Shown: piece by piece, positions 1-64,000 of the stretch
How the letters are laid out: each line of letters opens with the position of its first letter
Position numbering within the stretch: position 1 is the first letter of the stretch
Assembly: GCA_039804025.1 (NCBI GenBank)
Contig: JBDRZP010000012.1
Location: 1 to 64,000, forward strand
Length of the DNA stretch: 64,000 nt
DNA from: a candidate division WOR-3 bacterium
GTDB taxonomy: Bacteria; Hydrothermota; Hydrothermia; Hydrothermales; JAJRUZ01
Direction of reading: 5' to 3'
Translations under genes and position numbers: made by a program
Notes under the pieces: model-generated
Told to the model about the DNA's origin: nothing
Database searches by the model: none
What the model saw: only the letters and a program-made list of their open reading frames with translations

Positions 1-2
1 AT

Positions 3-1247
3 TATTTTGAGGAGGTTCGTAAATATATTAATTCTCTTTCCGGAGAAGATTTTCTTTACAAGGAAGGAGTTAATGTAAAACTTTCAATGGATTTAAGATT
101 ACAGAAAATAGCGGAGAAAATTGTTGATTCTATTTTACCTATTTATGATAAGAGAGTAAGAGCCTACCATAAAGGAAGATATAAAAAATCTGATTCTTTA
201 AAACTGGAAGTTGCCCTGATTGCAGCTGATGTAGAGACAGGTGATGTTCTTGCTCTTATAGGTGGAAGAAACTTTTTAAAGTCGCAGTTTAACAGGGCAA
301 TTCAGGCTAAAAGACAGGTAGGTTCAGCTTTTAAACCTTTTATATATCTTACAGCAATTAATTCAGGAATTTTTCCTGGTGATCCGGTTGAGGATTTACC
401 TTATGTTATAGAAGATGATGGTTCAGGGAAACCATGGAAACCAAGGAATTTTGATGACCAGTTTATGGGTCTTATTACAGTTAGGGATGCCCTTGCTCAT
501 TCAAGAAATCTGGCTACAGTTCATATTCTTGAAAAAATAGGTCCAGAATCAGTAATTGAGTTTGCTAACAGACTGGGTATAAAAGATTATATACCTCCTG
601 TTCTTTCAATAGCTCTCGGTTCCCCCAGTCTTTCTTTGTGGGAGATGTGCGAAAGTTATCTTACTATTGCCAATTTAGGAAAAAGGAAAAAGATGCATTT
701 GATAAATGAAATAGAACTTTCTAATGGTAATATAATTGAAAAATTTACATATGAACCAGAAAAAGTTTTTGATGAAAGGGAAGTCTACATTTTGGTAGAT
801 ATGATGAAATCCACTTTTCAGTATGGAACAGCTTATTATGCAAAAGATTACGGTTTTAAAGCAATTGCTGCTGGGAAGACTGGAACAACTGATAAATATA
901 CAGACACCTGGTTTATCGGTTTTACACCTAAAATTTTATGTGGAGTATGGGTGGGTTTTGATTCAGTTATGACAATTTTTGATAGAGCTACAGGAGCTGT
1001 GCTTGCTTTACCCATATGGTCCCTTTTTATGAAGAGAGCAAATGAAATTCTTGGAATCCCAGATACTCTTGATTTTAAAAAGCCTGAAGGAATTTTGTAT
1101 GCTACAATTTGCATAGAAACAGGAGAACTTGCTACAGAGTTTTGCCCTAAGAAAAGAGTTGAAATTTATATTGAAGGAAAAGAACCAAAAGTTTTTTGCT
1201 CAAAACATTTGAAAGAAAGGTCTCCTCTCAAAAGAGGAAAATTATAA
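3..1247 (+). CDS. Penicillin-binding protein 1A, C-terminal part (5' end outside window)
   Basis: Class A penicillin-binding protein: the transpeptidase half that cross-links peptidoglycan in the periplasm. The frame is open from base 3, and the residues before the ATG at 87 (YFEEVRKYINSLSG) match the PBP1A linker, so that ATG is internal and the glycosyltransferase half lies upstream. Counting from the ATG at 87, the three active-site motifs are SAFK (S80-K83), SRN (139-141) and KTG (264-266), in the right order. The C-terminus has the usual short Cys-containing tail. The family call is firm. Whether the missing N-terminus carries the membrane anchor and glycosyltransferase cannot be seen here. 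Confidence 0.93.
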   Translation, partial: YFEEVRKYINSLSGEDFLYKEGVNVKLSMDLRLQKIAEKIVDSILPIYDKRVRAYHKGRYKKSDSLKLEVALIAADVETGDVLALIGGRNFLKSQFNRAIQAKRQVGSAFKPFIYLTAINSGIFPGDPVEDLPYVIEDDGSGKPWKPRNFDDQFMGLITVRDALAHSRNLATVHILEKIGPESVIEFANRLGIKDYIPPVLSIALGSPSLSLWEMCESYLTIANLGKRKKMHLINEIELSNGNIIEKFTYEPEKVFDEREVYILVDMMKSTFQYGTAYYAKDYGFKAIAAGKTGTTDKYTDTWFIGFTPKILCGVWVGFDSVMTIFDRATGAVLALPIWSLFMKRANEILGIPDTLDFKKPEGILYATICIETGELATEFCPKKRVEIYIEGKEPKVFCSKHLKERSPLKRGKL

Positions 1248-1254
1248 AAAAATA

Positions 1255-1290
1255 TTGAATTTTTGAAAAAAATTTTTTATAATTTATATT
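1255..1290 (+). promoter_or_regulatory. Sigma70-type promoter of a probably leaderless gene
   Basis: TTGAAT at 1255-1260, a 17-nt spacer and a perfect TATAAT at 1278-1283. The ATG at 1291 follows only 7 nt after the -10, where transcription should begin, and there is no Shine-Dalgarno sequence. Confidence 0.7.
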
Positions 1291-1491
1291 ATGAAAGGAA
1301 GAATAAAAGAAACTGAATTAAACCGAAAACGACACAGAAAACTAAAGATTAAAAAATTGAGAGAAAAATATTTAAAGGCTCAAACAGAGGAAGAAAGAAA
1401 AAAAATTATAGAAAAAGCATTAAAAGTTAATCCCTATTTAAAAAACGCAGAGGATTTTTTAAAGCCAATAAAGGATAAGTTGCATAAATAG
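1291..1491 (+). CDS. Small basic protein (66 aa), unknown function
   Basis: A 66-residue, Lys/Arg-rich, probably helical soluble protein. The N-terminal pattern GRIKETELNRKRHRKLK followed by KLREKY resembles short basic proteins annotated as DUF6800 in some bacteria; that resemblance is from memory and tentative. It has no signal peptide, membrane segment or cysteine. It has its own strong promoter and is probably translated leaderless. A 9-bp hairpin lies over and just after its stop codon. The charge suggests nucleic-acid or ribosome contact, but no function can be assigned. Confidence 0.65.
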   Translation: MKGRIKETELNRKRHRKLKIKKLREKYLKAQTEEERKKIIEKALKVNPYLKNAEDFLKPIKDKLHK

Positions 1492-1508
1492 ATAGTATCT
1501 ATCTATTT
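1486..1508 (+). terminator. Hairpin at the end of the small basic gene
   Basis: AAATAGATA (1486-1494) pairs perfectly with TATCTATTT (1500-1508) around a 5-nt loop and overlaps the stop codon. There is no clean U-tract, so it may only be an mRNA 3'-end structure. It also overlaps the possible promoter of the next operon. Confidence 0.35.
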
Positions 1509-1533
1509 ATATTAGATTTGTTTGATTTATCAA

Positions 1534-1548
1534 AGGGTTCAAATCCCT
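1534..1548 (+). promoter_or_regulatory. T-arm-like leader hairpin 1 (before nicotinamidase-like operon)
   Basis: AGGG (1534-1537), loop TTCAAAT (1538-1544), CCCT (1545-1548): the shape and loop sequence of a tRNA T-arm. No acceptor, D or anticodon arm is present. The start codon is 19 nt downstream with no Shine-Dalgarno. A weak promoter, TTGCAT (1480) - 18 - TATTTA (1504), would put the hairpin in the transcribed leader. Confidence 0.6.
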
Positions 1549-1567
1549 ATTTTAATATATTTTAAAT

Positions 1568-2170
1568 ATGAGAACTAAAGAGGTTTTAGTTCCTGAGATT
1601 GAGGTAAAAAAGAATATTTTATTAAAATCTGATGAAACTTCTTTAATTATTGTTGATATGCAGAATGATTTTGTGAATGAAAAAGGAGCTCTTTTTGTTC
1701 CTGACGCAAAAAAAACTATTCCTGTTATAAATAATTTAATAAAAAAATCAAGAGAGAAAAAGGTTAAGATTTTTTATACACAGGATTATCATGAGGAAGA
1801 GGATATTGAATTTCCTATATGGGGAAAACATGCTGTTAAGGAAACATGGGGTTCTGAAATAATCGAGGAATTGAAACCTGAAAAAGGAGATTATGTTATT
1901 AGGAAACTTAGATACGATGCCTTTTTTGGAACCCCCCTTGACCATCTTTTAAGGATAAATAATATAAAAAATGTTATAGTAACAGGAACTGTTGCAAATA
2001 TCTGTGTCTTACATACTGCTGGTTCTGCTGCTTTACATGGTTATAAAGTAATCGTTCCTATGGATGCCATATCAGCAATAAATGAATTTGATTTTTATGC
2101 TGCATTAAGACAGGTTTCTTTTTTATATAAGGGTATAATAACAGAGGAAAAGGAAATAAATTTTGAATAA
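1568..2170 (+). CDS. Nicotinamidase-like cysteine hydrolase
   Basis: Isochorismatase-fold cysteine hydrolase of 200 aa, closest in pattern to nicotinamidase (nicotinamide to nicotinate plus ammonia, NAD salvage). The catalytic triad is visible as D30 (VDMQNDF), K113 (IRKLRYDAFFGT) and C146 (GTVANICVLHTA). Metal ligands are D73, H75 (TQDYH) and H88. The fold has many relatives with other amide substrates, so the substrate is inferred. It is the first gene of an operon overlapping thiD by 8 nt. It has no Shine-Dalgarno; a T-arm-like hairpin lies upstream. Confidence 0.82.
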   Translation: MRTKEVLVPEIEVKKNILLKSDETSLIIVDMQNDFVNEKGALFVPDAKKTIPVINNLIKKSREKKVKIFYTQDYHEEEDIEFPIWGKHAVKETWGSEIIEELKPEKGDYVIRKLRYDAFFGTPLDHLLRINNIKNVIVTGTVANICVLHTAGSAALHGYKVIVPMDAISAINEFDFYAALRQVSFLYKGIITEEKEINFE

Positions 2171-2957
2171 ATATCCTGTTGTTCTTACCATAGCTGGTAG
2201 TGATAGTGGTGGTGGAGCAGGAATTCAGGCAGATTTAAAAACCTTTGCTGTTCATAAAACTTTTGGACTTTCTGTTATCACTGCTATAACTTCACAGAAT
2301 ACAGAGGGGGTTAAATCCATTCAGGGTATAGACCCTGAGATTGTAAAAGATCAGATAGATATGATTGCAAGGGATTTTGAAATTAAAGCCTTTAAATCAG
2401 GTATGCTTTATTCAAAGGAAATAATAGAAGTTGTTGCGGATAGAATAAAATTTTTTAATTTAAAAAATTATGTGCTTGATCCTGTTGTTTTTGCAGGTTC
2501 TGGAGATAGATTACTTCTTGAAGATGCAAAAAATGCTTTGATTGAAAAGCTTTTTCCACTTTCTCTTATTGTAACACCAAATAGATGGGAAGCTGAAAAT
2601 TTTACAGGAATAAAAATAGAAAGTATAGAAAATGCAAAAAGAGCTGCTGAAATCTTAAAAAGTATGGGGCCAGAATATGTGGTTATAAAAGGGGGACATT
2701 TTGGTGAAAAGGCTATTGATGTTGTATATGACGGAAAAAAATTTGAACTTCTTGAAGGGGAGAAAATTAAAAAGGAAAAAAAATTTCATGGAGCTGGATG
2801 CACCTTTTCTGCAAGTATTGCAGCAAATCTTGCCCTCGGTTTCTCACCTTTAGAGTCTATTTCAAGAGCCAAAAAATTTATTGAGGGGGCAATAAAATAT
2901 TCCTTTGAAATAGGGAAAGGCTCAATTCCTGTAAATCATATATGGGTTCTGAGCTGA
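2163..2957 (+). CDS. thiD: Hydroxymethylpyrimidine/phosphomethylpyrimidine kinase
   Basis: Ribokinase-family kinase of thiamine biosynthesis that phosphorylates HMP and HMP-P. At 264 aa it is full length. The N-terminal substrate motif AGSDSGGGAGIQADLKTF and the C-terminal anion-hole motif HGAGCTFSASIAANLA are both present; family members more often have HGTGCT at the second. The start is TTG at 2163, inside the upstream gene, and the 3' end overlaps the aminotransferase by 16 nt, so it is translationally coupled on both sides. No other thi gene lies nearby, which fits a salvage role. Confidence 0.92.
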   Translation: MNKYPVVLTIAGSDSGGGAGIQADLKTFAVHKTFGLSVITAITSQNTEGVKSIQGIDPEIVKDQIDMIARDFEIKAFKSGMLYSKEIIEVVADRIKFFNLKNYVLDPVVFAGSGDRLLLEDAKNALIEKLFPLSLIVTPNRWEAENFTGIKIESIENAKRAAEILKSMGPEYVVIKGGHFGEKAIDVVYDGKKFELLEGEKIKKEKKFHGAGCTFSASIAANLALGFSPLESISRAKKFIEGAIKYSFEIGKGSIPVNHIWVLS

Positions 2958-3772
2958 TTTTTTATAATGGAAAATTTGTAAAAAGTAAAAATTATTATAA
3001 TCTTTTAAAAGATAGAGGTTTTAATTTCGGTGAATCAGTTTATGAGGTTATAAAATACAGTAAAGGAGTTTTAATATGTTTTGATGACCACATGGAAAGA
3101 ATGGAAAAAGGATTGAATGAGATTATGATTAAAAATCCATTAAACAGGGATGAATGGAAAAAAATATGTCTAAAGGTAGCTAAAAAATTCAAAAGTGATG
3201 AATGCTCAATTTATATTCAGGTAACAGGTGGTTCAACAGAAAGAGAGCATTTTGTTAAAGCAAAACCAGAGCCCAATTATTTAATTTTTGCGCAAAAAAT
3301 TCCTGAAATTCCTGAAAAATTTAAGATAATATTTTATCCTGAAATAAGATGGAAAAGGGCTGATATTAAAACGATAAATTTATTACCAAATGTTATGGCA
3401 AAGTTCCAGGCAAAGAAAAGGGGATATGATGAGGCGTTATTTTTTGAAGAGGACGGCTCTATAAAAGAAGGTTCATCAACCAACATTTTTTATTTTAAAA
3501 ATCAAGTTTTTTTCACTCCTCAGCTTAATGGTATATTACCAGGTGTGACAAGAAAAAGGTTTATTGAATTTTTAAAAAATAAAGGTTTTAAAGTTATTGA
3601 AAATAGAGTTTATTTATGGGATTTATTTGATGCTGATGGTGTTTTTCTTACAGGAACAACAACAGAACTTAAACCTGTGGAAGTTATTAATGGAGTTGAA
3701 ATTAAAGTTTTTAAAGATTATAAAAATTTAGAGAGAGAATTTATTGATTTTCTTTTAAAAATTTCAAGTTAG
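2942..3772 (+). CDS. Class IV PLP aminotransferase (D-amino acid/branched-chain type)
   Basis: Fold-type IV PLP enzyme, 276 aa. The Schiff-base lysine is K143 in RADIKTINLLPN, a motif typical of D-amino acid transaminases, and E176 in IKEGSSTN is the conserved PLP-ring glutamate. ILPGVTRKR near the C-terminus matches the family phosphate-binding loop. Candidates are D-alanine aminotransferase, branched-chain aminotransferase and aminodeoxychorismate lyase; the DIKT motif favours the first. The start codon lies within the last 16 nt of thiD. The frequent Lys and Phe residues match the base composition of the genome. Confidence 0.82.
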   Translation: MGSELIFYNGKFVKSKNYYNLLKDRGFNFGESVYEVIKYSKGVLICFDDHMERMEKGLNEIMIKNPLNRDEWKKICLKVAKKFKSDECSIYIQVTGGSTEREHFVKAKPEPNYLIFAQKIPEIPEKFKIIFYPEIRWKRADIKTINLLPNVMAKFQAKKRGYDEALFFEEDGSIKEGSSTNIFYFKNQVFFTPQLNGILPGVTRKRFIEFLKNKGFKVIENRVYLWDLFDADGVFLTGTTTELKPVEVINGVEIKVFKDYKNLEREFIDFLLKISS

Positions 3773-3777
3773 TGCTT

Positions 3778-3783
3778 TATAAT
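3778..3783 (+). promoter_or_regulatory. Likely -10 element of rtcB
   Basis: A perfect TATAAT just after the aminotransferase stop. No good -35 lies 16-18 nt upstream. The start at 3813 is served by a strong AGGAGGTG, giving a short leader without a T-arm hairpin. Confidence 0.45.
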
Positions 3784-3812
3784 TAATTCCATAATTAAAA
3801 AGGAGGTGAAAA

Positions 3813-5270
3813 ATGTCAGAAGTCTGGAAAGGACCTTTAAATCAAATTGATGATGTTACATTTGAAATTCCCAAAAATTACAAACCTGGAATGAGGGTTC
3901 CTGGAATTATTTTTGCTACAAAAAAACTAATGGAAAGTATAGTTCAGGATAAAGCTCCTGAACAGGTTGCAAATGTAGCCCACTTACCCGGAATTTTAAA
4001 GGCTTCTCTTGCAATGCCTGATATTCACTGGGGATATGGATTCCCAATAGGAGGTGTTGCTGCAATGGATGAAAATGAAGGAGTAATTTCACCGGGTGGT
4101 GTTGGTTATGATATAAATTGCGGAGTAAGAGTATTAAGAACAAATTTAAAAAAAGAAGAAGTAGAACCATATCTTGATAAATTACTTGATACTCTTTTCA
4201 TCAATGTTCCTTCAGGAGTCGGAGCTAAAGGTAAATTAAGGGTAAGTGAAAGAGATCTGGAAGATGTGATGGTTATGGGAGCAAAATGGGCTGTTAAAAA
4301 AGGATTTGGAACAGAGGAAGACTTAAAAAGAACTGAATCATATGGAGCAATGCCTGGAGCAGATCCTTCGCCGGTTTCAAAGAAAGCAAGAGAAAGGGGT
4401 ATGCCACAACTTGGAACTCTTGGCTCAGGGAATCACTTTCTTGAGCTTCAAGTCGTGGAAAAAATTTTTGATGAAGAGTCTGCAAAAAAGATGGGTCTTT
4501 TTTTGGGGCAGGTATGTTTAATGATTCACTGTGGTTCAAGAGGGTTCGGTCATCAAATAGCTGATGATTTTATAAAAATAATGTTAAATGCCATGAGGAA
4601 ATATAATATTGACCTTCCTGATAAACAGCTTGCCTGTGCTCCGATTAATTCAAAAGAAGCAAAGGATTATATAAAGGCAATGACAGCAGCTGCAAATTTT
4701 GCCTGGTGTAACAGACAGATGATCGCTCACTGGGTAAGGGAAAGTTTTGAAAAAGTTTTTGGAAAAAGTTCTGAAGAACTTGGAATATATATGGTTTATG
4801 ATGTTGCCCATAACATAGCAAAAAGAGAAAAACATGTTATAAACGGAAAAGAAAGATGGGTCTGGGTACACAGAAAAGGAGCCACAAGAGCTTTTCCTCC
4901 TCATCATCCTGAAATACCCGAAATTTATAAAGAGATAGGTCAACCGGTTTTAATTCCAGGAAGTATGGGGACGGGTTCATATATACTTGTAGGAACAAAA
5001 ACTGCGATGGAAAAATCCTTTGGTTCAACCTGTCATGGTGCAGGAAGAGTTCTTTCAAGAGCAGCAGCAGTAAGAGCTTCAAAAGGGAGGAATATAGAGG
5101 CTGAACTTTTAAAAATTGGAGTTAAAATAAGAGCAGCATCAAGAGATACAATGGAAGAGGAAATTCCTGATGCTTACAAAGACCTTGATATTGTGGTGGA
5201 TGTTGTTGATAGAGCAGGAATTTCAAAAAAGGTTGCAAGATTAAAACCTTTTGGAGTTGTAAAGGGGTAG
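3813..5270 (+). CDS. rtcB: RNA-splicing ligase RtcB
   Basis: GTP- and Mn-dependent RNA ligase joining 2',3'-cyclic phosphate (or 3'-phosphate) and 5'-OH ends in tRNA splicing or RNA repair. At 485 aa it matches the family. Metal and nucleotide ligands appear in order: C103 in YDINCGVR, GSGNHFLEL, HCGSRGFGHQ, YDVAHN, and the guanylylated histidine in TCHGAGRVLSRAAA. The ribosome-binding site AGGAGGTG is strong. No archease gene follows and no tRNA gene is in the window, so its RNA target is unknown. It stands as its own unit before the FHA-GGDEF gene. Confidence 0.96.
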   Translation: MSEVWKGPLNQIDDVTFEIPKNYKPGMRVPGIIFATKKLMESIVQDKAPEQVANVAHLPGILKASLAMPDIHWGYGFPIGGVAAMDENEGVISPGGVGYDINCGVRVLRTNLKKEEVEPYLDKLLDTLFINVPSGVGAKGKLRVSERDLEDVMVMGAKWAVKKGFGTEEDLKRTESYGAMPGADPSPVSKKARERGMPQLGTLGSGNHFLELQVVEKIFDEESAKKMGLFLGQVCLMIHCGSRGFGHQIADDFIKIMLNAMRKYNIDLPDKQLACAPINSKEAKDYIKAMTAAANFAWCNRQMIAHWVRESFEKVFGKSSEELGIYMVYDVAHNIAKREKHVINGKERWVWVHRKGATRAFPPHHPEIPEIYKEIGQPVLIPGSMGTGSYILVGTKTAMEKSFGSTCHGAGRVLSRAAAVRASKGRNIEAELLKIGVKIRAASRDTMEEEIPDAYKDLDIVVDVVDRAGISKKVARLKPFGVVKG

Positions 5271-5290
5271 AGGTTATTTAAAACAATATA

Positions 5291-6157
5291 ATGGGAAAGT
5301 CCTTTAATCTGATTATTAAAAAAGGAGAAGAAATTTTAAAAATTTTTCCGATAAAAAAAAATGAGATTTTAATAGGCAGAAATCCAGAGAATGACCTTGT
5401 TCTTGATGATTCCCTTGTTTCAAGAAAACATTGTAAAATTTTTTTAAAAGAAGATTCTATTTTTATAGAGGATCTTGGTAGCACAAATGGAACATTTTTA
5501 AATGGTCAGAGAATAAAAAGGGAAAGATTAAAAATTGGAGACGAAATTGGAGTTGGAATTTATAACTTGATTTTTACCACTCAAGAAATAACACTTGATG
5601 AAAGCACAAAACAGATTTTAAATGTAAGCAAAAGACTCTATTATATAGCAAAAGAGGAGAGAGAAAAAATTTTAAAACTTGAAGAAATGGCTTTAAGAGA
5701 TGAGTTAACTGGACTTTTTACAAGAAGAGCTTTCTATCAGAAGATAAAGGAAGTTCTTTTAAAAGCAGAAGAAATTTTTATTCTTTTTATTGATATTGAT
5801 AACTTTAAAAGATTCAATGATATTTATGGTCATGATACAGGAGACAGCCTTTTGGTTTTTATTTCAAGGATATTAAGAGAGTTAGAAGATAGGGGATTTG
5901 TTATAAGATGGGGAGGAGAAGAATTTTTAATAATTTTACCAGATTTTAAAAAAGAGGAAGTTATTAAAATTGCAGAGGATATATTGAATAAAACAAGAGA
6001 AAGTTCCCAAAAGGAAATAGGAGAGAGAGTCACTGTATCAATAGGGATAAGTTCCTGTAAAGAAAAGGAGAATATTGAAGAATGTATAAAAAGAGCAGAT
6101 AAAGCACTTTTTTCAGCAAAGAATAAGGGAAAAAATAGATTTGAATTTAAAGAGTAA
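5291..6157 (+). CDS. FHA domain-containing diguanylate cyclase
   Basis: Cytosolic signalling protein of 288 aa. Residues about 20-95 form an FHA phosphothreonine-binding domain (LIGRNPENDLVLDD, SRKHC, GSTNGTFLNG). A short helical linker follows, then a GGDEF domain (about 130-285) with the active-site GGEEF at 208-212 and the metal-binding FIDIDNFKRFND. No RxxD inhibitory site precedes GGEEF, so product inhibition may be absent. The likely reaction is 2 GTP to cyclic di-GMP, switched by phosphopeptide binding. No kinase, EAL or PilZ gene is adjacent. Confidence 0.92.
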   Translation: MGKSFNLIIKKGEEILKIFPIKKNEILIGRNPENDLVLDDSLVSRKHCKIFLKEDSIFIEDLGSTNGTFLNGQRIKRERLKIGDEIGVGIYNLIFTTQEITLDESTKQILNVSKRLYYIAKEEREKILKLEEMALRDELTGLFTRRAFYQKIKEVLLKAEEIFILFIDIDNFKRFNDIYGHDTGDSLLVFISRILRELEDRGFVIRWGGEEFLIILPDFKKEEVIKIAEDILNKTRESSQKEIGERVTVSIGISSCKEKENIEECIKRADKALFSAKNKGKNRFEFKE

Positions 6158-6170
6158 ACCGTTTTAAAAT
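6141..6170 (+). promoter_or_regulatory. Possible promoter of ppdK
   Basis: TTGAAT (6141-6146), an 18-nt spacer and TAAAAT (6165-6170). It overlaps the end of the GGDEF gene and would start transcription near 6177, about 12 nt before the T-arm-like hairpin. Confidence 0.45.
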
Positions 6171-6188
6171 TAATTCTTAAAAATTAAA

Positions 6189-6205
6189 TTCGGTTCAACT
6201 CCGAA
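6189..6205 (+). promoter_or_regulatory. T-arm-like leader hairpin 2 (before ppdK)
   Basis: The best T-arm mimic in the window: a perfect 5-bp stem TTCGG (6189-6193)/CCGAA (6201-6205) around the loop TTCAACT. The start codon is 19 nt downstream and there is no Shine-Dalgarno. Confidence 0.65.
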
Positions 6206-6224
6206 GGATTATTTAATTTAACTT

Positions 6225-8885
6225 ATGAAAAAGTTTGTTTATTCTTTTGGAGATAATCAAGCAGAAGGAAATGCTAAGATGAAAGACCTTTTGGGTGGAA
6301 AAGGTGCAAATCTTCATGAAATGACAAGAATAGGAATAAGTGTTCCGCCTGGATTTACAATATCAACTGAAGCCTGTGTATATTACTTTAAAGAGGGTAA
6401 ACTCCCTGAAGGTTTAAAAGAAGAAGTAGAGAATGCTTTAAGGCTTCTTGAAAAAAGAACAGGAAAAAAATTTGGAGACCCTGAGAATCCTCTTCTCGTT
6501 TCTGTAAGGTCAGGTGCAAGGGCTTCAATGCCAGGAATGATGGATACAGTTTTAAATCTTGGTCTTAACGATGAAACAGTAAAGGGACTTGCAGAAAAAA
6601 CGAAAGATGAAAGGTTTGCCTATGATTCCTATAGAAGGTTTATTATGATGTTTTCAGATATTGTTTTAGGCATAGACAGGAAAAAATTTGAGGAAATAAT
6701 AGAGGAGAAAAAAAGAGAAAAAAATGTTAAATATGATAATGAATTAAAAGCTGAGGACTGGAAAGAAGTTGTAGAAAGTTTTAAAAAACTTGTAAAAGAG
6801 GAGAAAAAAATAGATTTTCCACAGGATCCATATGATCAGTTATGGAAAGCAATTATTGCAGTTTTTGAATCATGGAATAATAAAAGAGCAATTGAATACA
6901 GGAGAATATACAAAATACCCGATGACTGGGGAACTGCATGTAATATTCAAGCAATGGTTTTTGGAAATATGGGTGAAGATTCAGGAACTGGAGTTGCCTT
7001 TTCAAGGAATCCTTCAACAGGAGAAAAGGAAGTTTTTGGTGAGTTTTTGTTTAATGCTCAGGGTGAAGATGTTGTAGCAGGAATAAGAACTCCTCTTCCC
7101 CTTTCAGAATTAAAACATAGAAAACCTGAAATTTATAATCAATTAGTGGAAATTTTTGAAAAACTTGAAAGACATTATAAAGATATGCAGGATATGGAAT
7201 TTACTGTTGAAAAAGGTAAAGTTTATTTTCTTCAAACAAGAGTAGGAAAAAGAACACCGAGAGCAGCGGTAAAAATTGCAGTAAGTATGGTTAAAGAAGG
7301 AATAATTGATGAAAAAACAGCTCTTAAAAGGGTTTCTCCAGAAGACCTCGAAAAGCTTTTACATCCGCAAATTTCACCAGAATTTGAAAAGAAGAATTCA
7401 GCAATTGCAGTGGGACTTCCCGCATCTCCTGGAGCAGCAGTAGGAAAAATTTATTTTACAGCTGACGATGCAATGGAAATGGCTGAAAAAGGAGAACCTG
7501 TTATACTTGTAAGGGTTGAAACTTCTCCTGATGATATCCATGGAATGGTTAGGGCAAAAGGTATTTTGACAGCAAGAGGAGGTATGACTTCACATGCAGC
7601 AGTTGTGGCAAGGGGAATGGGAAAACCTTGTGTTGTTGGTTGTGAAGCCCTTCATGTTGATGAAAAAGGTAAATTTATGGAAGTTAATGGAAAAATTTTG
7701 AGAGAAGGTGATTATATAAGTATTGATGGAAATACTGGAAAAGTCTATGAAGGAAAGGCTGATCTTATTGAACCTGAAATTTTTCCTGAACTTGAAGAGC
7801 TTTTAAAATTTGCAGATAAAATAAGAAGATTAGGAGTAAGAGCAAATGCTGATACTCCTCGAGATGCAAGGAAAGCAAGGGAATTTGGTGCAGAGGGTAT
7901 AGGTTTATGCAGAACCGAGCATATGTTTTTTGAAGGAGAAAGAATATACGCAATGCAGGAAATGATCCTTGCTGAAAATGAAGAAGAAAGAAAAAGAGCT
8001 TTGGAAAAGCTTTTACCTCTTCAGAGAGAAGATTTTTATTTAATTTTCAAGGAAATGGACGGTTATCCTGTGACTATTAGAACACTTGACCCCCCTTTAC
8101 ATGAATTCTTACCAAAAGATGAAGCATCAATAAGAAAATTAGCAAAAAGAACTGGAAAAACTGCTAAGGAAATAAAGAAAATTGCAGAAAGTTTAAAGGA
8201 AATGAACCCAATGCTTGGTCACAGGGGTTGTAGACTTGGTATAACCTATCCTGAAATTACTGAGATGCAAGCAAGGGCAATTTTTGAAGCAGCAGCTAAG
8301 GCAATAAAAGAAGGAATAAAAGCAATACCTGAAGTTATGATTCCACTTGTAGGTATAAAAGAAGAGTTAGTTTTACAAAAGGAAATTGTGGATAGGGTTG
8401 CAAAGGAAGTTATGGAAAAGGAAGGTATCAAGATTGATTACAAAGTTGGAACAATGATTGAAATACCGAGAGCATGTATAACAGCAGATGAAATAGCACA
8501 GGTTGCTGAATTTTTCTCCTTTGGAACCAATGATCTGACACAAACAGTTTTCGGTTTTTCAAGAGATGATATAGGAAAGTTTTTGCCCTATTATATTGAT
8601 AAAAAAATTTTAAAAGATGATCCCTTTAAAACTCTTGATCAAGAAGGTGTTGGTGAGTTTATGAAAATTGGAGTTGAAAAAGGTAAAAAAGCAAATCCAA
8701 ATTTAAAAATAGGAATTTGCGGAGAACACGGAGGAGACCCTGAGTCAGTGAAGTTCTGTCATAGAATAGGTCTTACTTATGTTTCCTGTTCACCTTTTAG
8801 GGTTCCTATTGCAAGATTATCGGCAGCACATGCTGTAATTGAAGAAGAAGATAAAAACCTTGTAGAGGAACATTATGGAAAATAA
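6225..8885 (+). CDS. ppdK: Pyruvate, phosphate dikinase
   Basis: Interconverts pyruvate + ATP + Pi and PEP + AMP + PPi; in this gene context probably gluconeogenic. At 886 aa it is full length. An N-terminal ATP-grasp domain (GGKGANLHEMTRIG) is followed by the phosphohistidine domain with H457 in GGMTSHAAVVARG, then the PEP-binding barrel with C832 in GICGEHGGDP. It heads a run of overlapping genes: the DUF2723 gene starts 11 nt before its stop. The leader has no Shine-Dalgarno and carries a T-arm-like hairpin. It shares the PEP-utilizer architecture with ptsI at 51871. Confidence 0.97.
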   Translation: MKKFVYSFGDNQAEGNAKMKDLLGGKGANLHEMTRIGISVPPGFTISTEACVYYFKEGKLPEGLKEEVENALRLLEKRTGKKFGDPENPLLVSVRSGARASMPGMMDTVLNLGLNDETVKGLAEKTKDERFAYDSYRRFIMMFSDIVLGIDRKKFEEIIEEKKREKNVKYDNELKAEDWKEVVESFKKLVKEEKKIDFPQDPYDQLWKAIIAVFESWNNKRAIEYRRIYKIPDDWGTACNIQAMVFGNMGEDSGTGVAFSRNPSTGEKEVFGEFLFNAQGEDVVAGIRTPLPLSELKHRKPEIYNQLVEIFEKLERHYKDMQDMEFTVEKGKVYFLQTRVGKRTPRAAVKIAVSMVKEGIIDEKTALKRVSPEDLEKLLHPQISPEFEKKNSAIAVGLPASPGAAVGKIYFTADDAMEMAEKGEPVILVRVETSPDDIHGMVRAKGILTARGGMTSHAAVVARGMGKPCVVGCEALHVDEKGKFMEVNGKILREGDYISIDGNTGKVYEGKADLIEPEIFPELEELLKFADKIRRLGVRANADTPRDARKAREFGAEGIGLCRTEHMFFEGERIYAMQEMILAENEEERKRALEKLLPLQREDFYLIFKEMDGYPVTIRTLDPPLHEFLPKDEASIRKLAKRTGKTAKEIKKIAESLKEMNPMLGHRGCRLGITYPEITEMQARAIFEAAAKAIKEGIKAIPEVMIPLVGIKEELVLQKEIVDRVAKEVMEKEGIKIDYKVGTMIEIPRACITADEIAQVAEFFSFGTNDLTQTVFGFSRDDIGKFLPYYIDKKILKDDPFKTLDQEGVGEFMKIGVEKGKKANPNLKIGICGEHGGDPESVKFCHRIGLTYVSCSPFRVPIARLSAAHAVIEEEDKNLVEEHYGK

Positions 8886-11757
8886 AAATTTAACAAAAAA
8901 AATTTTTTTCTCTTTATCTTTTATAATAACTTTTGTTATCTATCTTAAAACAACGGCTCCAACAATTGTTTTCTGGGATGTAGGTGAATTTTTGGCAACT
9001 TCCTTGATTCTTGGAATACCTCATCCTCCAGGAACACCTTTTTATGTTATTGTAGGAAGATTCTTTTCTCTGCTCCCTATACCCTTTTTAAATGTAGTCC
9101 AGAAAATTACTCTTGCTGCTATTCTTTCAGGAGCATTTTCAGCAGGGATCGGTTATTTACTTTTATATAAAATCTTTAACAGGGTTTCTAAAAAGCTACC
9201 TGATATTTTAAAGCATTTCTCTGCTTTTATGGGTTCTTTATGTGCACCCTTTACCTTTACAACCTGGTGGAGTGGAATAGAAGCTGAGACTTATGTTCCT
9301 TCAACCTTCTTTATTGTTCTTTCAGTGTATTTACTTTTTCTCTGGTGGGAGAAAAAAGATAAAAATGATTCCCTTAGGTATATTATAACAGCCTTTTACT
9401 TATTATCCTTAAGTTCTGGAATTCATTTACTTTCTCTTATTATAGTTCCTGTTTTGCTTATTTTCATTGCAGTTATCAAAAAAGAAGAAATTTTTAATAT
9501 AGAATTTTTATCCAGTATAGGAATTTTCTTGCTTCTTGCAGGAGCTTTAAGGTCAACATATGAGCCTTTCAGTTTGAAGGCTATTCTTCTTTTTGTAATT
9601 ACAGGTTCTTTATTTTCTTATACTTCCATATGGAAAAAGCATAATAAAAAATTTCTTTTTAATTCTTTTGAAATAATTTACTTTATTCTATTTATTTTAT
9701 CTCTGGTTTCAGTATTTCAGCAGTGGAAAATTTTAATTTTTATTTCCACAACACTTTTATTACTTTTTACTTTCCTATATACAAAACTCTTTCTTGATGC
9801 AAGGGGTTTTGCTTTAATTTTCATAATTATTGGAGCTACACCTGAATTTTATCTTTTGATAAGGTCAAGATTTGATACCCCTATAAACCAAGTAGAACCA
9901 AAAACATGGCAATCCTTCTGGGATGTTTTATCAAGGAAACAATACGAACCTATGAATATTTTTCCAAGAAGGACAAGTAATGTAAGACAGGGAGAGTTTT
10001 TTTCAACTCCTGTTTATAATCAATTCTGGTCCTTTATAGATCAGATATGGGGATTTTTTTATTATTTTTCCTGGCAATTTATTCCCTTAATTGTAATACT
10101 TGGAATAATAGGTATAATTTCGCATATATATTCTGACTGGAAAAGTTTTGTTCTGTTCGGTGGAGCTTTTATAATAGGAACTCTTGGTTTAATAGTTCAA
10201 TTAAATTTAAATTATCCTTCGACTCTAATAGATTTTTTAAATTTCATAAGGCAGTTTCCAAAATTTTTATATTCTCCAAGAATAAGAGAAGTTTTGTCAA
10301 TATTTGATTTAAATAATCCGAGTTTCTTACAACTTTTAAACTCAATTCCTACAGAGGTTAGAGATAGGGATTACTTTTTTATTCCTGGATATTTTTTCTT
10401 TGGTCTTTATGCTGGATTTGGACTTTTTGAAATAATAAGACTTTCTTTTGAAAATTTAAAAGAAAAATTCAGTGTTTATTTGAAATATATTTTTATTATT
10501 TTTTCAATTTTTATTCCAATCTGGCAAATAAGTGCCTTTTATCATAAAGTTGATAGAAGTAAAAATTATATTGCTGAAGATTACTCTTATAATTTACTTT
10601 CCTGTGTTGATGATGGTGGAATAGTATTTACAAATGGTGATAATGATACATTTCCTTTATGGGCTTTACAGATTTTGTTTGGCTATAAAAAGAGTGTTAT
10701 TGTTGCTAACCTTTCTCTTTTAAATACTGACTGGTATAACATTCAACTCAAGAGATGGGGAGTTCCTATTCATTTTACAGAGGATGAAATAAGAAAACTT
10801 ATTCCTTTCAGAACAGAAAAAGATATTGTTCTTGTCAGAGATATAATGATAAGGGATATTATTGCTGGTGTATTTGGCTATGAATTTAATGAAAATACGA
10901 AAACAAGAACATTGCCAACAGGGGTTTCAATACCTGAAATTTTCTTATGGGATGGAAGAGAATTTATGAAGGAAGTAATTGAAAAAGGTAAAAACAAAAT
11001 ACCTAAACCACCTTTATTTTTTTCCATGACCTGTGAAAGAAAATCTTACAAGGATTTTCAAGATTATCTTTTACTTGAAGGTATGGTTTATAGAGTTACA
11101 CCTTTCAAACAGGAAATTACATCACCTTTTGGAACAGGTATGGATGTTAGTAAAACAGAGGACTTTTTACATAATAGGTTTAGATACAGAGGGATATTGA
11201 AAGATGGTAAAAAAGATGAGAGTGTTTTTAAGGATTTAACTCATGATAGATTGCTTGGTCAGTATCGTTCTCTTGCGATAGTTCTTGGTCTTTATTATCA
11301 GAGTATTGGAGAAATTGAAAAGGCTATTAAAGAGTTTGAATTTTCTGAACTTTTCCAGGGTGATGTTCAATCAGGAGAACCTGAGGAAAAAAGGGCTTGG
11401 ATTGCAGTGAAACTCACTCTTGCTGATCTTTACAATAGGATAGGTAAATACGAAAAAGGTTTATTGAAGGCTCAGGATATTTTAAAAGAAGCTCAGGCTC
11501 CTGAGATTTACAGGGTAATTGGTGAAAGTTATTTAGGACTTAAAGACTTAAATAAAGCAGAGGAGAATTTTAATAAAGCTTTGAGTTTTAGATTTGCTGA
11601 TCCCTTCTTAATAATGGACTTTTTGACCCTATATAATCTGAAAGGTGATACACAAAAATTGAGAGAAATTATAAAACTTACCGAGAGGATGCGTAATCTA
11701 CCTGAGCCTTTTAAAAATAAGATAGATTCTTTAAAAAAAACTTTAAAAAATAAATGA
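8875..11757 (+). CDS. DUF2723 membrane protein with C-terminal TPR-like region
   Basis: Large integral membrane protein, 960 aa. The N-terminus (TTAPTIVFWDVGEFLATS, then LGIPHPPGTPFYV) is the DUF2723 signature, related to GT-C protein O-mannosyltransferases; the acidic residues of WDVGEF fit the catalytic position in that superfamily. About a dozen hydrophobic segments fill the first 560 residues. A soluble part contains TNGDNDTFPLWALQ, and the last 170 residues look like TPR helices (YYQSIGEIEKAIKEFEFSE and LADLYNRIGKYEKGL). A role in envelope glycosylation is inferred from the family. It overlaps ppdK and the M42 gene. Confidence 0.85.
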   Translation: MENKNLTKKIFFSLSFIITFVIYLKTTAPTIVFWDVGEFLATSLILGIPHPPGTPFYVIVGRFFSLLPIPFLNVVQKITLAAILSGAFSAGIGYLLLYKIFNRVSKKLPDILKHFSAFMGSLCAPFTFTTWWSGIEAETYVPSTFFIVLSVYLLFLWWEKKDKNDSLRYIITAFYLLSLSSGIHLLSLIIVPVLLIFIAVIKKEEIFNIEFLSSIGIFLLLAGALRSTYEPFSLKAILLFVITGSLFSYTSIWKKHNKKFLFNSFEIIYFILFILSLVSVFQQWKILIFISTTLLLLFTFLYTKLFLDARGFALIFIIIGATPEFYLLIRSRFDTPINQVEPKTWQSFWDVLSRKQYEPMNIFPRRTSNVRQGEFFSTPVYNQFWSFIDQIWGFFYYFSWQFIPLIVILGIIGIISHIYSDWKSFVLFGGAFIIGTLGLIVQLNLNYPSTLIDFLNFIRQFPKFLYSPRIREVLSIFDLNNPSFLQLLNSIPTEVRDRDYFFIPGYFFFGLYAGFGLFEIIRLSFENLKEKFSVYLKYIFIIFSIFIPIWQISAFYHKVDRSKNYIAEDYSYNLLSCVDDGGIVFTNGDNDTFPLWALQILFGYKKSVIVANLSLLNTDWYNIQLKRWGVPIHFTEDEIRKLIPFRTEKDIVLVRDIMIRDIIAGVFGYEFNENTKTRTLPTGVSIPEIFLWDGREFMKEVIEKGKNKIPKPPLFFSMTCERKSYKDFQDYLLLEGMVYRVTPFKQEITSPFGTGMDVSKTEDFLHNRFRYRGILKDGKKDESVFKDLTHDRLLGQYRSLAIVLGLYYQSIGEIEKAIKEFEFSELFQGDVQSGEPEEKRAWIAVKLTLADLYNRIGKYEKGLLKAQDILKEAQAPEIYRVIGESYLGLKDLNKAEENFNKALSFRFADPFLIMDFLTLYNLKGDTQKLREIIKLTERMRNLPEPFKNKIDSLKKTLKNK

Positions 11758-12779
11758 TTGAGTATTTAAAAGAATTATCAGAATTAAAAGGTCCTCCTGG
11801 AAGAGAGGAAGAAGTTAGAAATTTTATTAAAAAAAGACTGGAGGAAAAAGGAATAAATTTTGAAGAGGATTTTTTTGGTAATGTTTATGTATATAAAGAA
11901 GGAAAAAATAAGACAGATTTAAACATTGCGATTATAGCTCATATTGATGAGGTTGGTTTTATAATTACGGGTTATACCCAGGACGGTTTTTTAAAATTTA
12001 AACCTCTTGGAGGACTTGAAGCTGAAATATTACCAGGAACTGAGGTTGAACTTCTAAATGGTGTTAAAGGTGTGGTCTCAAGTATACCACCTCACAAAAA
12101 AAGTGGTGTAGAGTATACTTTTGAAAAACTTGTAATAGATATAGGTGCTTACTCAAAAGAGGAAGCAAAGGGAAAAGTAGATATAGGTGAAGAAGGTGTT
12201 TTTTTGACTAAATTTGAAGAAATTGGAAAAGGAGTTTATAAGGGAAAAGCTTTTGATGATAGAGCAGGGAGTTCTATTCTTCTTTCTTTAATCCTTGATG
12301 ATACTTTACCCTGTGATTCTGCTTTAATTTTTACAACTCAGGAGGAAACAGGTCTTATGGGTGCAAGGATTGCTTCGAAAAGAAAAAATATTGATCTTGC
12401 ATTTATTATTGAAGGAACTTTTGCTTTTGAACCATATCACCCAGAGGAGGAGTATTACCCGAAGATGGGAGGGGGACCTGTTGTAACAAAAATGGATAGA
12501 TCTCTTATAGTTGATGAAGTTTTAATTAAATATATAGAAAAGGCAGCTTTAAAAAATAATATTAAGTTTCAGTGGAAAATACCTTTAACCGGTGCAACGG
12601 ATGCAGGAGTTATTTCTTTGACAAATAAAGGAGTAAAATCTTGTGTAATAGCTGTTCCATGCAGATATATTCATTCAAAAGCTTCACTTTTATATGAAGA
12701 GGATTTAATAAGTGCTAAAAAACTTCTTTTAAAAACTTTGGAGGAAATTTATGGAGAAAATTTTAAAGGAATTGTGTGA
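11754..12779 (+). CDS. M42-family metallo-aminopeptidase (first copy)
   Basis: Cytosolic dinuclear-metal aminopeptidase or endoglucanase-like M42 enzyme, 341 aa. Metal and catalytic motifs appear in order: AHIDEVGF, FDDRAGSS, QEETGLMGA and a C-terminal RYIHS. At the position usually Asp (as in the neighbour's TIDVST) this copy has IEGTFA, an apparent Asp-to-Glu change in a metal ligand. It overlaps the DUF2723 gene by 4 nt (ATGA) and the second M42 gene by 29 nt. The pair may form a mixed oligomer, since M42 enzymes assemble as dodecamers. Confidence 0.9.
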   Translation: MIEYLKELSELKGPPGREEEVRNFIKKRLEEKGINFEEDFFGNVYVYKEGKNKTDLNIAIIAHIDEVGFIITGYTQDGFLKFKPLGGLEAEILPGTEVELLNGVKGVVSSIPPHKKSGVEYTFEKLVIDIGAYSKEEAKGKVDIGEEGVFLTKFEEIGKGVYKGKAFDDRAGSSILLSLILDDTLPCDSALIFTTQEETGLMGARIASKRKNIDLAFIIEGTFAFEPYHPEEEYYPKMGGGPVVTKMDRSLIVDEVLIKYIEKAALKNNIKFQWKIPLTGATDAGVISLTNKGVKSCVIAVPCRYIHSKASLLYEEDLISAKKLLLKTLEEIYGENFKGIV

Positions 12780-13743
12780 AACTTTTGGTCCATCTGGATT
12801 TGAAGAAAAAGTAAGGGAAAAGATAAAGGAATTAATAAAGGATGAAGATTTGGAATTTATTGAAGATAGATTTGGAAATCTTATTTTTCATCATAAGGGA
12901 AAGAAACCATCTCTTGCTTTTAATGCTCATATCGATGAAATAGGACTTGTATGTATAGATGCTGATAAAAGGGGATTTCTAAAATGTTCTCCTTTAGGAG
13001 GGGTTTATCCGCATCTTTACACAGGACACAGAGTAATTTTCAGAAATGGTGTGATAGGAATTTTTATTGGTAAAAACTGGAAAAAAGAGGAAATAAAAGG
13101 ATTTGAGGAAATAATCATAGATATAGGTTGCTCTTCAAGAGAAGAAGCTTTAAACCTTGTTCCTGTTGGTGAACCTGCTGTTATTTATTCTAACTTTATA
13201 GTGCAGGATGATAAAGTGATAGCAAGGAATTTAGATAATAGAGCAGGTGTAAGTTTGTTAATAAAATTAATAAAGGATATAAAAAATTTAGAACAGGACA
13301 TATATTTTGTATTTAATGTTCAGGAAGAACTTGGTTTGAGGGGTGCAAGAGTTTTTGCTGATTACTTAAATGCTGATTTTGTATTTACTATCGATGTTTC
13401 AACTACAGGTGATACTTATACTGAACCTGAAAGATCATTCAGACTTGGTGAAGGAGCAGGAATACGGGTTATGGATTTAAGAACTGTTTTTCCGTTAAAA
13501 CTTGTAAATTATCTTGAAAAACTTGCTGAAAAAAGAGGTATTAAGGTTCAAAGGGATGCCGGGAGCTGGGGAATGACAGATGCTTTCTCAATTCAAACTG
13601 CAAGAGGTGGGATTCCATCAATAGCAATAACAATTCCCATAAGATACACACATTCTCCTTCTTCTTTAATTTTGTTGAAAGATTTAAAAGAAACATATGC
13701 TCTTTTAAAAGCTATAATTGAGGAGCCTCCTTCACTTGAATAA
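12751..13743 (+). CDS. M42-family metallo-aminopeptidase (second copy)
   Basis: Second M42 peptidase, 330 aa, paralogous to the upstream gene. Motifs are NAHIDEIGLV, NLDNRAGVS, QEELGLRGA, TIDVSTTGD and YTHSPSS, so the full set of expected metal ligands is present. It starts within the last 29 nt of the first copy and overlaps the M23 gene, which indicates translational coupling. It probably releases N-terminal residues from peptides left by the proteasome or other proteases. The substrate cannot be read from sequence. Confidence 0.92.
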   Translation: MEKILKELCETFGPSGFEEKVREKIKELIKDEDLEFIEDRFGNLIFHHKGKKPSLAFNAHIDEIGLVCIDADKRGFLKCSPLGGVYPHLYTGHRVIFRNGVIGIFIGKNWKKEEIKGFEEIIIDIGCSSREEALNLVPVGEPAVIYSNFIVQDDKVIARNLDNRAGVSLLIKLIKDIKNLEQDIYFVFNVQEELGLRGARVFADYLNADFVFTIDVSTTGDTYTEPERSFRLGEGAGIRVMDLRTVFPLKLVNYLEKLAEKRGIKVQRDAGSWGMTDAFSIQTARGGIPSIAITIPIRYTHSPSSLILLKDLKETYALLKAIIEEPPSLE

Positions 13744-14527
13744 AAAAGAAAGAGGGATTTTTTTAAAAATAATACCTGATGGTGCTTCTCAAGTTAAAGA
13801 CTTTTATTTATCTCCCTCTTTAATAAAATTTTTAAAAGTTATATCAATATTTATTTTAGTTGTTTTAAGTTCAATAACACTTTTTTCCTTATGGATGCTT
13901 GGAAATTTTGTAAAGATGAAAATGCTTGAATATGAAGCAAATAAAGTAAAAATTCAAGAAAAGAAAATAAAAGAACTTGAATCAAAACTTGAAAAATTTA
14001 TACTTTTTTCAAAAAAGCTTGAAAATCTTTTAAAACCTGAAGAAGTTTTAAAAACTGAATTAAAAAATATTAAGGAAAACTTAGATTTTGCGCAATCTGA
14101 AATATCTGAAAATAAAGATAAGGAACCAAAAAGGAGTGCCTTATCTTTTGATTTACCTGTTAAGGGTATTATAAGTAATTTTTATTCACCTCTTCATCCT
14201 GGTATTGATATAGTTTCTTCATCTGGAACACCTGTTAGAGCACCTTTTGATGGAATAGTTAAGGAAAAAGGAATTGATGAAAATTATGGACTCTATTTAT
14301 GGATTGAACACAGTGGGGGTATAAAGACTTTTTATGGACATTTAATGGAAATAAAAGTTAAAAAGGGAGAATGGGTAAGAAAAGGTGAAATAATAGGGAG
14401 GGTCGGGAATACAGGTAAAAGTACAGGACCACATTTACATTTTGAGATATGGAGTGAAGGTTTTCCTGTTAATCCATTAAATTTTACAAATTATAATATA
14501 TTTGCTTTAAAATATAGGAGTAAATAA
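13736..14527 (+). CDS. M23-family (LytM-type) peptidoglycan endopeptidase, membrane-anchored
   Basis: Cell-wall hydrolase or divisome-type EnvC/NlpD relative. One N-terminal membrane segment (VISIFILVVLSSITLFSLWM) leads into a coiled coil (about 70-120), then the LytM domain. Zinc motifs are HPGID and GPHLHFEIWSEG. The frame is open from a TTG at 13718, but the TTG at 13736 lies 10 nt after GAGGAG (13720-13725), so it is the preferred start, giving 263 aa. It follows the M42 pair and precedes the SBP-TonB gene by 11 nt, which contain its neighbour's AGGAGG. Confidence 0.88.
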   Translation: MNKKERGIFLKIIPDGASQVKDFYLSPSLIKFLKVISIFILVVLSSITLFSLWMLGNFVKMKMLEYEANKVKIQEKKIKELESKLEKFILFSKKLENLLKPEEVLKTELKNIKENLDFAQSEISENKDKEPKRSALSFDLPVKGIISNFYSPLHPGIDIVSSSGTPVRAPFDGIVKEKGIDENYGLYLWIEHSGGIKTFYGHLMEIKVKKGEWVRKGEIIGRVGNTGKSTGPHLHFEIWSEGFPVNPLNFTNYNIFALKYRSK

Positions 14528-14538
14528 GGAGGTGTAAA

Positions 14539-16644
14539 ATGAGGAGTTTTATATTTTTTTTAATTTCAGTTTATTTTACATTAACGTATTCGTGCGTTAG
14601 GATAGGTAGGGAAATACCACAGAATCCTGAAAAGGGAGGTGTTCTTGCGATTGGTATTACACAGGATTTTGAATCACTTATTCCCGCATTTCCTTCAACA
14701 AGACAGGATAATTCAATTTTTGATTTAATTTACTATCCCCTTATAAGAGTTGAGAAAAATAAAGTATATCCCGGTATAGCTTCAGAATGGGAATTTTCAG
14801 AAGATCTTAAAACGATTACTTTTTATATAAGGAAGGATGCAAAATGGCATGATGGACAACCTGTGACTGCTTCAGATTTTATATTTGCCTATAACTTAAT
14901 AACTTCACCAAATTCAAATTCTTTATTAAAAGGCAATTTCAGATTTGTAAAGAACATAGAAAAGATTTCTGATTATGTCCTCAAAATTGAATTCACTCAT
15001 ACTTACTCTTCCCAATTAATTGACTGTGAAATATACCCTTTACCTGAACACATATTAAGGGATGTTCCGGATATAAGAAACTCTGAATTTTCTATTAAAC
15101 CTATCGGTAATGGTCCCTATAAAGTTGTTGATTACATAAAAGGTGATAGACTTGTTCTTGAGAGGTTTAATGGATTTTTTGAAAAAACAGGTTTTGTAGA
15201 CAGAATAGTTTTTAAAATTTATGATACTCCAGCCGATGTGGCTGAAGCATTAAAAATGGATCTAATTGATATTGGTTTTTCTTTGATTCCTGAAGTTATA
15301 TTACACGGGTTAAAGGATTTTGATAAAGGGAAGATAAAGAATTATGAATCAAATAGGGTTATTTTTATAGGATGGAATTTAAAAAAAGAGCCTTTTAATA
15401 ATCTTGAATTCAGAAAAATTATATCAGGCTTATTAAATGTTGATTCTATAATTAAAAATGTTTTTAAGGGATATGCTTCAAAAGCAAAATCAATTATCCC
15501 TCCTTCAATCTGGGCTTATGATAGCACCTTAAAAGACTTAGAAAAATCAAACTCTCATGAAGTAGTTTCTATTTTAACAAAATATGGATATACAAAAAGA
15601 AAACCTTTTCAGATTAACATTTTGTATGATAACACACAGGAATTATATATGAAAATTGCTGAAAATATAAAAAGAGACCTGGAAAACACAGGCGTTGTGA
15701 AAATTAATCTCCTTGCACTTCCACCTGTTGAATTTGTATCAAAACTTATATCTTCAGATTTTGATGCTTTTATACTTTCCTATCCTCTCAATGAAAAAGT
15801 AGATCTAAGTCCTTTATTGGAGAGTGGTGGAATTTTTAATTTTATGGGTTATAGCAATAAAAAGGTGGATTCTCTTTTAAACCTATCAAGGATGACTTTA
15901 AATAGAAAAAATGCAAAAAAAATGCTATCCTCTCTACAAATGATACTTCAGAAAGAGTTACCTATCACCCCCCTTATAATTCCTCAGGAAATCTTTGCAT
16001 TTTCTAACAGGATTAAGAATATAGAGAACTATGCTTCCGGTATTCTTATTTCTAACCTTGACCTTGTATGGATTCCCTCAGCAAGTAGAACTGAAAGGGT
16101 GAGTTTTGAAATAAAAAGGGAAATGCCAAAGCCTGAAACTGAGGTTATTTCTGAGAGAAAAATAGAAAAAGAAGAATTAAAAGCTATACCTGAAGAGCCA
16201 AAACCAGTAAAAGTTACTCAACCTGAGATAACGGCTGAGGAACTTTTACAAAAAAGAATAGCAGAGGAAGCTGCAAAAAAAGTAGAGGTACCTCCAGTTG
16301 AGGAGAAAAAAGAAGAGGTGAGTGAAGCACCAAAAGAAGAAAAAATAGAAGAGACTCCACCGCCTCAAACTCTTATTCCAGCTGTTATGCCAGTGGTGAA
16401 ACAGGAGGTAAAACCCAGTTATCCGGATATTGCAAAGAAGCTGGGTGCAAGGGGAGTTGTGTATTTAAGGGTTCTTGTTGATGAAACCGGAAGAGTAAAA
16501 GATGTAAAGGTTACAAGGAGTAGTGGTTATGATTTTCTTGATAATTCTGCTGTTGAAGCAGCAAAGGGTTACATATTTGAACCTGCAAAAGACCAAAATG
16601 GAAATCCTATAGCTGTATGGGTTCCTCTAACCATAAGATTCTAA
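14539..16644 (+). CDS. Oligopeptide-binding-type lipoprotein fused to a TonB C-terminal domain
   Basis: A 701-residue fusion. A signal peptide ends in a lipobox (LTYSC). Residues about 30-510 are an SBP family 5 peptide/solute-binding domain (IASEWEFSEDLKTITFYIRK, AKWHDGQPVTASDFIFAYN, IGNGPYKV). A Pro/Glu/Lys-rich linker (about 515-610, with PEEPKPVKV and VPPVEEKKEE) resembles the periplasm-spanning TonB stalk. The last 85-90 residues are a TonB C-terminal domain (SYPDIAKKLGARGVVYLRV, GYDFLDNSAVEAAKGYIFEPA). The ribosome-binding site AGGAGGTG is strong. No ABC permease or ATPase gene is adjacent. The domain calls are firm; the combined function is unknown. Confidence 0.88.
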   Translation: MRSFIFFLISVYFTLTYSCVRIGREIPQNPEKGGVLAIGITQDFESLIPAFPSTRQDNSIFDLIYYPLIRVEKNKVYPGIASEWEFSEDLKTITFYIRKDAKWHDGQPVTASDFIFAYNLITSPNSNSLLKGNFRFVKNIEKISDYVLKIEFTHTYSSQLIDCEIYPLPEHILRDVPDIRNSEFSIKPIGNGPYKVVDYIKGDRLVLERFNGFFEKTGFVDRIVFKIYDTPADVAEALKMDLIDIGFSLIPEVILHGLKDFDKGKIKNYESNRVIFIGWNLKKEPFNNLEFRKIISGLLNVDSIIKNVFKGYASKAKSIIPPSIWAYDSTLKDLEKSNSHEVVSILTKYGYTKRKPFQINILYDNTQELYMKIAENIKRDLENTGVVKINLLALPPVEFVSKLISSDFDAFILSYPLNEKVDLSPLLESGGIFNFMGYSNKKVDSLLNLSRMTLNRKNAKKMLSSLQMILQKELPITPLIIPQEIFAFSNRIKNIENYASGILISNLDLVWIPSASRTERVSFEIKREMPKPETEVISERKIEKEELKAIPEEPKPVKVTQPEITAEELLQKRIAEEAAKKVEVPPVEEKKEEVSEAPKEEKIEETPPPQTLIPAVMPVVKQEVKPSYPDIAKKLGARGVVYLRVLVDETGRVKDVKVTRSSGYDFLDNSAVEAAKGYIFEPAKDQNGNPIAVWVPLTIRF

Positions 16645-16659
16645 ACTAAAAATTAAATT

Positions 16660-17760
16660 GTGAATATTTTTGATTTTATAGAAAGAAAAGATGAAAATTT
16701 TTCTACTGATGAATTTTATATGAAAAAAGTTTTAGAAATAGCAAGATTAGGTGAGGGTAGAGTATCTCCAAATCCTTTAGTAGGTGCCATTGTGGTAAAA
16801 AAAGGAAGAATTATATCAATTGGTTATCACATGGGACCCGGAACAAAACATGCAGAGAGAATGGCTCTTGATTATTTACCTTCAGATATAGAAGGTGCAA
16901 CTCTTTATATAAACCTTGAACCCTGTGTTCATTATGGTAGAACACCTCCCTGTGCTCCTTATATTGTTGAAAAGAAAATTAAGGAAGTTATTATAGGAAA
17001 TGTTGATCCTGATGAAAGAGTGAATGGAAAAGGAATAGAATATTTAAAAAAAAATAATATAAAAGTAAGAACAGGGATCTTGGAAGAGGAATGTAGGGAT
17101 CTTAACAGGTTTTACTTTACTTATAAGATTAAAAAGAGACCATACATAACTTTAAAATTTGCAATGACATTAGATGGCAAAATTGCCTTGGCGGATGGAA
17201 CATCTAAATGGATTTCAAGCGAAGAGGAAAGGGAATTTGTTCATTATTTAAGAGGAAATTATGATGCTATAGTTGTAGGTAAAGGAACTTTTTTAAAAGA
17301 TAACCCTTTTTTAACTCCAAGAGAAGTTTTTTCCTTCAGAAGACCTTTCAGATTTATCTTATGGGGAAAAGAAAATTTTGAGTTTAAAAATCAGAATTTC
17401 TTTAAGGACGAAAAAGGGTTTATAGTTGTTTCAGAGGATTATGAGGGGAATAATTATGATTTTTTACTTAAAATTAAAGGAAAAGGAAGAGTTAATTTAA
17501 GAAATTTTATTAAAAAACTTTTTAAAATGAATATAACTTCATTACTTGTTGAAGGTGGAAGCAATATTTTATCAGCCTTTTTAAAAGAAGGACTCTTTGA
17601 TGAGATTCATACATCTTATTCTGGAAAAATAGCAGGTGATGGAATTTCACCATTAACAGGGTTAGGTTTTAAAAAATTTATGAAAAATTTTGAGATAAAA
17701 GATATAAAGATTTTTAAGTCAGATGTTTATATAATATGGAGGAAAAAAAATGAAAACTGA
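16660..17760 (+). CDS. ribD: Bifunctional riboflavin deaminase/reductase RibD
   Basis: Riboflavin pathway enzyme that deaminates and then reduces the pyrimidine intermediate. The N-terminal cytidine-deaminase-like domain has zinc ligands H64 (HAERMAL), C89 and C98 (EPCVHYGRTPPC). The C-terminal reductase domain (about 160-363) has KFAMTLDGKIAL and LLVEGGSNILSAFLKEGL. At 366 aa it is complete. The start is GTG at 16660. It overlaps aspS by 11 nt. No ribE, ribBA or ribH gene is in the window and no FMN riboswitch precedes it. Confidence 0.95.
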   Translation: MNIFDFIERKDENFSTDEFYMKKVLEIARLGEGRVSPNPLVGAIVVKKGRIISIGYHMGPGTKHAERMALDYLPSDIEGATLYINLEPCVHYGRTPPCAPYIVEKKIKEVIIGNVDPDERVNGKGIEYLKKNNIKVRTGILEEECRDLNRFYFTYKIKKRPYITLKFAMTLDGKIALADGTSKWISSEEEREFVHYLRGNYDAIVVGKGTFLKDNPFLTPREVFSFRRPFRFILWGKENFEFKNQNFFKDEKGFIVVSEDYEGNNYDFLLKIKGKGRVNLRNFIKKLFKMNITSLLVEGGSNILSAFLKEGLFDEIHTSYSGKIAGDGISPLTGLGFKKFMKNFEIKDIKIFKSDVYIIWRKKNEN

Positions 17761-19459
17761 AATGAGAGTTTGTTACTGCGGTGAAGTTGATAGTAAATAT
17801 GTAGGAAAAAATATCACTTTATGTGGATGGTTAAAAAGAAAAAGAGAAATTGGTAAGATTTCATTCTTTGTTCTTGAGGATAGAGAAGGAGAAATTCAGA
17901 TTGTAGTTGAAAATGAAGAAATAAAAAATAAAATTAAAAATTTACCCCTTTATTCAACTTTAAAAGTAAAAGGAATAGTAAGAGAAAGACCAGATAAGGA
18001 TAAAAATCCGGAAATGAAAACAGGCGATGTTGAGGTTCTTGCTCAAGAAATTGAATTTTTTTCAAAATCTAATATACTTCCTTTTTTACCTGATGAGGAT
18101 AAAGAAGTTTTTGAGGAAACAAAATTATCATATAGATTTCTTGACTTGAGAAGCAAAAAGAAGAAGGAAGTTTTTAAACTAAGAAGCCAGGTTAAATTTA
18201 TAATGACTAAAACTTTAATCGAAATGGGATTCATTGAAGTTGAAACTCCATACCTTTCAAAAAGCACACCAGAAGGAGCAAGGGATTTTTTAGTTCCATC
18301 AAGACTACATAAAGGAAAATTTTACGCCCTTACCCAATCACCACAGATGTATAAACAGATTTTAATGGTATCTCAGTTTGATAGATATTTCCAATTTGCA
18401 AGATGCTTTAGAGACGAAGACTTCAGAAAAGATAGACAACCAGAATTCACACAACTCGATATAGAAATGAGTTTTATAACTGAAGAAGATATTTTTTACT
18501 GTGTTGAAAAAATATTTTATGAAGTTTTTAAAGAAATTTTTAAAAAAGAATTAAAAATACCCTTTGAGAGAATGACTTATGAAAAAGCTCTTGAATTATA
18601 TGCCTCTGATAAGCCGGATTTGAGGTATGATTATAAATTTGAAGATTATAAAGATATTCTGGGACAATTAGAAATTTTCAAAAATTATAAATATGTTAAA
18701 AGTATATTTTTTCCTTACAAATTTTCAAGAAAATTTATTGATGATTTAGAGCAAGAGCTTAAAAAAGAGGGACTTCCTGGATTGGGTTGGGTTGTTTTAG
18801 AAGGAGGGGAATTAAAAGGTCCATTTAAGAAATTTTTTAATAAGTCGGATTTTTCTTCAGAAGGAGTAAGGTTTGTAATTGCGGGTGATGAAGAGAAGAT
18901 TTTTAGGTGGTGTTCTTTATTGAGAGAAAAAGTTATTGAAGAGTTAAAAAATATTGATTCAAAAGATGAGTTTAAATTTTTGTGGGTAACTGATTTTCCT
19001 CTTTTTGAAGTGAATGAAGAAGGGGTTATAGTTCCCGCACATCATCCTTTTACCATGCCGAAGGATGAAAACTGGAAATTTGAGCCTTTAAAGGCAAAAT
19101 CAAGGGCTTATGATCTTGTTTTGAATGGTTATGAGATTGGTTCAGGAAGTATAAGGATAAGTGAACCAGAGTTGCAAAGAGAAATTTTTAGATTTCTTGG
19201 GTATAGTGAGGAGGAGATAGAGGAAAGATTTGGGTTTCTTTTAAAGGCTTTATCTTATGGAGCACCTCCCCATGGTGGTATAGCACTTGGTTTTGATAGA
19301 ATAATAATGATTTTAGGAAAGGAAAAGAGTATAAGGGATGTTATAGCTTTTCCAAAGACAGCACAGGGTATAGGTCTTCTGGAGGGTTGTCCATCATCTG
19401 TTTATAAAGAGCAGCTTGATGAACTTGGTATTGAAATAAAGGAGGTAAAAAACAAATGA
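17750..19459 (+). CDS. aspS: Aspartyl-tRNA synthetase
   Basis: Class II aminoacyl-tRNA synthetase, 569 aa, slightly shorter than the usual bacterial form. The N-terminal OB-fold anticodon domain contains GWLKRKREIGKISFFVLEDR. Motif 2 is FRDEDFRKDRQPEFTQLDIE and motif 3 is PPHGGIALGFDRI, with GSGSIRISEPELQ between. An insertion domain of the bacterial type lies in the middle. Discriminating versus non-discriminating charging (Asp only, or Asp plus Asn) cannot be told reliably here. It overlaps pyrR by 4 nt. The ribosome-binding site GGAGG lies in ribD. Confidence 0.96.
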   Translation: MKTEMRVCYCGEVDSKYVGKNITLCGWLKRKREIGKISFFVLEDREGEIQIVVENEEIKNKIKNLPLYSTLKVKGIVRERPDKDKNPEMKTGDVEVLAQEIEFFSKSNILPFLPDEDKEVFEETKLSYRFLDLRSKKKKEVFKLRSQVKFIMTKTLIEMGFIEVETPYLSKSTPEGARDFLVPSRLHKGKFYALTQSPQMYKQILMVSQFDRYFQFARCFRDEDFRKDRQPEFTQLDIEMSFITEEDIFYCVEKIFYEVFKEIFKKELKIPFERMTYEKALELYASDKPDLRYDYKFEDYKDILGQLEIFKNYKYVKSIFFPYKFSRKFIDDLEQELKKEGLPGLGWVVLEGGELKGPFKKFFNKSDFSSEGVRFVIAGDEEKIFRWCSLLREKVIEELKNIDSKDEFKFLWVTDFPLFEVNEEGVIVPAHHPFTMPKDENWKFEPLKAKSRAYDLVLNGYEIGSGSIRISEPELQREIFRFLGYSEEEIEERFGFLLKALSYGAPPHGGIALGFDRIIMILGKEKSIRDVIAFPKTAQGIGLLEGCPSSVYKEQLDELGIEIKEVKNK

Positions 19460-19989
19460 CAGAAAAAAAACTTGTTGATTCTAATGAATTTTCAAGGATA
19501 ATTGAGAGGTTATGTTCTGAAATTCTTGAGAGGCATTCTGAGGGTGATATTGATATTGTTGGTATACAAACAAGAGGGGTTTATATTGCAAAAAGGATTA
19601 AAGTTTTGCTTGAAGAAAGGTTGAATAAGGAAATAAATATGGGGACAGTGGATATAACATTTTACAGGGATGATTTAATGAAGTTATATGAGCAGCCGGA
19701 GGTTAAGGAGACAAACATTCCGTTTTCTGTTGAGGACAGGAAAATTATACTTGTAGATGATGTTATATTTACAGGAAGAACAATAAGGTGTGCAATAGAT
19801 GTTTTACTTGATTATGGAAGACCGAAAAAGATAGAGCTTTTAGTGATGGTGGATAGAGGTCATAGGGAGCTTCCAATTCATCCTGATTATGTTGGGAGGA
19901 AAATACCAACTTCAAGGGATGAGATAGTGGATGTAAGGGTTAAAGAGGTTGACGGTGAGGATTCAATTATTTTGAGAAAGAAATCTTAA
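19456..19989 (+). CDS. pyrR: PyrR-type regulator / uracil phosphoribosyltransferase
   Basis: Phosphoribosyltransferase-fold protein, 177 aa. The PRPP loop is IILVDDVIFTGRTIRCAID; IVGIQTRGVYIAKRI and VDRGHRELPIHPDYVGRKIP are typical of PyrR. In other bacteria it binds pyr mRNA and attenuates transcription, and it may have uracil phosphoribosyltransferase activity. No pyr gene or PyrR-binding anti-antiterminator loop was recognised in this window, so its RNA target lies elsewhere or is absent. It is the last gene of the ribD-aspS-pyrR run. Its stop codon lies inside a 24-bp tandem repeat. Confidence 0.93.
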   Translation: MTEKKLVDSNEFSRIIERLCSEILERHSEGDIDIVGIQTRGVYIAKRIKVLLEERLNKEINMGTVDITFYRDDLMKLYEQPEVKETNIPFSVEDRKIILVDDVIFTGRTIRCAIDVLLDYGRPKKIELLVMVDRGHRELPIHPDYVGRKIPTSRDEIVDVRVKEVDGEDSIILRKKS

Positions 19990-20024
19990 AGTAAAGATAT
20001 GAAAGAAATCTTAAAGTAAAGATA
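19976..20024. repeat. 24-bp tandem duplication over the pyrR stop codon
   Basis: Two identical 24-bp copies with a 25-bp period, 19976-19999 and 20001-20024. The first contains the last codons and stop of pyrR. This looks like a simple slippage duplication. Confidence 0.9.
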
Positions 20025-20044
20025 ATGTATCTTATGTTAACTTG

Positions 20045-20077
20045 ATAAAATTCTTGAATTGTTTTATATTTTTTTCT
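20045..20077 (+). terminator. Weak terminator after pyrR
   Basis: ATAAAATTC and a bulged GAATTGTTTTAT form an AT-rich stem followed by a run of T. A second AT-rich hairpin (ATAAAAGA 20108-20115 with TCTTTTAT 20126-20133) lies downstream. Confidence 0.35.
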
Positions 20078-20185
20078 CAATGAGTTAATTTTATTTTTAA
20101 AGCCGGGATAAAAGATTTAATTCACTCTTTTATTAACTGCTATGTTATATTATCAAAATGGTTCTTCTTTTTCTTAAAATAAAAA

Positions 20186-21478
20186 ATGTTAATTTTTCTT
20201 TTTTCCTTTTATCTTTCTACACATGAGCCTGATATTTTTTCAGGTACTCCTCTATCTATTTTTAATCCACTTTTTTTACCCTATGTTTATACTGATTCAG
20301 TAAATGATTTTTCTCCTAACTATTTTTATAAAAACCTTAATTATAAATTTATTGAGCCTGACTCAGATGGAATTATGACAAGATTTTTACTTTACAGAAC
20401 CATTTTGAGTACTGAACAAAACAGTATTTCAAGTTTTTTACCATTTTTTAATGGAAACATAAAATCTCTTTTTTATTTTTCCCTTTTTAGAAATAGAGAA
20501 AATTATAATTTTTCAAAACATAACTATTATATAGCTTTAAAATCAAAATCAATCCCCTTATACTTTGAACTTGCCAATTTTGACGCAAACCCATTTCAAA
20601 AAGAATATTCTTTAAAAAATTACTCTATCTCCCTTAAATTACTTTTCTTTTATATCTTCTTTTCTGAAGAAAAAGGATTTTTCAAAAGAAATAAATACAG
20701 TATAAAATTCTATAATCTCTTTAAAAATCTATATTACACTTTTGAATTTTCTAATTATAATTTTTATTTTCAGAATAAAAGGAATTTTAAAAATTTTAAA
20801 GTTAATTTATCTCTGCCTTTTGCTTTCACAAATATTGAACAAGGTAAAGAATCACAGGATGGAGAAAGATATGTTATTGATGCAGGATTAAATATAAAAT
20901 TTGTAAAATTTTCTTACTTTATCCAGAAATTAATATTTCCTTTACCTTTTGATAGTTTAAGAGAAACATTAAATTATAAAAGTCCTGTTAGAAAAAGAGG
21001 CTTTAAAATCTCCCTAAATTACAAAAACAAAATAACAGGTTTAAATTTAGAACTTGAATACTTTAATACAAAGGACCTTTTTATCACTTTACCCTTTACT
21101 ATAAAACCTCTCCTCTACTCTGGAAACTTTCTATCAATATTTACCTGTGATTCAATTGAATTATTTGATAAAATAAGATTTTTTTTAAAATATAAAAATT
21201 TAAAATCAAGTTCTTTTAATCATAAGCTTTACAGTTTTTCTTTAAAATTATTTCTTTTAAAGAATCCTGAAAAAAATTATTTAATCTATTTAAAAGGAAG
21301 TTTTAATTCCTTTGATAAAAATTATTTATTTAATTTAAGTCTTGAAGGTAATTTTTATTCCTATTTTATGATTTCTTTTTCTTACAATCAGCCTATGGGG
21401 GGAAATTTCTTTTATCCTCAAAATTATTCTCCCTTTCCCTTTTATTCCATCAAAATTTTGGCAAATGTTCCTGATTGA
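20186..21478 (+). CDS. Putative envelope (beta-rich) protein, unknown
   Basis: 430-residue protein not recognised as a known family. A short hydrophobic N-terminus (MLIFLFSFYLSTHEP) could be a signal peptide. The rest is very rich in Phe, Tyr, Asn, Lys and Ser, with alternating aromatic/polar stretches (YSFSLKLFLLKNPEKNYLI, YNFYFQNKRNFKNFKVNLS), as in outer-membrane beta-barrels. There is no Shine-Dalgarno; a TAAAAT at 20175-20180 lies 5 nt before the ATG. It precedes the prepilin/ABC cluster by 33 nt and may belong with it. Outer-membrane location is inference. Confidence 0.6.
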   Translation: MLIFLFSFYLSTHEPDIFSGTPLSIFNPLFLPYVYTDSVNDFSPNYFYKNLNYKFIEPDSDGIMTRFLLYRTILSTEQNSISSFLPFFNGNIKSLFYFSLFRNRENYNFSKHNYYIALKSKSIPLYFELANFDANPFQKEYSLKNYSISLKLLFFYIFFSEEKGFFKRNKYSIKFYNLFKNLYYTFEFSNYNFYFQNKRNFKNFKVNLSLPFAFTNIEQGKESQDGERYVIDAGLNIKFVKFSYFIQKLIFPLPFDSLRETLNYKSPVRKRGFKISLNYKNKITGLNLELEYFNTKDLFITLPFTIKPLLYSGNFLSIFTCDSIELFDKIRFFLKYKNLKSSSFNHKLYSFSLKLFLLKNPEKNYLIYLKGSFNSFDKNYLFNLSLEGNFYSYFMISFSYNQPMGGNFFYPQNYSPFPFYSIKILANVPD

Positions 21479-21511
21479 AATTTTTTTATTAATATTCATA
21501 GAATTTAAAGA

Positions 21512-22030
21512 ATGAAAAAGGGATTTACCCTTGTTGAGCTTTTAATTGTAGTTGTTATAATTGGAATACTTTCAAGTATAGGAATAGTAAATTATATAAG
21601 ACTTGTTAATAACGCAAGGGAAGCCTCTTTAAAAAATAATATGCATATACTTCATACTGTTGTTGAAATTTTTTCTGTTACATCTCTTGGTCAATATCCA
21701 GGTGGTATTGATACAAAGGTTAAGGATGTTAATCCTTCTTTAGTAAGTCATCCAGATGGAGAAAAATCAATTGCTGATGGTAGAAGAAAGCCGCCTTTTT
21801 CTCAAAATGCTCTTCTTCTCCCCCATGAGAGTTTTAGAAATCCTTTTTTTCCCTATGAAAATGCAGTAGAAAATCTTTTTTCAGGTCCGCCTCCTGTTCC
21901 ACCAATAGGGTGTGTTTATTATACAGGATTTAAGGAAGATGGAAATATTGCAACTGAAGGAGAAGCTGCTTCTAAATATGTGATAACCGCCTATGGATTA
22001 AAAGGTCCCCTTGATTTAACTCTTCCTTAA
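21512..22030 (+). CDS. Type IV prepilin-like protein (first copy)
   Basis: 172 aa with the class III signal MKKG|FTLVELLIVVVIIGIL: cleavage after Gly by prepilin peptidase, Glu at +5 and a hydrophobic helix. The segment after the helix (NMHILHTVVEIFSVTSLGQY, then PGG) matches the second prepilin at 24697 (NMHTLQLSLEDFSTHSQGLY, then PGG), and both end in a related YVI...G.KG.L motif, so they are paralogues. This copy looks less optimised in codons and has no Shine-Dalgarno; it may be a minor pilin or pseudopilin. It contains the promoter of the downstream ABC gene near its 3' end. Confidence 0.88.
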   Translation: MKKGFTLVELLIVVVIIGILSSIGIVNYIRLVNNAREASLKNNMHILHTVVEIFSVTSLGQYPGGIDTKVKDVNPSLVSHPDGEKSIADGRRKPPFSQNALLLPHESFRNPFFPYENAVENLFSGPPPVPPIGCVYYTGFKEDGNIATEGEAASKYVITAYGLKGPLDLTLP

Positions 22031-22046
22031 AATATAATAATTTAAA
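22011..22046 (+). promoter_or_regulatory. Promoter of the ABC exporter operon, near-leaderless
   Basis: TTGATT (22011-22016), a 16-nt spacer and TATAAT (22033-22038). The ATG at 22047 is 8 nt after the -10 and there is no Shine-Dalgarno. The -35 lies in the prepilin coding sequence. Confidence 0.65.
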
Positions 22047-22952
22047 ATGAATATTGTTGAGGTAAAAAATTTAACAAAATATTTCATAACCGGGTTTAAA
22101 AAAAGAAAAGTTTTGAATTCTATATCCTTTAATATAGAAAAAGGGGAAATTGTTGGTTTTTTAGGACCAAATGGTGCTGGTAAAACAACTACAATAAAAA
22201 TTTTAACAGGACTTTTGAAATATAATGAAGGGGAAGTAAAAATTTTTGATTTAAAACCAGGGGACAAAAATGTTAGGAAAAAAATAGGTTTTTTGCCAGA
22301 ACAGCCTTATTTTTATGACCATCTTTCAGGTTATGAATTTCTTGAATTAATTGGTGAGCTTTACGGAATTAATAAGAAAGTATTAAAAGAAAAAATAAAT
22401 GAACTCCTTGAAATAGTTGGTTTAAAAGGAGATGGACATAAAAGGATAAGGACTTATTCAAGGGGAATGCTTCAGAGAATAGGAATAGCAAGCAGTCTTA
22501 TAAGAGACCCTGAATTTTTAATTCTTGATGAGCCTTTAACAGGGCTTGACCCGATTGGTAGAAAAGAAATAAAAGAACTGATTTATGAGCAAAAAACAAA
22601 AGGTAAAACTATATTTTTTTCCTCCCATATTCTTTCAGATGCTGAGGAAATATGTGACAGGGTAATTTTAATTTTCAGTGGTGAAATAATAAAAGAGGGT
22701 CCTTTAAGTGAAATATTAAGGGAGAGAGTAAAAAGTTATGAGATAGTTTTAAAAAATGTTAATGAAGAGAATTTAAAGGGCAAAAATTTTGAAAAAAAGG
22801 GTGATGAAATTGTTTTGAAACTTCTGGATGAGAATATAGAAAAAGTTTTAAGAGAACTTTTTGAGAAGGAAAAAAATTTAAAAATTATAAGAATTACTCC
22901 TGAACTATATACCCTTGAAGAGTGGTTTGTTGAAATGGTGAAAGGGAAATGA
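22047..22952 (+). CDS. ABC transporter ATP-binding protein (exporter type)
   Basis: 301-aa ATPase of an ABC-2 exporter. Walker A is GPNGAGKTTTIKIL, Walker B is LILDEPLTGLDP, the switch His is in FFSSHILSDAEE, and the signature is SRGMLQRIGIA, a variant LSGGQ as in NatA/CcmA-like exporters. The C-terminal 75 residues form the usual accessory domain. It overlaps its permease gene by 4 nt. The operon sits between two prepilin genes, which suggests but does not prove a role in envelope or pilus biogenesis. Confidence 0.92.
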   Translation: MNIVEVKNLTKYFITGFKKRKVLNSISFNIEKGEIVGFLGPNGAGKTTTIKILTGLLKYNEGEVKIFDLKPGDKNVRKKIGFLPEQPYFYDHLSGYEFLELIGELYGINKKVLKEKINELLEIVGLKGDGHKRIRTYSRGMLQRIGIASSLIRDPEFLILDEPLTGLDPIGRKEIKELIYEQKTKGKTIFFSSHILSDAEEICDRVILIFSGEIIKEGPLSEILRERVKSYEIVLKNVNEENLKGKNFEKKGDEIVLKLLDENIEKVLRELFEKEKNLKIIRITPELYTLEEWFVEMVKGK

Positions 22953-23716
22953 AGGGAGTAATTGCAATTGCAAAAAATACTTTTAAGGAGTTAGTAAGAC
23001 AGAAGATATTTTTTATAATTGTAATTTTTGGTTTTTCAATGCTTTTTATTTCCTTTTTTCTTTTTCCCTTATCAGTAGGTGAACAATCAAAAATAATAAG
23101 GGATTTTGGGCTTTCTGCAATCACATTTTTTAATACTATACTTGTTATAATTGTAGGTGGTTCTCTATTACATAAGGAATTTGATAAAAGAACGATTTAT
23201 CTTATTGTTACAACACCTGTAGAAAGAAGAGAGATAATTATAGGAAAATTTTTTGGTTTTTTAGTTCTTATATTGATAAATATAATAGGTATGTCAATTT
23301 TTCATCAAATATTAATATTTTTAACTGATGGAAAATTTGATTTAAAGATTTTTATAGCTCTTTATCCTTTTATTTTTGAAATTTCTATAATAATTTCAAT
23401 ACTTATTTTCTTTTCAACTTTTACAGGTGTTATTTTTTCTGCTTTTATGGGTTTTATTTTTTATGTTATAGGACACCTAATTGAGTCCTTAAAGCTTTTT
23501 TCAGAGATTTCTAAATCGCTTTTTTTGAAAATTATAAGTTATTTTCTATATTACTTTTTACCCAATCTTGAGCATTTTAATATAAAAAATAATATTGTTT
23601 ACGGTGAGATTCCTGGAAAAGAATATTTCCTTTTTTCCACTTCTTATGGACTTATTTATATAATTCTTTTACTTTATATTTCATCTCTTATTTTTGAGAA
23701 AAAAGAGTTTAGATGA
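22949..23716 (+). CDS. ABC-2 type permease
   Basis: 255-aa integral membrane protein with about six hydrophobic segments. An N-terminal cytosolic helix (AKNTFKELVRQKIFF) and the early motif HKEFDKRTIYLIVTTPVERRE are typical of ABC-2 exporter permeases (NatB/NosY-like). It is coupled by 4-nt overlaps to the ATPase gene before it and the TPR-like gene after it. The substrate is unknown. Confidence 0.88.
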   Translation: MKGVIAIAKNTFKELVRQKIFFIIVIFGFSMLFISFFLFPLSVGEQSKIIRDFGLSAITFFNTILVIIVGGSLLHKEFDKRTIYLIVTTPVERREIIIGKFFGFLVLILINIIGMSIFHQILIFLTDGKFDLKIFIALYPFIFEISIIISILIFFSTFTGVIFSAFMGFIFYVIGHLIESLKLFSEISKSLFLKIISYFLYYFLPNLEHFNIKNNIVYGEIPGKEYFLFSTSYGLIYIILLLYISSLIFEKKEFR

Positions 23717-24534
23717 AAAATTTTTTTTATGTTTTTCTTTTATTTTTAATTGTTATAAACCTTTCATATAGACTTGATGAAATAAGAGGTGTAAAAGAAA
23801 AAGTAGAGGAAATTCTTTATCTTCCAAAAGGTGAAATTTTAAAATATATAGCCCTTGACCACAGGAATACTGTATCAGATTATTTCTGGTTGCTTTTTAT
23901 TCAATATTATGGACATCATCTTCAAACAGACCTCCAATTCCCCTATTTATATCCCATTACAGATATTATCACAGACCTTGATGAAAAATTTCTTCATGCC
24001 TATACATTTGGTTCTGTTAATATTGCTCATCATTTAAAGGATAAATTAAGTGTTACAAAACTTCTTATGAAAGCTATGTATAAGAATCCTGAAAAGTGGG
24101 AATACCCTTTCTGGATGGGTTTTTTAAATTATGTTTTTTTTAAGGATTATAAAACTGCTGGAATATTTTTTAAATTATCAACATTTAAAAAGGATGCTCC
24201 ACCTGTTTGTTATAGATTTTATGCTTTTACTTATTATAAAAAACTTAAAAACCTTGAGGTGGCTCTTAAATTATGGGAATATATGTATAACAATGTAAAA
24301 AGTGAAGTGGAAAAGGAAATTGCAAAGGATTACATAAAAAGAACAATAATGAAAATACATATGAGAGATTTAAATATTTTAATAAAAAAATTTAAAGAAA
24401 AAGAGGGATACTCACCTTTATCTCTCAGGGAACTTGTGGAAAAGGGATATATAAAAGAAATACCAAAACACCCTTACGATGGTTATTACATAATAAGAGG
24501 CGATACAGTGGAATCCATTATTCCTAAAAAATGA
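23713..24534 (+). CDS. Membrane-anchored TPR-like protein, unknown function
   Basis: 273 aa. An N-terminal hydrophobic anchor (FFYVFLLFLIVINLSY) precedes a helical region with TPR-like segments (AMYKNPEKWEYPFWMGFLNY, FKDYKTAGIFFKLSTF, YYKKLKNLEVALKLWEYMY). The C-terminus (GYSPLSLRELVEKGYIKEIP, then HPYDGYY) resembles the C-terminal motif of some pseudopilins and of small periplasmic proteins. It is the third gene of the ABC operon and ends 162 nt before the second prepilin, so it probably works with the exporter in the envelope. No family name is assigned. Confidence 0.65.
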   Translation: MKNFFYVFLLFLIVINLSYRLDEIRGVKEKVEEILYLPKGEILKYIALDHRNTVSDYFWLLFIQYYGHHLQTDLQFPYLYPITDIITDLDEKFLHAYTFGSVNIAHHLKDKLSVTKLLMKAMYKNPEKWEYPFWMGFLNYVFFKDYKTAGIFFKLSTFKKDAPPVCYRFYAFTYYKKLKNLEVALKLWEYMYNNVKSEVEKEIAKDYIKRTIMKIHMRDLNILIKKFKEKEGYSPLSLRELVEKGYIKEIPKHPYDGYYIIRGDTVESIIPKK

Positions 24535-24573
24535 TTTGCAAATTGCAAAAATTATTTGCAAAATGCAAAAAAA
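24534..24573 (+). repeat. Two 20-bp TTTGCAAA repeats upstream of the pilin promoter
   Basis: Copies at 24534-24553 and 24554-24573, each with the palindrome TTTGCAAA plus a second TGCAAAA. They lie about 66-105 nt before the predicted sigma54 start site, a usual place for enhancer-binding-protein sites. The role is inferred. Confidence 0.6.
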
Positions 24574-24612
24574 AATCAATGAAAATTAAAGGAAAAATAA
24601 AAGATATAATTC

Positions 24613-24628
24613 TGGAATGAATTTTGCT
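24613..24628 (+). promoter_or_regulatory. Sigma54 (-24/-12) promoter of the main pilin gene
   Basis: TGGAATGAATTTTGCT matches the RpoN consensus TGGCAYGNNNNTTGCW except at one position, with the required 10 bp between GG and GC. Transcription would start near 24639, giving a leader of about 58 nt. Pilin genes are sigma54-dependent in several other bacteria. A TATAAT at 24635-24640 has no matching -35. Confidence 0.65.
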
Positions 24629-24657
24629 TTATTATATAATTGAAAATTGAGTTTGTT

Positions 24658-24672
24658 TGGGTTCGAATCCCA
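24658..24672 (+). promoter_or_regulatory. T-arm-like leader hairpin 3 (before pilin)
   Basis: TGGG (24658-24661), loop TTCGAAT, CCCA (24669-24672), extendable by a T-G wobble: the canonical tRNA T-arm sequence GGGTTCGAATCCC. It lies 24 nt before the ATG, with AGGAGG in between. The rest of a tRNA is absent. Confidence 0.65.
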
Positions 24673-24696
24673 GTGAAATAAAAGGAGGTAAAAAAA

Positions 24697-25263
24697 ATGA
24701 AAAGAGGTTTTACCCTGATAGAGCTACTCATCGTGGTGGTGATCATAGGTATACTGGCTGCTATAGCCATACCTAACTTCATAGGAATGGTTTCAAGGGC
24801 AAAGGATGCTGCAGTAAAGGCAAATATGCATACTTTACAGCTATCACTTGAAGATTTTTCAACCCATTCACAGGGGCTATATCCTGGAGGTCTTGGTAAT
24901 ACGGTAAATGATATTGTAGAACCTGATCTACCTGATAATCCAGGAAATTATTCAATCACCGGTGGTGTTGATGCTGCTACAGGGGCAGACCTTGCAAGTG
25001 CAAATGCAGATCCGGGAGCAGGTGAAGCTAGATTATTGCCTGGTAATATGAAGAATCCAGTTGTTGCAAGTAATAATGTAGTGTCAAGTCCTGGTAAAGT
25101 TACATATAATGCTACAGACCAGACTACTTATGGTGTTGTTTCTTATGAAGGTTATGATGCTGCGGGGAACTCTGTTAGTACAGGAGCTCAAGCTTTCAGA
25201 TATGTGATATGGGGTTCAGGTTCAAAAGGTCAGTTACCTGATTCTCTTACATCAGGACAGTAA
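24697..25263 (+). CDS. Type IV prepilin, probably the major pilin
   Basis: 188 aa, prepilin signal MKRG|FTLIELLIVVVIIGIL with Glu at +5. The globular part is rich in Gly, Asn, Asp and Thr. Strong AGGAGG, an apparent sigma54 promoter, more G+C-rich codons than its neighbours and a strong terminator suggest high, regulated expression. It is paralogous to the prepilin at 21512. No cysteine pair forms a D-loop. No pil assembly gene (pilB, pilC, pilQ) is in the window. Major pilin rather than pseudopilin is inferred from expression signals only. Confidence 0.9.
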   Translation: MKRGFTLIELLIVVVIIGILAAIAIPNFIGMVSRAKDAAVKANMHTLQLSLEDFSTHSQGLYPGGLGNTVNDIVEPDLPDNPGNYSITGGVDAATGADLASANADPGAGEARLLPGNMKNPVVASNNVVSSPGKVTYNATDQTTYGVVSYEGYDAAGNSVSTGAQAFRYVIWGSGSKGQLPDSLTSGQ

Positions 25264-25288
25264 TCCTCTTTTTTTTAAAATACTCAGG

Positions 25289-25325
25289 AAGAAGGGGGGG
25301 AATTTCCTCCCCTTCTTATTTTTTT
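25289..25325 (+). terminator. Strong intrinsic terminator after the pilin gene
   Basis: AAGAAGGGG (25289-25297) pairs with CCCCTTCTT (25309-25317), followed by A and seven T. This is the cleanest plus-strand terminator in the window. Confidence 0.9.
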
Positions 25326-25330
25326 AATGT

Positions 25331-25359
25331 GATTTCACTTTTAAAATTTAAATGAAATC
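25331..25359. other. Second inverted repeat in the convergent gap
   Basis: GATTTCA (25331-25337) and TGAAATC (25353-25359) are perfect inverted repeats with an AT loop, followed by TCTTTTCCTT. This may be a backup terminator. Confidence 0.4.
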
Positions 25360-25388
25360 TTTTCCTTAAAGTAGGTTAGAATATAAAA

Positions 25389-25408
25389 GTAAAACAGCTT
25401 GCTTTTAC
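25389..25408 (-). terminator. Possible terminator of the coiled-coil nuclease gene
   Basis: GTAAAA/TTTTAC, a 6-bp stem with an 8-nt loop. Read on the minus strand it is followed by a T-rich stretch. It is weak. Nothing else was recognised in 25409-25444. Confidence 0.35.
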
Positions 25409-25444
25409 GGGGATGGGTGCTTCAAGGCTCACTTTTCCACATCT

Positions 25445-26227
25445 CTAAATGAAAGAGTAAAGGTTTTCAAAGTATTCTCTTCCTTTTTCAATTCCCTTAA
25501 TTAACTTTATATTTAGATTTCTTGCATATTCTTCTGTTTCTGGATAAGGAAAAATTGCAACAATTATCTTTTCATCAATTTTTTCCCTTTCTTCCTTTTC
25601 ATAAAATCTCACTGATCTTTCAAAACTTTCAATATCTCCGAGGGTTAGAGATGATTTTACCTCTATTGCTATTTTCTTTTTATCTTTTATTAATATATCT
25701 ATTTCAGCTGTCCTTGGATATATAAAAAATTCAGAATTTTTGTCAAATCTTCTCCATTTTATAACTTTATAATCAAGTTTTGAAAGAACTTCTTCAAATC
25801 CCTTTCTAAAAGCTTCCTCAGCTCCTACTCCCCACCTTGAACCAATAGCTGAGATTGTGTCTCTCAAAACCTTAAATCCATTCTCCATTTTTAATGTAAG
25901 AACTTCAAATCTTTTATCAATTTCTTCAAATCTCTTATTAATTTCTTCAAATCTTCTTTCAATTTCTTCAAATCTCTTATTAATTTCCTCAAATCTTTTA
26001 TTAATTTCTTCAAATCTCTTATTAATTTCTTCAAATCTTTTACTATTTTCTTCTCTTTGTGCTTTTAGTTCAAGAAGTATTTCTTTTATTTCCTCTTTTG
26101 TGGCAGCTTTTTTTTCAATCAATTCTTCAATTTTTAATCTTACAGAAGGATATTTCTCTATAATTTCTGGCAATTTCTCCTCAATTATCCTAATTATTTC
26201 CTCTTCAGATAAAATTTTTTTCATCAT
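25445..26227 (-). CDS. Coiled-coil protein with PD-(D/E)XK nuclease-like C-terminus (DUF3782-like)
   Basis: 260 aa. The middle (about residues 60-107) is a chain of near-identical heptads of the type RFEEINK, encoded by 21-bp repeats and forming a long coiled coil. The C-terminal 130 residues look like a restriction-endonuclease fold: AEIDILIKDKKKIAIEVKSS has the D...ExK core. Similar proteins (DUF3782) are common in thermophilic archaea and candidate bacteria; their function is unknown. Two ATG codons open the gene. The promoter's -10 ends 3 nt before the first ATG, so the second (26224) may be the true leaderless start. Confidence 0.8.
   Translation of the reverse strand: MMKKILSEEEIIRIIEEKLPEIIEKYPSVRLKIEELIEKKAATKEEIKEILLELKAQREENSKRFEEINKRFEEINKRFEEINKRFEEIERRFEEINKRFEEIDKRFEVLTLKMENGFKVLRDTISAIGSRWGVGAEEAFRKGFEEVLSKLDYKVIKWRRFDKNSEFFIYPRTAEIDILIKDKKKIAIEVKSSLTLGDIESFERSVRFYEKEEREKIDEKIIVAIFPYPETEEYARNLNIKLIKGIEKGREYFENLYSFI
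25904..26044 (-). repeat. 21-bp tandem repeats encoding heptads
   Basis: About six and a half degenerate copies of a 21-bp unit (core ATTTCTTCAAATCT on the plus strand) inside the coiled-coil gene. Copy number is likely to vary by slippage in whole heptads without frameshift. Confidence 0.88.
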
Positions 26228-26259
26228 AAAATTATAAAAAGAAAAAGTAAAAATTTCAA
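26228..26259 (-). promoter_or_regulatory. Promoter of the coiled-coil nuclease gene, leaderless type
   Basis: On the minus strand TTGAAA (26259-26254), a 17-nt spacer and TATAAT (26236-26231). The first ATG is 3 nt and the second 6 nt beyond the -10. There is no Shine-Dalgarno. Confidence 0.7.
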
Positions 26260-26273
26260 TAATTAGATGGTAA

Positions 26274-28175
26274 TTATATGTCTAAATTCTGGACCTTCTT
26301 TGCATTTTGCATTATAAATTCCCTTCTGGGTTCTGTTTTTTCACCCATTAAAATTGAAAATAATCTATCTGCTTCTGCTGCATCTTCAAGGGTTACCTTT
26401 TTTAAAATCCTTCTTTCAGGATCCATTGTTGTTTCCCATAACTGCTCTGGATTCATCTCACCAAGACCCTTGTAACGTTGAATATTTACCCCATCTTCTC
26501 CTCCGATCTTCTTTAAAATTTCCTCCTTTTCTTCCTCTGAATAAGCATAATAAACCTTTTTTCCTTTCTGTAATCTGTAGAGGGGAGGCTGTGCTATATA
26601 CAAAAATCCAAGTTCTATAAGTGGTTTCATATACCTGTAAAATAAAGTTAAAAGAAGTGTCCTTATATGACTTCCATCAACATCAGCATCAGTCATTATA
26701 ATTATTCTGTGATACCTTATTCTTTCAGGTTTAAAATCTTCTTCATCAAAACCTATACCTATTGCCTGAAAAATTGTCTTAATCTCTTCATTTTTTAAAA
26801 TTTTATCTATGGAAGCCTTTTCTACATTTAAAATTTTACCCTTTAAAGGCAAAATTGCCTGAAATTCCCTTGCCCTTGCCTGCTTTGCTGAACCACCTGC
26901 ACTTTCACCCTCAACCACAAATAACTCTGCCTTTGAAGGGTCTTTAATAGAACAATCAGCAAGTTTTCCTGGAAGAGAAACTGATTCTAAAAGAGATTTT
27001 CTTTTTGTTAATTCCCTTGCCTTTTTTGCTGCTTCCCTTGCCCTTGCTGTTGCTATAACAAGTTTAACTATTTCCTCAGCAACAGAAGGATTTTCCTCAA
27101 GAAATCTGTAAAACCTGTCGTAAAATACTGATTCCACAATACCTTTTACATTTGAGTTTCCAAGTTTTGTCTTTGTCTGACCTTCAAACTGTGGTCCTGG
27201 CATTTTAACATGAATACAGGCAGTTAAACCTTCCCTTGTGTCTTCTCCCTGAATCTCAATATCGTTTGATTTAAGCAAATTGTTCTTTTTAATATAATCA
27301 ACTATTACCCTTGTAAGAGCTGACTTAAAACCAGTAACATGAGTTCCACCTTCATGGGTATTGATGGTATTGACAAAACTTAAAATATTTTCATATTGAT
27401 AATCTGAGTTATATTCAAGAGCTATTTCAACTTCAATATCTTCCCTTTTTGCTTCCATCCAGAAAGGCTCATGAATTGGTTTCCTGGCCTCATCAAGGAA
27501 TTTTACAAAGTCTTTTAATCCACCTTCTGCATAAAATTCCCTTTCCCTTCCATCTCTTTCATCAAAAACTTTAAGTCTTAAACCCTTAACAAGAAAAGAA
27601 AGTTCTTTTAATCTTCTTTCAACAATTTCAAACTCAAATTCTGTTTTTTTAAAAATTTCAGGGTCAGGCTTAAATCTCACCTCTGTTCCACTCTCCTCTG
27701 TTTTACCTATTTCTTTGAGTTCAGTAATTTTTTTTCCTCTCGAAAATTTTTGGTAATAAATTTTTCCATCCCTTTTTACTTTTACTTCAAGAAATTCTGA
27801 AAGGGCACATACAACTGATGCCCCAACTCCGTGAAGACCACCTGAAATCTGATAGATTTTCTGATCAAACTTTCCTCCAGCGTGAAGATAGGTGAATACA
27901 ATCTCAACTGCTGGTTTTTTTTCTGTTGGGTGGAGATCAACCGGTATTCCTCTTCCATCATCTTTAACAGAACAGGAACCATCAGAATGAAGGATTACTT
28001 CAATATTTTTTGCATAACCGGCAAGAGCTTCATCAACTGAATTATCAAGGATTTCAAAAATTAAGTGGTGAAGTCCCCTTTTTCCAACATCTCCTATATA
28101 CATTGCAGGTCTTCTTCTAACACCTTCTAAACCTGGTAAAATTTGTATTTTAGATGCATCGTATCTTTCTGTCAT
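26274..28175 (-). CDS. gyrB: DNA gyrase subunit B
   Basis: ATPase subunit of type II topoisomerase, 633 aa. The GHKL ATPase motifs are [22 protein letters not shown] and [11 protein letters not shown]. The TOPRIM motifs are [13 protein letters not shown] and [14 protein letters not shown], and the C-terminus [19 protein letters not shown] is the GyrB tail. It could in principle be ParE, but the recF-dciA context supports GyrB. It starts 1 nt after the dciA stop, with GGAGG inside dciA. gyrA is not in the window. Confidence 0.96.
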
Positions 28176-28176
28176 A

Positions 28177-28464
28177 TTATTCCATCCTCCTTGTAAATTT
28201 TATTTCTTTTACAATTTTTCTCTTAAAAAAATTATTTATTTCTTTTATAATCTCCTTCTTTAAATTATATATTTCTGACCTCATAATTGAATCACTTGAA
28301 AAAAGATAAAGAATTCCATCCTTGCAATTAACTGCCTTTACTTTTAAAGCTATACCCTCCCCTACAATTTTCTCCCATTCCTTTATAACCTGATATTCAT
28401 AAAATCTTTTTTCAAGCCCTTTCTTTCTAAAAAATTCAAAAAGAATATTGCTTAAATTTTCCAT
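28177..28464 (-). CDS. DciA/DUF721-family protein
   Basis: 95 aa. The pattern [20 protein letters not shown], then [20 protein letters not shown] is that of the DUF721 KH-like domain. DciA family members in bacteria without DnaC help load the replicative helicase DnaB. It lies between recF (1-nt spacing) and gyrB (1-nt spacing), the classical order recF-dciA-gyrB seen near replication origins of many bacteria. It is shorter than proteobacterial DciA. Confidence 0.85.
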
Positions 28465-28465
28465 T

Positions 28466-29425
28466 TTACAAAACTATTTTATTTTTTATATCAAGATCCT
28501 TCAGGGATGTAATAATAATCTGACCTTCCCATTTTCCAATAAAATCTTTCACCAGATTAAAATCAAGAATTGAAAAAGGGTCATCTAATAAAAGTAAGGG
28601 TAAATTTCCACTTTCTTTCATCATTTCAGCAATAGCAATATAAAAATAAAATAAAAAAATCCTTTTTTCACCCTCCGAACACTGCGTTTTTAATTCAAAA
28701 CCATCTTTTAAAAAAGTAATTTTATCCCTTGAAATACCAAAAAGAGTAAAACCTTTTTCTTTCTCCTTTTCAAAATCATACTCCAAAACCGAAGGTTCAT
28801 AATTTATAAAAACATTTAAATAGTTTTTCATAACTTCCTCTATTTTTTTAATATATATTATACGTTTACTCTGCAATATTTTTCCATTATCTTGAAGCAA
28901 TTTCTTAAAAGGGTCTATATTTTCTTTAATATTTTTAAGATATTTATTTCTTTGTTCAAGAATCCTGTTGTAATTAAGTAAGATTTTAAAATATTCATTA
29001 TCCAAAAGGGAGAAAAGGTAATTTATTTCTCTGAAAAGTTCGCTTTTATTCCAGAATATTATTTCTTTTTTTGAATGAAAAAAAATAGTGGGTAATTTTT
29101 TAAAAACATAGGAATAGGATGGAACTTTTTTATTATTAAAGTAAAGATTTTTTTTATCCTTTTCTATCTCAAGTTTTATTTCGTATTTTCCATTTTTGGA
29201 ATTTCCTTTACAGAAAATTAGGGAAAATTCTTTACCTTTTTTAATAATTTCAGAATTACTTGCTCCTTTCAAGTTTCTCGGATAGCTGAGAAGGTGTATT
29301 GCTTCAAGAATTGTTGTTTTCCCTGCTCCATTTGGTCCTGTAATAAGGTTTACTCCTTCTTTAAAGAAAAATTCTTTCTTTTCAAATTTTCTGAAATTTT
29401 GCAAAAATAGATAGTTTATTAACAT
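28466..29425 (-). CDS. recF: DNA replication and repair protein RecF
   Basis: SMC-like ATPase that helps load RecA at gaps. 319 aa, some 40 shorter than the usual RecF. Walker A is TGPNGAGKTTILEAI; the signature region (LKTQCSEGEKRIFLFYFYIA) precedes Walker B LLLLDDPFSILD. The N-terminal motif NYLFLQNFRKFEKKE is typical of RecF. Its promoter gives only about 4 nt of leader. dnaA and dnaN, which usually precede it, are absent: the next gene upstream is tsaD on the other strand. Confidence 0.93.
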   Translation of the reverse strand: MLINYLFLQNFRKFEKKEFFFKEGVNLITGPNGAGKTTILEAIHLLSYPRNLKGASNSEIIKKGKEFSLIFCKGNSKNGKYEIKLEIEKDKKNLYFNNKKVPSYSYVFKKLPTIFFHSKKEIIFWNKSELFREINYLFSLLDNEYFKILLNYNRILEQRNKYLKNIKENIDPFKKLLQDNGKILQSKRIIYIKKIEEVMKNYLNVFINYEPSVLEYDFEKEKEKGFTLFGISRDKITFLKDGFELKTQCSEGEKRIFLFYFYIAIAEMMKESGNLPLLLLDDPFSILDFNLVKDFIGKWEGQIIITSLKDLDIKNKIVL

Positions 29426-29465
29426 GCATTTTAAAAATTATAAGCTAAAAAATATTGATTTTCAA
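29426..29465 (-). promoter_or_regulatory. Promoter of recF-dciA-gyrB
   Basis: On the minus strand TTGAAA (29465-29460), a 17-nt spacer and TATAAT (29442-29437). The ATG is 11 nt after the -10. No Shine-Dalgarno was seen. Confidence 0.72.
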
Positions 29466-29967
29466 ATTCAGTGTAGAATTCCATAAGAATACCATAACAA
29501 TATTGAATTTTTCCGGCTCAATAAAATTAAAAGAAGTGCCTCCTACAAAATATTCTTGTATAGTGTATTTTGCGCACCATAAAATTATAGAACCTTTGTT
29601 TTTTGGAAAATTAAGGGTGAAGATAATATGAGGGATAATAGAAACAATATTCTAAAAAACTTGTTACTTTATACCTTAAAAGGTGTAGCTTTCCATCTAA
29701 AGATTTTAAAAAATTGGTAGCGAAATATAGCGCAACCTAAAGGTTGCGGCTACAATAAAATTATGGTAATAAATGTTTAAAAAATTTAAAAAATTGGTAG
29801 GAATATAACGCACCCTAAAGGGTACGGTTACCATAAAATTATAGAATATGGTAATAAATGTTAAAAAATTTAAAAAATTGGTAGGCGCAGGCTTTAGCCT
29901 GCGAATTTTTACCTTTTCCCATTATCTAATATTTCTTTAAAATTTTTCATCAGTGGAATTTTAAATA
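29466..29967. other. Non-coding stretch with palindromic repeat cluster
   Basis: The gap between recF and tsaD (29426-30001) is the only one over 300 bases. Apart from the two promoters it holds the palindromic repeats listed separately at 29671-29903. I saw no convincing gene, DnaA box cluster or RNA gene. A 30-codon ORF at 29628-29720 overlaps the repeats and is not credible. Confidence 0.7.
29671..29903. repeat. Four-copy interspersed palindromic repeat (REP-like) cluster
   Basis: GC-rich palindromes in an AT-rich background: degenerate ACCTTAAAAGGT at 29671-29690, CGCAACCTAAAGGTTGCG with GCTAC at 29730-29753, CACCCTAAAGGGTACGG at 29809-29832, and the perfect CGCAGGC-TTTA-GCCTGCG at 29886-29903. 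The last three are preceded by the same AT segment ending AAATTGGTAG (ends at 29720, 29800, 29884), giving a unit of about 80-84 bp. ATAAAATTATGGTAATAAATG also recurs between them. Similar palindromes ending GCGGCTAC are familiar from many genomes as REP-like elements. No transposase is nearby. Confidence 0.85.
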
Positions 29968-30001
29968 TTGATTTTTAAAATTTTTACTTTTATATATAAA
30001 A
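29968..30001 (+). promoter_or_regulatory. Promoter of tsaD-trxB, leaderless type
   Basis: TTGATT (29968-29973), a 17-nt spacer and TATATA (29991-29996). The ATG at 30002 is 5 nt after the -10, with no Shine-Dalgarno. Confidence 0.65.
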
Positions 30002-30997
30002 ATGTTTATTCTTTCCTTTGAAACCTCCTGTGATGAAACTTCGGTTGCTATTTTACAAAATAAAAAAGTAAAATCCCATATTCTATCCTCTCATATTTCA
30101 GGAATTGAGTTTGGGGGTGTAATGCCTGAATTTTCTTCAAGAACTCATATGGAAATAATTGTCCCATCACTTAAACTTGCAATTGAAATTGCTAAGATTG
30201 ATATAAAAGATATAAATTTAGTTTCAGCAACTCAGGGACCAGGTCTTATAGGTTCTCTCCTTGTGGGTTATGTGTTTGGTAAATCCCTGGCTTCTTCTTT
30301 ACAAGTTCCCTTTTACGGAATAGATCACCTTGAAGCACATCTTTTTTCAGTATTTATCGATAGAGATCCTGATTTTCCAATACTTTCTCTCCTTGTTTCA
30401 GGAGGACATACAGAACTATTTCTCCTTGAAGGCATAAATGAAATAAAATATCTTGGTGGAACACTTGATGATGCAGGAGGTGAATGTCTTGATAAGGCTG
30501 CAAGGCTTTTTGGTTTTAAATATCCAGGAGCAAAGAGACTTTCTGAACTTGCTAAAAAAGGTGATAAAAATTTTGTTAAATTTCCTCTTCCACAAACTAA
30601 ACCTTTTACTTTCAGCTTCAGTGGTTTAAAAACTGCATTAATAAGGTATATTGAAAAGCTAAATCCTGAGGAATTTGAAAATTTAAAATCCCATATTGCA
30701 GCCTCTTTCCAGGAAACTGTGTTTCAGCATATACTGGAAAAAGTCAAAGAAGCTATACATGTTCTTAATTTAAAAAATTTAACAATTTCAGTTGTAGGAG
30801 GTGTAGCAGCAAATGAGAGATTAAGAGAGTTGTTCTATGAAAATTTTGATAAAGTTTTGTTTCCTCCTATAGAATACTGCGGGGATAATGCTGTAATGGT
30901 TGGGATTAGAAGTTATTATCTTCATAATAACAAAAAAAATACTTTGGAATTTTATGATGTTTATACAAAATATCCTTTTCAAACAAAAGGAGGGTAA
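30002..30997 (+). CDS. tsaD: tRNA threonylcarbamoyladenosine transferase TsaD
   Basis: Transfers the threonylcarbamoyl group to A37 of ANN-decoding tRNAs. At 331 aa it is full length. The metal motif is HLEAH in YGIDHLEAHLFSV, and ASKHA-fold motifs are SFETSCDETSVAIL, LVSGGHTELFLL and VVGGVAANERLRE. Its partner tsaE begins at 63891 in this window; tsaB and tsaC are not seen. It is probably translated from a leaderless mRNA and followed after 2 nt by trxB, whose AGGAGG lies at its 3' end. Confidence 0.96.
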   Translation: MFILSFETSCDETSVAILQNKKVKSHILSSHISGIEFGGVMPEFSSRTHMEIIVPSLKLAIEIAKIDIKDINLVSATQGPGLIGSLLVGYVFGKSLASSLQVPFYGIDHLEAHLFSVFIDRDPDFPILSLLVSGGHTELFLLEGINEIKYLGGTLDDAGGECLDKAARLFGFKYPGAKRLSELAKKGDKNFVKFPLPQTKPFTFSFSGLKTALIRYIEKLNPEEFENLKSHIAASFQETVFQHILEKVKEAIHVLNLKNLTISVVGGVAANERLRELFYENFDKVLFPPIEYCGDNAVMVGIRSYYLHNNKKNTLEFYDVYTKYPFQTKGG

Positions 30998-30999
30998 AA

Positions 31000-31965
31000 A
31001 TGCTTGAAATAAAATTTGGTGAAGTTTCTGAACAAATAAAAGATAGAGAGGCTGACATAATTATTCTCGGAGCAGGTCCTGCTGGGCTTTCAGCTGGTTT
31101 ATACGCAGCAAGAGCTAACCTTAAAACAATAATTCTTGAAAAGGAAACAATCGGAGGGCAACTTTCCCTTACCGAATGGATAGAAGATTATCCAGGTTTT
31201 CCAGATGGAATTAATGCAAGCGAACTTATAAATTTAATGAGAAAACATGCTGAAAATTTCGGAGCAAAAATACTTATAGAAAAAGCTAATAAAATTGAAT
31301 TACTTGATAAAGGTTATAAAAAAGTTATCACTGATAGAGGCGAATGGATAACAAAGGCCATAATCGTAGCAACAGGAGCACATCATAAAAGACTCGGTGT
31401 AAAAGGTGAATTAGAACTTATGGGAAGAGGTGTTTCAAATTGTGCTGTATGTGATGGTCCGTTTTTTAAAGATAAAGAGATTGTTGTAGTCGGAGGAGGA
31501 GATTCTGCTGTAACAGAAGGTATCTATTTAACAAGATTTGCTAAAAAAGTTTATATTGTCCATAGAAGAGATAAATTCAGAGCACAAAAGATTTATATTG
31601 AAAGGGCTAAAAATAATCCTAAAATTGAATTCATTCTTAATACTGTTGTTGAAGAAATAAAAGGAGAAAAAAAAGTTGAGGGTGTTGTTTTAAAAAATGT
31701 AATAACCGGAGAAGTATGGGAAATGCCTGTTTCTGCTGTTTTTATATTCATTGGACTTTTGCCAAATTCTGAAATTCTTGAAGGCTTAACCCCCCTTGAT
31801 GAAAGAAAAGCTGTGATTACAAATGAGAAAATGGAAACTTCTATTCCAGGAATTTATGCAGCTGGAGATGTAAGGAATACGACTCTGAGACAAGCAATTA
31901 CAGCAGCTTCAGATGGAGCAATTGCAGCAATGATGGCTGAAACTTATATAAATGAAAATTTCTAA
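31000..31965 (+). CDS. trxB: Thioredoxin reductase (NADPH)
   Basis: Flavoprotein disulfide reductase, 321 aa. FAD-binding LGAGPAGLSAGLYAARA, redox-active CAVC (in NCAVCDGPFF), NADPH-binding VVGGGDSAVTEG and the C-terminal FAD motif GIYAAGDV are all present in TrxB order. A short N-terminal extension (about 18 residues) precedes the first strand. No thioredoxin gene is adjacent. Some relatives use ferredoxin or reduce glutaredoxin-like proteins, so the electron donor is inferred. It shares an operon with tsaD. Confidence 0.95.
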   Translation: MLEIKFGEVSEQIKDREADIIILGAGPAGLSAGLYAARANLKTIILEKETIGGQLSLTEWIEDYPGFPDGINASELINLMRKHAENFGAKILIEKANKIELLDKGYKKVITDRGEWITKAIIVATGAHHKRLGVKGELELMGRGVSNCAVCDGPFFKDKEIVVVGGGDSAVTEGIYLTRFAKKVYIVHRRDKFRAQKIYIERAKNNPKIEFILNTVVEEIKGEKKVEGVVLKNVITGEVWEMPVSAVFIFIGLLPNSEILEGLTPLDERKAVITNEKMETSIPGIYAAGDVRNTTLRQAITAASDGAIAAMMAETYINENF

Positions 31966-31972
31966 TTTTAAA

Positions 31973-32006
31973 TTGAATTTTAATTTAAAATATATTATAA
32001 TTTTAT
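31973..32006 (+). promoter_or_regulatory. Promoter of ccmF, leaderless type
   Basis: TTGAAT (31973-31978), a 17-nt spacer and TATAAT (31996-32001). The ATG at 32007 is 5 nt after the -10 and there is no Shine-Dalgarno. It is the same arrangement and hexamers as at 1255. Confidence 0.72.
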
Positions 32007-33890
32007 ATGATTGAACTTGGATATTCTTCTTTATTTGGATCCTTTTTATCCTTTCTTTTAGCAGTTATTTTATTTATAACCGGAATAAAAAGAAAGGATT
32101 TGCTTTTTTATGAATCAGGTAAAAGGGCTATTTTTTTAGGTTCTTCCTTTATAATTTTATCTTCCCTTTGTCTATGGTATCTTCTTTTAATTTCAGATTT
32201 CAGGGTAACATACGTGGCGAATTACACTTCAAAAAATCTACCTTTTATCTACAAATTTTCTGCTTTCTGGGCTGGAATGGATGGTTCAATGCTTTTCTGG
32301 GTTTTAATACTTTCAATTTATTTTTTGATTTATATCTTTTCAGCAAAATCAGAAAACTTACATAGATTAATTTCTTACACTGTTATTTCAATTGTCATTC
32401 TTTTCTTCACATTTATAACTTTCTTTTTAACAAATCCATTTAGAACACTTCCTTTTACTCCTCCAGATGGAAGAGGTTTAAATCCTCTGCTCCAGAATAT
32501 ATGGATGCTTATTCATCCTGTTGCCATATATTTTGGATTTGTTGGTTTTACCATTCCTTTAAGTTATGCAATAGCAGTTTTTCTCAAAGGTGAAAGAAAA
32601 GACTTTTCTTTGGAAATAAGAAAATGGACTCTTATATCTTGGCTCTTTTTATCCATAGGTATTGTTCTTGGAGGAAGATGGGCATATGTTGAACTTGGAT
32701 GGGGTGGATACTGGGCATGGGACCCGGTTGAAAACGCATCTTTTCTACCATGGCTTACTGCAACTGCCTTTGTCCATACGCTTTTTATTCAGGAAACAAA
32801 AAAAATGTTAAAATTATGGAACCTTTCTTTAATAATAATTACTTTTATACTTGTTGTTACAGGAACCTATATTACAAGAAGTGGGGCTCTTTCGTCAGTC
32901 CATGCTTTTGCAGAAAGTGAACTTGGACCATATTTTGGTTCTTTTGTTCTTTTGAATTTATTCTTTCTATTTTTTGCTTTATTTAAATATAGAGGAAAAT
33001 TAAAAGATGAAGGAGAAAAATTCAGCATTTTTGGGCTCGAAGGTTTGATTTTAATTTTACTTTTTTCCCTTATTGCTATAACCATAATAACCCTTATTGG
33101 AACCTTTTATCCAATTATTACAGGCTTAATTCTCGGTCAAAAGATGGAAGTTACTCCTCTATTTTTTGTAAGGGCTACAGGTCCATTTTTCATCATAATT
33201 CTTATACTTTTAGCTATTTATCCCTTTACATACAAAAATTCTTCAAAATTTTTCTTTTTAATTTCCTTTTTAGCTTTCCTTTTAGTTTCATTTTTTGTAT
33301 TTATAAAAATATCAAAACATCCAGGAGCCTTTCTTGGATACGGAGTCTCAGCCTTTGCCTTAGTTTCAAATATTTACCGTTATATACATGATATTAAAAT
33401 TGGAGGATTAAAATTAAATGAATATTTTGTAAGAAAGACTGGCTCTTTTTTTATTCATTTTGGTATTGTTCTTTCAGCAATTGGTATTATTTCTTCTTAT
33501 GGATTTAAAGAAGAAAAAGAATTTGTAGTTAAAAAAGGAGAAAGGGTTAATTTTAAAAATTTTGAAATTGAGTATATTGAATTATCAATGGCTTCGGGAC
33601 AGAATTATGATGAAGTTAGAGGAGATTTTTTAGTTAAAAACTCTGGAAGAATAAAAGGAAAACTTTCACCTGCTTTAAGGTTTTATCATAACTGGGAACA
33701 ACCATCAGCTGAGATGGATGTATTGCCACTTTTAAATGGAGATATTTATGCAGTTATTCAGGGATGGGAAGAAGATGAGACTGTCTATATTCAAGTTTTT
33801 TATAATCCGCTTATACAGCTCGTTTGGTTTGGAACATTTTTATTATTCATAGGTGGTGTTTTTGTAATTATAACAAAAAGGAAAAAATAA
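32007..33890 (+). CDS. ccmF: Cytochrome c biogenesis protein CcmF (haem lyase)
   Basis: Polytopic membrane protein, 627 aa, with about 14 hydrophobic segments. The WWD haem-handling motif is visible as LGWGGYWAWDPVENASFLPW, with the flanking LLQNIWMLIHPVAIYFGF and ITRSGALSSVHAF. It attaches haem to apocytochrome c in system I, on the outer face of the membrane. Other ccm genes are absent from the window, except perhaps the tiny ORF directly following. Its presence implies c-type cytochromes in this organism. Confidence 0.94.
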   Translation: MIELGYSSLFGSFLSFLLAVILFITGIKRKDLLFYESGKRAIFLGSSFIILSSLCLWYLLLISDFRVTYVANYTSKNLPFIYKFSAFWAGMDGSMLFWVLILSIYFLIYIFSAKSENLHRLISYTVISIVILFFTFITFFLTNPFRTLPFTPPDGRGLNPLLQNIWMLIHPVAIYFGFVGFTIPLSYAIAVFLKGERKDFSLEIRKWTLISWLFLSIGIVLGGRWAYVELGWGGYWAWDPVENASFLPWLTATAFVHTLFIQETKKMLKLWNLSLIIITFILVVTGTYITRSGALSSVHAFAESELGPYFGSFVLLNLFFLFFALFKYRGKLKDEGEKFSIFGLEGLILILLFSLIAITIITLIGTFYPIITGLILGQKMEVTPLFFVRATGPFFIIILILLAIYPFTYKNSSKFFFLISFLAFLLVSFFVFIKISKHPGAFLGYGVSAFALVSNIYRYIHDIKIGGLKLNEYFVRKTGSFFIHFGIVLSAIGIISSYGFKEEKEFVVKKGERVNFKNFEIEYIELSMASGQNYDEVRGDFLVKNSGRIKGKLSPALRFYHNWEQPSAEMDVLPLLNGDIYAVIQGWEEDETVYIQVFYNPLIQLVWFGTFLLFIGGVFVIITKRKK

Positions 33891-33970
33891 TGATAAAAAT
33901 TTTTTACATAACCTTTTTTATTTTTATAATCTTTTATTTTGTTTTTGAGCCTTTATTTAGAAAAAGATAA
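33890..33970 (+). CDS. 26-residue single-span membrane peptide after ccmF
   Basis: An ATG overlaps the ccmF stop (TAATG) and opens a 26-codon frame: MIKIFYITFFIFIIFYFVFE then PLFRKR. It is one hydrophobic helix with a positively charged end, suggesting N-out/C-in insertion. Translational coupling and composition support a real gene. By size, topology and position it could play the part of CcmD, a small single-span helper of haem export, but there is no sequence motif to prove this. It is too short for standard gene finders. Confidence 0.55.
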   Translation: MIKIFYITFFIFIIFYFVFEPLFRKR

Positions 33971-33981
33971 AAATTTTATAA

Positions 33982-34018
33982 TTGATTTTTTTTGTAAAAA
34001 ACTTTAAAATTTTAATTA
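33982..34018 (+). promoter_or_regulatory. Promoter of the cyclase-half/HEAT/STAND operon, leaderless type
   Basis: TTGATT (33982-33987), a 17-nt spacer and TAAAAT (34005-34010). The ATG at 34019 is 8 nt after the -10, with no Shine-Dalgarno. Confidence 0.62.
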
Positions 34019-34639
34019 ATGCACTATGAGGTGTGTTTAAGATGCGGTTCAGAAATTGATAGAAAGGGATTTTTTTGTCAAAATTGTGGTTTTTTCATAA
34101 GTAAAGATTTTACAGAAAAGGAACTTCTGGTTTTTAGAATGGATATAATAGGATTTACTCATCTAACAGAAAAAATAGAACTTTTTGACTTAAAAATAAA
34201 TCTTTCCCTTTTATTTTCCAATTTAAGAAATATAGCAGAAAAAAATGGAGGATATGTTAACCAATATATAGGTGACGAGATTGAAATTTTATGGGGACTT
34301 GTAAAAAAATTTGAAAAAGCTGAATTTTTTAGCTTTTTAAAAGATATAAAGGATTTTTTTAACTCAAAACTTTTGAAAGTAAATTTCAGAATACGTATGT
34401 TTGGTGGATATGGTAACACAATAGTTTTTCCAGTTAAAACAGGAGAAAAGGCATATTTAATACTTATTTCTGATTTTATTGATAAAATTAATGATTTAAA
34501 AACAATTGTAAAAGAAGGAGAAATCGGTTTAATAGGAGAACCAGAGAAAATTTTTGAAGGAGATATGCTTGAAAAAAGAAGCTTTGATAATTTTACTTTT
34601 TATATTTTAAGGGAGGTAGTCTTACATGGAGCAAATTGA
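34019..34639 (+). CDS. Zinc-ribbon protein with class III cyclase metal-binding half
   Basis: 206 aa. An N-terminal zinc ribbon (C6, C9, C20, C23) is followed by a class III nucleotidyl cyclase-like domain. It keeps both catalytic metal aspartates, D42 in FRMDIIGFTHLTE and D86 in YIGDEIEILWG. The usual C-terminal helix with the transition-state Asn and Arg (GDxVNxAARL) is missing. It therefore resembles the C1 half of a two-part cyclase. The missing half is found in the zinc-ribbon/STAND protein at 37252. The HEAT protein gene overlaps its end by 14 nt. Confidence 0.78.
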   Translation: MHYEVCLRCGSEIDRKGFFCQNCGFFISKDFTEKELLVFRMDIIGFTHLTEKIELFDLKINLSLLFSNLRNIAEKNGGYVNQYIGDEIEILWGLVKKFEKAEFFSFLKDIKDFFNSKLLKVNFRIRMFGGYGNTIVFPVKTGEKAYLILISDFIDKINDLKTIVKEGEIGLIGEPEKIFEGDMLEKRSFDNFTFYILREVVLHGAN

Positions 34640-37265
34640 AAATTTATTAGTAGAACTTTTAAAACAAATGGGGGTAGGTTTAAATTATTCAAAAATGTAT
34701 CCACCCGGACACCCTGCTTTTACGAGATTAGCAGAACAGTTTTTAGAGGTTATAAAAAAATTTCCAACCAAATACAGAACAATATCAATTTATTTCTTTG
34801 AAAATATAATTCTATTTGAGGACACAAGAATGGATATAAGTAAAATTCCTGCAATCCAATCTCTCTCAAAACAACTGTCAAAATATAAAATTGAAAGTAT
34901 CTCAATTGATAGAGATGTTACCCAAGAAGATGTAAAAGGATTTTTTGAAGTTTTTACTCTTCCGGCAAAAAAATTTTTAGAAACACAGGATCCAACAGAA
35001 TTTCTGCTTCAAAAAAATATTGAAAAAATAAGATTCAATGAAGTTAAATTTGCTTTAACTTCATCCACCACTGAGAAGGAAATAAAGTTTGATCTTGATT
35101 CGGTTTTGAGAGAAATAGAAAATACTGATGACCCTCTTCATTTTATTAACTCAATACCAGGTGAAGATATTCTTACTAAGACTAAAACTCTTGTTAAAAA
35201 TGCAAAAAAAATAAATCCTCTACAATTATCAAAGGTTTTTTCTTCAATAATGATGGAAGGGGGTGAAAATCTCCTTTCTGAATTTTTGAAAGATGAAGAA
35301 ATCAAAAATAAAATCAGAGAGATAATGGCTTCTATGGATGAAAGTGATTTTTTACTTATTCTTTCTGAAATACCAAGGGAAAAAAGAAGTGATATTTTAT
35401 CATTTGTCCCTGAAGATAAAAGGAAAGAAATTTTGAATAAAATTCCGAGTTTTTTAATTCCCCGTGAGGAAGAAGGTGTAAGTTATGTAAAAAAAGAGAA
35501 AACTTATGAAGGAACTATTTCACCTCATATTTATGAAGAAGTTCGGGCTGGTTCTGAAATTGAAGAAAAAATTGATAAAATTTTTAATAAAATTGAGGAA
35601 TTAAAGGATGAAGAAAAAGAAAAGGAAATAAGAGAAATCTTTTTAAAAATGGTTGGAATTGATCTTAAAGAGGATTTTGAGAGTTCTAAAATTTTAAGTG
35701 TTGTTTCTGCTTTAAAAATAGTTGCCTATTATTTACTTGAAAAATATGGAGAAGAAGGTTTTTCGGGCCTCTCACTTATTGTTTCGCAGATTCTTAAAAT
35801 TTTATCTCCTTCTTTAAAAAGAAGGTTCCTTCAAGAATCAGAAAAACACAGGGAAATTGCCCAATCAATAAGAAAAGTTCTTGAGGAAATGAAGGATGAA
35901 GAACTTATTTCTCTTTTATCTGGTATAAAAGAAGGAGATACGGATGTTCCAGACACAATTAAAGATATTCTTCAAAAAAGGAAAGTCTTCACAAAGGGTG
36001 ATATTTCTTATCAGGATAAAGAACTCGAAATGCTCGAAAGAGTGACGAGGGAAAAAAGGCTTGTTATAACAGGTGAAAAGAAATTGAAATTTATGGAAAA
36101 GGAACTTGAAGAGGGAATTGGTGCCTCTGAAATGGATCTTGTCCTCGAACCACTCTTAGAAAAACTGAACAAAGGAGACGAAAATGAAAGAAGTTCAGCT
36201 GTTAGTGCTATTGCTGCTTTGGCAGTTTCCTTTATAAAGTCAGATAAATTTGGACCACTTGAAAAATTAATAAATCTTATAAAATCAAAAATACAAGAAG
36301 AGGAACATCCAGCTGTTATCTTTTCATATATTGATGGTCTTGAAAAAATTGTAGAAATTGCAAAGATAAAGGGGAAAGATTTTATTGTTGAAGATATACA
36401 GAAAACTTTTAGAGATTTACTTGATTCAGAATCAAAGAAAAAAATGGCAATAAGAGCACTTGGAAAAGTAGGTACTCAATTTGCCTTAAGGATGCTTCTA
36501 ACAGCTCTATGGGATGAAGATACAGAAATAGAAGTGAAAGAGGCACTTCTTTCTTCAGGTAAGGAAGGATTTAATGCGCTTAAAGAGATTTTTCCAGAAA
36601 TTGAGAATATAAATATCAGAAGAAGAATAGCTAAAATTCTTGCAGCTTTTCCACCAGATTATAGGAAGGAATTTTATGAAGCTCTTGAAGAAGAAAACTG
36701 GAAAACACAAAGAGATATAGTGTTTATACTCGGGGAAAGTAAAGATGAAGAAGGTTTACCTCTTTTAGTAAAATTTTTAAAAACCGGTCAGGATATAGTA
36801 AGATTAGAGGTGCTCAGAGCTTTATCAAAAATTAATAATCCAAAAGTTGAGGATGATATTATTGAGGTTTACATTGAATATCCTGGAAAGGAAGTCAAAA
36901 TAGAATGTATAAGAACACTTTTAAAAATAGGGACTGAAAAAAGTGTGGATGTAATCTCTAAGTTTATTAAAGAAGCAATTGAAAAAGAAGATTTTAACGA
37001 ACTTGTAATTCCTGCTTTTAATTTTGTAATGAAACATTCACCTGAAAAGGTATATCCTTTTATAGAAAAGATTTTATTTGAAAAAACATTTTTAAAGAAA
37101 CCTAAATATCCTTCTGGAATAAGAACAGAATTAGTAAGAGTTTTATCAAAATATAAAACAGAAAAAATCAAAAGTTATTTAGAGGAACTTATTAAGGACC
37201 CTGATTCTTCTGTAAAACTGGCAGCAACTATGGGATTAAGGAGATTTGAAAGTGATAGAAACTGA
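34626..37265 (+). CDS. Large HEAT-repeat protein
   Basis: 879 aa, soluble, highly charged and almost all helical. No catalytic motif was found. Residues about 230-275 (LLILSEIPREKRSDILSFVP) resemble the helical N-terminal superhelix of MgtE-like scaffolds. HEAT-type pairs fill the C-terminal third (RMLLTALWDEDTEIEVKEAL, GLPLLVKFLKTGQDIVRLEV, DPDSSVKLAATMGLRRFESD). It is translationally coupled to both neighbours, the two zinc-ribbon cyclase-like proteins, so it may be a scaffold holding them together. Function is inferred only from context. Confidence 0.8.
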   Translation: MEQIENLLVELLKQMGVGLNYSKMYPPGHPAFTRLAEQFLEVIKKFPTKYRTISIYFFENIILFEDTRMDISKIPAIQSLSKQLSKYKIESISIDRDVTQEDVKGFFEVFTLPAKKFLETQDPTEFLLQKNIEKIRFNEVKFALTSSTTEKEIKFDLDSVLREIENTDDPLHFINSIPGEDILTKTKTLVKNAKKINPLQLSKVFSSIMMEGGENLLSEFLKDEEIKNKIREIMASMDESDFLLILSEIPREKRSDILSFVPEDKRKEILNKIPSFLIPREEEGVSYVKKEKTYEGTISPHIYEEVRAGSEIEEKIDKIFNKIEELKDEEKEKEIREIFLKMVGIDLKEDFESSKILSVVSALKIVAYYLLEKYGEEGFSGLSLIVSQILKILSPSLKRRFLQESEKHREIAQSIRKVLEEMKDEELISLLSGIKEGDTDVPDTIKDILQKRKVFTKGDISYQDKELEMLERVTREKRLVITGEKKLKFMEKELEEGIGASEMDLVLEPLLEKLNKGDENERSSAVSAIAALAVSFIKSDKFGPLEKLINLIKSKIQEEEHPAVIFSYIDGLEKIVEIAKIKGKDFIVEDIQKTFRDLLDSESKKKMAIRALGKVGTQFALRMLLTALWDEDTEIEVKEALLSSGKEGFNALKEIFPEIENINIRRRIAKILAAFPPDYRKEFYEALEEENWKTQRDIVFILGESKDEEGLPLLVKFLKTGQDIVRLEVLRALSKINNPKVEDDIIEVYIEYPGKEVKIECIRTLLKIGTEKSVDVISKFIKEAIEKEDFNELVIPAFNFVMKHSPEKVYPFIEKILFEKTFLKKPKYPSGIRTELVRVLSKYKTEKIKSYLEELIKDPDSSVKLAATMGLRRFESDRN

Positions 37266-40215
37266 AAATAGAATTCAATGTAAGAGATGTAAATCTTATG
37301 TTAGAGATATCTATAACTTTTGCACATATTGTGGTTTAAAAGTAAAAGATGTAAAAGTTATTGTTCCTGATGAAGCAAAGATTGCAATTTCTCTTAGAAA
37401 AAAATATGTTATTTCTTTCTTTCTGAGTCTAAAATGGAAAACCAAAATAAATGCTCTTTTAATTTCTAAGTTCCACTATTTTTTAAAAAAAATTGATGAA
37501 CTATGTGTTAATTATGATGGTTTTTTTGAGAAATTCAATCATTTTGAAGGCGGACTTGTTATATTTGGTTATAATGAATTTGAAAGAGACCTTATTTTTA
37601 AAGTTCTTGATTTTTCTTTTAAAGTTGAAGAGTTAATTAAAAAAAATTTTTCCGATTTATGTGAGTATGGTATAGGAATATGTTCTGGATGGGCATTCTT
37701 TGGAGAAATTGAATCAGGAAATAGCATGTCTATAACAGCTCTTGGTGATTGTGTGAATACCTCTGCAAGACTTTCTACTCTATTTAATAATAGAAAATAT
37801 GTTTGTGTTGATATATACGAAACTGCTATGAATTTTTATGAATTTGAACATATGGGAAAAATCAAGTTAAAAGGAAAATTTGATAGAATTGATGTTTATG
37901 CTTTAATTTCCGAAAGAAAAGAAATTATTTATGAGGAATTCCGAGTTCCCTATATAGAAAGAAGTGATGTTAAGGAAAGATTAGAAGCAATTATAGGTGA
38001 ATGGGAAAAGGGAGAAACTAAAAGTGTAATAATAACAGGTGAAGCAGGAATTGGAAAAACATTTCTTGCAGAAAATTATCTAAAAAAATTAAAAGATAAA
38101 GGTTTTATTATAAAACTTAAAGGAAGTGAGATATATTCTAACGAACCGCTCTACCCTTTCAGGTTATTTATTGAGAATTCCTTAAATAAAGAGGAATTTA
38201 AATTTATAAAAAGATATCTTGAAACTTTTTTAAAAAGCTTTTCTTATTTTTTTGAGAAAATAGAAGAAAAACCCAATAGAGAAAAACTTAAATATCTTTT
38301 ATTTGATCTTTTAAGAGTTATATGCAATAAAAAAGGTAACCTTATTATATTTTTTGATGATATAGATAGAACTGACCCTTTTACCATTGAATTTATAAAC
38401 TTTTTAAAATCAAAAATTGAAAAAACCCTGATTATTTTAACAGGGAGAGTCTTACCAACATCTTTAGACCCTAAAAATGTTTATAGAATCAATTTGAGAG
38501 CTTTTGATTATGATGAAACAAAAGAATTAATATTAAAATACTTTCCTGATGTAAGTCCAGAGATAATTCTTGAAATTCACCCCAAAACCGGAGGTATCCC
38601 TCTATTTATAACTCAGTATTTGAAAAGTTTAAAAATAAGAAAAAAAGATATTAAAGAAAAACCTGAACTTCCACTTTCTTTAATAAGTTTTGTTCTCTCA
38701 CCGATTCAGGAACTTACTGAAGGAGAGAGAGATCTATTGGAAATATTAAGTGCTGTTACTGAACTTGACCTTGATTCTCCTCTTTCAAAATACTTCTCTC
38801 ACAAAATAGAAAAAAATTTAGACAAACTTATTTTAAATGATATTTTAAGAATTGAAAATAATAGAATTGTATTTGTTAATCCACTTGTTAGAGAGGTGAT
38901 TTATGAGTCTCTTCCGGATTTAATTAAAGAAAGGATTCATAAAGAAATTGTTGATGCTGTTTTAGATAGTCCCTGGGCTGAAGAGAACCCTTACTTTGTT
39001 TTTATAAACTCTTTAAAGGCGAGAGAATATGATAAAGCATGGAAATACGGTATAAAGAGTTTAAAAAAACTTTTAAGAGAAGGAACGGGTTTTATACCGA
39101 ATTTTATTTTTGAAAAAATAGATGATGAGGTTTTAAAAAACTATAAAGTAAAACCCCTTGATATGGGTGATTACTTTTTCCTGAAAGGAGTATATTCTTT
39201 TCTTGCTAAAGATTTTGAAAAATCTATTCAACATTTTCACAAGGCACTACTTCTTACAGAGGAAAAAGATGAAAAATGGAATGAAATTAATCTTTATCTC
39301 TCAAAGTCTTATATTGAAAGGGGAAGTCTTGAATCTGCAAAAAAATTTTTGAGGGATATAAAAGTTAATGATGAAATTACCTCAGCTAAAGTTAATATAA
39401 CATGGTCTTTTCTTTACCAGAAAGAAGGTCTATTCTTCGATTCGCTTATTTTTATGAGAAGAGCAAGTAATGAACTTAAAAAGAAGGGAGTTTTTCTTTC
39501 TGAATTTAAATTAAAACTTTCTGACCTTTTATTCTGGACAGGGAATCTTGAAGATTCTTTAAACACTATTCTTGATGCTGAGAAATCTTCCTATATGGAA
39601 ATGAACTTTGAAAATTTAGTTGATGTTCTTAAAATAAAAGCTTTCCTGGGGATATTTTTGAAAAATGAGAATTTATTCAATTCTGCTTTTAAAACAGGAC
39701 TATCTTTTTCTCAAAAATTTGAAAACCTTCCATATCTTTTTTATTTTAAAAATATTAAATCTCTTCTTGAAGGAGATGTAGCAACTACTTTAGATTTAAA
39801 TCTTTCATTCCTAAGGGATCCTTATATATTCTTTTCGATTTTTCTTAATACAAATGAAGAGTTTTTTAAAAAAATAGATATAGAAGAAATAGAAGAAAAT
39901 CCAAATTTCCCCTTTTACCAGAAGCTTTACATTAAAGCAATTAAGAAAATTAAGGAAAGCACAAAATTAAGTGAGGATTTGAAATTTCTATTTGAAGAAA
40001 TTTTTAAATACCCTATACCAATATTACATATTATCATATTAAGAGAACTTTTAAAGATATGTAAAAAAATTGAAAGATACGATGCGGTGAGGTTTCTTCT
40101 TAAAAATTATATATATATATTTGAAGACTTGAAAAATAGAATCAAAAGTGATATTTATCGGACTGGATTTGAAGAAAACTCCTTCTTTAACCCTGAAAAA
40201 ATTTTAAAAGAGTAA
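37252..40215 (+). CDS. Zinc-ribbon / degenerate cyclase / STAND ATPase / TPR protein
   Basis: About 987 aa. The order is a zinc ribbon (CKRCKSY...CTYCG), a class III cyclase-like domain (about 45-220), an AAA/STAND NTPase with Walker A TGEAGIGKTFL (K269) and FFDDIDRTDPF, then TPR-like helices to the C-terminus. The cyclase domain lacks the first metal Asp and has Glu (E99) at the second, but keeps the transition-state N169 and R173 in GDCVNTSARL, so it is C2-like. The frame opens at TTG 37246; GTG 37252, 8 nt after AAGGAG, is the better start. It ends 6 nt before the convergent OmpA gene. Confidence 0.83.
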   Translation: MIETENRIQCKRCKSYVRDIYNFCTYCGLKVKDVKVIVPDEAKIAISLRKKYVISFFLSLKWKTKINALLISKFHYFLKKIDELCVNYDGFFEKFNHFEGGLVIFGYNEFERDLIFKVLDFSFKVEELIKKNFSDLCEYGIGICSGWAFFGEIESGNSMSITALGDCVNTSARLSTLFNNRKYVCVDIYETAMNFYEFEHMGKIKLKGKFDRIDVYALISERKEIIYEEFRVPYIERSDVKERLEAIIGEWEKGETKSVIITGEAGIGKTFLAENYLKKLKDKGFIIKLKGSEIYSNEPLYPFRLFIENSLNKEEFKFIKRYLETFLKSFSYFFEKIEEKPNREKLKYLLFDLLRVICNKKGNLIIFFDDIDRTDPFTIEFINFLKSKIEKTLIILTGRVLPTSLDPKNVYRINLRAFDYDETKELILKYFPDVSPEIILEIHPKTGGIPLFITQYLKSLKIRKKDIKEKPELPLSLISFVLSPIQELTEGERDLLEILSAVTELDLDSPLSKYFSHKIEKNLDKLILNDILRIENNRIVFVNPLVREVIYESLPDLIKERIHKEIVDAVLDSPWAEENPYFVFINSLKAREYDKAWKYGIKSLKKLLREGTGFIPNFIFEKIDDEVLKNYKVKPLDMGDYFFLKGVYSFLAKDFEKSIQHFHKALLLTEEKDEKWNEINLYLSKSYIERGSLESAKKFLRDIKVNDEITSAKVNITWSFLYQKEGLFFDSLIFMRRASNELKKKGVFLSEFKLKLSDLLFWTGNLEDSLNTILDAEKSSYMEMNFENLVDVLKIKAFLGIFLKNENLFNSAFKTGLSFSQKFENLPYLFYFKNIKSLLEGDVATTLDLNLSFLRDPYIFFSIFLNTNEEFFKKIDIEEIEENPNFPFYQKLYIKAIKKIKESTKLSEDLKFLFEEIFKYPIPILHIIILRELLKICKKIERYDAVRFLLKNYIYIFEDLKNRIKSDIYRTGFEENSFFNPEKILKE

Positions 40216-40221
40216 TTTAAA

Positions 40222-42564
40222 TTATTTCTTTTCTCCCAGTATTTTAAATTCAACCCTTCTATTCATCTGGTGTTCATCTTCAGTTTTTGCATTTCTTATA
40301 ACAGGTCTATCTTCTCCGTAACCAATTGCTATTAATCTTGATGGATCTATCCTATGTCTCTCAATAAAGTAAATCCTGACAGCATCAGCTCTTGCCTGAC
40401 TTAATTTTTTATTGTATGCATTTGAACCCCTTTCATCAGTATGACCACCTATTTCAACAATTATTGTAGGATTATCCTTAAGCATTATAGAAATTGAATC
40501 AAGTATTGGATAAGATTCGGGTCTAATTGTTGCTTTATTAAAATCAAAATATATATTTCTAAAGGTAAATACCATTTTTTCCTTTAACATAGGAAAATCT
40601 TTTATTAAAACAGCTCCACCTTTAACCTGAACATAAGCTGCCTGTGGTATATAATTGGGAACTTTTACTTTAAATAGATAAATACCTTCAAGGAGTTTTA
40701 CCTCATAAGTTCCATCAGATTTAGATACAATTTTTTGAATTAAACTATCTTTATTTTCAGGGTAAATTTCTATATCACCTGAAAGAGTTTCCATTGTTTG
40801 AGCATTAAAAACCTTACCCTTAACAATTCCCCATTTTGTTGAAAGGAAAACATCTACCTCTTTCACTGTTCCCGGTTCTATGGAAATTCTTTCACTTTTG
40901 AGAACATAATCAGGGTGTTCAAACCTGAATGTATATTCTCCTTTTTCCAGTTTAAATTTTAGAGTTCCTGTTCTATCTGTTTTTAACTTTGTAATTTTTT
41001 CTTTATATTGAATAGTAACATCCACATCACTTAAAGGCTCTTCATTATCTTTATCCTTAACATAAAGCGTTAACATTCCAAATTTTGTTTTTAAAAGAAT
41101 CTTTTCTTCTTTTTTTTCTCCTGATTTTATTTCAAAGAGTCCTGATTTTGTATAGTAATCCTCTGCTTCAACCTCATATTTATATCTGCCACCTTTAATT
41201 TCACCACTTATTTCACCTTCAGCATTACTTAAACCCTCAAAAACTTTTTTATCTTTTGTATCAATTAATTTTAAAATAACATTTGCTATAGGCTTATTTG
41301 TAAGAGAATCAATAATTTTGAATTTAAATTTTCCTTTAAAGGGTGAATGAAATTCAGTTAAAAATGAAAAAGAAATCCCCCTACTCCCTGTAAAAATTCC
41401 TCTGTGCTGTGAGATACCTATATTTATTGATGAAATATCCCTGCTTATTATACCAAATCCAAGGGAAAACCCAAAAGCTTCATAACCTCCAAAAGTAAAT
41501 CCTGCTCTTAAAGGTATTCTTGGATGAACAAAATACTCACCTCCAAAAGAAATTCTCGGTGTTTTTGTAGAAAGGGCTGTGTTTTTAAAACCCTGTTCAT
41601 AGGCAAAAAACAATCTGTATTTATCCTCTGGATGCCTGTAAAAACTTGAAAATTTTAAAATCAAGGGTAATTTTACACTGAAAGCTCCGGGTATTGTGTC
41701 CACATCATCGGTTGCAATTGTGTCTAAATCTATTCCTTCACCTATATAGAGGGAATCAAGATTTCCCCTGTGATTGTAAATTACGCCTTTTGAAAAATTT
41801 AAATTTGATATTATATTGGAAAATCCAAAAGAAAAATTAAAAAGTTTTTTATATTCAAAACCAAAACCAAGATCCATTGAATATCCAAAGTTAAAAAAGT
41901 TTGTATCTGCCCTTATACTTAAAAAATCATTTCCTGTTAATGCATCACTTGAGGAATTTAATTTAACATTAATATCACTTAATTCAAGATAGGGTCCTGA
42001 AATATAGAAAGAAAAAGAAAGCCCATAAAGTAATCTCAATTTTTCACCGGGATCAAGAAAAATACCGTTTCCAAAACCCGTTTTTATTTCAAAAAGATTA
42101 AGAACCTGAAGTGCTGTATTATTCTTATTCGCTTCATAAACTTTATTAAGTTCATTTCCATATAATAATAGTCTTAACCACGGTTCAGGAATCATCATAA
42201 AAGACCCTTGAATTAATCTAAACCCCATAGCAAACCTTCCTATTGAAAATGAAAAAGGAGAAAAATAGGAAAGGTGGTTCAATTTCCATGCATTACCTGA
42301 GTATTTTAAAATTTTATCCTTTAACTCCCTATTTAGTGAATCACCGTTAGCAGACATTATATCATTATATAGGGATATTGATAATACGTTATTAGTAAGG
42401 GCAAGGTTTGTTCCAAGAAGTGAAAGAGTATAAGAAGGGTTAAATTCTGAACCAATTATAGCAGGGTTGAAAAAGATGCTCTGACTTCCAAAGGGGTAAC
42501 TCACAGGGATATTCTCCCCTAAAGTATTATAAAGAGGATAAAAAATCAGTAATAATTTAATCAT
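40222..42564 (-). CDS. Outer-membrane protein with carboxypeptidase-regulatory-like repeats and OmpA domain
   Basis: 780 aa. After a signal peptide, about 370 residues look like an outer-membrane beta-barrel (NPAIIGSEFNPSYTLSLLG; repeated aromatic/Gly strands). Three beta-sandwich repeats follow (ANVILKLIDTKDKKVFEGLS, SDVDVTIQYKEKITKL, GDIEIYPENKDSLIQKI), carboxypeptidase-regulatory/PEGA-like. The C-terminal OmpA domain binds peptidoglycan: IGGHTDERGSNAYNKKLSQA, ALGYGE-like IAIGYGEDRPV and NRRVEFKI. It links outer membrane and cell wall. It lies 2 nt after the lipoprotein gene at 42567, so they share an operon. Confidence 0.88.
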   Translation of the reverse strand: MIKLLLIFYPLYNTLGENIPVSYPFGSQSIFFNPAIIGSEFNPSYTLSLLGTNLALTNNVLSISLYNDIMSANGDSLNRELKDKILKYSGNAWKLNHLSYFSPFSFSIGRFAMGFRLIQGSFMMIPEPWLRLLLYGNELNKVYEANKNNTALQVLNLFEIKTGFGNGIFLDPGEKLRLLYGLSFSFYISGPYLELSDINVKLNSSSDALTGNDFLSIRADTNFFNFGYSMDLGFGFEYKKLFNFSFGFSNIISNLNFSKGVIYNHRGNLDSLYIGEGIDLDTIATDDVDTIPGAFSVKLPLILKFSSFYRHPEDKYRLFFAYEQGFKNTALSTKTPRISFGGEYFVHPRIPLRAGFTFGGYEAFGFSLGFGIISRDISSINIGISQHRGIFTGSRGISFSFLTEFHSPFKGKFKFKIIDSLTNKPIANVILKLIDTKDKKVFEGLSNAEGEISGEIKGGRYKYEVEAEDYYTKSGLFEIKSGEKKEEKILLKTKFGMLTLYVKDKDNEEPLSDVDVTIQYKEKITKLKTDRTGTLKFKLEKGEYTFRFEHPDYVLKSERISIEPGTVKEVDVFLSTKWGIVKGKVFNAQTMETLSGDIEIYPENKDSLIQKIVSKSDGTYEVKLLEGIYLFKVKVPNYIPQAAYVQVKGGAVLIKDFPMLKEKMVFTFRNIYFDFNKATIRPESYPILDSISIMLKDNPTIIVEIGGHTDERGSNAYNKKLSQARADAVRIYFIERHRIDPSRLIAIGYGEDRPVIRNAKTEDEHQMNRRVEFKILGEKK

Positions 42565-42566
42565 AA

Positions 42567-43583
42567 TTATCTCTCCAATGTATATACTGTAATTCCAAGA
42601 TAACCCTTTAATTTTAAAAAGTCAAGAGGCTTTATATAGGCATTTCCCTGACTGTCCACAATAGCAAATGCTTTGTAAAAAATAAGTGAATCCCTGGCAA
42701 GATCTATAACTTCCTTTGGGATATCAATTTCAAATGAAAACTTTGTGCTATCAATAGATACACCATCTATATTTTTAGGGGAAGCCCTGAAAAGCAAATT
42801 ATTAACAGGCATAAATGTGTCGCTGTTTTCTGTAAAAACTTGAATGGATAAATAAAATTTTACCGGTAAAGAATGAGTAACATCTGCATGAAGGAAAATT
42901 CTTTGAATTCTGTTTTCTTTTGCTAAATCTCTTACATCTTTATTGGTATTTTTAATTGTATCAGTAAATGTTACAACATTATCACCAAGAATTCTTGCAC
43001 CAAAAAGAGCCTCTTTGAAAGTTTCTACTGTATCAAAATTTGCGGTTCCTTTTAAAATCTGTGGTATGATAACAAAACGATGAGGACCGGCTGGAAAATC
43101 ATTAAAAGGCAATCTGTGAATTATATTGAAATTACCTGATATTTCTTGTTTTACACTATCTTTTCTAAAAAGTTCAAAAGTGTCTGAGATATCATTCCAG
43201 CTATAGGCTAAAATTTTAGTTTTGAGAGTGCAGGGTGAATTTAAAACATTACCTTTATATTTTGTTCCTGCATATATAAGAAATAAAAGCGAACCAAATT
43301 CACTATTTGTTGTATCTATAATCTTGGGCATAAACCTTCTTAAAGTGTCTCTTGCCAATACTTCAAAACCTGAATAATTGTTAAGATTTGGGTGAATAAT
43401 TTTCTGTATATTAAAAACTGAATCAGCAATAACTCTATATTTATCACTTTTAGAAACCTCATCAAAAACAGTTGTTTTTTTCAATTTTCCAGGTATTCTG
43501 AGAGTTAGAAACCAACCCACCTCATGGGGTGATTTTATACAAGCATAAAAAAATAAAAAAATAATTAAAAATAATTTTTTCAT
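42567..43583 (-). CDS. Putative lipoprotein, unknown function
   Basis: 338 aa. The signal peptide ends in a lipobox (LFFYAC at about residue 15). The rest is predicted beta-rich, with strand-like segments and repeated statements of the form YKAFAIVDSQGNAYIKPLDF; I do not recognise a family. It is 2 nt upstream of the OmpA-type gene, so the pair probably forms an outer-membrane complex. It follows a strong terminator, so it has its own promoter in 43584-43630, where I see no good consensus. Confidence 0.72.
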   Translation of the reverse strand: MKKLFLIIFLFFYACIKSPHEVGWFLTLRIPGKLKKTTVFDEVSKSDKYRVIADSVFNIQKIIHPNLNNYSGFEVLARDTLRRFMPKIIDTTNSEFGSLLFLIYAGTKYKGNVLNSPCTLKTKILAYSWNDISDTFELFRKDSVKQEISGNFNIIHRLPFNDFPAGPHRFVIIPQILKGTANFDTVETFKEALFGARILGDNVVTFTDTIKNTNKDVRDLAKENRIQRIFLHADVTHSLPVKFYLSIQVFTENSDTFMPVNNLLFRASPKNIDGVSIDSTKFSFEIDIPKEVIDLARDSLIFYKAFAIVDSQGNAYIKPLDFLKLKGYLGITVYTLER

Positions 43584-43630
43584 AATTTAATGTTAAGAAA
43601 AACAAAAATAATTTTTCACTTATTTAAAAT

Positions 43631-43657
43631 AAAAAAACCCCCTCATAAGGAGGGGGT
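43631..43657 (-). terminator. Intrinsic terminator after the FN3-like lipoprotein gene
   Basis: ACCCCCTC (43637-43644) pairs with GAGGGGGT (43650-43657) around a 5-nt loop. On the minus strand it is followed by seven T (43637-43631 side). It separates the coiled-coil/FN3-like lipoprotein unit from the next lipoprotein-OmpA unit. Confidence 0.9.
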
Positions 43658-43685
43658 CTACCTCAAAAATAAAATTAAAACTAAT

Positions 43686-44426
43686 TTACTGTGTTTTTAA
43701 CCAGCGAAGACCTGGATACTTCTGGAAAGCAATTGTAACATTATACTGGGTACCGGATATTGAATTTATTTTAATCTTAGCAAAGTAGTCATTGGCTCCT
43801 ATATTGCCATCAATTGGAGAAAATTCAAACCAAATGTAGTAGGCTGAACCTGCTACTGCAGGTTGGCGTGTAAGATAATTTCCTTCTGTTGGGGCAAGAT
43901 TTGCAGCATCAAAAGTTCCTGAAATTTCAGCAAAAGCAGCATCTACATTGGAATTATTGTGATAATTACTACTTAAGCTATCGGCAATGAAAAACATCCA
44001 GGCTTCTCCTTTCTGAGAAGCATTAACAGCACTTGCTGTGCCGTTTGTAAATACAACATAACTTGGATGGTTGGTATCAGGATCTGTAGCATCGTAAACA
44101 ACAAGATTTGAAGTTATAACAGGAGTAAAATCAAATCTCTTAGGTGTTGACTCTTTATCACCCGCATAAGCAACTATTTCTATTATTTTAGCAGGATTTG
44201 TCCATTCAAAATATGTATTTGTTCCCTGATACTGTTGTGTTCCATCTACATAGACTCTATATCCATCAGCACCATCAACTGGATCCCATTCAAATCTTAA
44301 TCCTTCACCCTGATTTAGAATCTGTGTTATTCTTGCATTTGGAGTAGCAATTTCCTCATCACCTCCACAGGCAGCAAAATATATTATGGCAATGAATAAC
44401 CCTGAAAGAATTAAAATCTTCTTCAT
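43686..44426 (-). CDS. FN3-like lipoprotein, unknown function
   Basis: 246 aa. Lipobox in IIYFAACGGDEE (Cys about 20), with Gly-Gly-Asp after it. Residues about 30-100 look like a fibronectin III-type domain (LRFEWDPVDGADGYRVYVDG, TYFEWTNPAKIIEIVAYAGD). The remainder is beta-rich with no family recognised. It has a Shine-Dalgarno (AGGAGG) and lies 10 nt after the coiled-coil lipoprotein gene, so the two are co-expressed at the cell surface or in the periplasm. The G+C of this gene is slightly above its neighbours. Confidence 0.75.
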   Translation of the reverse strand: MKKILILSGLFIAIIYFAACGGDEEIATPNARITQILNQGEGLRFEWDPVDGADGYRVYVDGTQQYQGTNTYFEWTNPAKIIEIVAYAGDKESTPKRFDFTPVITSNLVVYDATDPDTNHPSYVVFTNGTASAVNASQKGEAWMFFIADSLSSNYHNNSNVDAAFAEISGTFDAANLAPTEGNYLTRQPAVAGSAYYIWFEFSPIDGNIGANDYFAKIKINSISGTQYNVTIAFQKYPGLRWLKTQ

Positions 44427-44436
44427 TTTTACCTCC

Positions 44437-44712
44437 TTATTTTTTCCTTACCGGTGGGAGCTTTGGTTTAGCTTCACCTTTTGTCCCAGTTTGAGGTTTT
44501 GTTTCTTTTGACCCTTTTTCCTGTTTTAACTCTTCTACCATTGTCTTTAATTCATTAACTCTTGATTCAAGATCAGAAACTTTACTCTCCAGTTCCTGAA
44601 CTTTTGTTTCCAGAGCACTCACCTTATCAGGTAGTGCCTTTATATTTTCAGGGACCTGGCAGGACATAAATAAAAGTCCTGCTATTGGTAGTATGTATAA
44701 GAGCTTCTTCAT
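44437..44712 (-). CDS. Lpp-like coiled-coil lipoprotein
   Basis: 91 aa. The signal peptide ends at a lipobox (LLFMSC, Cys18). Residues about 25-68 form a regular heptad coiled coil (VSALETKVQELESKVSDLES). A Lys/Pro-rich tail ends in PPVRKK. The overall plan, a lipid-anchored trimeric helix ending in lysine, resembles Braun's lipoprotein, which is linked to peptidoglycan through a C-terminal Lys. No L,D-transpeptidase gene is in the window, so wall attachment is inference. Its leader carries a promoter and a T-arm-like hairpin. Confidence 0.8.
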   Translation of the reverse strand: MKKLLYILPIAGLLFMSCQVPENIKALPDKVSALETKVQELESKVSDLESRVNELKTMVEELKQEKGSKETKPQTGTKGEAKPKLPPVRKK

Positions 44713-44736
44713 TAAATTGCTCCTTATTTTTTAAAG

Positions 44737-44751
44737 GGGGATTCGGACCCC
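44737..44751 (-). promoter_or_regulatory. T-arm-like leader hairpin 4 (before Lpp-like lipoprotein)
   Basis: On the minus strand GGGG (44751-44748), loop TCCGAAT, CCCC (44740-44737): a T-arm with one loop change (TTC to TCC). It lies 24 nt before the ATG, with AAGGAG in between. Confidence 0.6.
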
Positions 44752-44784
44752 ACACTTATTTGTATTTTTTATTATATTTTTTTT

Positions 44785-44813
44785 ATTATAATACTTTTTT
44801 TAAAAATTTTCAA
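44785..44813 (-). promoter_or_regulatory. Promoter of the Lpp-like lipoprotein unit
   Basis: On the minus strand TTGAAA (44813-44808), a 17-nt spacer and TATAAT (44790-44785), starting directly after the phoU stop. Transcription from about 44778 would place the T-arm-like hairpin at about +28. A second TATAAT at 44776-44771 has no -35. Confidence 0.7.
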
Positions 44814-44814
44814 C

Positions 44815-45468
44815 TTATTCTTCCTTATGATGTTTTATAACTTTCCCTTCAACCATAAAGATTACATCTTCACTTATATTTGTTGAAAGGTCTGCTATTC
44901 TTTCTATATTATTTGAAATTCTTATTATATGGATTCCCCTTTCCACTGTGGAAGGGTCTCTGGTCATATAATCTATAAGCTCTTCAAAAATTTTTTTGTT
45001 AAGATCATCAACTATATAATCCCTCTCACATACACTTTTAGCTTTTTTTGGATTTTCTTCAATAAAAGAATCAACGCTATCTTTAAGCATAGTTATGGAT
45101 TCTTTTGCTATTTTAGGTAAATCAATATAGGGTTTTACCTGAGGTCTTTCTATAAGAAAAAGAGCACTTTCACATATGTTAACTGCATGATCTGCCATTC
45201 TTTCAAGATCATTATTTATTTTTAAAATCATTAATACCATTCTTAAATCTTTTCCCTTAGGTTCATATTTTGCAATTATAGTGACAACAAGTTCATCTAT
45301 TTTTATTTCAAGTTCATTAGCAGAAATTTCGTCCTTTTCTATTACCTCTCTTAAAAGTTCTTCTCTTTTTTCAAGGAGACCTGTTATGCTTTTTTCTATC
45401 ATTTTTTCTACAAGGAAAGCATAATTTATTATTTCTTTTTTTAGTTCTTCTAATTTCTGTTCAAACAT
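44815..45468 (-). CDS. phoU: Phosphate signalling protein PhoU
   Basis: 217 aa, two PhoU helical domains. Metal-binding acidic motifs are DLERMADHAVNICES (first repeat) and NIERIADLSTNISED (second). It links the Pst transporter to the PhoR kinase and damps the response when phosphate is abundant. It is the last gene of the phoB-phoR-pstC-pstA-pstB-phoU run, 19 nt after pstB with AGGAGG in between. Confidence 0.94.
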   Translation of the reverse strand: MFEQKLEELKKEIINYAFLVEKMIEKSITGLLEKREELLREVIEKDEISANELEIKIDELVVTIIAKYEPKGKDLRMVLMILKINNDLERMADHAVNICESALFLIERPQVKPYIDLPKIAKESITMLKDSVDSFIEENPKKAKSVCERDYIVDDLNKKIFEELIDYMTRDPSTVERGIHIIRISNNIERIADLSTNISEDVIFMVEGKVIKHHKEE

Positions 45469-45487
45469 TTTAAATTACCTCCTTCTT

Positions 45488-46240
45488 TCATCCAAACTTT
45501 CCACTTAAATACTCCTGAGTTTTTGGGTGTTTTGGAACTGTAAAAATTTTATCTGTTTCATTAAATTCTATTAATTCACCCATATAAAGAAAAGCAGTGT
45601 AATCTGAAATTCTTGAAGCTTGAGATGGGTTATGAGTCACAATTACAATTGTTAAAAATTTTTTTAACTCCTCAAGTAATTCCTCTATTTTATTTGCAGC
45701 AACAGGGTCAAGAGCTGAAGTCGGCTCATCAAGAAGCAAAACCTCAGGATTCACAGCAAGTGCCCTTGCTATACATAATCTCTGCTGCTGTCCACCTGAA
45801 AGATTTAAAGCATTTTCCTTTAATTTATCCTTAACTTCGTCCCATAAATATGCTTTTTTCAATGACTCTTCCACAATAAAATCAAGTTTCGATTTGTCCC
45901 TTATTCCTAAAATCTTTGGACCGTAAGCAACATTTTCATAAATGGATTTTGGAAAAGGATTCGGCTTTTGAAAGACCATTCCAATTTTTGTTCTTATTTC
46001 TGAAGGCTCAACCCCATTATCATAAATATTTAAACCTTTAAACAAAACTTTACCTTTTAATACAAAACCATCAATTAAGTCGTTCATTCTATTAAAACAC
46101 CTTAAAAGGGTTGTTTTTCCGCATCCTGAAGGACCCATTATTGCTGTTATTTTATTCTTCTTTATTTCAAGATTTATATTTTTTAGAACAACTCTATCAC
46201 CGAAAGAAACCGTTAAATTTTCTGTTTTTAAAACTATCAT
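45488..46240 (-). CDS. pstB: Phosphate ABC transporter ATPase PstB
   Basis: 250 aa. Walker [21 protein letters not shown], where NRMND is characteristic of PstB, signature [15 protein letters not shown], Walker [13 protein letters not shown] and the switch H in [10 protein letters not shown]. It energises phosphate import with PstC and PstA. It lies 1 nt after pstA. The substrate-binding partner gene pstS is not in this operon. Confidence 0.96.
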
Positions 46241-46241
46241 T

Positions 46242-47111
46242 TTATAACCTGTATTTTTTTCTATAATAATTTCTTAAAATTATGCTTGTTAAGTTTAACA
46301 TAAAAGTTAAAAAAAGTAAAACTATAATAGCACCTGCTGCATTATGATGAAAGGCTTTCTGAGGTCTTGAAACCCAGTTAAATATTTGAATGGGTAAAAC
46401 TGTAAAGGGTGAAAGAGGAGTTGTCGGCAAAAAGGCAATGTATGTCAAGGCTCCAATTGTTATAAGAGGTGCTGTTTCACCAATTGCTCTTGAGATGGCT
46501 AAAATAATTCCTGTTAAAATTCCAGGCATTGCAAGAGGCAAAACCTGATTTTTAATTGTCTGCCATTTAGTTGCACCAAGAGCTAAACTTGCTTCCCTTA
46601 TAGAAGATGGCACAAGTCTTATTGATTCCCTTGTAGCCATTATTACTATCGGTAAAACAAGGAGAGAAAGGGTTAAAGAACCAGCTAAGATAGACCTACC
46701 AAGTTTAAAAAATCTGACAAAAATTTCAAGTCCAAGAAGTCCATAGATAATTGATGGAACACCAGCAAGATTTGCTATATTAATTTCAATTAAATTTGTT
46801 AAAAAATTCTTTGGAGCAAATTCTTCAAGATAAATGGCTGCTCCTATTCCAACAGGAACAATAAAAATTATCATAACTGCCATAACATAAAGTGAACCTA
46901 CAAGAGGTGATAAAATACCTGCTTCCTCAGGTTTCCTTGAGGGATAACTAAAAAGAAATTTAAGACTTAAAACCGGTAAACCATCTATAAAAATATCTGT
47001 AAGTAAAAGAATAAGAGTTAAAAGTGCAAAGGATAAAAATAAAAGAGAAGTTAATATAAAAATTTTTTCATTAAATTTTTTTTGTAATATTAATTTTTTT
47101 AAATCATTCAT
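46242..47111 (-). CDS. pstA: Phosphate ABC transporter permease PstA
   Basis: 289 aa integral membrane protein with six hydrophobic segments. The permease loop motif ([20 protein letters not shown]) that contacts the ATPase is clear, along with the PstA-specific [20 protein letters not shown] and [13 protein letters not shown]. It overlaps pstC by 4 nt. Confidence 0.95.
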
Positions 47112-48001
47112 ATTCTAAAAGATTTTATAAATTTCATTCTTAAATTATGACTCAAAATATTAAATATTAATGTGATTACAAATAATACCATACCAACAGC
47201 AAATATTGTTTTATACTCCAGTGAGCCTGCTGGGGTATCACCAAGTGAAACTTGGACAATATAGGCAGTAATCGTCTCAATAGGAACAAAGGGATTTAAA
47301 GTTAAAATAGGTCTTTGACCTGCTGCTATCGTTACTATCATGGTTTCACCAATTGCCCTTGAAAAGCCAAGAATAACCGAAGATATAACTCCAGAAGATG
47401 CAGCAGGTAAAATAACCTTTAAACTCGTCTCCAGTTTGGAGGCCCCCAAGGCATAGGAAGCTTCTCTTAAACTCATTGGAACAAGGGAAAAAGCATCTTC
47501 ACTCATCGATGCAATAGTTGGAATTATCATTATACCAAGAACTATTCCTGGTGAAAGAGAATTAAAACCAGAAATTTGAGGTATTATCTTTTTTAAAATG
47601 GGGGTGACATACAAAAGAGCAAAGTATCCATAAACAACTGTCGGAATACCTGCAAGAATTTCAAGAAGAGACTTAATAATTCCTTTCAATTTAGGAGGTA
47701 AATATTCACTTATAAATATTGAAATAAAAATTCCCATAGGGAAGGCTATTAAAAGAGCTATAAAGGATGTTAAAAATGTGCCAGAGAGTAAAGGCCAGAT
47801 TCCAAATTTTTTAATAACAAAAAGTGGAGTCCATTCCTTTTCTGTAAAAAACCTTATTATTGAAACCTCTTTAAAAAAAGAAATTGTCTCAAAAATAAGT
47901 ATAAATATAATTCCAAAAGTTGTTATTACTGAAAGAAAAGCAAATAAAAAAAATACTTTTTTTACTAATTCTTCTTCAAATTTTTTTCTTTTAAAGTTCA
48001 T
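47108..48001 (-). CDS. pstC: Phosphate ABC transporter permease PstC
   Basis: 297 aa, six hydrophobic segments. Motifs: EYLPPKLKGIIKSLLEILAG, IPTVVYGYFALLYVTPIL, SLREASYALGASKLETSLKV (ATPase contact) and FSRAIGETMIVTIAAG. It is the first structural gene after the Pho-box promoter and 62 nt after phoR. The ATG is 8 nt from the presumed -10, so the mRNA may be leaderless. pstS, which normally precedes it, is absent. Confidence 0.95.
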   Translation of the reverse strand: MNFKRKKFEEELVKKVFFLFAFLSVITTFGIIFILIFETISFFKEVSIIRFFTEKEWTPLFVIKKFGIWPLLSGTFLTSFIALLIAFPMGIFISIFISEYLPPKLKGIIKSLLEILAGIPTVVYGYFALLYVTPILKKIIPQISGFNSLSPGIVLGIMIIPTIASMSEDAFSLVPMSLREASYALGASKLETSLKVILPAASSGVISSVILGFSRAIGETMIVTIAAGQRPILTLNPFVPIETITAYIVQVSLGDTPAGSLEYKTIFAVGMVLFVITLIFNILSHNLRMKFIKSFRI

Positions 48002-48061
48002 TTTGTATTTTTATACTTTAAATGTTAAAAAATCCTTAAATTTCTGTTAAATTTCTGTTAA
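48002..48061 (-). promoter_or_regulatory. PhoB-type Pho box with four 11-bp repeats before pstC
   Basis: Read on the minus strand, TTAACA-type units recur with an exact 11-bp period. On the plus strand they are TGTTAA at 48056-48061, TGTTAA 48045-48050, CCTTAA 48034-48039 and TGTTAA 48023-48028. A -10-like TATAAA (48015-48010) sits 7 nt beyond the last unit and 8 nt before pstC. TT(A/C/T)ACA repeats with such spacing are the known PhoP/PhoB site type. Confidence 0.85.
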
Positions 48062-48063
48062 AT

Positions 48064-49785
48064 TTAAAACTTTAAGGGAAGTTCTATTATAAACTTTGTT
48101 CCTTCACCTTTTTTACTTTCAGCACTAATTTTTCCATTGTGTAAATTTATTATGTGTTTAACAATTGCTAAACCAAGACCTGCACCAGATTTTTCTTTTT
48201 CCCTTCCCTTTACACCTACATAAAACCTTTCAAAAATCCTTGGTAAATGTTTCTCATCAATACCTTCACCTGTATCATTGAATTCAATTAAAATCCTGTC
48301 ATCCTTTTTTATTGCCCTTATATTTATTTCACCCTTAAATGTAAATTTTATAGAATTATCAAAAAGATTTATAAAAACCTGTTCCAATTTGAATCTGTCT
48401 CCTTCAATAAAAGGTAAATCAGAAGGTATATTAACTTTTACTTCAATTTCCTTTTCCTTTAAACGCCTTTCAAAAATAGGTAAAACTCCGTCAATTATCT
48501 CTCTCAAATTAATTTTTTCAATTTGAAGAGCCTTTTCTTCACATTCTATCTTAGAAAGATAAATTATTTTTTCCGTCATATCTATAAGCCTTTCAATGTG
48601 TCTTTTAATTATTGAAATATACCTTTTATTTTTTATCTCTTCCTCTTCTTCAATCGTCTCAATATAACCTTTTATTAAAGTTAAGGGCGTTTTAAGTTCA
48701 TGGGAAAGATTTAATGTAAAATCCCTTTTAACTTCTTCAAGTTTTTTCATTTCAGTTATATCAGTCAAAACTATAACAAAATTCTCTGTTTCAGGTATTT
48801 TTTTTATTTTTAAATAAAAAATTTTATGATCTAAACTGATTTCACCTTCTGCTTCTTCTTTTTCAAGTGCTTTTTCAAATTTATATAAAAATTCCGGCTC
48901 CTTTATAAACTCATAATAAAATTTACCTTTTTCAATACTTTGAAAATTTTCCTTTGCTTTTTCATTAAAATAAAGAATCTCTCCTCTTTTATCAAGCAAT
49001 AAAACTAAATCAGGAAGTGCCTTAAAGAGTGAGTCAATAATTGATTTTTCTTTTTCAATTTCATTAAGCGATTTCTTTATGTTAACTGCCATTAAATTAA
49101 AATTCTTTGTTAATTCACCCAATTCATCTTTTCTTTCAGAAAAAATTCTTATATCCGTGTCTCCAGAAGATATTCTTTTGAATGCCCTTGTTAAATCCCT
49201 GATCGGAAGAGTAAAATTTCTTGAAAGTATTAATGAAATTATGGAAGAAAATAAAATAAGAATTAAAATTACAAGTCCTATTCTTCTATATAAATTCGTA
49301 ATAAAATCATCTATCCTTTGAGCTTTTAACCCTATTCTCAAAACCCCTATTATATTATCATTTTCATAAAGAGGAACTGCTAAAAAAATCATATTATCCT
49401 TATAAATTTCACTTCTTCTTATAGAAAATCCTTTTTCTCCCTGGAAAGCAATCTCTATTTCAGGTTTTTTATTTTCCATTATTTTTATTTCTCCCTCAAT
49501 ATCAGAGTCTAAAATTAAATCTCCGTATTTATCATAAATGCTAATTTTTAAAGCTCTCTTATTACTGAATTCTTTAATAAATGAACTTAAGGTTTTGATA
49601 TCATTGTTAATTAATAAGTATTCTGTCCTATCAGATAAAGAAAAAATAATATCATCAAGGTGACTTTTAAGTTCCTCTATATATCTATTTCTTATTACTC
49701 CTAAAATTGAAATTAGAATAAAAAGGGAAAAGAAAAAAAGAATTAAAAAATAGCTCAAAAAGAGTTTATAAAAAATCTTTTTCAT
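48064..49785 (-). CDS. phoR: Sensor histidine kinase PhoR
   Basis: 573 aa. Two membrane segments (about 7-30 and 165-190) flank a periplasmic or extracytoplasmic sensor loop. Then come HAMP (LPIRDLTRAFKRISSGDTD), a PAS domain (about 250-340), HisKA with the phospho-accepting His in NLSHELKTPLTL, and the HATPase domain with NLFDNSIKF, DTGEGI, FERFYV and GAGLGLAIV. Position next to phoB and the pst operon supports a phosphate sensor. It overlaps phoB by 4 nt. The large sensor loop is longer than in E. coli PhoR and like Gram-positive forms. Confidence 0.92.
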   Translation of the reverse strand: MKKIFYKLFLSYFLILFFFSLFILISILGVIRNRYIEELKSHLDDIIFSLSDRTEYLLINNDIKTLSSFIKEFSNKRALKISIYDKYGDLILDSDIEGEIKIMENKKPEIEIAFQGEKGFSIRRSEIYKDNMIFLAVPLYENDNIIGVLRIGLKAQRIDDFITNLYRRIGLVILILILFSSIISLILSRNFTLPIRDLTRAFKRISSGDTDIRIFSERKDELGELTKNFNLMAVNIKKSLNEIEKEKSIIDSLFKALPDLVLLLDKRGEILYFNEKAKENFQSIEKGKFYYEFIKEPEFLYKFEKALEKEEAEGEISLDHKIFYLKIKKIPETENFVIVLTDITEMKKLEEVKRDFTLNLSHELKTPLTLIKGYIETIEEEEEIKNKRYISIIKRHIERLIDMTEKIIYLSKIECEEKALQIEKINLREIIDGVLPIFERRLKEKEIEVKVNIPSDLPFIEGDRFKLEQVFINLFDNSIKFTFKGEINIRAIKKDDRILIEFNDTGEGIDEKHLPRIFERFYVGVKGREKEKSGAGLGLAIVKHIINLHNGKISAESKKGEGTKFIIELPLKF

Positions 49786-50471
49786 TCTTCAAATTTATAA
49801 CCCATTCCTTTTATATTCTTTATAAACTTTCCTGCTTCACCAAGTTTTTTTCTCAAATTCCTTATATGAACATCAACAGTTCTCTCATAAACAAACTTAC
49901 CTCTCTTTGATATATGCTCAAGGATTTGTTCCCTTTTTAACAAAACTCCCCTTTTCTCAAGAAGAAGTTTTAAGATTTTAAACTCAGCAGGTCTTAAATC
50001 AACTTTTTTGTCATAAACATAAACCTCAAACTTATCAATATCCATCTTTAAAATTTTACCTGCTTCTAAAATATTTTTTTCTTCTTGTTTTTCTCTGTAT
50101 CTTCTTAAAACAGCATTTACCCTTGCAACAAGTTCCCTTGGTGAAAAAGGCTTTGTGACATAATCATCTGCACCTATTTCAAAACCAAGAATTTTATCTT
50201 CAAGTTTTGTTCTTGCTGTAAGCATTATAACTGGAATATTCTTATAATTTTCCTCTTTTTTTAACTCCTTACATAATTCAATTCCATCATAATCAGGAAG
50301 CATAAGATCTAAAATTATTAAATCAGGTTTTTTTTCTCTTAAATGGTGTAAAAAACTTAAAGCATCATAAAATCCCTTAAACTCGTATCCTGCTTTTTCA
50401 AGATGATGCTGCAAAAGTTCTATTATATCAGATTCATCATCCACCGCATAGATAAGACCTTTATTTTTCAA
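49782..50471 (-). CDS. phoB: Response regulator PhoB (OmpR family)
   Basis: 229 aa. The receiver domain has acidic pocket YAVDDESD, phospho-acceptor Asp in LIILDLMLPDYDG, Thr in IMLTARTK and Lys in VTKPFSPREL. The winged-helix DNA-binding domain ends with RTVDVHIRNLRKKLG and KGMGYKFEE. It probably binds the Pho box at 48023-48061. The start is TTG at 50471. Only 23 nt separate it from the divergent rimO, so the two promoters must reach into each other's coding region. Confidence 0.94.
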   Translation of the reverse strand: MKNKGLIYAVDDESDIIELLQHHLEKAGYEFKGFYDALSFLHHLREKKPDLIILDLMLPDYDGIELCKELKKEENYKNIPVIMLTARTKLEDKILGFEIGADDYVTKPFSPRELVARVNAVLRRYREKQEEKNILEAGKILKMDIDKFEVYVYDKKVDLRPAEFKILKLLLEKRGVLLKREQILEHISKRGKFVYERTVDVHIRNLRKKLGEAGKFIKNIKGMGYKFEE

Positions 50472-50494
50472 TTAGAATATAGTATATTATAAGG

Positions 50495-51808
50495 ATGAAA
50501 AAAATTTCTATTATCACACTTGGGTGCCCGAAAAATCAGGTTGATAGTGAATATCTTGCAGGGAACCTTTTAAAGAATAATTTTGAATTAGTTCCACCTG
50601 AAAAATCTGAAGGTGTCATAATAATGACCTGCTCCTTCATAAATCCTGCTGTTAAAGAAACGGAAAATACTATAAGAAAATTTATTGAACTAAAAAGAAA
50701 TAAAAAAATTAAATTCCTTGCAGTGGGAGGATGCTATATACATAGATTCAAAGAAAAAATTAAAGAAAAATTCCCTGAAATTGATCTTTTATTCGGGTTT
50801 GATGATATAGAAAATTTTGAGAAAATACTCAAAAAAAATAAAGAAACAAATTATAGTTCAACAAGATTTATCCATTCTGATAAAATTCCAAGGCTGATTT
50901 CTACAAGGAATTTTGCCTATTTGAAAATTTCAGAAGGTTGTGATGAATTGTGTTCTTTCTGTATTATACCAAAAATAAGGGGGAAATTTCGTTCAAAGCC
51001 TATGGAGAAGATAATTGAGGAGGCTAAATTGCTTACAGATTCAGGTTTTTATGAAATAATTTTAATTTCCCAGTCAACCGGTTTATATGGTGTTGATCTT
51101 TACAAAAAGAAAATGTTAAAGGAACTTCTTAAAAATCTTTTAAAAATTAAAAAATTAAGATTACTCAGAATGTTTTATCTTCATCCAGCAGATCTTAATG
51201 AGGAAATTATTAAATTAATTGTGGATAATGAAAAAATGGCACCTTATCTTGATGTTCCAATTCAACATGTTTCAGAAAATGTATTAACTTCAATGAGAAG
51301 AAGAGGAAAAAAGGAAAAGGTTTTGAATGCTTTTGAATTGATCGATAAGTACAAAAATATGAGAAATTTAACAGTTAGAACTGAAATAATTGTAGGATTT
51401 CCAACTGAGAGAGAGAAAGATTTTGAAGAACTTTATGAATTTTGTAAAAAGGATAATTTAATAAAAAGGTGGGCTCTTTTTAGATATCATAATGAAAAGG
51501 AAAGTTTTGCTTACGAGAATTATAAGCCTTTGGCTCGTAAAATTATTCAAGAAAGGTATAAAAAAATGTTAGAGGTAATAAGAGAAAAAAATTTAAAATC
51601 TGCGAGAGAACTAATTGGACAAGAGGTGATTTTTATTCCAGAATATAAGGAGAATGGAAAAGTTTTTGGTCATACTGAGTATGATGCCCCTGAAATTGAT
51701 ATAAAATCTTTTGTGGAAAGTGATGATTATGAGAACTTTGTTTTCAGAAAATTGAAAGTTAAAAGCATTTCTAAAAAGGGGTTTAAACTGGTTAATATTT
51801 ATTCATAG
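50495..51808 (+). CDS. rimO: Ribosomal protein S12 methylthiotransferase RimO
   Basis: Radical-SAM methylthiotransferase, 437 aa. The N-terminal UPF0004 domain has three cysteines for the auxiliary cluster (LGCPKNQVDSE, MTCSF, GGCYIH). The radical-SAM motif is CDELCSFCIIP. The C-terminal TRAM-like domain follows. LGCPKNQVDSE and SEGCDELCSFC are RimO-type rather than MiaB-type, so the substrate is Asp of protein S12. A TATATT/TATTAT lies just before the ATG and the leader, if any, is short. Confidence 0.92.
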   Translation: MKKISIITLGCPKNQVDSEYLAGNLLKNNFELVPPEKSEGVIIMTCSFINPAVKETENTIRKFIELKRNKKIKFLAVGGCYIHRFKEKIKEKFPEIDLLFGFDDIENFEKILKKNKETNYSSTRFIHSDKIPRLISTRNFAYLKISEGCDELCSFCIIPKIRGKFRSKPMEKIIEEAKLLTDSGFYEIILISQSTGLYGVDLYKKKMLKELLKNLLKIKKLRLLRMFYLHPADLNEEIIKLIVDNEKMAPYLDVPIQHVSENVLTSMRRRGKKEKVLNAFELIDKYKNMRNLTVRTEIIVGFPTEREKDFEELYEFCKKDNLIKRWALFRYHNEKESFAYENYKPLARKIIQERYKKMLEVIREKNLKSARELIGQEVIFIPEYKENGKVFGHTEYDAPEIDIKSFVESDDYENFVFRKLKVKSISKKGFKLVNIYS

Positions 51809-51870
51809 AGTCCACGGAAACCTTCCTTCCTGCTTCTGCTATTGAAGTTGTGTTTTAAATTCGTTAAAAT

Positions 51871-53616
51871 TTATTCGTAGAATATAGCGAGGGGTGGTAT
51901 ATTTTTCTTTAAAAATTCTATTGTTTTTTCCTTAACGGTTTTTGAATCAGGCATTTCAAGAGTTTTTCTTGCGAATTCTTTAACTTTTTTATATTCAAGC
52001 CACTGGAAAATTCCGTATAAAAGGGGTATTGCATCTGGGTGAACAGATAATTCATCAACTCCTAAACCCATCAAAATAATTGCTCCAAGAGGGTCAGATG
52101 CCATTTCCCCACATACAGCAACTTTTTTTCTGTAAGGATGAGCCCCCTTAACTACATGGTTTATAAGGTTCAAAACAGAGGGATGGAATTCACTGTAAAG
52201 AGGAGCAAGAAAAGGATGTGTTCTATCAACTGCAAGTGTATACTGGGTTAAATCGTTAGTTCCAATTGAAAAGAAATCTACCTGAGATGTAAATTCTTTA
52301 ACCATTAAAGCTGATGCTGGTGTTTCTATCATTATTCCTACAGGAATATAATTATCAAAGGGAACATCTTCTCTTGTAAGTTCCTTTTTTGCCTTTTCAA
52401 GAACACTTTTTGCTTCCTCAACTTCTTTTACTGTTGTTACCATTGGAAGAAGAATTCTTATATTTCCAAGATTTGATGCTTTTAAAATTGATCTCATCAT
52501 CATTTTCATGATTTCCTTTTCAAAAAGGAGAAATCTGATACCCCTTAATCCAAGAAAGGGATTTTTCTCCTCAAATCCTGGTATGGATGGTTCACCTGCT
52601 ATATCTATCAATCTGACTATAAGTGGATCAGGGAAAACCATTTTTGAACTTTTCTCAAAAACCTCTGCAAGTTTATCCTCATTATGCCATATTCCAGGGT
52701 CCCACATTAAAAGTTCAGTCCTAAAAAGACCTACTCCAAATCCTTTATTTTTTACAATTTCTTCAACTTCTTCAAGTCCTGCAGCATTTCCCATTACAGA
52801 TACTCTTTTTCTTTCCTTACCCTTTCCTACCTTTGGTCCTTTTATTATCTTTTGAATTGCTTCTGTGTAAAGTAAAGGTTTTCTTTCATATTCTTTTTTT
52901 GTTTCTTCATCTGGATTTATTATTACTTTTCCTGACCATCCATCAATTATTACTTCGTCTCCATCTTTAACCGCCTCAAGTATTCCTTTAACAGCACATA
53001 CCATAGGAATTTTCAGGCTTTTTGCCACTATTACACTGTGAGAGGTTGGTCCACCGTATTCTATAACTATTCCAATATCCAAAGTTTTAGAAATTGAAAA
53101 AACATCAAGGGGAGAAACATCGTCTGAAACTACAATTGTTCCTTTCTCAACATCAATAAAACTTGGCTTGCCAAGAAGTATTTCAAGGAATTTTCTAATA
53201 AGATGATTTATTTCTCTTGCCCTTTCTTTAAAAATAAAACTTTCACTTTCCTCAAGTTTTGATAAAAAATTTTTCATTGATTCAATAAAACTATTCTCTG
53301 CTGAAAGTCCTTTTTCTATATTTCTTTTAACGCTCTCCTCTATAACAGGGTCGTTAATTATAAGTATTTCACTTTCTATTATTTTTCTATAACTTCCTCT
53401 AAAATGCTCAAGAACAAGCTCGAGTTCCCTTGTAATTTCCTTTTTGGCTTTTTCAAATTTTAAAATTTCTTCTCTTTTACTTTTCGCTTCTCTTCGGGGA
53501 ATTTTTAATAATTTGAGGTCAAATTTTTTTACTTTTCCAATTGCAACACCTTTTGATGCGGGTACACCCTGAAAAACCTTACTTTTTAATTTAGTCTTCA
53601 CCAAAACCCTCCTCAA
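51871..53616 (-). CDS. ptsI: PTS enzyme I (PEP-protein phosphotransferase)
   Basis: 581 aa, complete. The phosphohistidine domain contains GGPTSHSVIVAKSLKIP, with the active His in TSH. The PEP-binding barrel has FRTELLMWDPGIW, IGTNDLTQYTLAVDR and VAVCGEMASDP. It passes phosphate from PEP to HPr. It overlaps ptsH by 26 nt. No enzyme II gene is in the window, so the phosphorelay target is unknown and may be regulatory. Confidence 0.95.
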   Translation of the reverse strand: MRRVLVKTKLKSKVFQGVPASKGVAIGKVKKFDLKLLKIPRREAKSKREEILKFEKAKKEITRELELVLEHFRGSYRKIIESEILIINDPVIEESVKRNIEKGLSAENSFIESMKNFLSKLEESESFIFKERAREINHLIRKFLEILLGKPSFIDVEKGTIVVSDDVSPLDVFSISKTLDIGIVIEYGGPTSHSVIVAKSLKIPMVCAVKGILEAVKDGDEVIIDGWSGKVIINPDEETKKEYERKPLLYTEAIQKIIKGPKVGKGKERKRVSVMGNAAGLEEVEEIVKNKGFGVGLFRTELLMWDPGIWHNEDKLAEVFEKSSKMVFPDPLIVRLIDIAGEPSIPGFEEKNPFLGLRGIRFLLFEKEIMKMMMRSILKASNLGNIRILLPMVTTVKEVEEAKSVLEKAKKELTREDVPFDNYIPVGIMIETPASALMVKEFTSQVDFFSIGTNDLTQYTLAVDRTHPFLAPLYSEFHPSVLNLINHVVKGAHPYRKKVAVCGEMASDPLGAIILMGLGVDELSVHPDAIPLLYGIFQWLEYKKVKEFARKTLEMPDSKTVKEKTIEFLKKNIPPLAIFYE

Positions 53617-53857
53617 TAAGATTCACAAGTTCTTTCAGAGCCTCTTTTTCATCAGGACCTATACATCTGATTATAAGTTTACTTCCTTTGGTAGCAGTCA
53701 AAATTAAAAGGCTCATTATACTTTTCCCGTTAACTTCAATACCATCTTTGATAACGTAAACCTCACAGTTATATTTTGAAGCAATTTTAACAAACTGTGT
53801 TGCCGGTCTCGCATGTATGCCGAGTGTATTTTTTACAATGACTTCTTTTTCAACCAA
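53591..53857 (-). CDS. ptsH: Phosphocarrier protein HPr
   Basis: 88 aa. The phospho-His site is H15 in GIHARPATQFV. S46 in GKSIMSLL matches the regulatory serine that HPr kinase/phosphorylase modifies in other bacteria. It overlaps fbp by 8 nt at its start and ptsI by 26 nt at its end, so HPr, enzyme I and the FBP enzyme are translated as one unit. No hprK gene is in the window. Confidence 0.95.
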   Translation of the reverse strand: MVEKEVIVKNTLGIHARPATQFVKIASKYNCEVYVIKDGIEVNGKSIMSLLILTATKGSKLIIRCIGPDEKEALKELVNLIEEGFGED

Positions 53858-54944
53858 CTTCCTGGAATCTATCTTTTAATTTCTCAAGAACTGATGGTAA
53901 AGTGGTATATTCCATTTCTTCAAGTCCAAGTCTCTGTGGCTCAAAAGGACCCATTCTTCTTATATAATCAGTTATTTCTTGAGCTCTTTTTCTCGTTAAA
54001 TCAAAAGCAGGGTCATCAAACATATCCTTTGGACCTATCAATTTCCCATCCTTTAACTGAAATCCAAGTGCTACAACTCTTGGTGGACCATCAAACCTGG
54101 TACAAGAGGCATCCTTCATAGAAACAGGCATAAGAGGTCCCCAGTGAGAGCCCCTCATCCATCCAGCTACAAGATGGGCAAGAGAAAAAGCTTCAAGAAC
54201 TTCGCCAACTGCAGGAAAACCACTTTGAGTTCTAACAATCATAACAGGATCATCTTTTCCCACATATTTACCTGCTATAAGAGAAAGTCTTTGAGTTGAA
54301 GCAGTTGCAGCAATTACACCATCTTTTCTGTAAACATTTTTAATTGCATAAGTTTCAACAGCTCCTATTAAAGCTAATAGGCTATACATTTCCTCTGGAC
54401 AAGCAAGTTTTACAACTTTACCCTCTTTCATATGAAGAACTTCAAATATAAACCCATCATGCAACTTTGGGTCAATTACAAGACCTGCTGTATTAAAGGG
54501 ATCCGCAAAAATTTTAAATAAAGGTAAATTCCATGCACCAGGTGATGTTTTATCAGCCATAAAAACAATAATGGGCTCTGAAGCTCTCTCCTCTATCTCC
54601 ATCTCTGCTACTCCTGGTCCCATACCTTTTACATTCCCTGAAAATGCATCAGACAAAATATCCTGCCCTGCTCCATAAAGCCCAAGTTCCTTTGCTTTCT
54701 CTGACCCTTTTTTAAAAATTTCCCAAGCAAGCTTATGTATTTCTGAATTATCAACCCCTTTATTATGAGTCATTATAAGTTCAAGATCATCTCCTGCATG
54801 AGCAACAAAATAATCTATTATTACTCCACTCTTTTTCGCCTCCTCAAGCTCGTCCTCAGCTAAAGCCATTAAAGCTGGATGCATACCAGAATGACCCACA
54901 TACCCGCCAATATCTGCTTTTATCACACTTATTGTAACTTTCAT
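53850..54944 (-). CDS. fbp: Bifunctional fructose-1,6-bisphosphate aldolase/phosphatase (archaeal type)
   Basis: 364 aa. This class V enzyme condenses triose phosphates and dephosphorylates FBP to F6P in one active site, making gluconeogenesis one-directional. Motifs are IKADIGGYVGHSGMHP, FVAHAGDDLELIMTH, GAGQDILSDAFSGNVKGMGP and the Schiff-base lysine region AGKYVGKDDPVMIV. The family is mainly archaeal and in deep-branching, often thermophilic bacteria. It has a consensus promoter, a T-arm-like leader hairpin and a strong AGGAGG. Confidence 0.95.
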   Translation of the reverse strand: MKVTISVIKADIGGYVGHSGMHPALMALAEDELEEAKKSGVIIDYFVAHAGDDLELIMTHNKGVDNSEIHKLAWEIFKKGSEKAKELGLYGAGQDILSDAFSGNVKGMGPGVAEMEIEERASEPIIVFMADKTSPGAWNLPLFKIFADPFNTAGLVIDPKLHDGFIFEVLHMKEGKVVKLACPEEMYSLLALIGAVETYAIKNVYRKDGVIAATASTQRLSLIAGKYVGKDDPVMIVRTQSGFPAVGEVLEAFSLAHLVAGWMRGSHWGPLMPVSMKDASCTRFDGPPRVVALGFQLKDGKLIGPKDMFDDPAFDLTRKRAQEITDYIRRMGPFEPQRLGLEEMEYTTLPSVLEKLKDRFQEVG

Positions 54945-54971
54945 TAAAAAAGTCCTCCTTTTACCATTTAC

Positions 54972-54984
54972 AGGAATTGAACCC
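54972..54984 (-). promoter_or_regulatory. T-arm-like leader hairpin 5 (before fbp)
   Basis: On the minus strand GGG (54984-54982), loop TTCAATT, CCT (54974-54972). The loop is T-arm-like but the stem is only three pairs, one a G-T wobble. It is the weakest of the six; the flanking CAAAGGGTTCAA matches hairpin 1. It is 27 nt before the ATG and about +13 from the predicted start. Confidence 0.5.
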
Positions 54985-54985
54985 T

Positions 54986-55014
54986 TTGAAATTTAAATAT
55001 TTTTATTATATAAT
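54986..55014 (+). promoter_or_regulatory. Promoter of apsK
   Basis: TTGAAA (54986-54991), a 17-nt spacer and TATAAT (55009-55014). Transcription from about 55021 gives a leader near 80 nt containing the T-arm-like hairpin 6. It overlaps the divergent fbp promoter. Confidence 0.65.
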
Positions 55015-55033
55015 ATTTTATAAATTTTGTCAA
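55005..55033 (-). promoter_or_regulatory. Consensus promoter of fbp-ptsH-ptsI
   Basis: On the minus strand a perfect TTGACA (55033-55028), 17-nt spacer and perfect TATAAT (55010-55005). It should be the strongest promoter in the window. The -10 overlaps the -10 of the divergent apsK promoter. Confidence 0.82.
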
Positions 55034-55065
55034 GTTTTTTGTTTTTTCCTGTGAGAGAGTAAAAT

Positions 55066-55080
55066 AGGGTTCCACTCCCT
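55066..55080 (+). promoter_or_regulatory. T-arm-like leader hairpin 6 (before apsK)
   Basis: AGGG (55066-55069), loop TTCCACT, CCCT (55077-55080). It lies 20 nt before the GTG start, with no Shine-Dalgarno between. Confidence 0.58.
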
Positions 55081-55100
55081 TTAAAATTTTTAAATAAAAA

Positions 55101-55712
55101 GTGAAAAAAAGAGGAATATGTATCTGGTTAACAGGTTTACCCTGTTCTGGTAAAAGTACAATAGCAAAAGGTTTATCAGAAAAACTTATTGAAAGAGGAA
55201 GGGATGTTGAAATTCTTGATGGTGATATTGTCAGAAATTTTTTGAATAAAGACCTTGGATTTACGAAGGAAGATAGGCTCGAAAATATGAGAAGAGTTTC
55301 AGTTCTGGCTGATTTACTCACAAAACATGGTGTGGATGTCATAGTTGCTCTTGTTTCACCTTATAGAGAAGGAAGGGATAAAGCAAGAAAGCTTTTGCCT
55401 TTATTTGTAGAGGTTTATGTTAAGGCAAGTCTTGAAACATGTGAAAAAAGAGATGTAAAGGGGATGTATAAATTGGCAAGGGAAGGGAAAATTAAGAATT
55501 TTACTGGTGTGGATGACCCATATGAAGAGCCTTTAAATCCTGAAATTATATGTGATACAGAGAGAGAAAAAATAGAAGAAAGTGTGAACAAAATTATTAA
55601 ATTTCTTGAAGAAAGAAACTTCATAGAGGTAAAGGAATCAGAGGAAAGTGGATACACAGAGGAAGAGGAAGAAGAAATTAAAAAGAGGCTTGAGGAATTA
55701 GGTTACATTTGA
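55101..55712 (+). CDS. Adenylylsulfate (APS) kinase
   Basis: 203 aa. P-loop GLPCSGKSTIAKGL, then LDGDIVRNFLNKDLGFTKED and VKASLETCEKRDVKGMYKLA as in CysC. It makes PAPS from APS. The usual neighbours (sulfate adenylyltransferase, PAPS reductase) are absent. The last 25 residues are a strongly acidic tail (YTEEEEEEIKKRLEELGYI) not usual for the family. The start is GTG at 55101. It overlaps the exporter permease by 4 nt. Confidence 0.88.
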   Translation: MKKRGICIWLTGLPCSGKSTIAKGLSEKLIERGRDVEILDGDIVRNFLNKDLGFTKEDRLENMRRVSVLADLLTKHGVDVIVALVSPYREGRDKARKLLPLFVEVYVKASLETCEKRDVKGMYKLAREGKIKNFTGVDDPYEEPLNPEIICDTEREKIEESVNKIIKFLEERNFIEVKESEESGYTEEEEEEIKKRLEELGYI

Positions 55713-57307
55713 TAGGAGAATTTATTTTAATTTCTTTTTTAAAGTTAAAAATTTTAAAAAATATATTAAAATCATTTTCTTTCTGGAAAAGGATTTCAAT
55801 ACCCTTTGTGCTCGGCACTATTCTTTTTGTTTTAATATATTACATTTTGTTCAGATTTTTTAATTTTATGTCTAAGATTCCTGTTCTTGGGACAATTGTT
55901 TCACAAAAATTTCTTGACTTTACACTTATGGGCACCTTTTTTTTCCTTACTCTTTCTAACACAGTTGGAAGCTTTTCTTTATTTTTTGAAGATGATGAAC
56001 TCCCCTTTTTATACAAGTTTCCTTTAAAAAGAGAAAGTATATTTTCTTTTAAATTTTTAGAAATAATTATTTACTCTTCCTGGGTTCCTTTAATATTCCT
56101 TATTCCTTTAATACTTTCTTATTTGAATGTTTTTAAACTAAAAGGTATTAACTTGTTTTTTTTATATTTGAATTTTTTACTTTATATTCTATCATCAGGT
56201 TTACTTGGTATTTTTCTTTTTTATTTATTTGTAAAATTTTCACCTTTTTTAAAAAGAGAACTATTGCCCCTTTTTTATGGAGCATTATTTTCCATTTTCA
56301 TATTCCTTTATTTTAAATTTTTAAAACCAGAGAGTTTCAAAATTTTTGATGCTAAAAGTATAGATGAGGCAATTCAGATTTTGAAAAAAGCTGGAACAAT
56401 GTCTCCATATTTTTTGCCTTCTAACTGGTTTTTTTCAAGCTTTATTCTTATTAAAAATAACCTTTTAATTCTTTTACTTTTTTTAATTTTTAACTTCCTT
56501 CTATTCATTCTCCTTATTTCTTTGCCATTTGATGAGATATATCATAGAAAACTAACCCTAAAAGGGGGGAAAGGTGGAAGAAAATCTAAATTAATTTTCC
56601 TTCAGAAGGAATTAAAAAGTTTTTACAGAAATTACACCCAATTATCACAATTTCTTTTTCTAATTTTGCTATTTGTTTTATATGTTATCTCTGTTAGAGG
56701 TAAGGGAATAGGAATTGATTATCCTACTTTTCATATTTTAATAATTTACGCCAACTTTACTTTTGTTATATACCTTCTAATTACAATAGCAATTAGATTT
56801 ATATACCCTGCGCCTTCTCTTGAAGAAAAAGGAATAACTATTTTTTATTATTCAGGACAGAATCTTTTTAAATTTTTTTACCTCCAACTTCTTTTATACT
56901 TCTTTTTATTGATTATTTTAGGTTATACTATATTTTTCTTAACGCATTTTTCCTTAAAAGTTAAATTTTTCAAGGATTTAACTTTACTTTTTATTATTAT
57001 TTTGCCTTTGTTTGTTTTTATTTTAACCTTCATTTCACTATCAACCGGTTATATTTTACCCCAGTTTACTGAAAAAAATCCTACAAAAATTGCTTCAGGA
57101 CCTGGTGCTTTTTTAACAGCGATAAGTTTAATCCTTTATCTTTTAGTTTCCATTTACATTCTCATACAAAAACCCCTTCATGGTTTCTATTATGTTTTAA
57201 AAAGTAATTTCTTTTTTGAAATTTTGCTCTTTTTAATTTTATCTTTTTTCCTGTTTATGATTTTTAAAATTATTTTAGAAGTAAAAATTAAAAAAATGGA
57301 GTTTTAA
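55709..57307 (+). CDS. Putative ABC exporter permease, polytopic membrane protein
   Basis: 532 aa with about 12 hydrophobic segments. EDDELPFLYKFPLKRESIFS, after the third span, resembles the cytosolic loop of large ABC-2-like exporter permeases. The start is TTG at 55709 and overlaps the apsK stop (TTGA). No partner ATPase gene is adjacent; one at 22047 belongs with another permease. The substrate is unknown, and the family call is moderate. Confidence 0.65.
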   Translation: MIGEFILISFLKLKILKNILKSFSFWKRISIPFVLGTILFVLIYYILFRFFNFMSKIPVLGTIVSQKFLDFTLMGTFFFLTLSNTVGSFSLFFEDDELPFLYKFPLKRESIFSFKFLEIIIYSSWVPLIFLIPLILSYLNVFKLKGINLFFLYLNFLLYILSSGLLGIFLFYLFVKFSPFLKRELLPLFYGALFSIFIFLYFKFLKPESFKIFDAKSIDEAIQILKKAGTMSPYFLPSNWFFSSFILIKNNLLILLLFLIFNFLLFILLISLPFDEIYHRKLTLKGGKGGRKSKLIFLQKELKSFYRNYTQLSQFLFLILLFVLYVISVRGKGIGIDYPTFHILIIYANFTFVIYLLITIAIRFIYPAPSLEEKGITIFYYSGQNLFKFFYLQLLLYFFLLIILGYTIFFLTHFSLKVKFFKDLTLLFIIILPLFVFILTFISLSTGYILPQFTEKNPTKIASGPGAFLTAISLILYLLVSIYILIQKPLHGFYYVLKSNFFFEILLFLILSFFLFMIFKIILEVKIKKMEF

Positions 57308-57310
57308 ATT

Positions 57311-57718
57311 TTGGGAAGAATATTAGGAATTGATTATGGTGAAAGATTTGTTGGTTTTGCAATTTCAGATGAGAAAGAATGCATATCTTCTCCACTTTTT
57401 GAAATTGATAAAAGAAAAAAAAGTTTTAAAAAAACTATTAAAGAATTAATAGAGAAATATAAACCTTACTTAATTGTTTTTGGGGAACCTCGTTCTATTA
57501 AAGGAGAAGGTTTGAAACTTTCTGAAGAAATAAAAAAGGAAGGTGAAAAAATTGAAAAAGAATATCATATAAAGGTAGTTTACTGGGATGAATGGGAATC
57601 CTCTAAGCTTGCAAGGAAGCATAAAAAAAAGGAAATTCACTCAATATCAGCAGCCTATATATTGCAGGATTACCTAAATTTTAAGTATAATAAAAAAGAC
57701 ACAAAGAAGGAGGGTTAA
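57311..57718 (+). CDS. ruvX: Holliday junction resolvase-like protein RuvX (YqgF)
   Basis: 135 aa, RNase H-fold. Active-site motifs: [15 protein letters not shown] (first Asp), [12 protein letters not shown] (with Glu instead of the more usual VGLP) and [10 protein letters not shown]; the last acidic position is in [10 protein letters not shown]. It acts in pre-16S rRNA 5'-end maturation and perhaps recombination in other bacteria. The start is TTG at 57311, 3 nt after the preceding gene. Confidence 0.88.
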
Positions 57719-57749
57719 ATTCCCTATTAATTTTTTAGAGGAAACAAAA

Positions 57750-60005
57750 ATGAAAATAACAAAACAGGAAGCCCTTGAGTATCATTCAAAAGGAAAAAAG
57801 GGAAAATTAGAAATAAAACTTACAAAACCCTGCGAAACTCAGAGGGATCTTTCTCTTGCTTATACTCCCGGTGTTGCAGAACCGTGTCTTGAAATAGAAA
57901 AAGATCCTTTACTTGCCTACGAATATACGGCAAAAGGTAATCTCGTTGCGGTTATTTCTAACGGAACTGCTGTATTAGGACTCGGGAATATTGGTGCACT
58001 TGCTGGAAAACCCGTTATGGAGGGAAAATGTGTTCTCTTTAAAAGATTTGCTGATGTTGATGCAATTGATATTGAAATTGATACTGAAGATGTGGAAGAA
58101 TTTATAAGAACAGTTAAACTTATTTCCCCAACTTTTGGAGGAATAAATCTTGAAGATGTAAAGGCTCCCGAATGTTTTGAAATTGAGGAAAGATTAAAAG
58201 AAGAACTTGACATTCCTGTTTTTCATGATGATCAACACGGGACTGCTATAATTTCTGGGGCTGGTTTATTAAATGCACTTGAACTTACAGGTAAAAAAAT
58301 TGACCAAATAAAGGTTGTGTTTAATGGAGCAGGAGCATCAGCTATTGCAACTGCAAAATTTTATTTACTTCTCGGCGTTAAGAAGGAAAACCTTATTATA
58401 TGTGATACAAAGGGTGTTATTTATAAGGGAAGAAAAGAAGGAATGAATAAGTATAAAGAAGAGTTTGCTCAGGATACAGACAAAAGAACCCTTGCAGAAG
58501 CCCTTGAAGGAGCTGATGTTTTTGTTGGACTTTCAATCGGGAATGTTGTTACAAAAGAAATGGTTAAAAAAATGGCAGATAAACCAATAATTTTTGCAAT
58601 GGCAAATCCTATACCAGAAATAAGTTATGAAGATGCAAAAGAGGCAAGACCAGATGCAATTGTTGCCACTGGAAGAAGTGATTATCCAAATCAAGTTAAC
58701 AATGTTCTTGGTTTTCCTTTTATTTTTAGAGGAGCACTTGATGTGAGAGCAAGAAAAATCAATGATGAGATGAAACTTGCTGCTGCAAAAGCTCTTGCTG
58801 AACTTGCTAAAGAAGATGTACCTGATTCAGTTGCAAAAGCGTATGGAGTAAAAAGGATTGAGTTTGGGAAAGATTATATAATTCCAAAACCACTTGATCC
58901 ACGGGTTTTATTCTGGGAAGCACCAGCTGTTGCAAAGGCTGCAATGGAAACTGGTGTTGCAAGATTAAAAATTGATATTGAAGAATACAGGGAAAAATTA
59001 AAGGAAAAAGTAATGAAAGGTGGAAGAGTAATGCACATTATTATTCAGGAAGCAAAAAGGAAATTAACAAAAATTGCTTATGCTGAAGGGGAACATGAAA
59101 AAATAATAAGAGCATGCAGCATTGTATCAAATGATGGAATTGCTTTTCCAGTTTTACTTGGTAGAAAAGAAATAATTGAAGAGAAAATAAAAAACTTAAA
59201 ATTAAACTTCGAATACGAAATAATTGATCCCGTCTTATCTCCAAAAAGGGAAATTTATGCTGAAAAACTTTTTAAAATAAGGGAAAGAAAAGGAGTTACA
59301 AAACAGTGGGCATACTTTTCTCTTTCCAATCCTATTGTTTTCGGTTCTATGATGGTTCATGAAGGTGATGCACACGGTCTTATAGCAGGACTTACAATGG
59401 ATTATGCAAATGCCTTAAAACCAATACTTCAGATTATAAAAACTGAGGAAAACACAAAAACTGTAGCTGGATTATATATTGTTTTGATTGAAAACGAAGT
59501 ATTTTTATTTGCCGATGCAACAATAAACATAAATCCTGATCCTGAGACTCTTGCAGAGATAGCTTCTCTTACAGCTAATTTTGCAAAAGATCTGGGAATA
59601 GAACCCAAGATAGCATTTCTATCTTTCTCAAACTTTGGTAGTGTTAGGGTAAAGGAAGCAGAAAAGGTAAGTGAAGCAGTTAAAATTTTCAAGAGAAAAT
59701 ATCCTAATATCATTGCAGAAGGTGAAATGCAAGCTGATACTGCTCTTGTGCCTGAAATTATTGAAGAATTCTATCCCTTTTCAGAGTTAAAGGAAAGGGC
59801 AAATATTTTAATTTTCCCAAATCTTGATGCTGCTAATATTTCATATAAAATACTTCAGAGACTTGGAAATGCCCAAGTTATAGGTCCAATTCTTCTTGGA
59901 ACAAAAATGGCTACCTGTGTATTGCAGAAAGGTGATGATGTTCAAGATATCGTGAATATGACAGCTGTTGTTGCAAGAGATGCCCAGAAGAAGCTCAAAC
60001 TTTAA
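57750..60005 (+). CDS. maeB: NAD(P)-dependent malic enzyme fused to phosphate acetyltransferase-like domain
   Basis: 751 aa, the MaeB architecture. Residues about 1-425 are malic enzyme ([58 protein letters not shown]). Residues about 430-751 form a PTA domain ([51 protein letters not shown]) that usually only senses acetyl-CoA. It converts malate to pyruvate and CO2 and, with PPDK, supplies PEP. It has a weak GAGG ribosome-binding site. pdxJ follows without a gap. Confidence 0.94.
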
Positions 60006-60728
60006 ATGAAACCAATTAAATTAAGTGTTAATGTTGATCACATTGCTACTTTAAGAGAAGCAAGAAAAGAAAAATTTCCTGATCCTCTTTTAGCAGCTAT
60101 TATTGCAGAACAAGCAGGTGCAAGTGGGATAACCTGTCATATAAGATTAGATAGAAGACATATAAAGGAGGAAGATGTTGAAAGATTAAAAAAACATATT
60201 TCAGGGGAACTGAATTTAGAAATGTGTGTGGATTTTGTTAATTTTGCTTTAAAAGTGAAACCTCACTGGGTAACAATTGTTCCGGAAAGGGAGGGTGAAA
60301 TAACTACAGAAGGTGGTCTTGATCTCAAAAAAATGAAGGATGAATTAAAAGAACCAATCAAAAAACTAAAAGAAAATGGTATAAATGTTAGTCTTTTTAT
60401 AGAACCGGATGAGGAAATGATAAAAATTGCAAAAGAACTGGGTGCTGATGCTGTTGAACTTAATACAAATTCCTATGTAAAATCTCATGGAGAAAATAGA
60501 GAAAGAGAAATAGAGAGGCTTAAAACCAATGCTAAATTTGCCCATTCTTTAGGTCTTAAAGTTCGAGCAGGACATGGACTTACTCGTCAGAATTTAATTC
60601 CACTTCTTGAAATTGAGGAAATTGAAGAAGTCTCCATTGGTTTTGCAATTATTGCAGATAGTGTTCTATCAGGTTTATACAATGTTGTAAAAGAATACAG
60701 GGAAATTCTTATGCGGAAAGGTATTTAA
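60006..60728 (+). CDS. pdxJ: Pyridoxine 5'-phosphate synthase
   Basis: 240 aa TIM barrel that condenses 3-amino-2-oxopropyl phosphate and deoxyxylulose phosphate to pyridoxine phosphate. Motifs: VNVDHIATLREARK, ITCHIRLDRRHI, LNLEMCV and KVRAGHGLTRQN. The ATG follows the maeB stop directly. PLP supports the class IV aminotransferase at 2942. pdxA is not in the window. Confidence 0.95.
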   Translation: MKPIKLSVNVDHIATLREARKEKFPDPLLAAIIAEQAGASGITCHIRLDRRHIKEEDVERLKKHISGELNLEMCVDFVNFALKVKPHWVTIVPEREGEITTEGGLDLKKMKDELKEPIKKLKENGINVSLFIEPDEEMIKIAKELGADAVELNTNSYVKSHGENREREIERLKTNAKFAHSLGLKVRAGHGLTRQNLIPLLEIEEIEEVSIGFAIIADSVLSGLYNVVKEYREILMRKGI

Positions 60729-60729
60729 T

Positions 60730-61305
60730 TTGAGAATTTTTTATTGTTATGTAACTTTTTTATTTTTTTTATTATTTAGTTGCATTAAATTTGTAAAAAT
60801 AGAAAATCCTGAAGAAAAATTTTTTTATCTTTTAAAAAAGAATCATAAAGGTAAAATTAAATTTATAAAATCAAAAGGGGATTTAATTTTAGAAAATGAT
60901 TTTTACTACAAAGGGAAATTTAAATTTGAATCCGATTCTTTAAACTCTTCTCTTATCCTTTACTCACCTTTTGGTTCAGACAAAATTGAAGGAGAACTTA
61001 AAGATAATATCTTGTTATTTATAAAAATTTTTTTCTCTCCCCTTGACTATATTTCTAACATAAAAATAATCAAGGCTTTCCAAAAAGAAAAAAAAGAGAT
61101 TTTTAAACTTGAAGGCGGTATAGAAATAGTTTTCGACGAAAATGAAAAAATAAAGGAAATTAAATTACCTGAATTAAAAATAATGATTGTATGGGAAAAG
61201 GATTTACCTTATAATATAAAGATGGTAACACAGAATGCTAAAATTATTATAAAAATTGACAAAATGGATATAGGTTTTAAAAATGGAAAAAATTCAGATT
61301 TTTAA
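60730..61305 (+). CDS. Putative lipoprotein (LolA/LolB-like fold possible)
   Basis: 191 aa. A signal peptide ends in a lipobox (LFFLLFSC, Cys about 17). The mature part shows an alternating strand pattern (KIKFIKSKGDLILENDFYYK, KFKFESDSLNSSLILYSPFG) like lipoprotein-carrier-fold proteins such as LolB, but no motif is decisive. The start is TTG at 60730, 1 nt after the pdxJ stop. It overlaps the cupin gene by 23 nt. Confidence 0.7.
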   Translation: MRIFYCYVTFLFFLLFSCIKFVKIENPEEKFFYLLKKNHKGKIKFIKSKGDLILENDFYYKGKFKFESDSLNSSLILYSPFGSDKIEGELKDNILLFIKIFFSPLDYISNIKIIKAFQKEKKEIFKLEGGIEIVFDENEKIKEIKLPELKIMIVWEKDLPYNIKMVTQNAKIIIKIDKMDIGFKNGKNSDF

Positions 61306-61609
61306 AATTTTTGAAGAAAAAGAAGAATACTGGAATCCAATTGAAATTGCCAAAATAGAGGATGTTGCTGTTAGGGTAGCAAAAATCCAGGGTGAATTTC
61401 CCTTTCATACACATACAGAAGGAGATGAGTTATTTATTGTATTAAAGGGTGAAATTTTTATTGATACAGAAGAAAGAACATATAATTTAAAAGAAGGAGA
61501 AGGAATTTTGGTAAAAAAAGGAATAAGACACAGATCAAGAGCAAACATTCCTTCTATAATTATGCTTGTAGAACCTAAAAGACTTGTAACTAAACCTAAA
61601 ATTGATTAA
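61283..61609 (+). CDS. Small cupin-domain protein
   Basis: 108 aa single cupin. Metal ligands are in FPFHTHTEGDELFIVLKGE (HxH and Glu) and HRSRA (second motif His). Many such proteins are isomerases, dioxygenases or sensors; the substrate is unknown. It overlaps the lipoprotein gene before it and xerC after it. Confidence 0.85.
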   Translation: MEKIQIFKIFEEKEEYWNPIEIAKIEDVAVRVAKIQGEFPFHTHTEGDELFIVLKGEIFIDTEERTYNLKEGEGILVKKGIRHRSRANIPSIIMLVEPKRLVTKPKID

Positions 61610-62507
61610 GTATTTGCACTTTTTTTTAGATTTTTTAAAGTATCAAAAAAATTATTCTGAGCACACATTAAAATCCTATGAGAAGGATATAACTTTATTT
61701 TTTGATTATGCAAAGGAAAAATATAACATTTTTGAACCAGAAAAAATTGAAACCTTTCATTTAAGAGAATATTTTGCAGATCTTTTAAAATACGGGTATA
61801 GAAAAAAATCAATAGCAAGAAAAATATCTTCTTTAAAAGTTTTTTACAGGTTCTTATTAAAAGAAAAAATAATAAAAGAAAATCCTTTAAAGGGTATTCA
61901 TATTCCGAAACTGGAAAAAGAATTACCACAAACTATTCCTGAGGAAATTATAAAAAATGTTCTTGAAAAATGGGAACCTGAAGATTTTATTGATTTCAGA
62001 AATAAATTAATTATTGAATTTTTATATGGTTTGGGGATAAGAGCAAGTGAACTGATTGATATTAAAATTTCTGATATTTCCATAGGACTTAAAGAAATAA
62101 GAATAAAAGGTAAGGGAAATAAAACAAGAATAATACCTGTTCCAGAATTACCTTTTAAGTTTCTTTTAAATTTTTTGGAAATTAGAAAAAAATATGGAAT
62201 AGAAAGTATATTTTTATTCACTACAAAGAAAGGGAGGAAATTGTCATATCCAGCTTTAAGAAAAATTGTAAATGAGATTTTTATAAAAAGAGCAAATATT
62301 TCTGGAATTCATCCCCATCTTCTGAGACATGCTTTTGCAACACATCTTCTTGACCATGGTGCTGACTTAAAGAGCATCCAGGAGCTTTTAGGTCACTCCT
62401 CTCTTTCAACAACAGAAATTTACACAAACCTTTCCTTAAGGGAAATAAAAAGAATTTATAAAAAAACTCATCCAAGAGAAAAATTAAATGAAAATTATAG
62501 AACTTAA
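61602..62507 (+). CDS. Tyrosine recombinase XerC/XerD
   Basis: 301 aa, the usual Xer length. The N-terminal SAM-like domain (SEHTLKSYEKDITLFFDYAK) binds DNA. The catalytic set R147 (GLGIRASEL), K171, H239, R242 (HPHLLRHAFATHLL), H265 (LLGHSS) and Y274 (IYTNLS) is complete. It resolves chromosome dimers at dif. The start is TTG. It sits in a housekeeping operon, with no att site or integrated element nearby, so it is Xer rather than an integrase. Confidence 0.93.
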   Translation: MIKYLHFFLDFLKYQKNYSEHTLKSYEKDITLFFDYAKEKYNIFEPEKIETFHLREYFADLLKYGYRKKSIARKISSLKVFYRFLLKEKIIKENPLKGIHIPKLEKELPQTIPEEIIKNVLEKWEPEDFIDFRNKLIIEFLYGLGIRASELIDIKISDISIGLKEIRIKGKGNKTRIIPVPELPFKFLLNFLEIRKKYGIESIFLFTTKKGRKLSYPALRKIVNEIFIKRANISGIHPHLLRHAFATHLLDHGADLKSIQELLGHSSLSTTEIYTNLSLREIKRIYKKTHPREKLNENYRT

Positions 62508-63186
62508 AGAAGTTTTTTCAACACAGGATTATATAAAAAAATACATTTCAGAAAAAAAGGAAAAAATTTTTGTCTTTGCAGAGAAACAAATAAAAGGAAA
62601 AGGAAGAGGAAATAGATTATTTTATTCACCTGTGGGGGGTCTATATTTTTCTTTTTATTTACCAGATATTGAAGATGAAAAGCATATTTTTTTAATAACA
62701 TCTGTTTCAGCATTTACTTTTATAGAAGAAAAAGTTAAAGAGTTTAATTTAAAACCTTATATAAGAATTCCTAATGATATTATGATAAATAAGAAAAAGG
62801 TTTGTGGTATTTTAATTGAAAAATCAGAAAATAAATTTATATGTGGAATTGGTATAAATGTTAATACAACTTTTTTTCCTTCAGATTTAAAGGAGGCAAG
62901 TTCCCTTTATCTTTTAACAGGAAAAAAATTTAATTTAAAAAAATTTAAAAAAGATATAATTGAAAAAATTGAAGAAATATCCTCTCTTACCTATGAAGCT
63001 CTTTATAAAAGATATTCAGAAAATATCACAATTAGTAAAAAAATTGAATTTCTATATGACAACCAAATTTTTAGAGGTGTATTGAATGAAATAAAAAATG
63101 ATTTTGTGATAAGTGTTTCAATAAATGATAAAGTTTTAGATTTTCCTCTTTTTGAAATTTTCAATTTCAGAGAAATTGATGAATAA
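62488..63186 (+). CDS. birA: Biotin-[acetyl-CoA-carboxylase] ligase
   Basis: 232 aa, monofunctional (no N-terminal repressor helix-turn-helix). The biotinoyl-AMP loop is KGKGRGNRLFYSPVGGLYFS; RIPNDIMINKKKVCGILIE corresponds to KWPNDI...GIL. It attaches biotin to carboxylase subunits. It overlaps xerC by 20 nt and coaX by 8 nt. It cannot regulate biotin synthesis by the known BirA mechanism. Confidence 0.93.
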   Translation: MKIIELKEVFSTQDYIKKYISEKKEKIFVFAEKQIKGKGRGNRLFYSPVGGLYFSFYLPDIEDEKHIFLITSVSAFTFIEEKVKEFNLKPYIRIPNDIMINKKKVCGILIEKSENKFICGIGINVNTTFFPSDLKEASSLYLLTGKKFNLKKFKKDIIEKIEEISSLTYEALYKRYSENITISKKIEFLYDNQIFRGVLNEIKNDFVISVSINDKVLDFPLFEIFNFREIDE

Positions 63187-63919
63187 GGTGATATGTATTG
63201 ATATAGGTAATAAGAATATTAAGATAGGAACATTCAAAAATTTAAAGGAAAAGCCAGAAGTTTTTATAGATAAAAAAGAAAATTCTTCAAAAATAATTGA
63301 AAAATTAATAAACAAATATGGGAATTTAAAAATTTATGGAATATCAGTTGTCCCTTTTATTAAAGAAAAGCTAATGGAAAAATTCAAAATTAAATTTTTT
63401 GAAAATAATGATTTTAAAGAAATTAAAAATCCTTACATAGATAAAGAGAAACTGGGAATTGATAGAATAGTTAATGTTTATGCTGCTATAAATTTATTTA
63501 AAAAAGATGTCATTGTTATTGATTTTGGAACTGCTATAACAATAGATGTAGCATTCAAAAATGGTGACTTTAAGGGAGGATTAATAATACCATCACCAAA
63601 AACTCAGTTGGAAGTATTAAGTAAAAAAACGGCTCTTATTAAAATGGATGAAATTTATAAAGGTCTTAAAATTATAGGAAAAAGCACAGAAGAATGTGTG
63701 AGTTTTGGTATAAAAAATGTCACAATATTTGGAATTAAAGGAATTTTAGATATGATAAAAAGAAAATATAGGAAAAATTTTAAAATTATAATAACAGGTG
63801 GAGATGCTTTTATTTTCAAAAAATACTTAAAAAATACTTTACTCTTTCCCTATTTAACTCTTTATGGAGTATATATAAAATTATTGAGATATGAAAATAA
63901 TCACAAACTCTCCTCTTGA
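63179..63919 (+). CDS. coaX: Type III pantothenate kinase CoaX
   Basis: ASKHA-fold kinase of the first step of CoA synthesis. Motifs: CIDIGNKNIKIG (phosphate 1), IDFGTAITID and ITGGDAFIF. The frame is open from TTG 63152, but homologues start just before the first beta strand, so ATG 63179 (246 aa) is preferred. It overlaps birA by 8 nt and tsaE by 29 nt. It lacks regulation by CoA, as the family does. Confidence 0.92.
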   Translation: MNKVICIDIGNKNIKIGTFKNLKEKPEVFIDKKENSSKIIEKLINKYGNLKIYGISVVPFIKEKLMEKFKIKFFENNDFKEIKNPYIDKEKLGIDRIVNVYAAINLFKKDVIVIDFGTAITIDVAFKNGDFKGGLIIPSPKTQLEVLSKKTALIKMDEIYKGLKIIGKSTEECVSFGIKNVTIFGIKGILDMIKRKYRKNFKIIITGGDAFIFKKYLKNTLLFPYLTLYGVYIKLLRYENNHKLSS

Positions 63920-64000
63920 AACCTTTGAACTTGGTAAAAAAGTTGGAGAAAATATAAAAGCACCTATATCTCTTTTAATTGAGGGTTCTCTTGGGTCCGG
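63891..64000 (+). CDS. tsaE: TsaE-like ATPase, N-terminus only (runs off the window)
   Basis: An ATG at 63891 opens a frame to the window end (36 codons). SPLETFELGKKVGENIK and LLIEGSLGSG match the start of TsaE, the ATPase that supports threonylcarbamoyl-tRNA synthesis with TsaD/TsaB; the P-loop would continue as GSLGSGKT. It overlaps coaX by 29 nt. Its partner tsaD is at 30002. Confidence 0.8.
   Translation, partial: MKIITNSPLETFELGKKVGENIKAPISLLIEGSLGS

Follow-up and report, generated by a model that had tools for sequence, protein, structure and literature searches.

Organization of the three-gene locus

The window analysed here, a 64,000-nucleotide stretch of DNA from a candidate division WOR-3 bacterium (contig C12; genome of 2.1 Mb in 47 contigs, 96% complete), carries a compact cluster of three genes, referred to below as A, B and C. 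The features of the cluster are as follows:

34019..34639, + strand: gene A, zinc ribbon and C1-type class III cyclase domain, 206 aa; D42 and D86 present, the Asn/Arg/Lys half-site lost
34626..37265, + strand: gene B, N-terminal region with a YPPGHP motif and HEAT repeats, 879 aa
37252..40215, + strand: gene C, zinc ribbon, C2-type class III cyclase domain, STAND/AAA_16 ATPase and TPR region
34142..34144, + strand: codon of metal Asp D42, gene A (computed from 34019)
34274..34276, + strand: codon of metal Asp D86, gene A (computed from 34019)
37756..37758, + strand: codon of N169, gene C (computed from 37252)
37768..37770, + strand: codon of R173, gene C (computed from 37252)

Gene A overlaps gene B, and gene B overlaps gene C, by 14 nt each, in agreement with a preliminary description of this DNA, which had placed an overlapping HEAT gene between two cyclase-like genes. 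The ribosome-binding sites at both joints are good. A Shine-Dalgarno-like sequence, AAGGGAGG, precedes the ATG of gene B at 34626. For gene C, the GTG at 37252 is preferred as the start since AAGGAG, likewise Shine-Dalgarno-like, is located 8 nt upstream of it, a TTG at 37246 being possible. The dN/dS values obtained from two close genomes (0.08 for A, 0.16 for B and 0.14 for C) indicate purifying selection on each of the three genes. In the window the trio lies beside the housekeeping genes tsaD, trxB and ccmF. Further along, at window positions 42567-44426, two proteins of 338 and 246 aa with signal-peptide-like starts and no Pfam match are encoded beside an OmpA-like gene.

Complementary half-sites in proteins A and C

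Both A and C begin, as had been described, with a zinc ribbon (C6, C9, C20 and C23 in A; C10, C13, C24 and C27 in C). The Pfam cyclase match of A was barely detectable (E 0.11, over only ~60 residues); in C, the second half of the cyclase domain was clear, with PDB matches over residues 139-222. Single-chain AlphaFold2 models of A (pLDDT 87.5) and C (pLDDT 88.3) both have the class III cyclase fold, and Foldseek searches with these models retrieved CyaB, CyaC, sGC and AC. The C2 domain of protein C is followed by a STAND P-loop domain (AAA_16 match at 236-387, E 4.7e-11) with the Walker A sequence GEAGIGKT, in which G263, G266, G268 and K269 are invariant, and by a C-terminal TPR region, weak in the window protein (TPR_2, E 0.0037) and matched by TPR_12 with E 1.5e-10 in the homologue L055. 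The earlier proposal that this cyclase half is joined to a STAND ATPase and TPRs was therefore correct.

The 33 A and 31 C domains were aligned together with 38 canonical domains and scored at the active-site positions defined for AC and sGC, where the roles of these residues have been described (PMC3591389). The first metal Asp is present in 38/38 canonical domains. The claim that A retains both metal Asp residues, D42 and D86 in the window protein, holds across families, each being found in 33/33 sequences. The Asn and Arg pair, absent from the window protein, is found in 1/33 (Asn) and 0/33 (Arg) A domains, and Lys/Arg-8 (the Lys1065 position) in 1/33. Protein A had also been said to lack the Asn/Arg helix; the two residues are indeed gone, but the equivalent helix is still predicted (152-163), with its residues replaced. 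A conserved Arg at the gamma-phosphate position of A was considered and dropped, as it is not universal.

Protein C of the window has S59 at the first metal position and F98/E99 at the second, where one residue is inserted relative to canonical cyclases, and keeps T162, N169, R173 and K207. Among the 31 C domains, metal Asp-1 is found in only three; metal Asp-2 is found in 25, but with PD replacing GD and a one-residue insertion. The loss of the first Asp and the retention of N169 and R173 thus stand as originally noted, while the Glu reported at the second metal position characterizes this genome and not most of its relatives. The Asn and the base-position Thr are each present in 31/31, Lys/Arg-8 in 30/31 and the Arg in 30/31 with one Lys (the Arg is replaced by Lys in the distant family L069). 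As can be seen from these counts, the metal Asp pair and the Asn/Arg pair come together only when A and C are combined, and the two proteins have lost complementary halves of the site, by residue counts as well as by the profile choices given below. In a quick all-column tree with long branches, A was monophyletic (SH-aLRT 98) and C formed one clade except for an orphan long branch.

Forty other WOR-3 cyclase domains were fetched. Thirty-three of them keep both Asp residues, Asn and Arg; five have Lys in place of Arg, one is without the first Asp, and one, from a tandem protein of genome G066, was poorly placed and not properly scorable. The A-type pattern (both Asp residues without Asn and Arg) was found in none of the 40, which argues that the division of the site is not a matter of chance.

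C2-type domains also occur elsewhere. In the window's own genome, an orphan cyclase-STAND-TPR protein (C1:165581; L077:6871-9978) has lost the metal site and kept GDKVNIAAR, with no A-type gene adjoining. An open reading frame cut at a contig end in genome G001 (L041:1-648) encodes a zinc ribbon and a C2-type cyclase with Glu/Pro at the metal positions and GDTVNTAQR kept. Since neither has a visible A-type neighbour, loss of the metal site alone is no proof of pairing.

Two further variants were noted among WOR-3 cyclases. L203, L204, L208, L209 and L211 belong to a clade in which the transition-state Arg is changed to Lys. L193 and L194 (contig C56 of G136) are neighbouring cyclase-STAND genes, one with Asn at the first metal position, and are possibly a second kind of unlike pair.

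Conservation and linkage of the trio across WOR-3

Profiles of A, B and C were used to survey 147 WOR-3 genomes. Strong A matches, all to short open reading frames, scored 182-333 bits and were cleanly separated from ordinary cyclases (at most 157 bits). They were found in 32 of the 147 genomes; B adjoins A in 31 of these 32 and C adjoins A in 27, and the strong matches of the B and C profiles fall at the same places. The three genes therefore co-occur in relatives, as two gene orders: A-B-C in the family of the window and C-A-B in other families. Cases without adjacency correspond to contig or assembly breaks, with parts of the trio at different contig ends (G134, G003), a contig that ends shortly past A (G143) or a cut C open reading frame just upstream of A (G080). 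An additional, divergent trio is present in G113 (L069). G138, a 67% complete genome, has C with no A detected and, elsewhere, only part of B. In G106 (L058, L179), a further case without full adjacency, only the C-terminal part of C is next to A, the N-terminal part being encoded 14 kb away on the opposite strand; C appears to have been split by an inversion, either a misassembly or a real rearrangement.

In G001, which belongs to the same genus as the window, tsaD, trxB, ccmF and B are followed by the OmpA-like gene, with no space left for either A or C, and neither gene gave a strong match elsewhere in this 95% complete assembly. A and C have been lost together in this genome, and B has been retained at the same place.

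Outside WOR-3, a search for A in 18 genomes from two other phyla found none, and in a scan of genome contigs with A the strong loci were from WOR-3 only, among the matches listed.

Relation to C1 and C2 domains of eukaryotic cyclases

When compared with solved structures, the A profile preferred the C1 half and the C profile the C2 half of AC5, AC8, AC9 and sAC, a preference that rests partly on the same retained or lost active-site residues. The A profile matched VC1 with 56 bits, IIC2 being absent among the 60 matches listed, and sGC alpha (43 bits) better than beta (30 bits). The C profile matched IIC2 (37.4 bits) slightly better than VC1 (35.6 bits), and sGC beta (49 bits) better than alpha (28 bits).

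The preliminary description had equated the arrangement with the C1/C2 division of mammalian adenylyl cyclases. The complementarity itself is strongly supported, since it is kept in at least six families, the genes remain together in either of two orders, A and C are lost jointly in a congener, and the profile choices agree; the comparison, however, needs sharpening, because sAC is nearer in architecture. In the mammalian transmembrane enzymes (C1a/C2a), as in the trio, C1 holds the metal Asp residues and C2 the Asn, Arg and Lys together with base recognition; unlike the trio, they are single membrane chains without STAND or zinc ribbon, and their base residue is Asp rather than the Thr of C. 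sAC (ADCY10; PMC12802110) has unlike C1 and C2 domains, the latter followed by a predicted STAND P-loop domain, and the A and C profiles match its C1 (residues 42-194) and C2 (277-454), respectively. It differs in being one chain, whereas in the trio C1 is a separate small zinc-ribbon protein and a HEAT gene is part of the cluster. The nearest architecture is that of sAC (C1-C2-STAND), of which the trio, on the best reading, is a split analogue.

In sGC (PMC3591389), two gene products likewise form one site and homodimers are inactive, with A resembling alpha and C resembling beta; sGC is, in contrast, a GTP enzyme with a haem sensor and has neither STAND nor a HEAT partner. The fungal rhodopsin-cyclases NeoR/RGC (PMC8815786) are also obligate class III heterodimers encoded by two genes, but their RGC1/RGC2 partners retain all catalytic residues. 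Bacterial class III cyclase-STAND proteins are laid out like C (zinc ribbon, cyclase, STAND, TPR) and, unlike C, retain the full set of residues, as is the case in homodimers (33 of the 40 fetched WOR-3 domains).

Tandem single-chain relatives

The same divided half-sites are found within the phylum on a single chain. Proteins of ~900-1540 aa with the order cyclase-cyclase-STAND are encoded at L106:219-2945 and, in WOR-3, where they are frequent, at L229-L248. Their first domain (d1) keeps the metal Asp pair in 20/21 cases; in the second (d2), the first Asp is absent in 21/21, while Arg is kept in 20/21 and Asn in 18/21. In all 21 proteins d1 scored higher with the profile of A and d2 with that of C. 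With the active-site columns masked, d1 still preferred A in 20/21 and d2 preferred C in 21/21.

In a tree built without active-site columns (a quick tree with long branches), d1 and d2 each formed one clade, apart from A and C. Since A did not join d1 and C did not join d2, the trio probably has an origin separate from that of the tandems. Fission of a tandem sAC-like protein was considered as the source of A and C and is disfavoured by this tree, though the masked profiles put d1 nearer to A. Judging from these sequences, the two half-sites seem to have been parted on more than one occasion in WOR-3, once in two genes.

Proposed function of the A/C pair

The best explanation, which we consider likely, is that A and C, as unlike subunits, make up a single class III nucleotidyl cyclase with a composite site, probably ATP-using and gated by STAND and TPRs. 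A would contribute the two-metal half-site (D42, D86), as does C1 of mammalian AC or sGC alpha, and C the base, ribose and transition-state half-site (K94, T162, N169, R173, K207), as does C2 or sGC beta. Homodimers of A or of C would be inactive, and of the two sites of an A:C dimer one would work and the other would be a dead pseudo-site. The base-position Thr of C points to ATP as the substrate, so that pairing of A with C and catalysis at the composite site would most likely yield cAMP. Gating most likely falls to the STAND ATPase and TPRs of C: the TPRs would sense nucleotide exchange at the STAND domain, and this exchange would determine the geometry or the oligomeric state. Possible receivers are six cNMP-binding-domain proteins encoded in the same genome. 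PF00233, a check for class III phosphodiesterase type, is absent from this genome, which is uninformative since bacteria use other PDE families.

It is also conceivable, though unlikely, that the pair is a catalytically dead nucleotide-binding switch, in which binding of ATP and metal regulates the STAND ATPase or B with no cyclisation. STAND proteins are often regulated by their nucleotide state, and the phylum does contain degenerate cyclase domains, for example the orphan C2-type protein of the same genome; on the other hand, all classes of catalytic residues, including the turnover-specific Asn and Arg, are invariant or nearly so across families. We give considerably less weight to the idea that A and C are not partners and that each modulates one of the cell's canonical cyclases. 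Several canonical cyclase-STAND proteins are indeed encoded in the genome, but the strict neighbourhood in two orders, the joint loss in G001 and the exact complementarity speak against separate roles. A Pycsar-type anti-phage system, with the cyclase signalling to a neighbouring effector, appears more improbable still: despite weak PycC matches of the cyclase domains (E 0.004 for A and, at best, 2e-8 for the C protein of L055) and the NLR-like STAND part of C, neither B, which is HEAT only, nor C has a cyclic-nucleotide-responsive effector domain, PADLOC matches were weak, the window trio lies beside housekeeping genes, and the trio is kept together across families and, bar one loss, is not patchy in close relatives. 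That A and C are independent degenerate domains whose adjacency is historical, as degenerate class III domains elsewhere in these genomes might suggest, is hardly credible given the low dN/dS, the invariant half-sites, adjacency despite the change of order and the joint loss.

One-site heterodimeric cyclases are well known in eukaryotes, and a C1/C2 division is not in itself what sets the trio apart; the unusual feature is its distribution over two genes accompanied by a HEAT gene. The class III cyclases of prokaryotes are described as homodimers in the typical case (PMC4886424). No bacterial two-gene C1/C2 cyclase was found in the limited set of papers searched, in line with the earlier remark that such a version appears undescribed. 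Extending the cyclase reading, we lean somewhat towards the view that A and C form an obligate two-gene prokaryotic heterodimer with complementary half-sites, evolved apart from eukaryotic sGC and AC and from the WOR-3 tandems, and that its switches are a STAND (NLR-like) sensor carried by one subunit and a HEAT partner. Such an enzyme, from a little-known phylum, would act only once A and C pair, linking STAND sensing to second-messenger output via assembly of a shared active site; the trio would be a soluble system that could be switched by pairing instead of by a hormone receptor. As WOR-3 has both a conserved bacterial pair and tandem versions, it becomes possible to test how C1/C2 asymmetry arose.

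Protein B and its relatives

The HEAT repeats of B were matched with E 1e-24. B probably holds or positions the A-C pair or receives its signal, and may tether the pair or read it out. The case for B as a scaffold is weak because B has relatives far from cyclases. B-like HEAT proteins with an N-terminal YPxGHP motif are encoded without A or C at L170-L173, L175, L176 and L181, and some of the A/C-free proteins of this kind adjoin GMP synthase or GGDEF genes.
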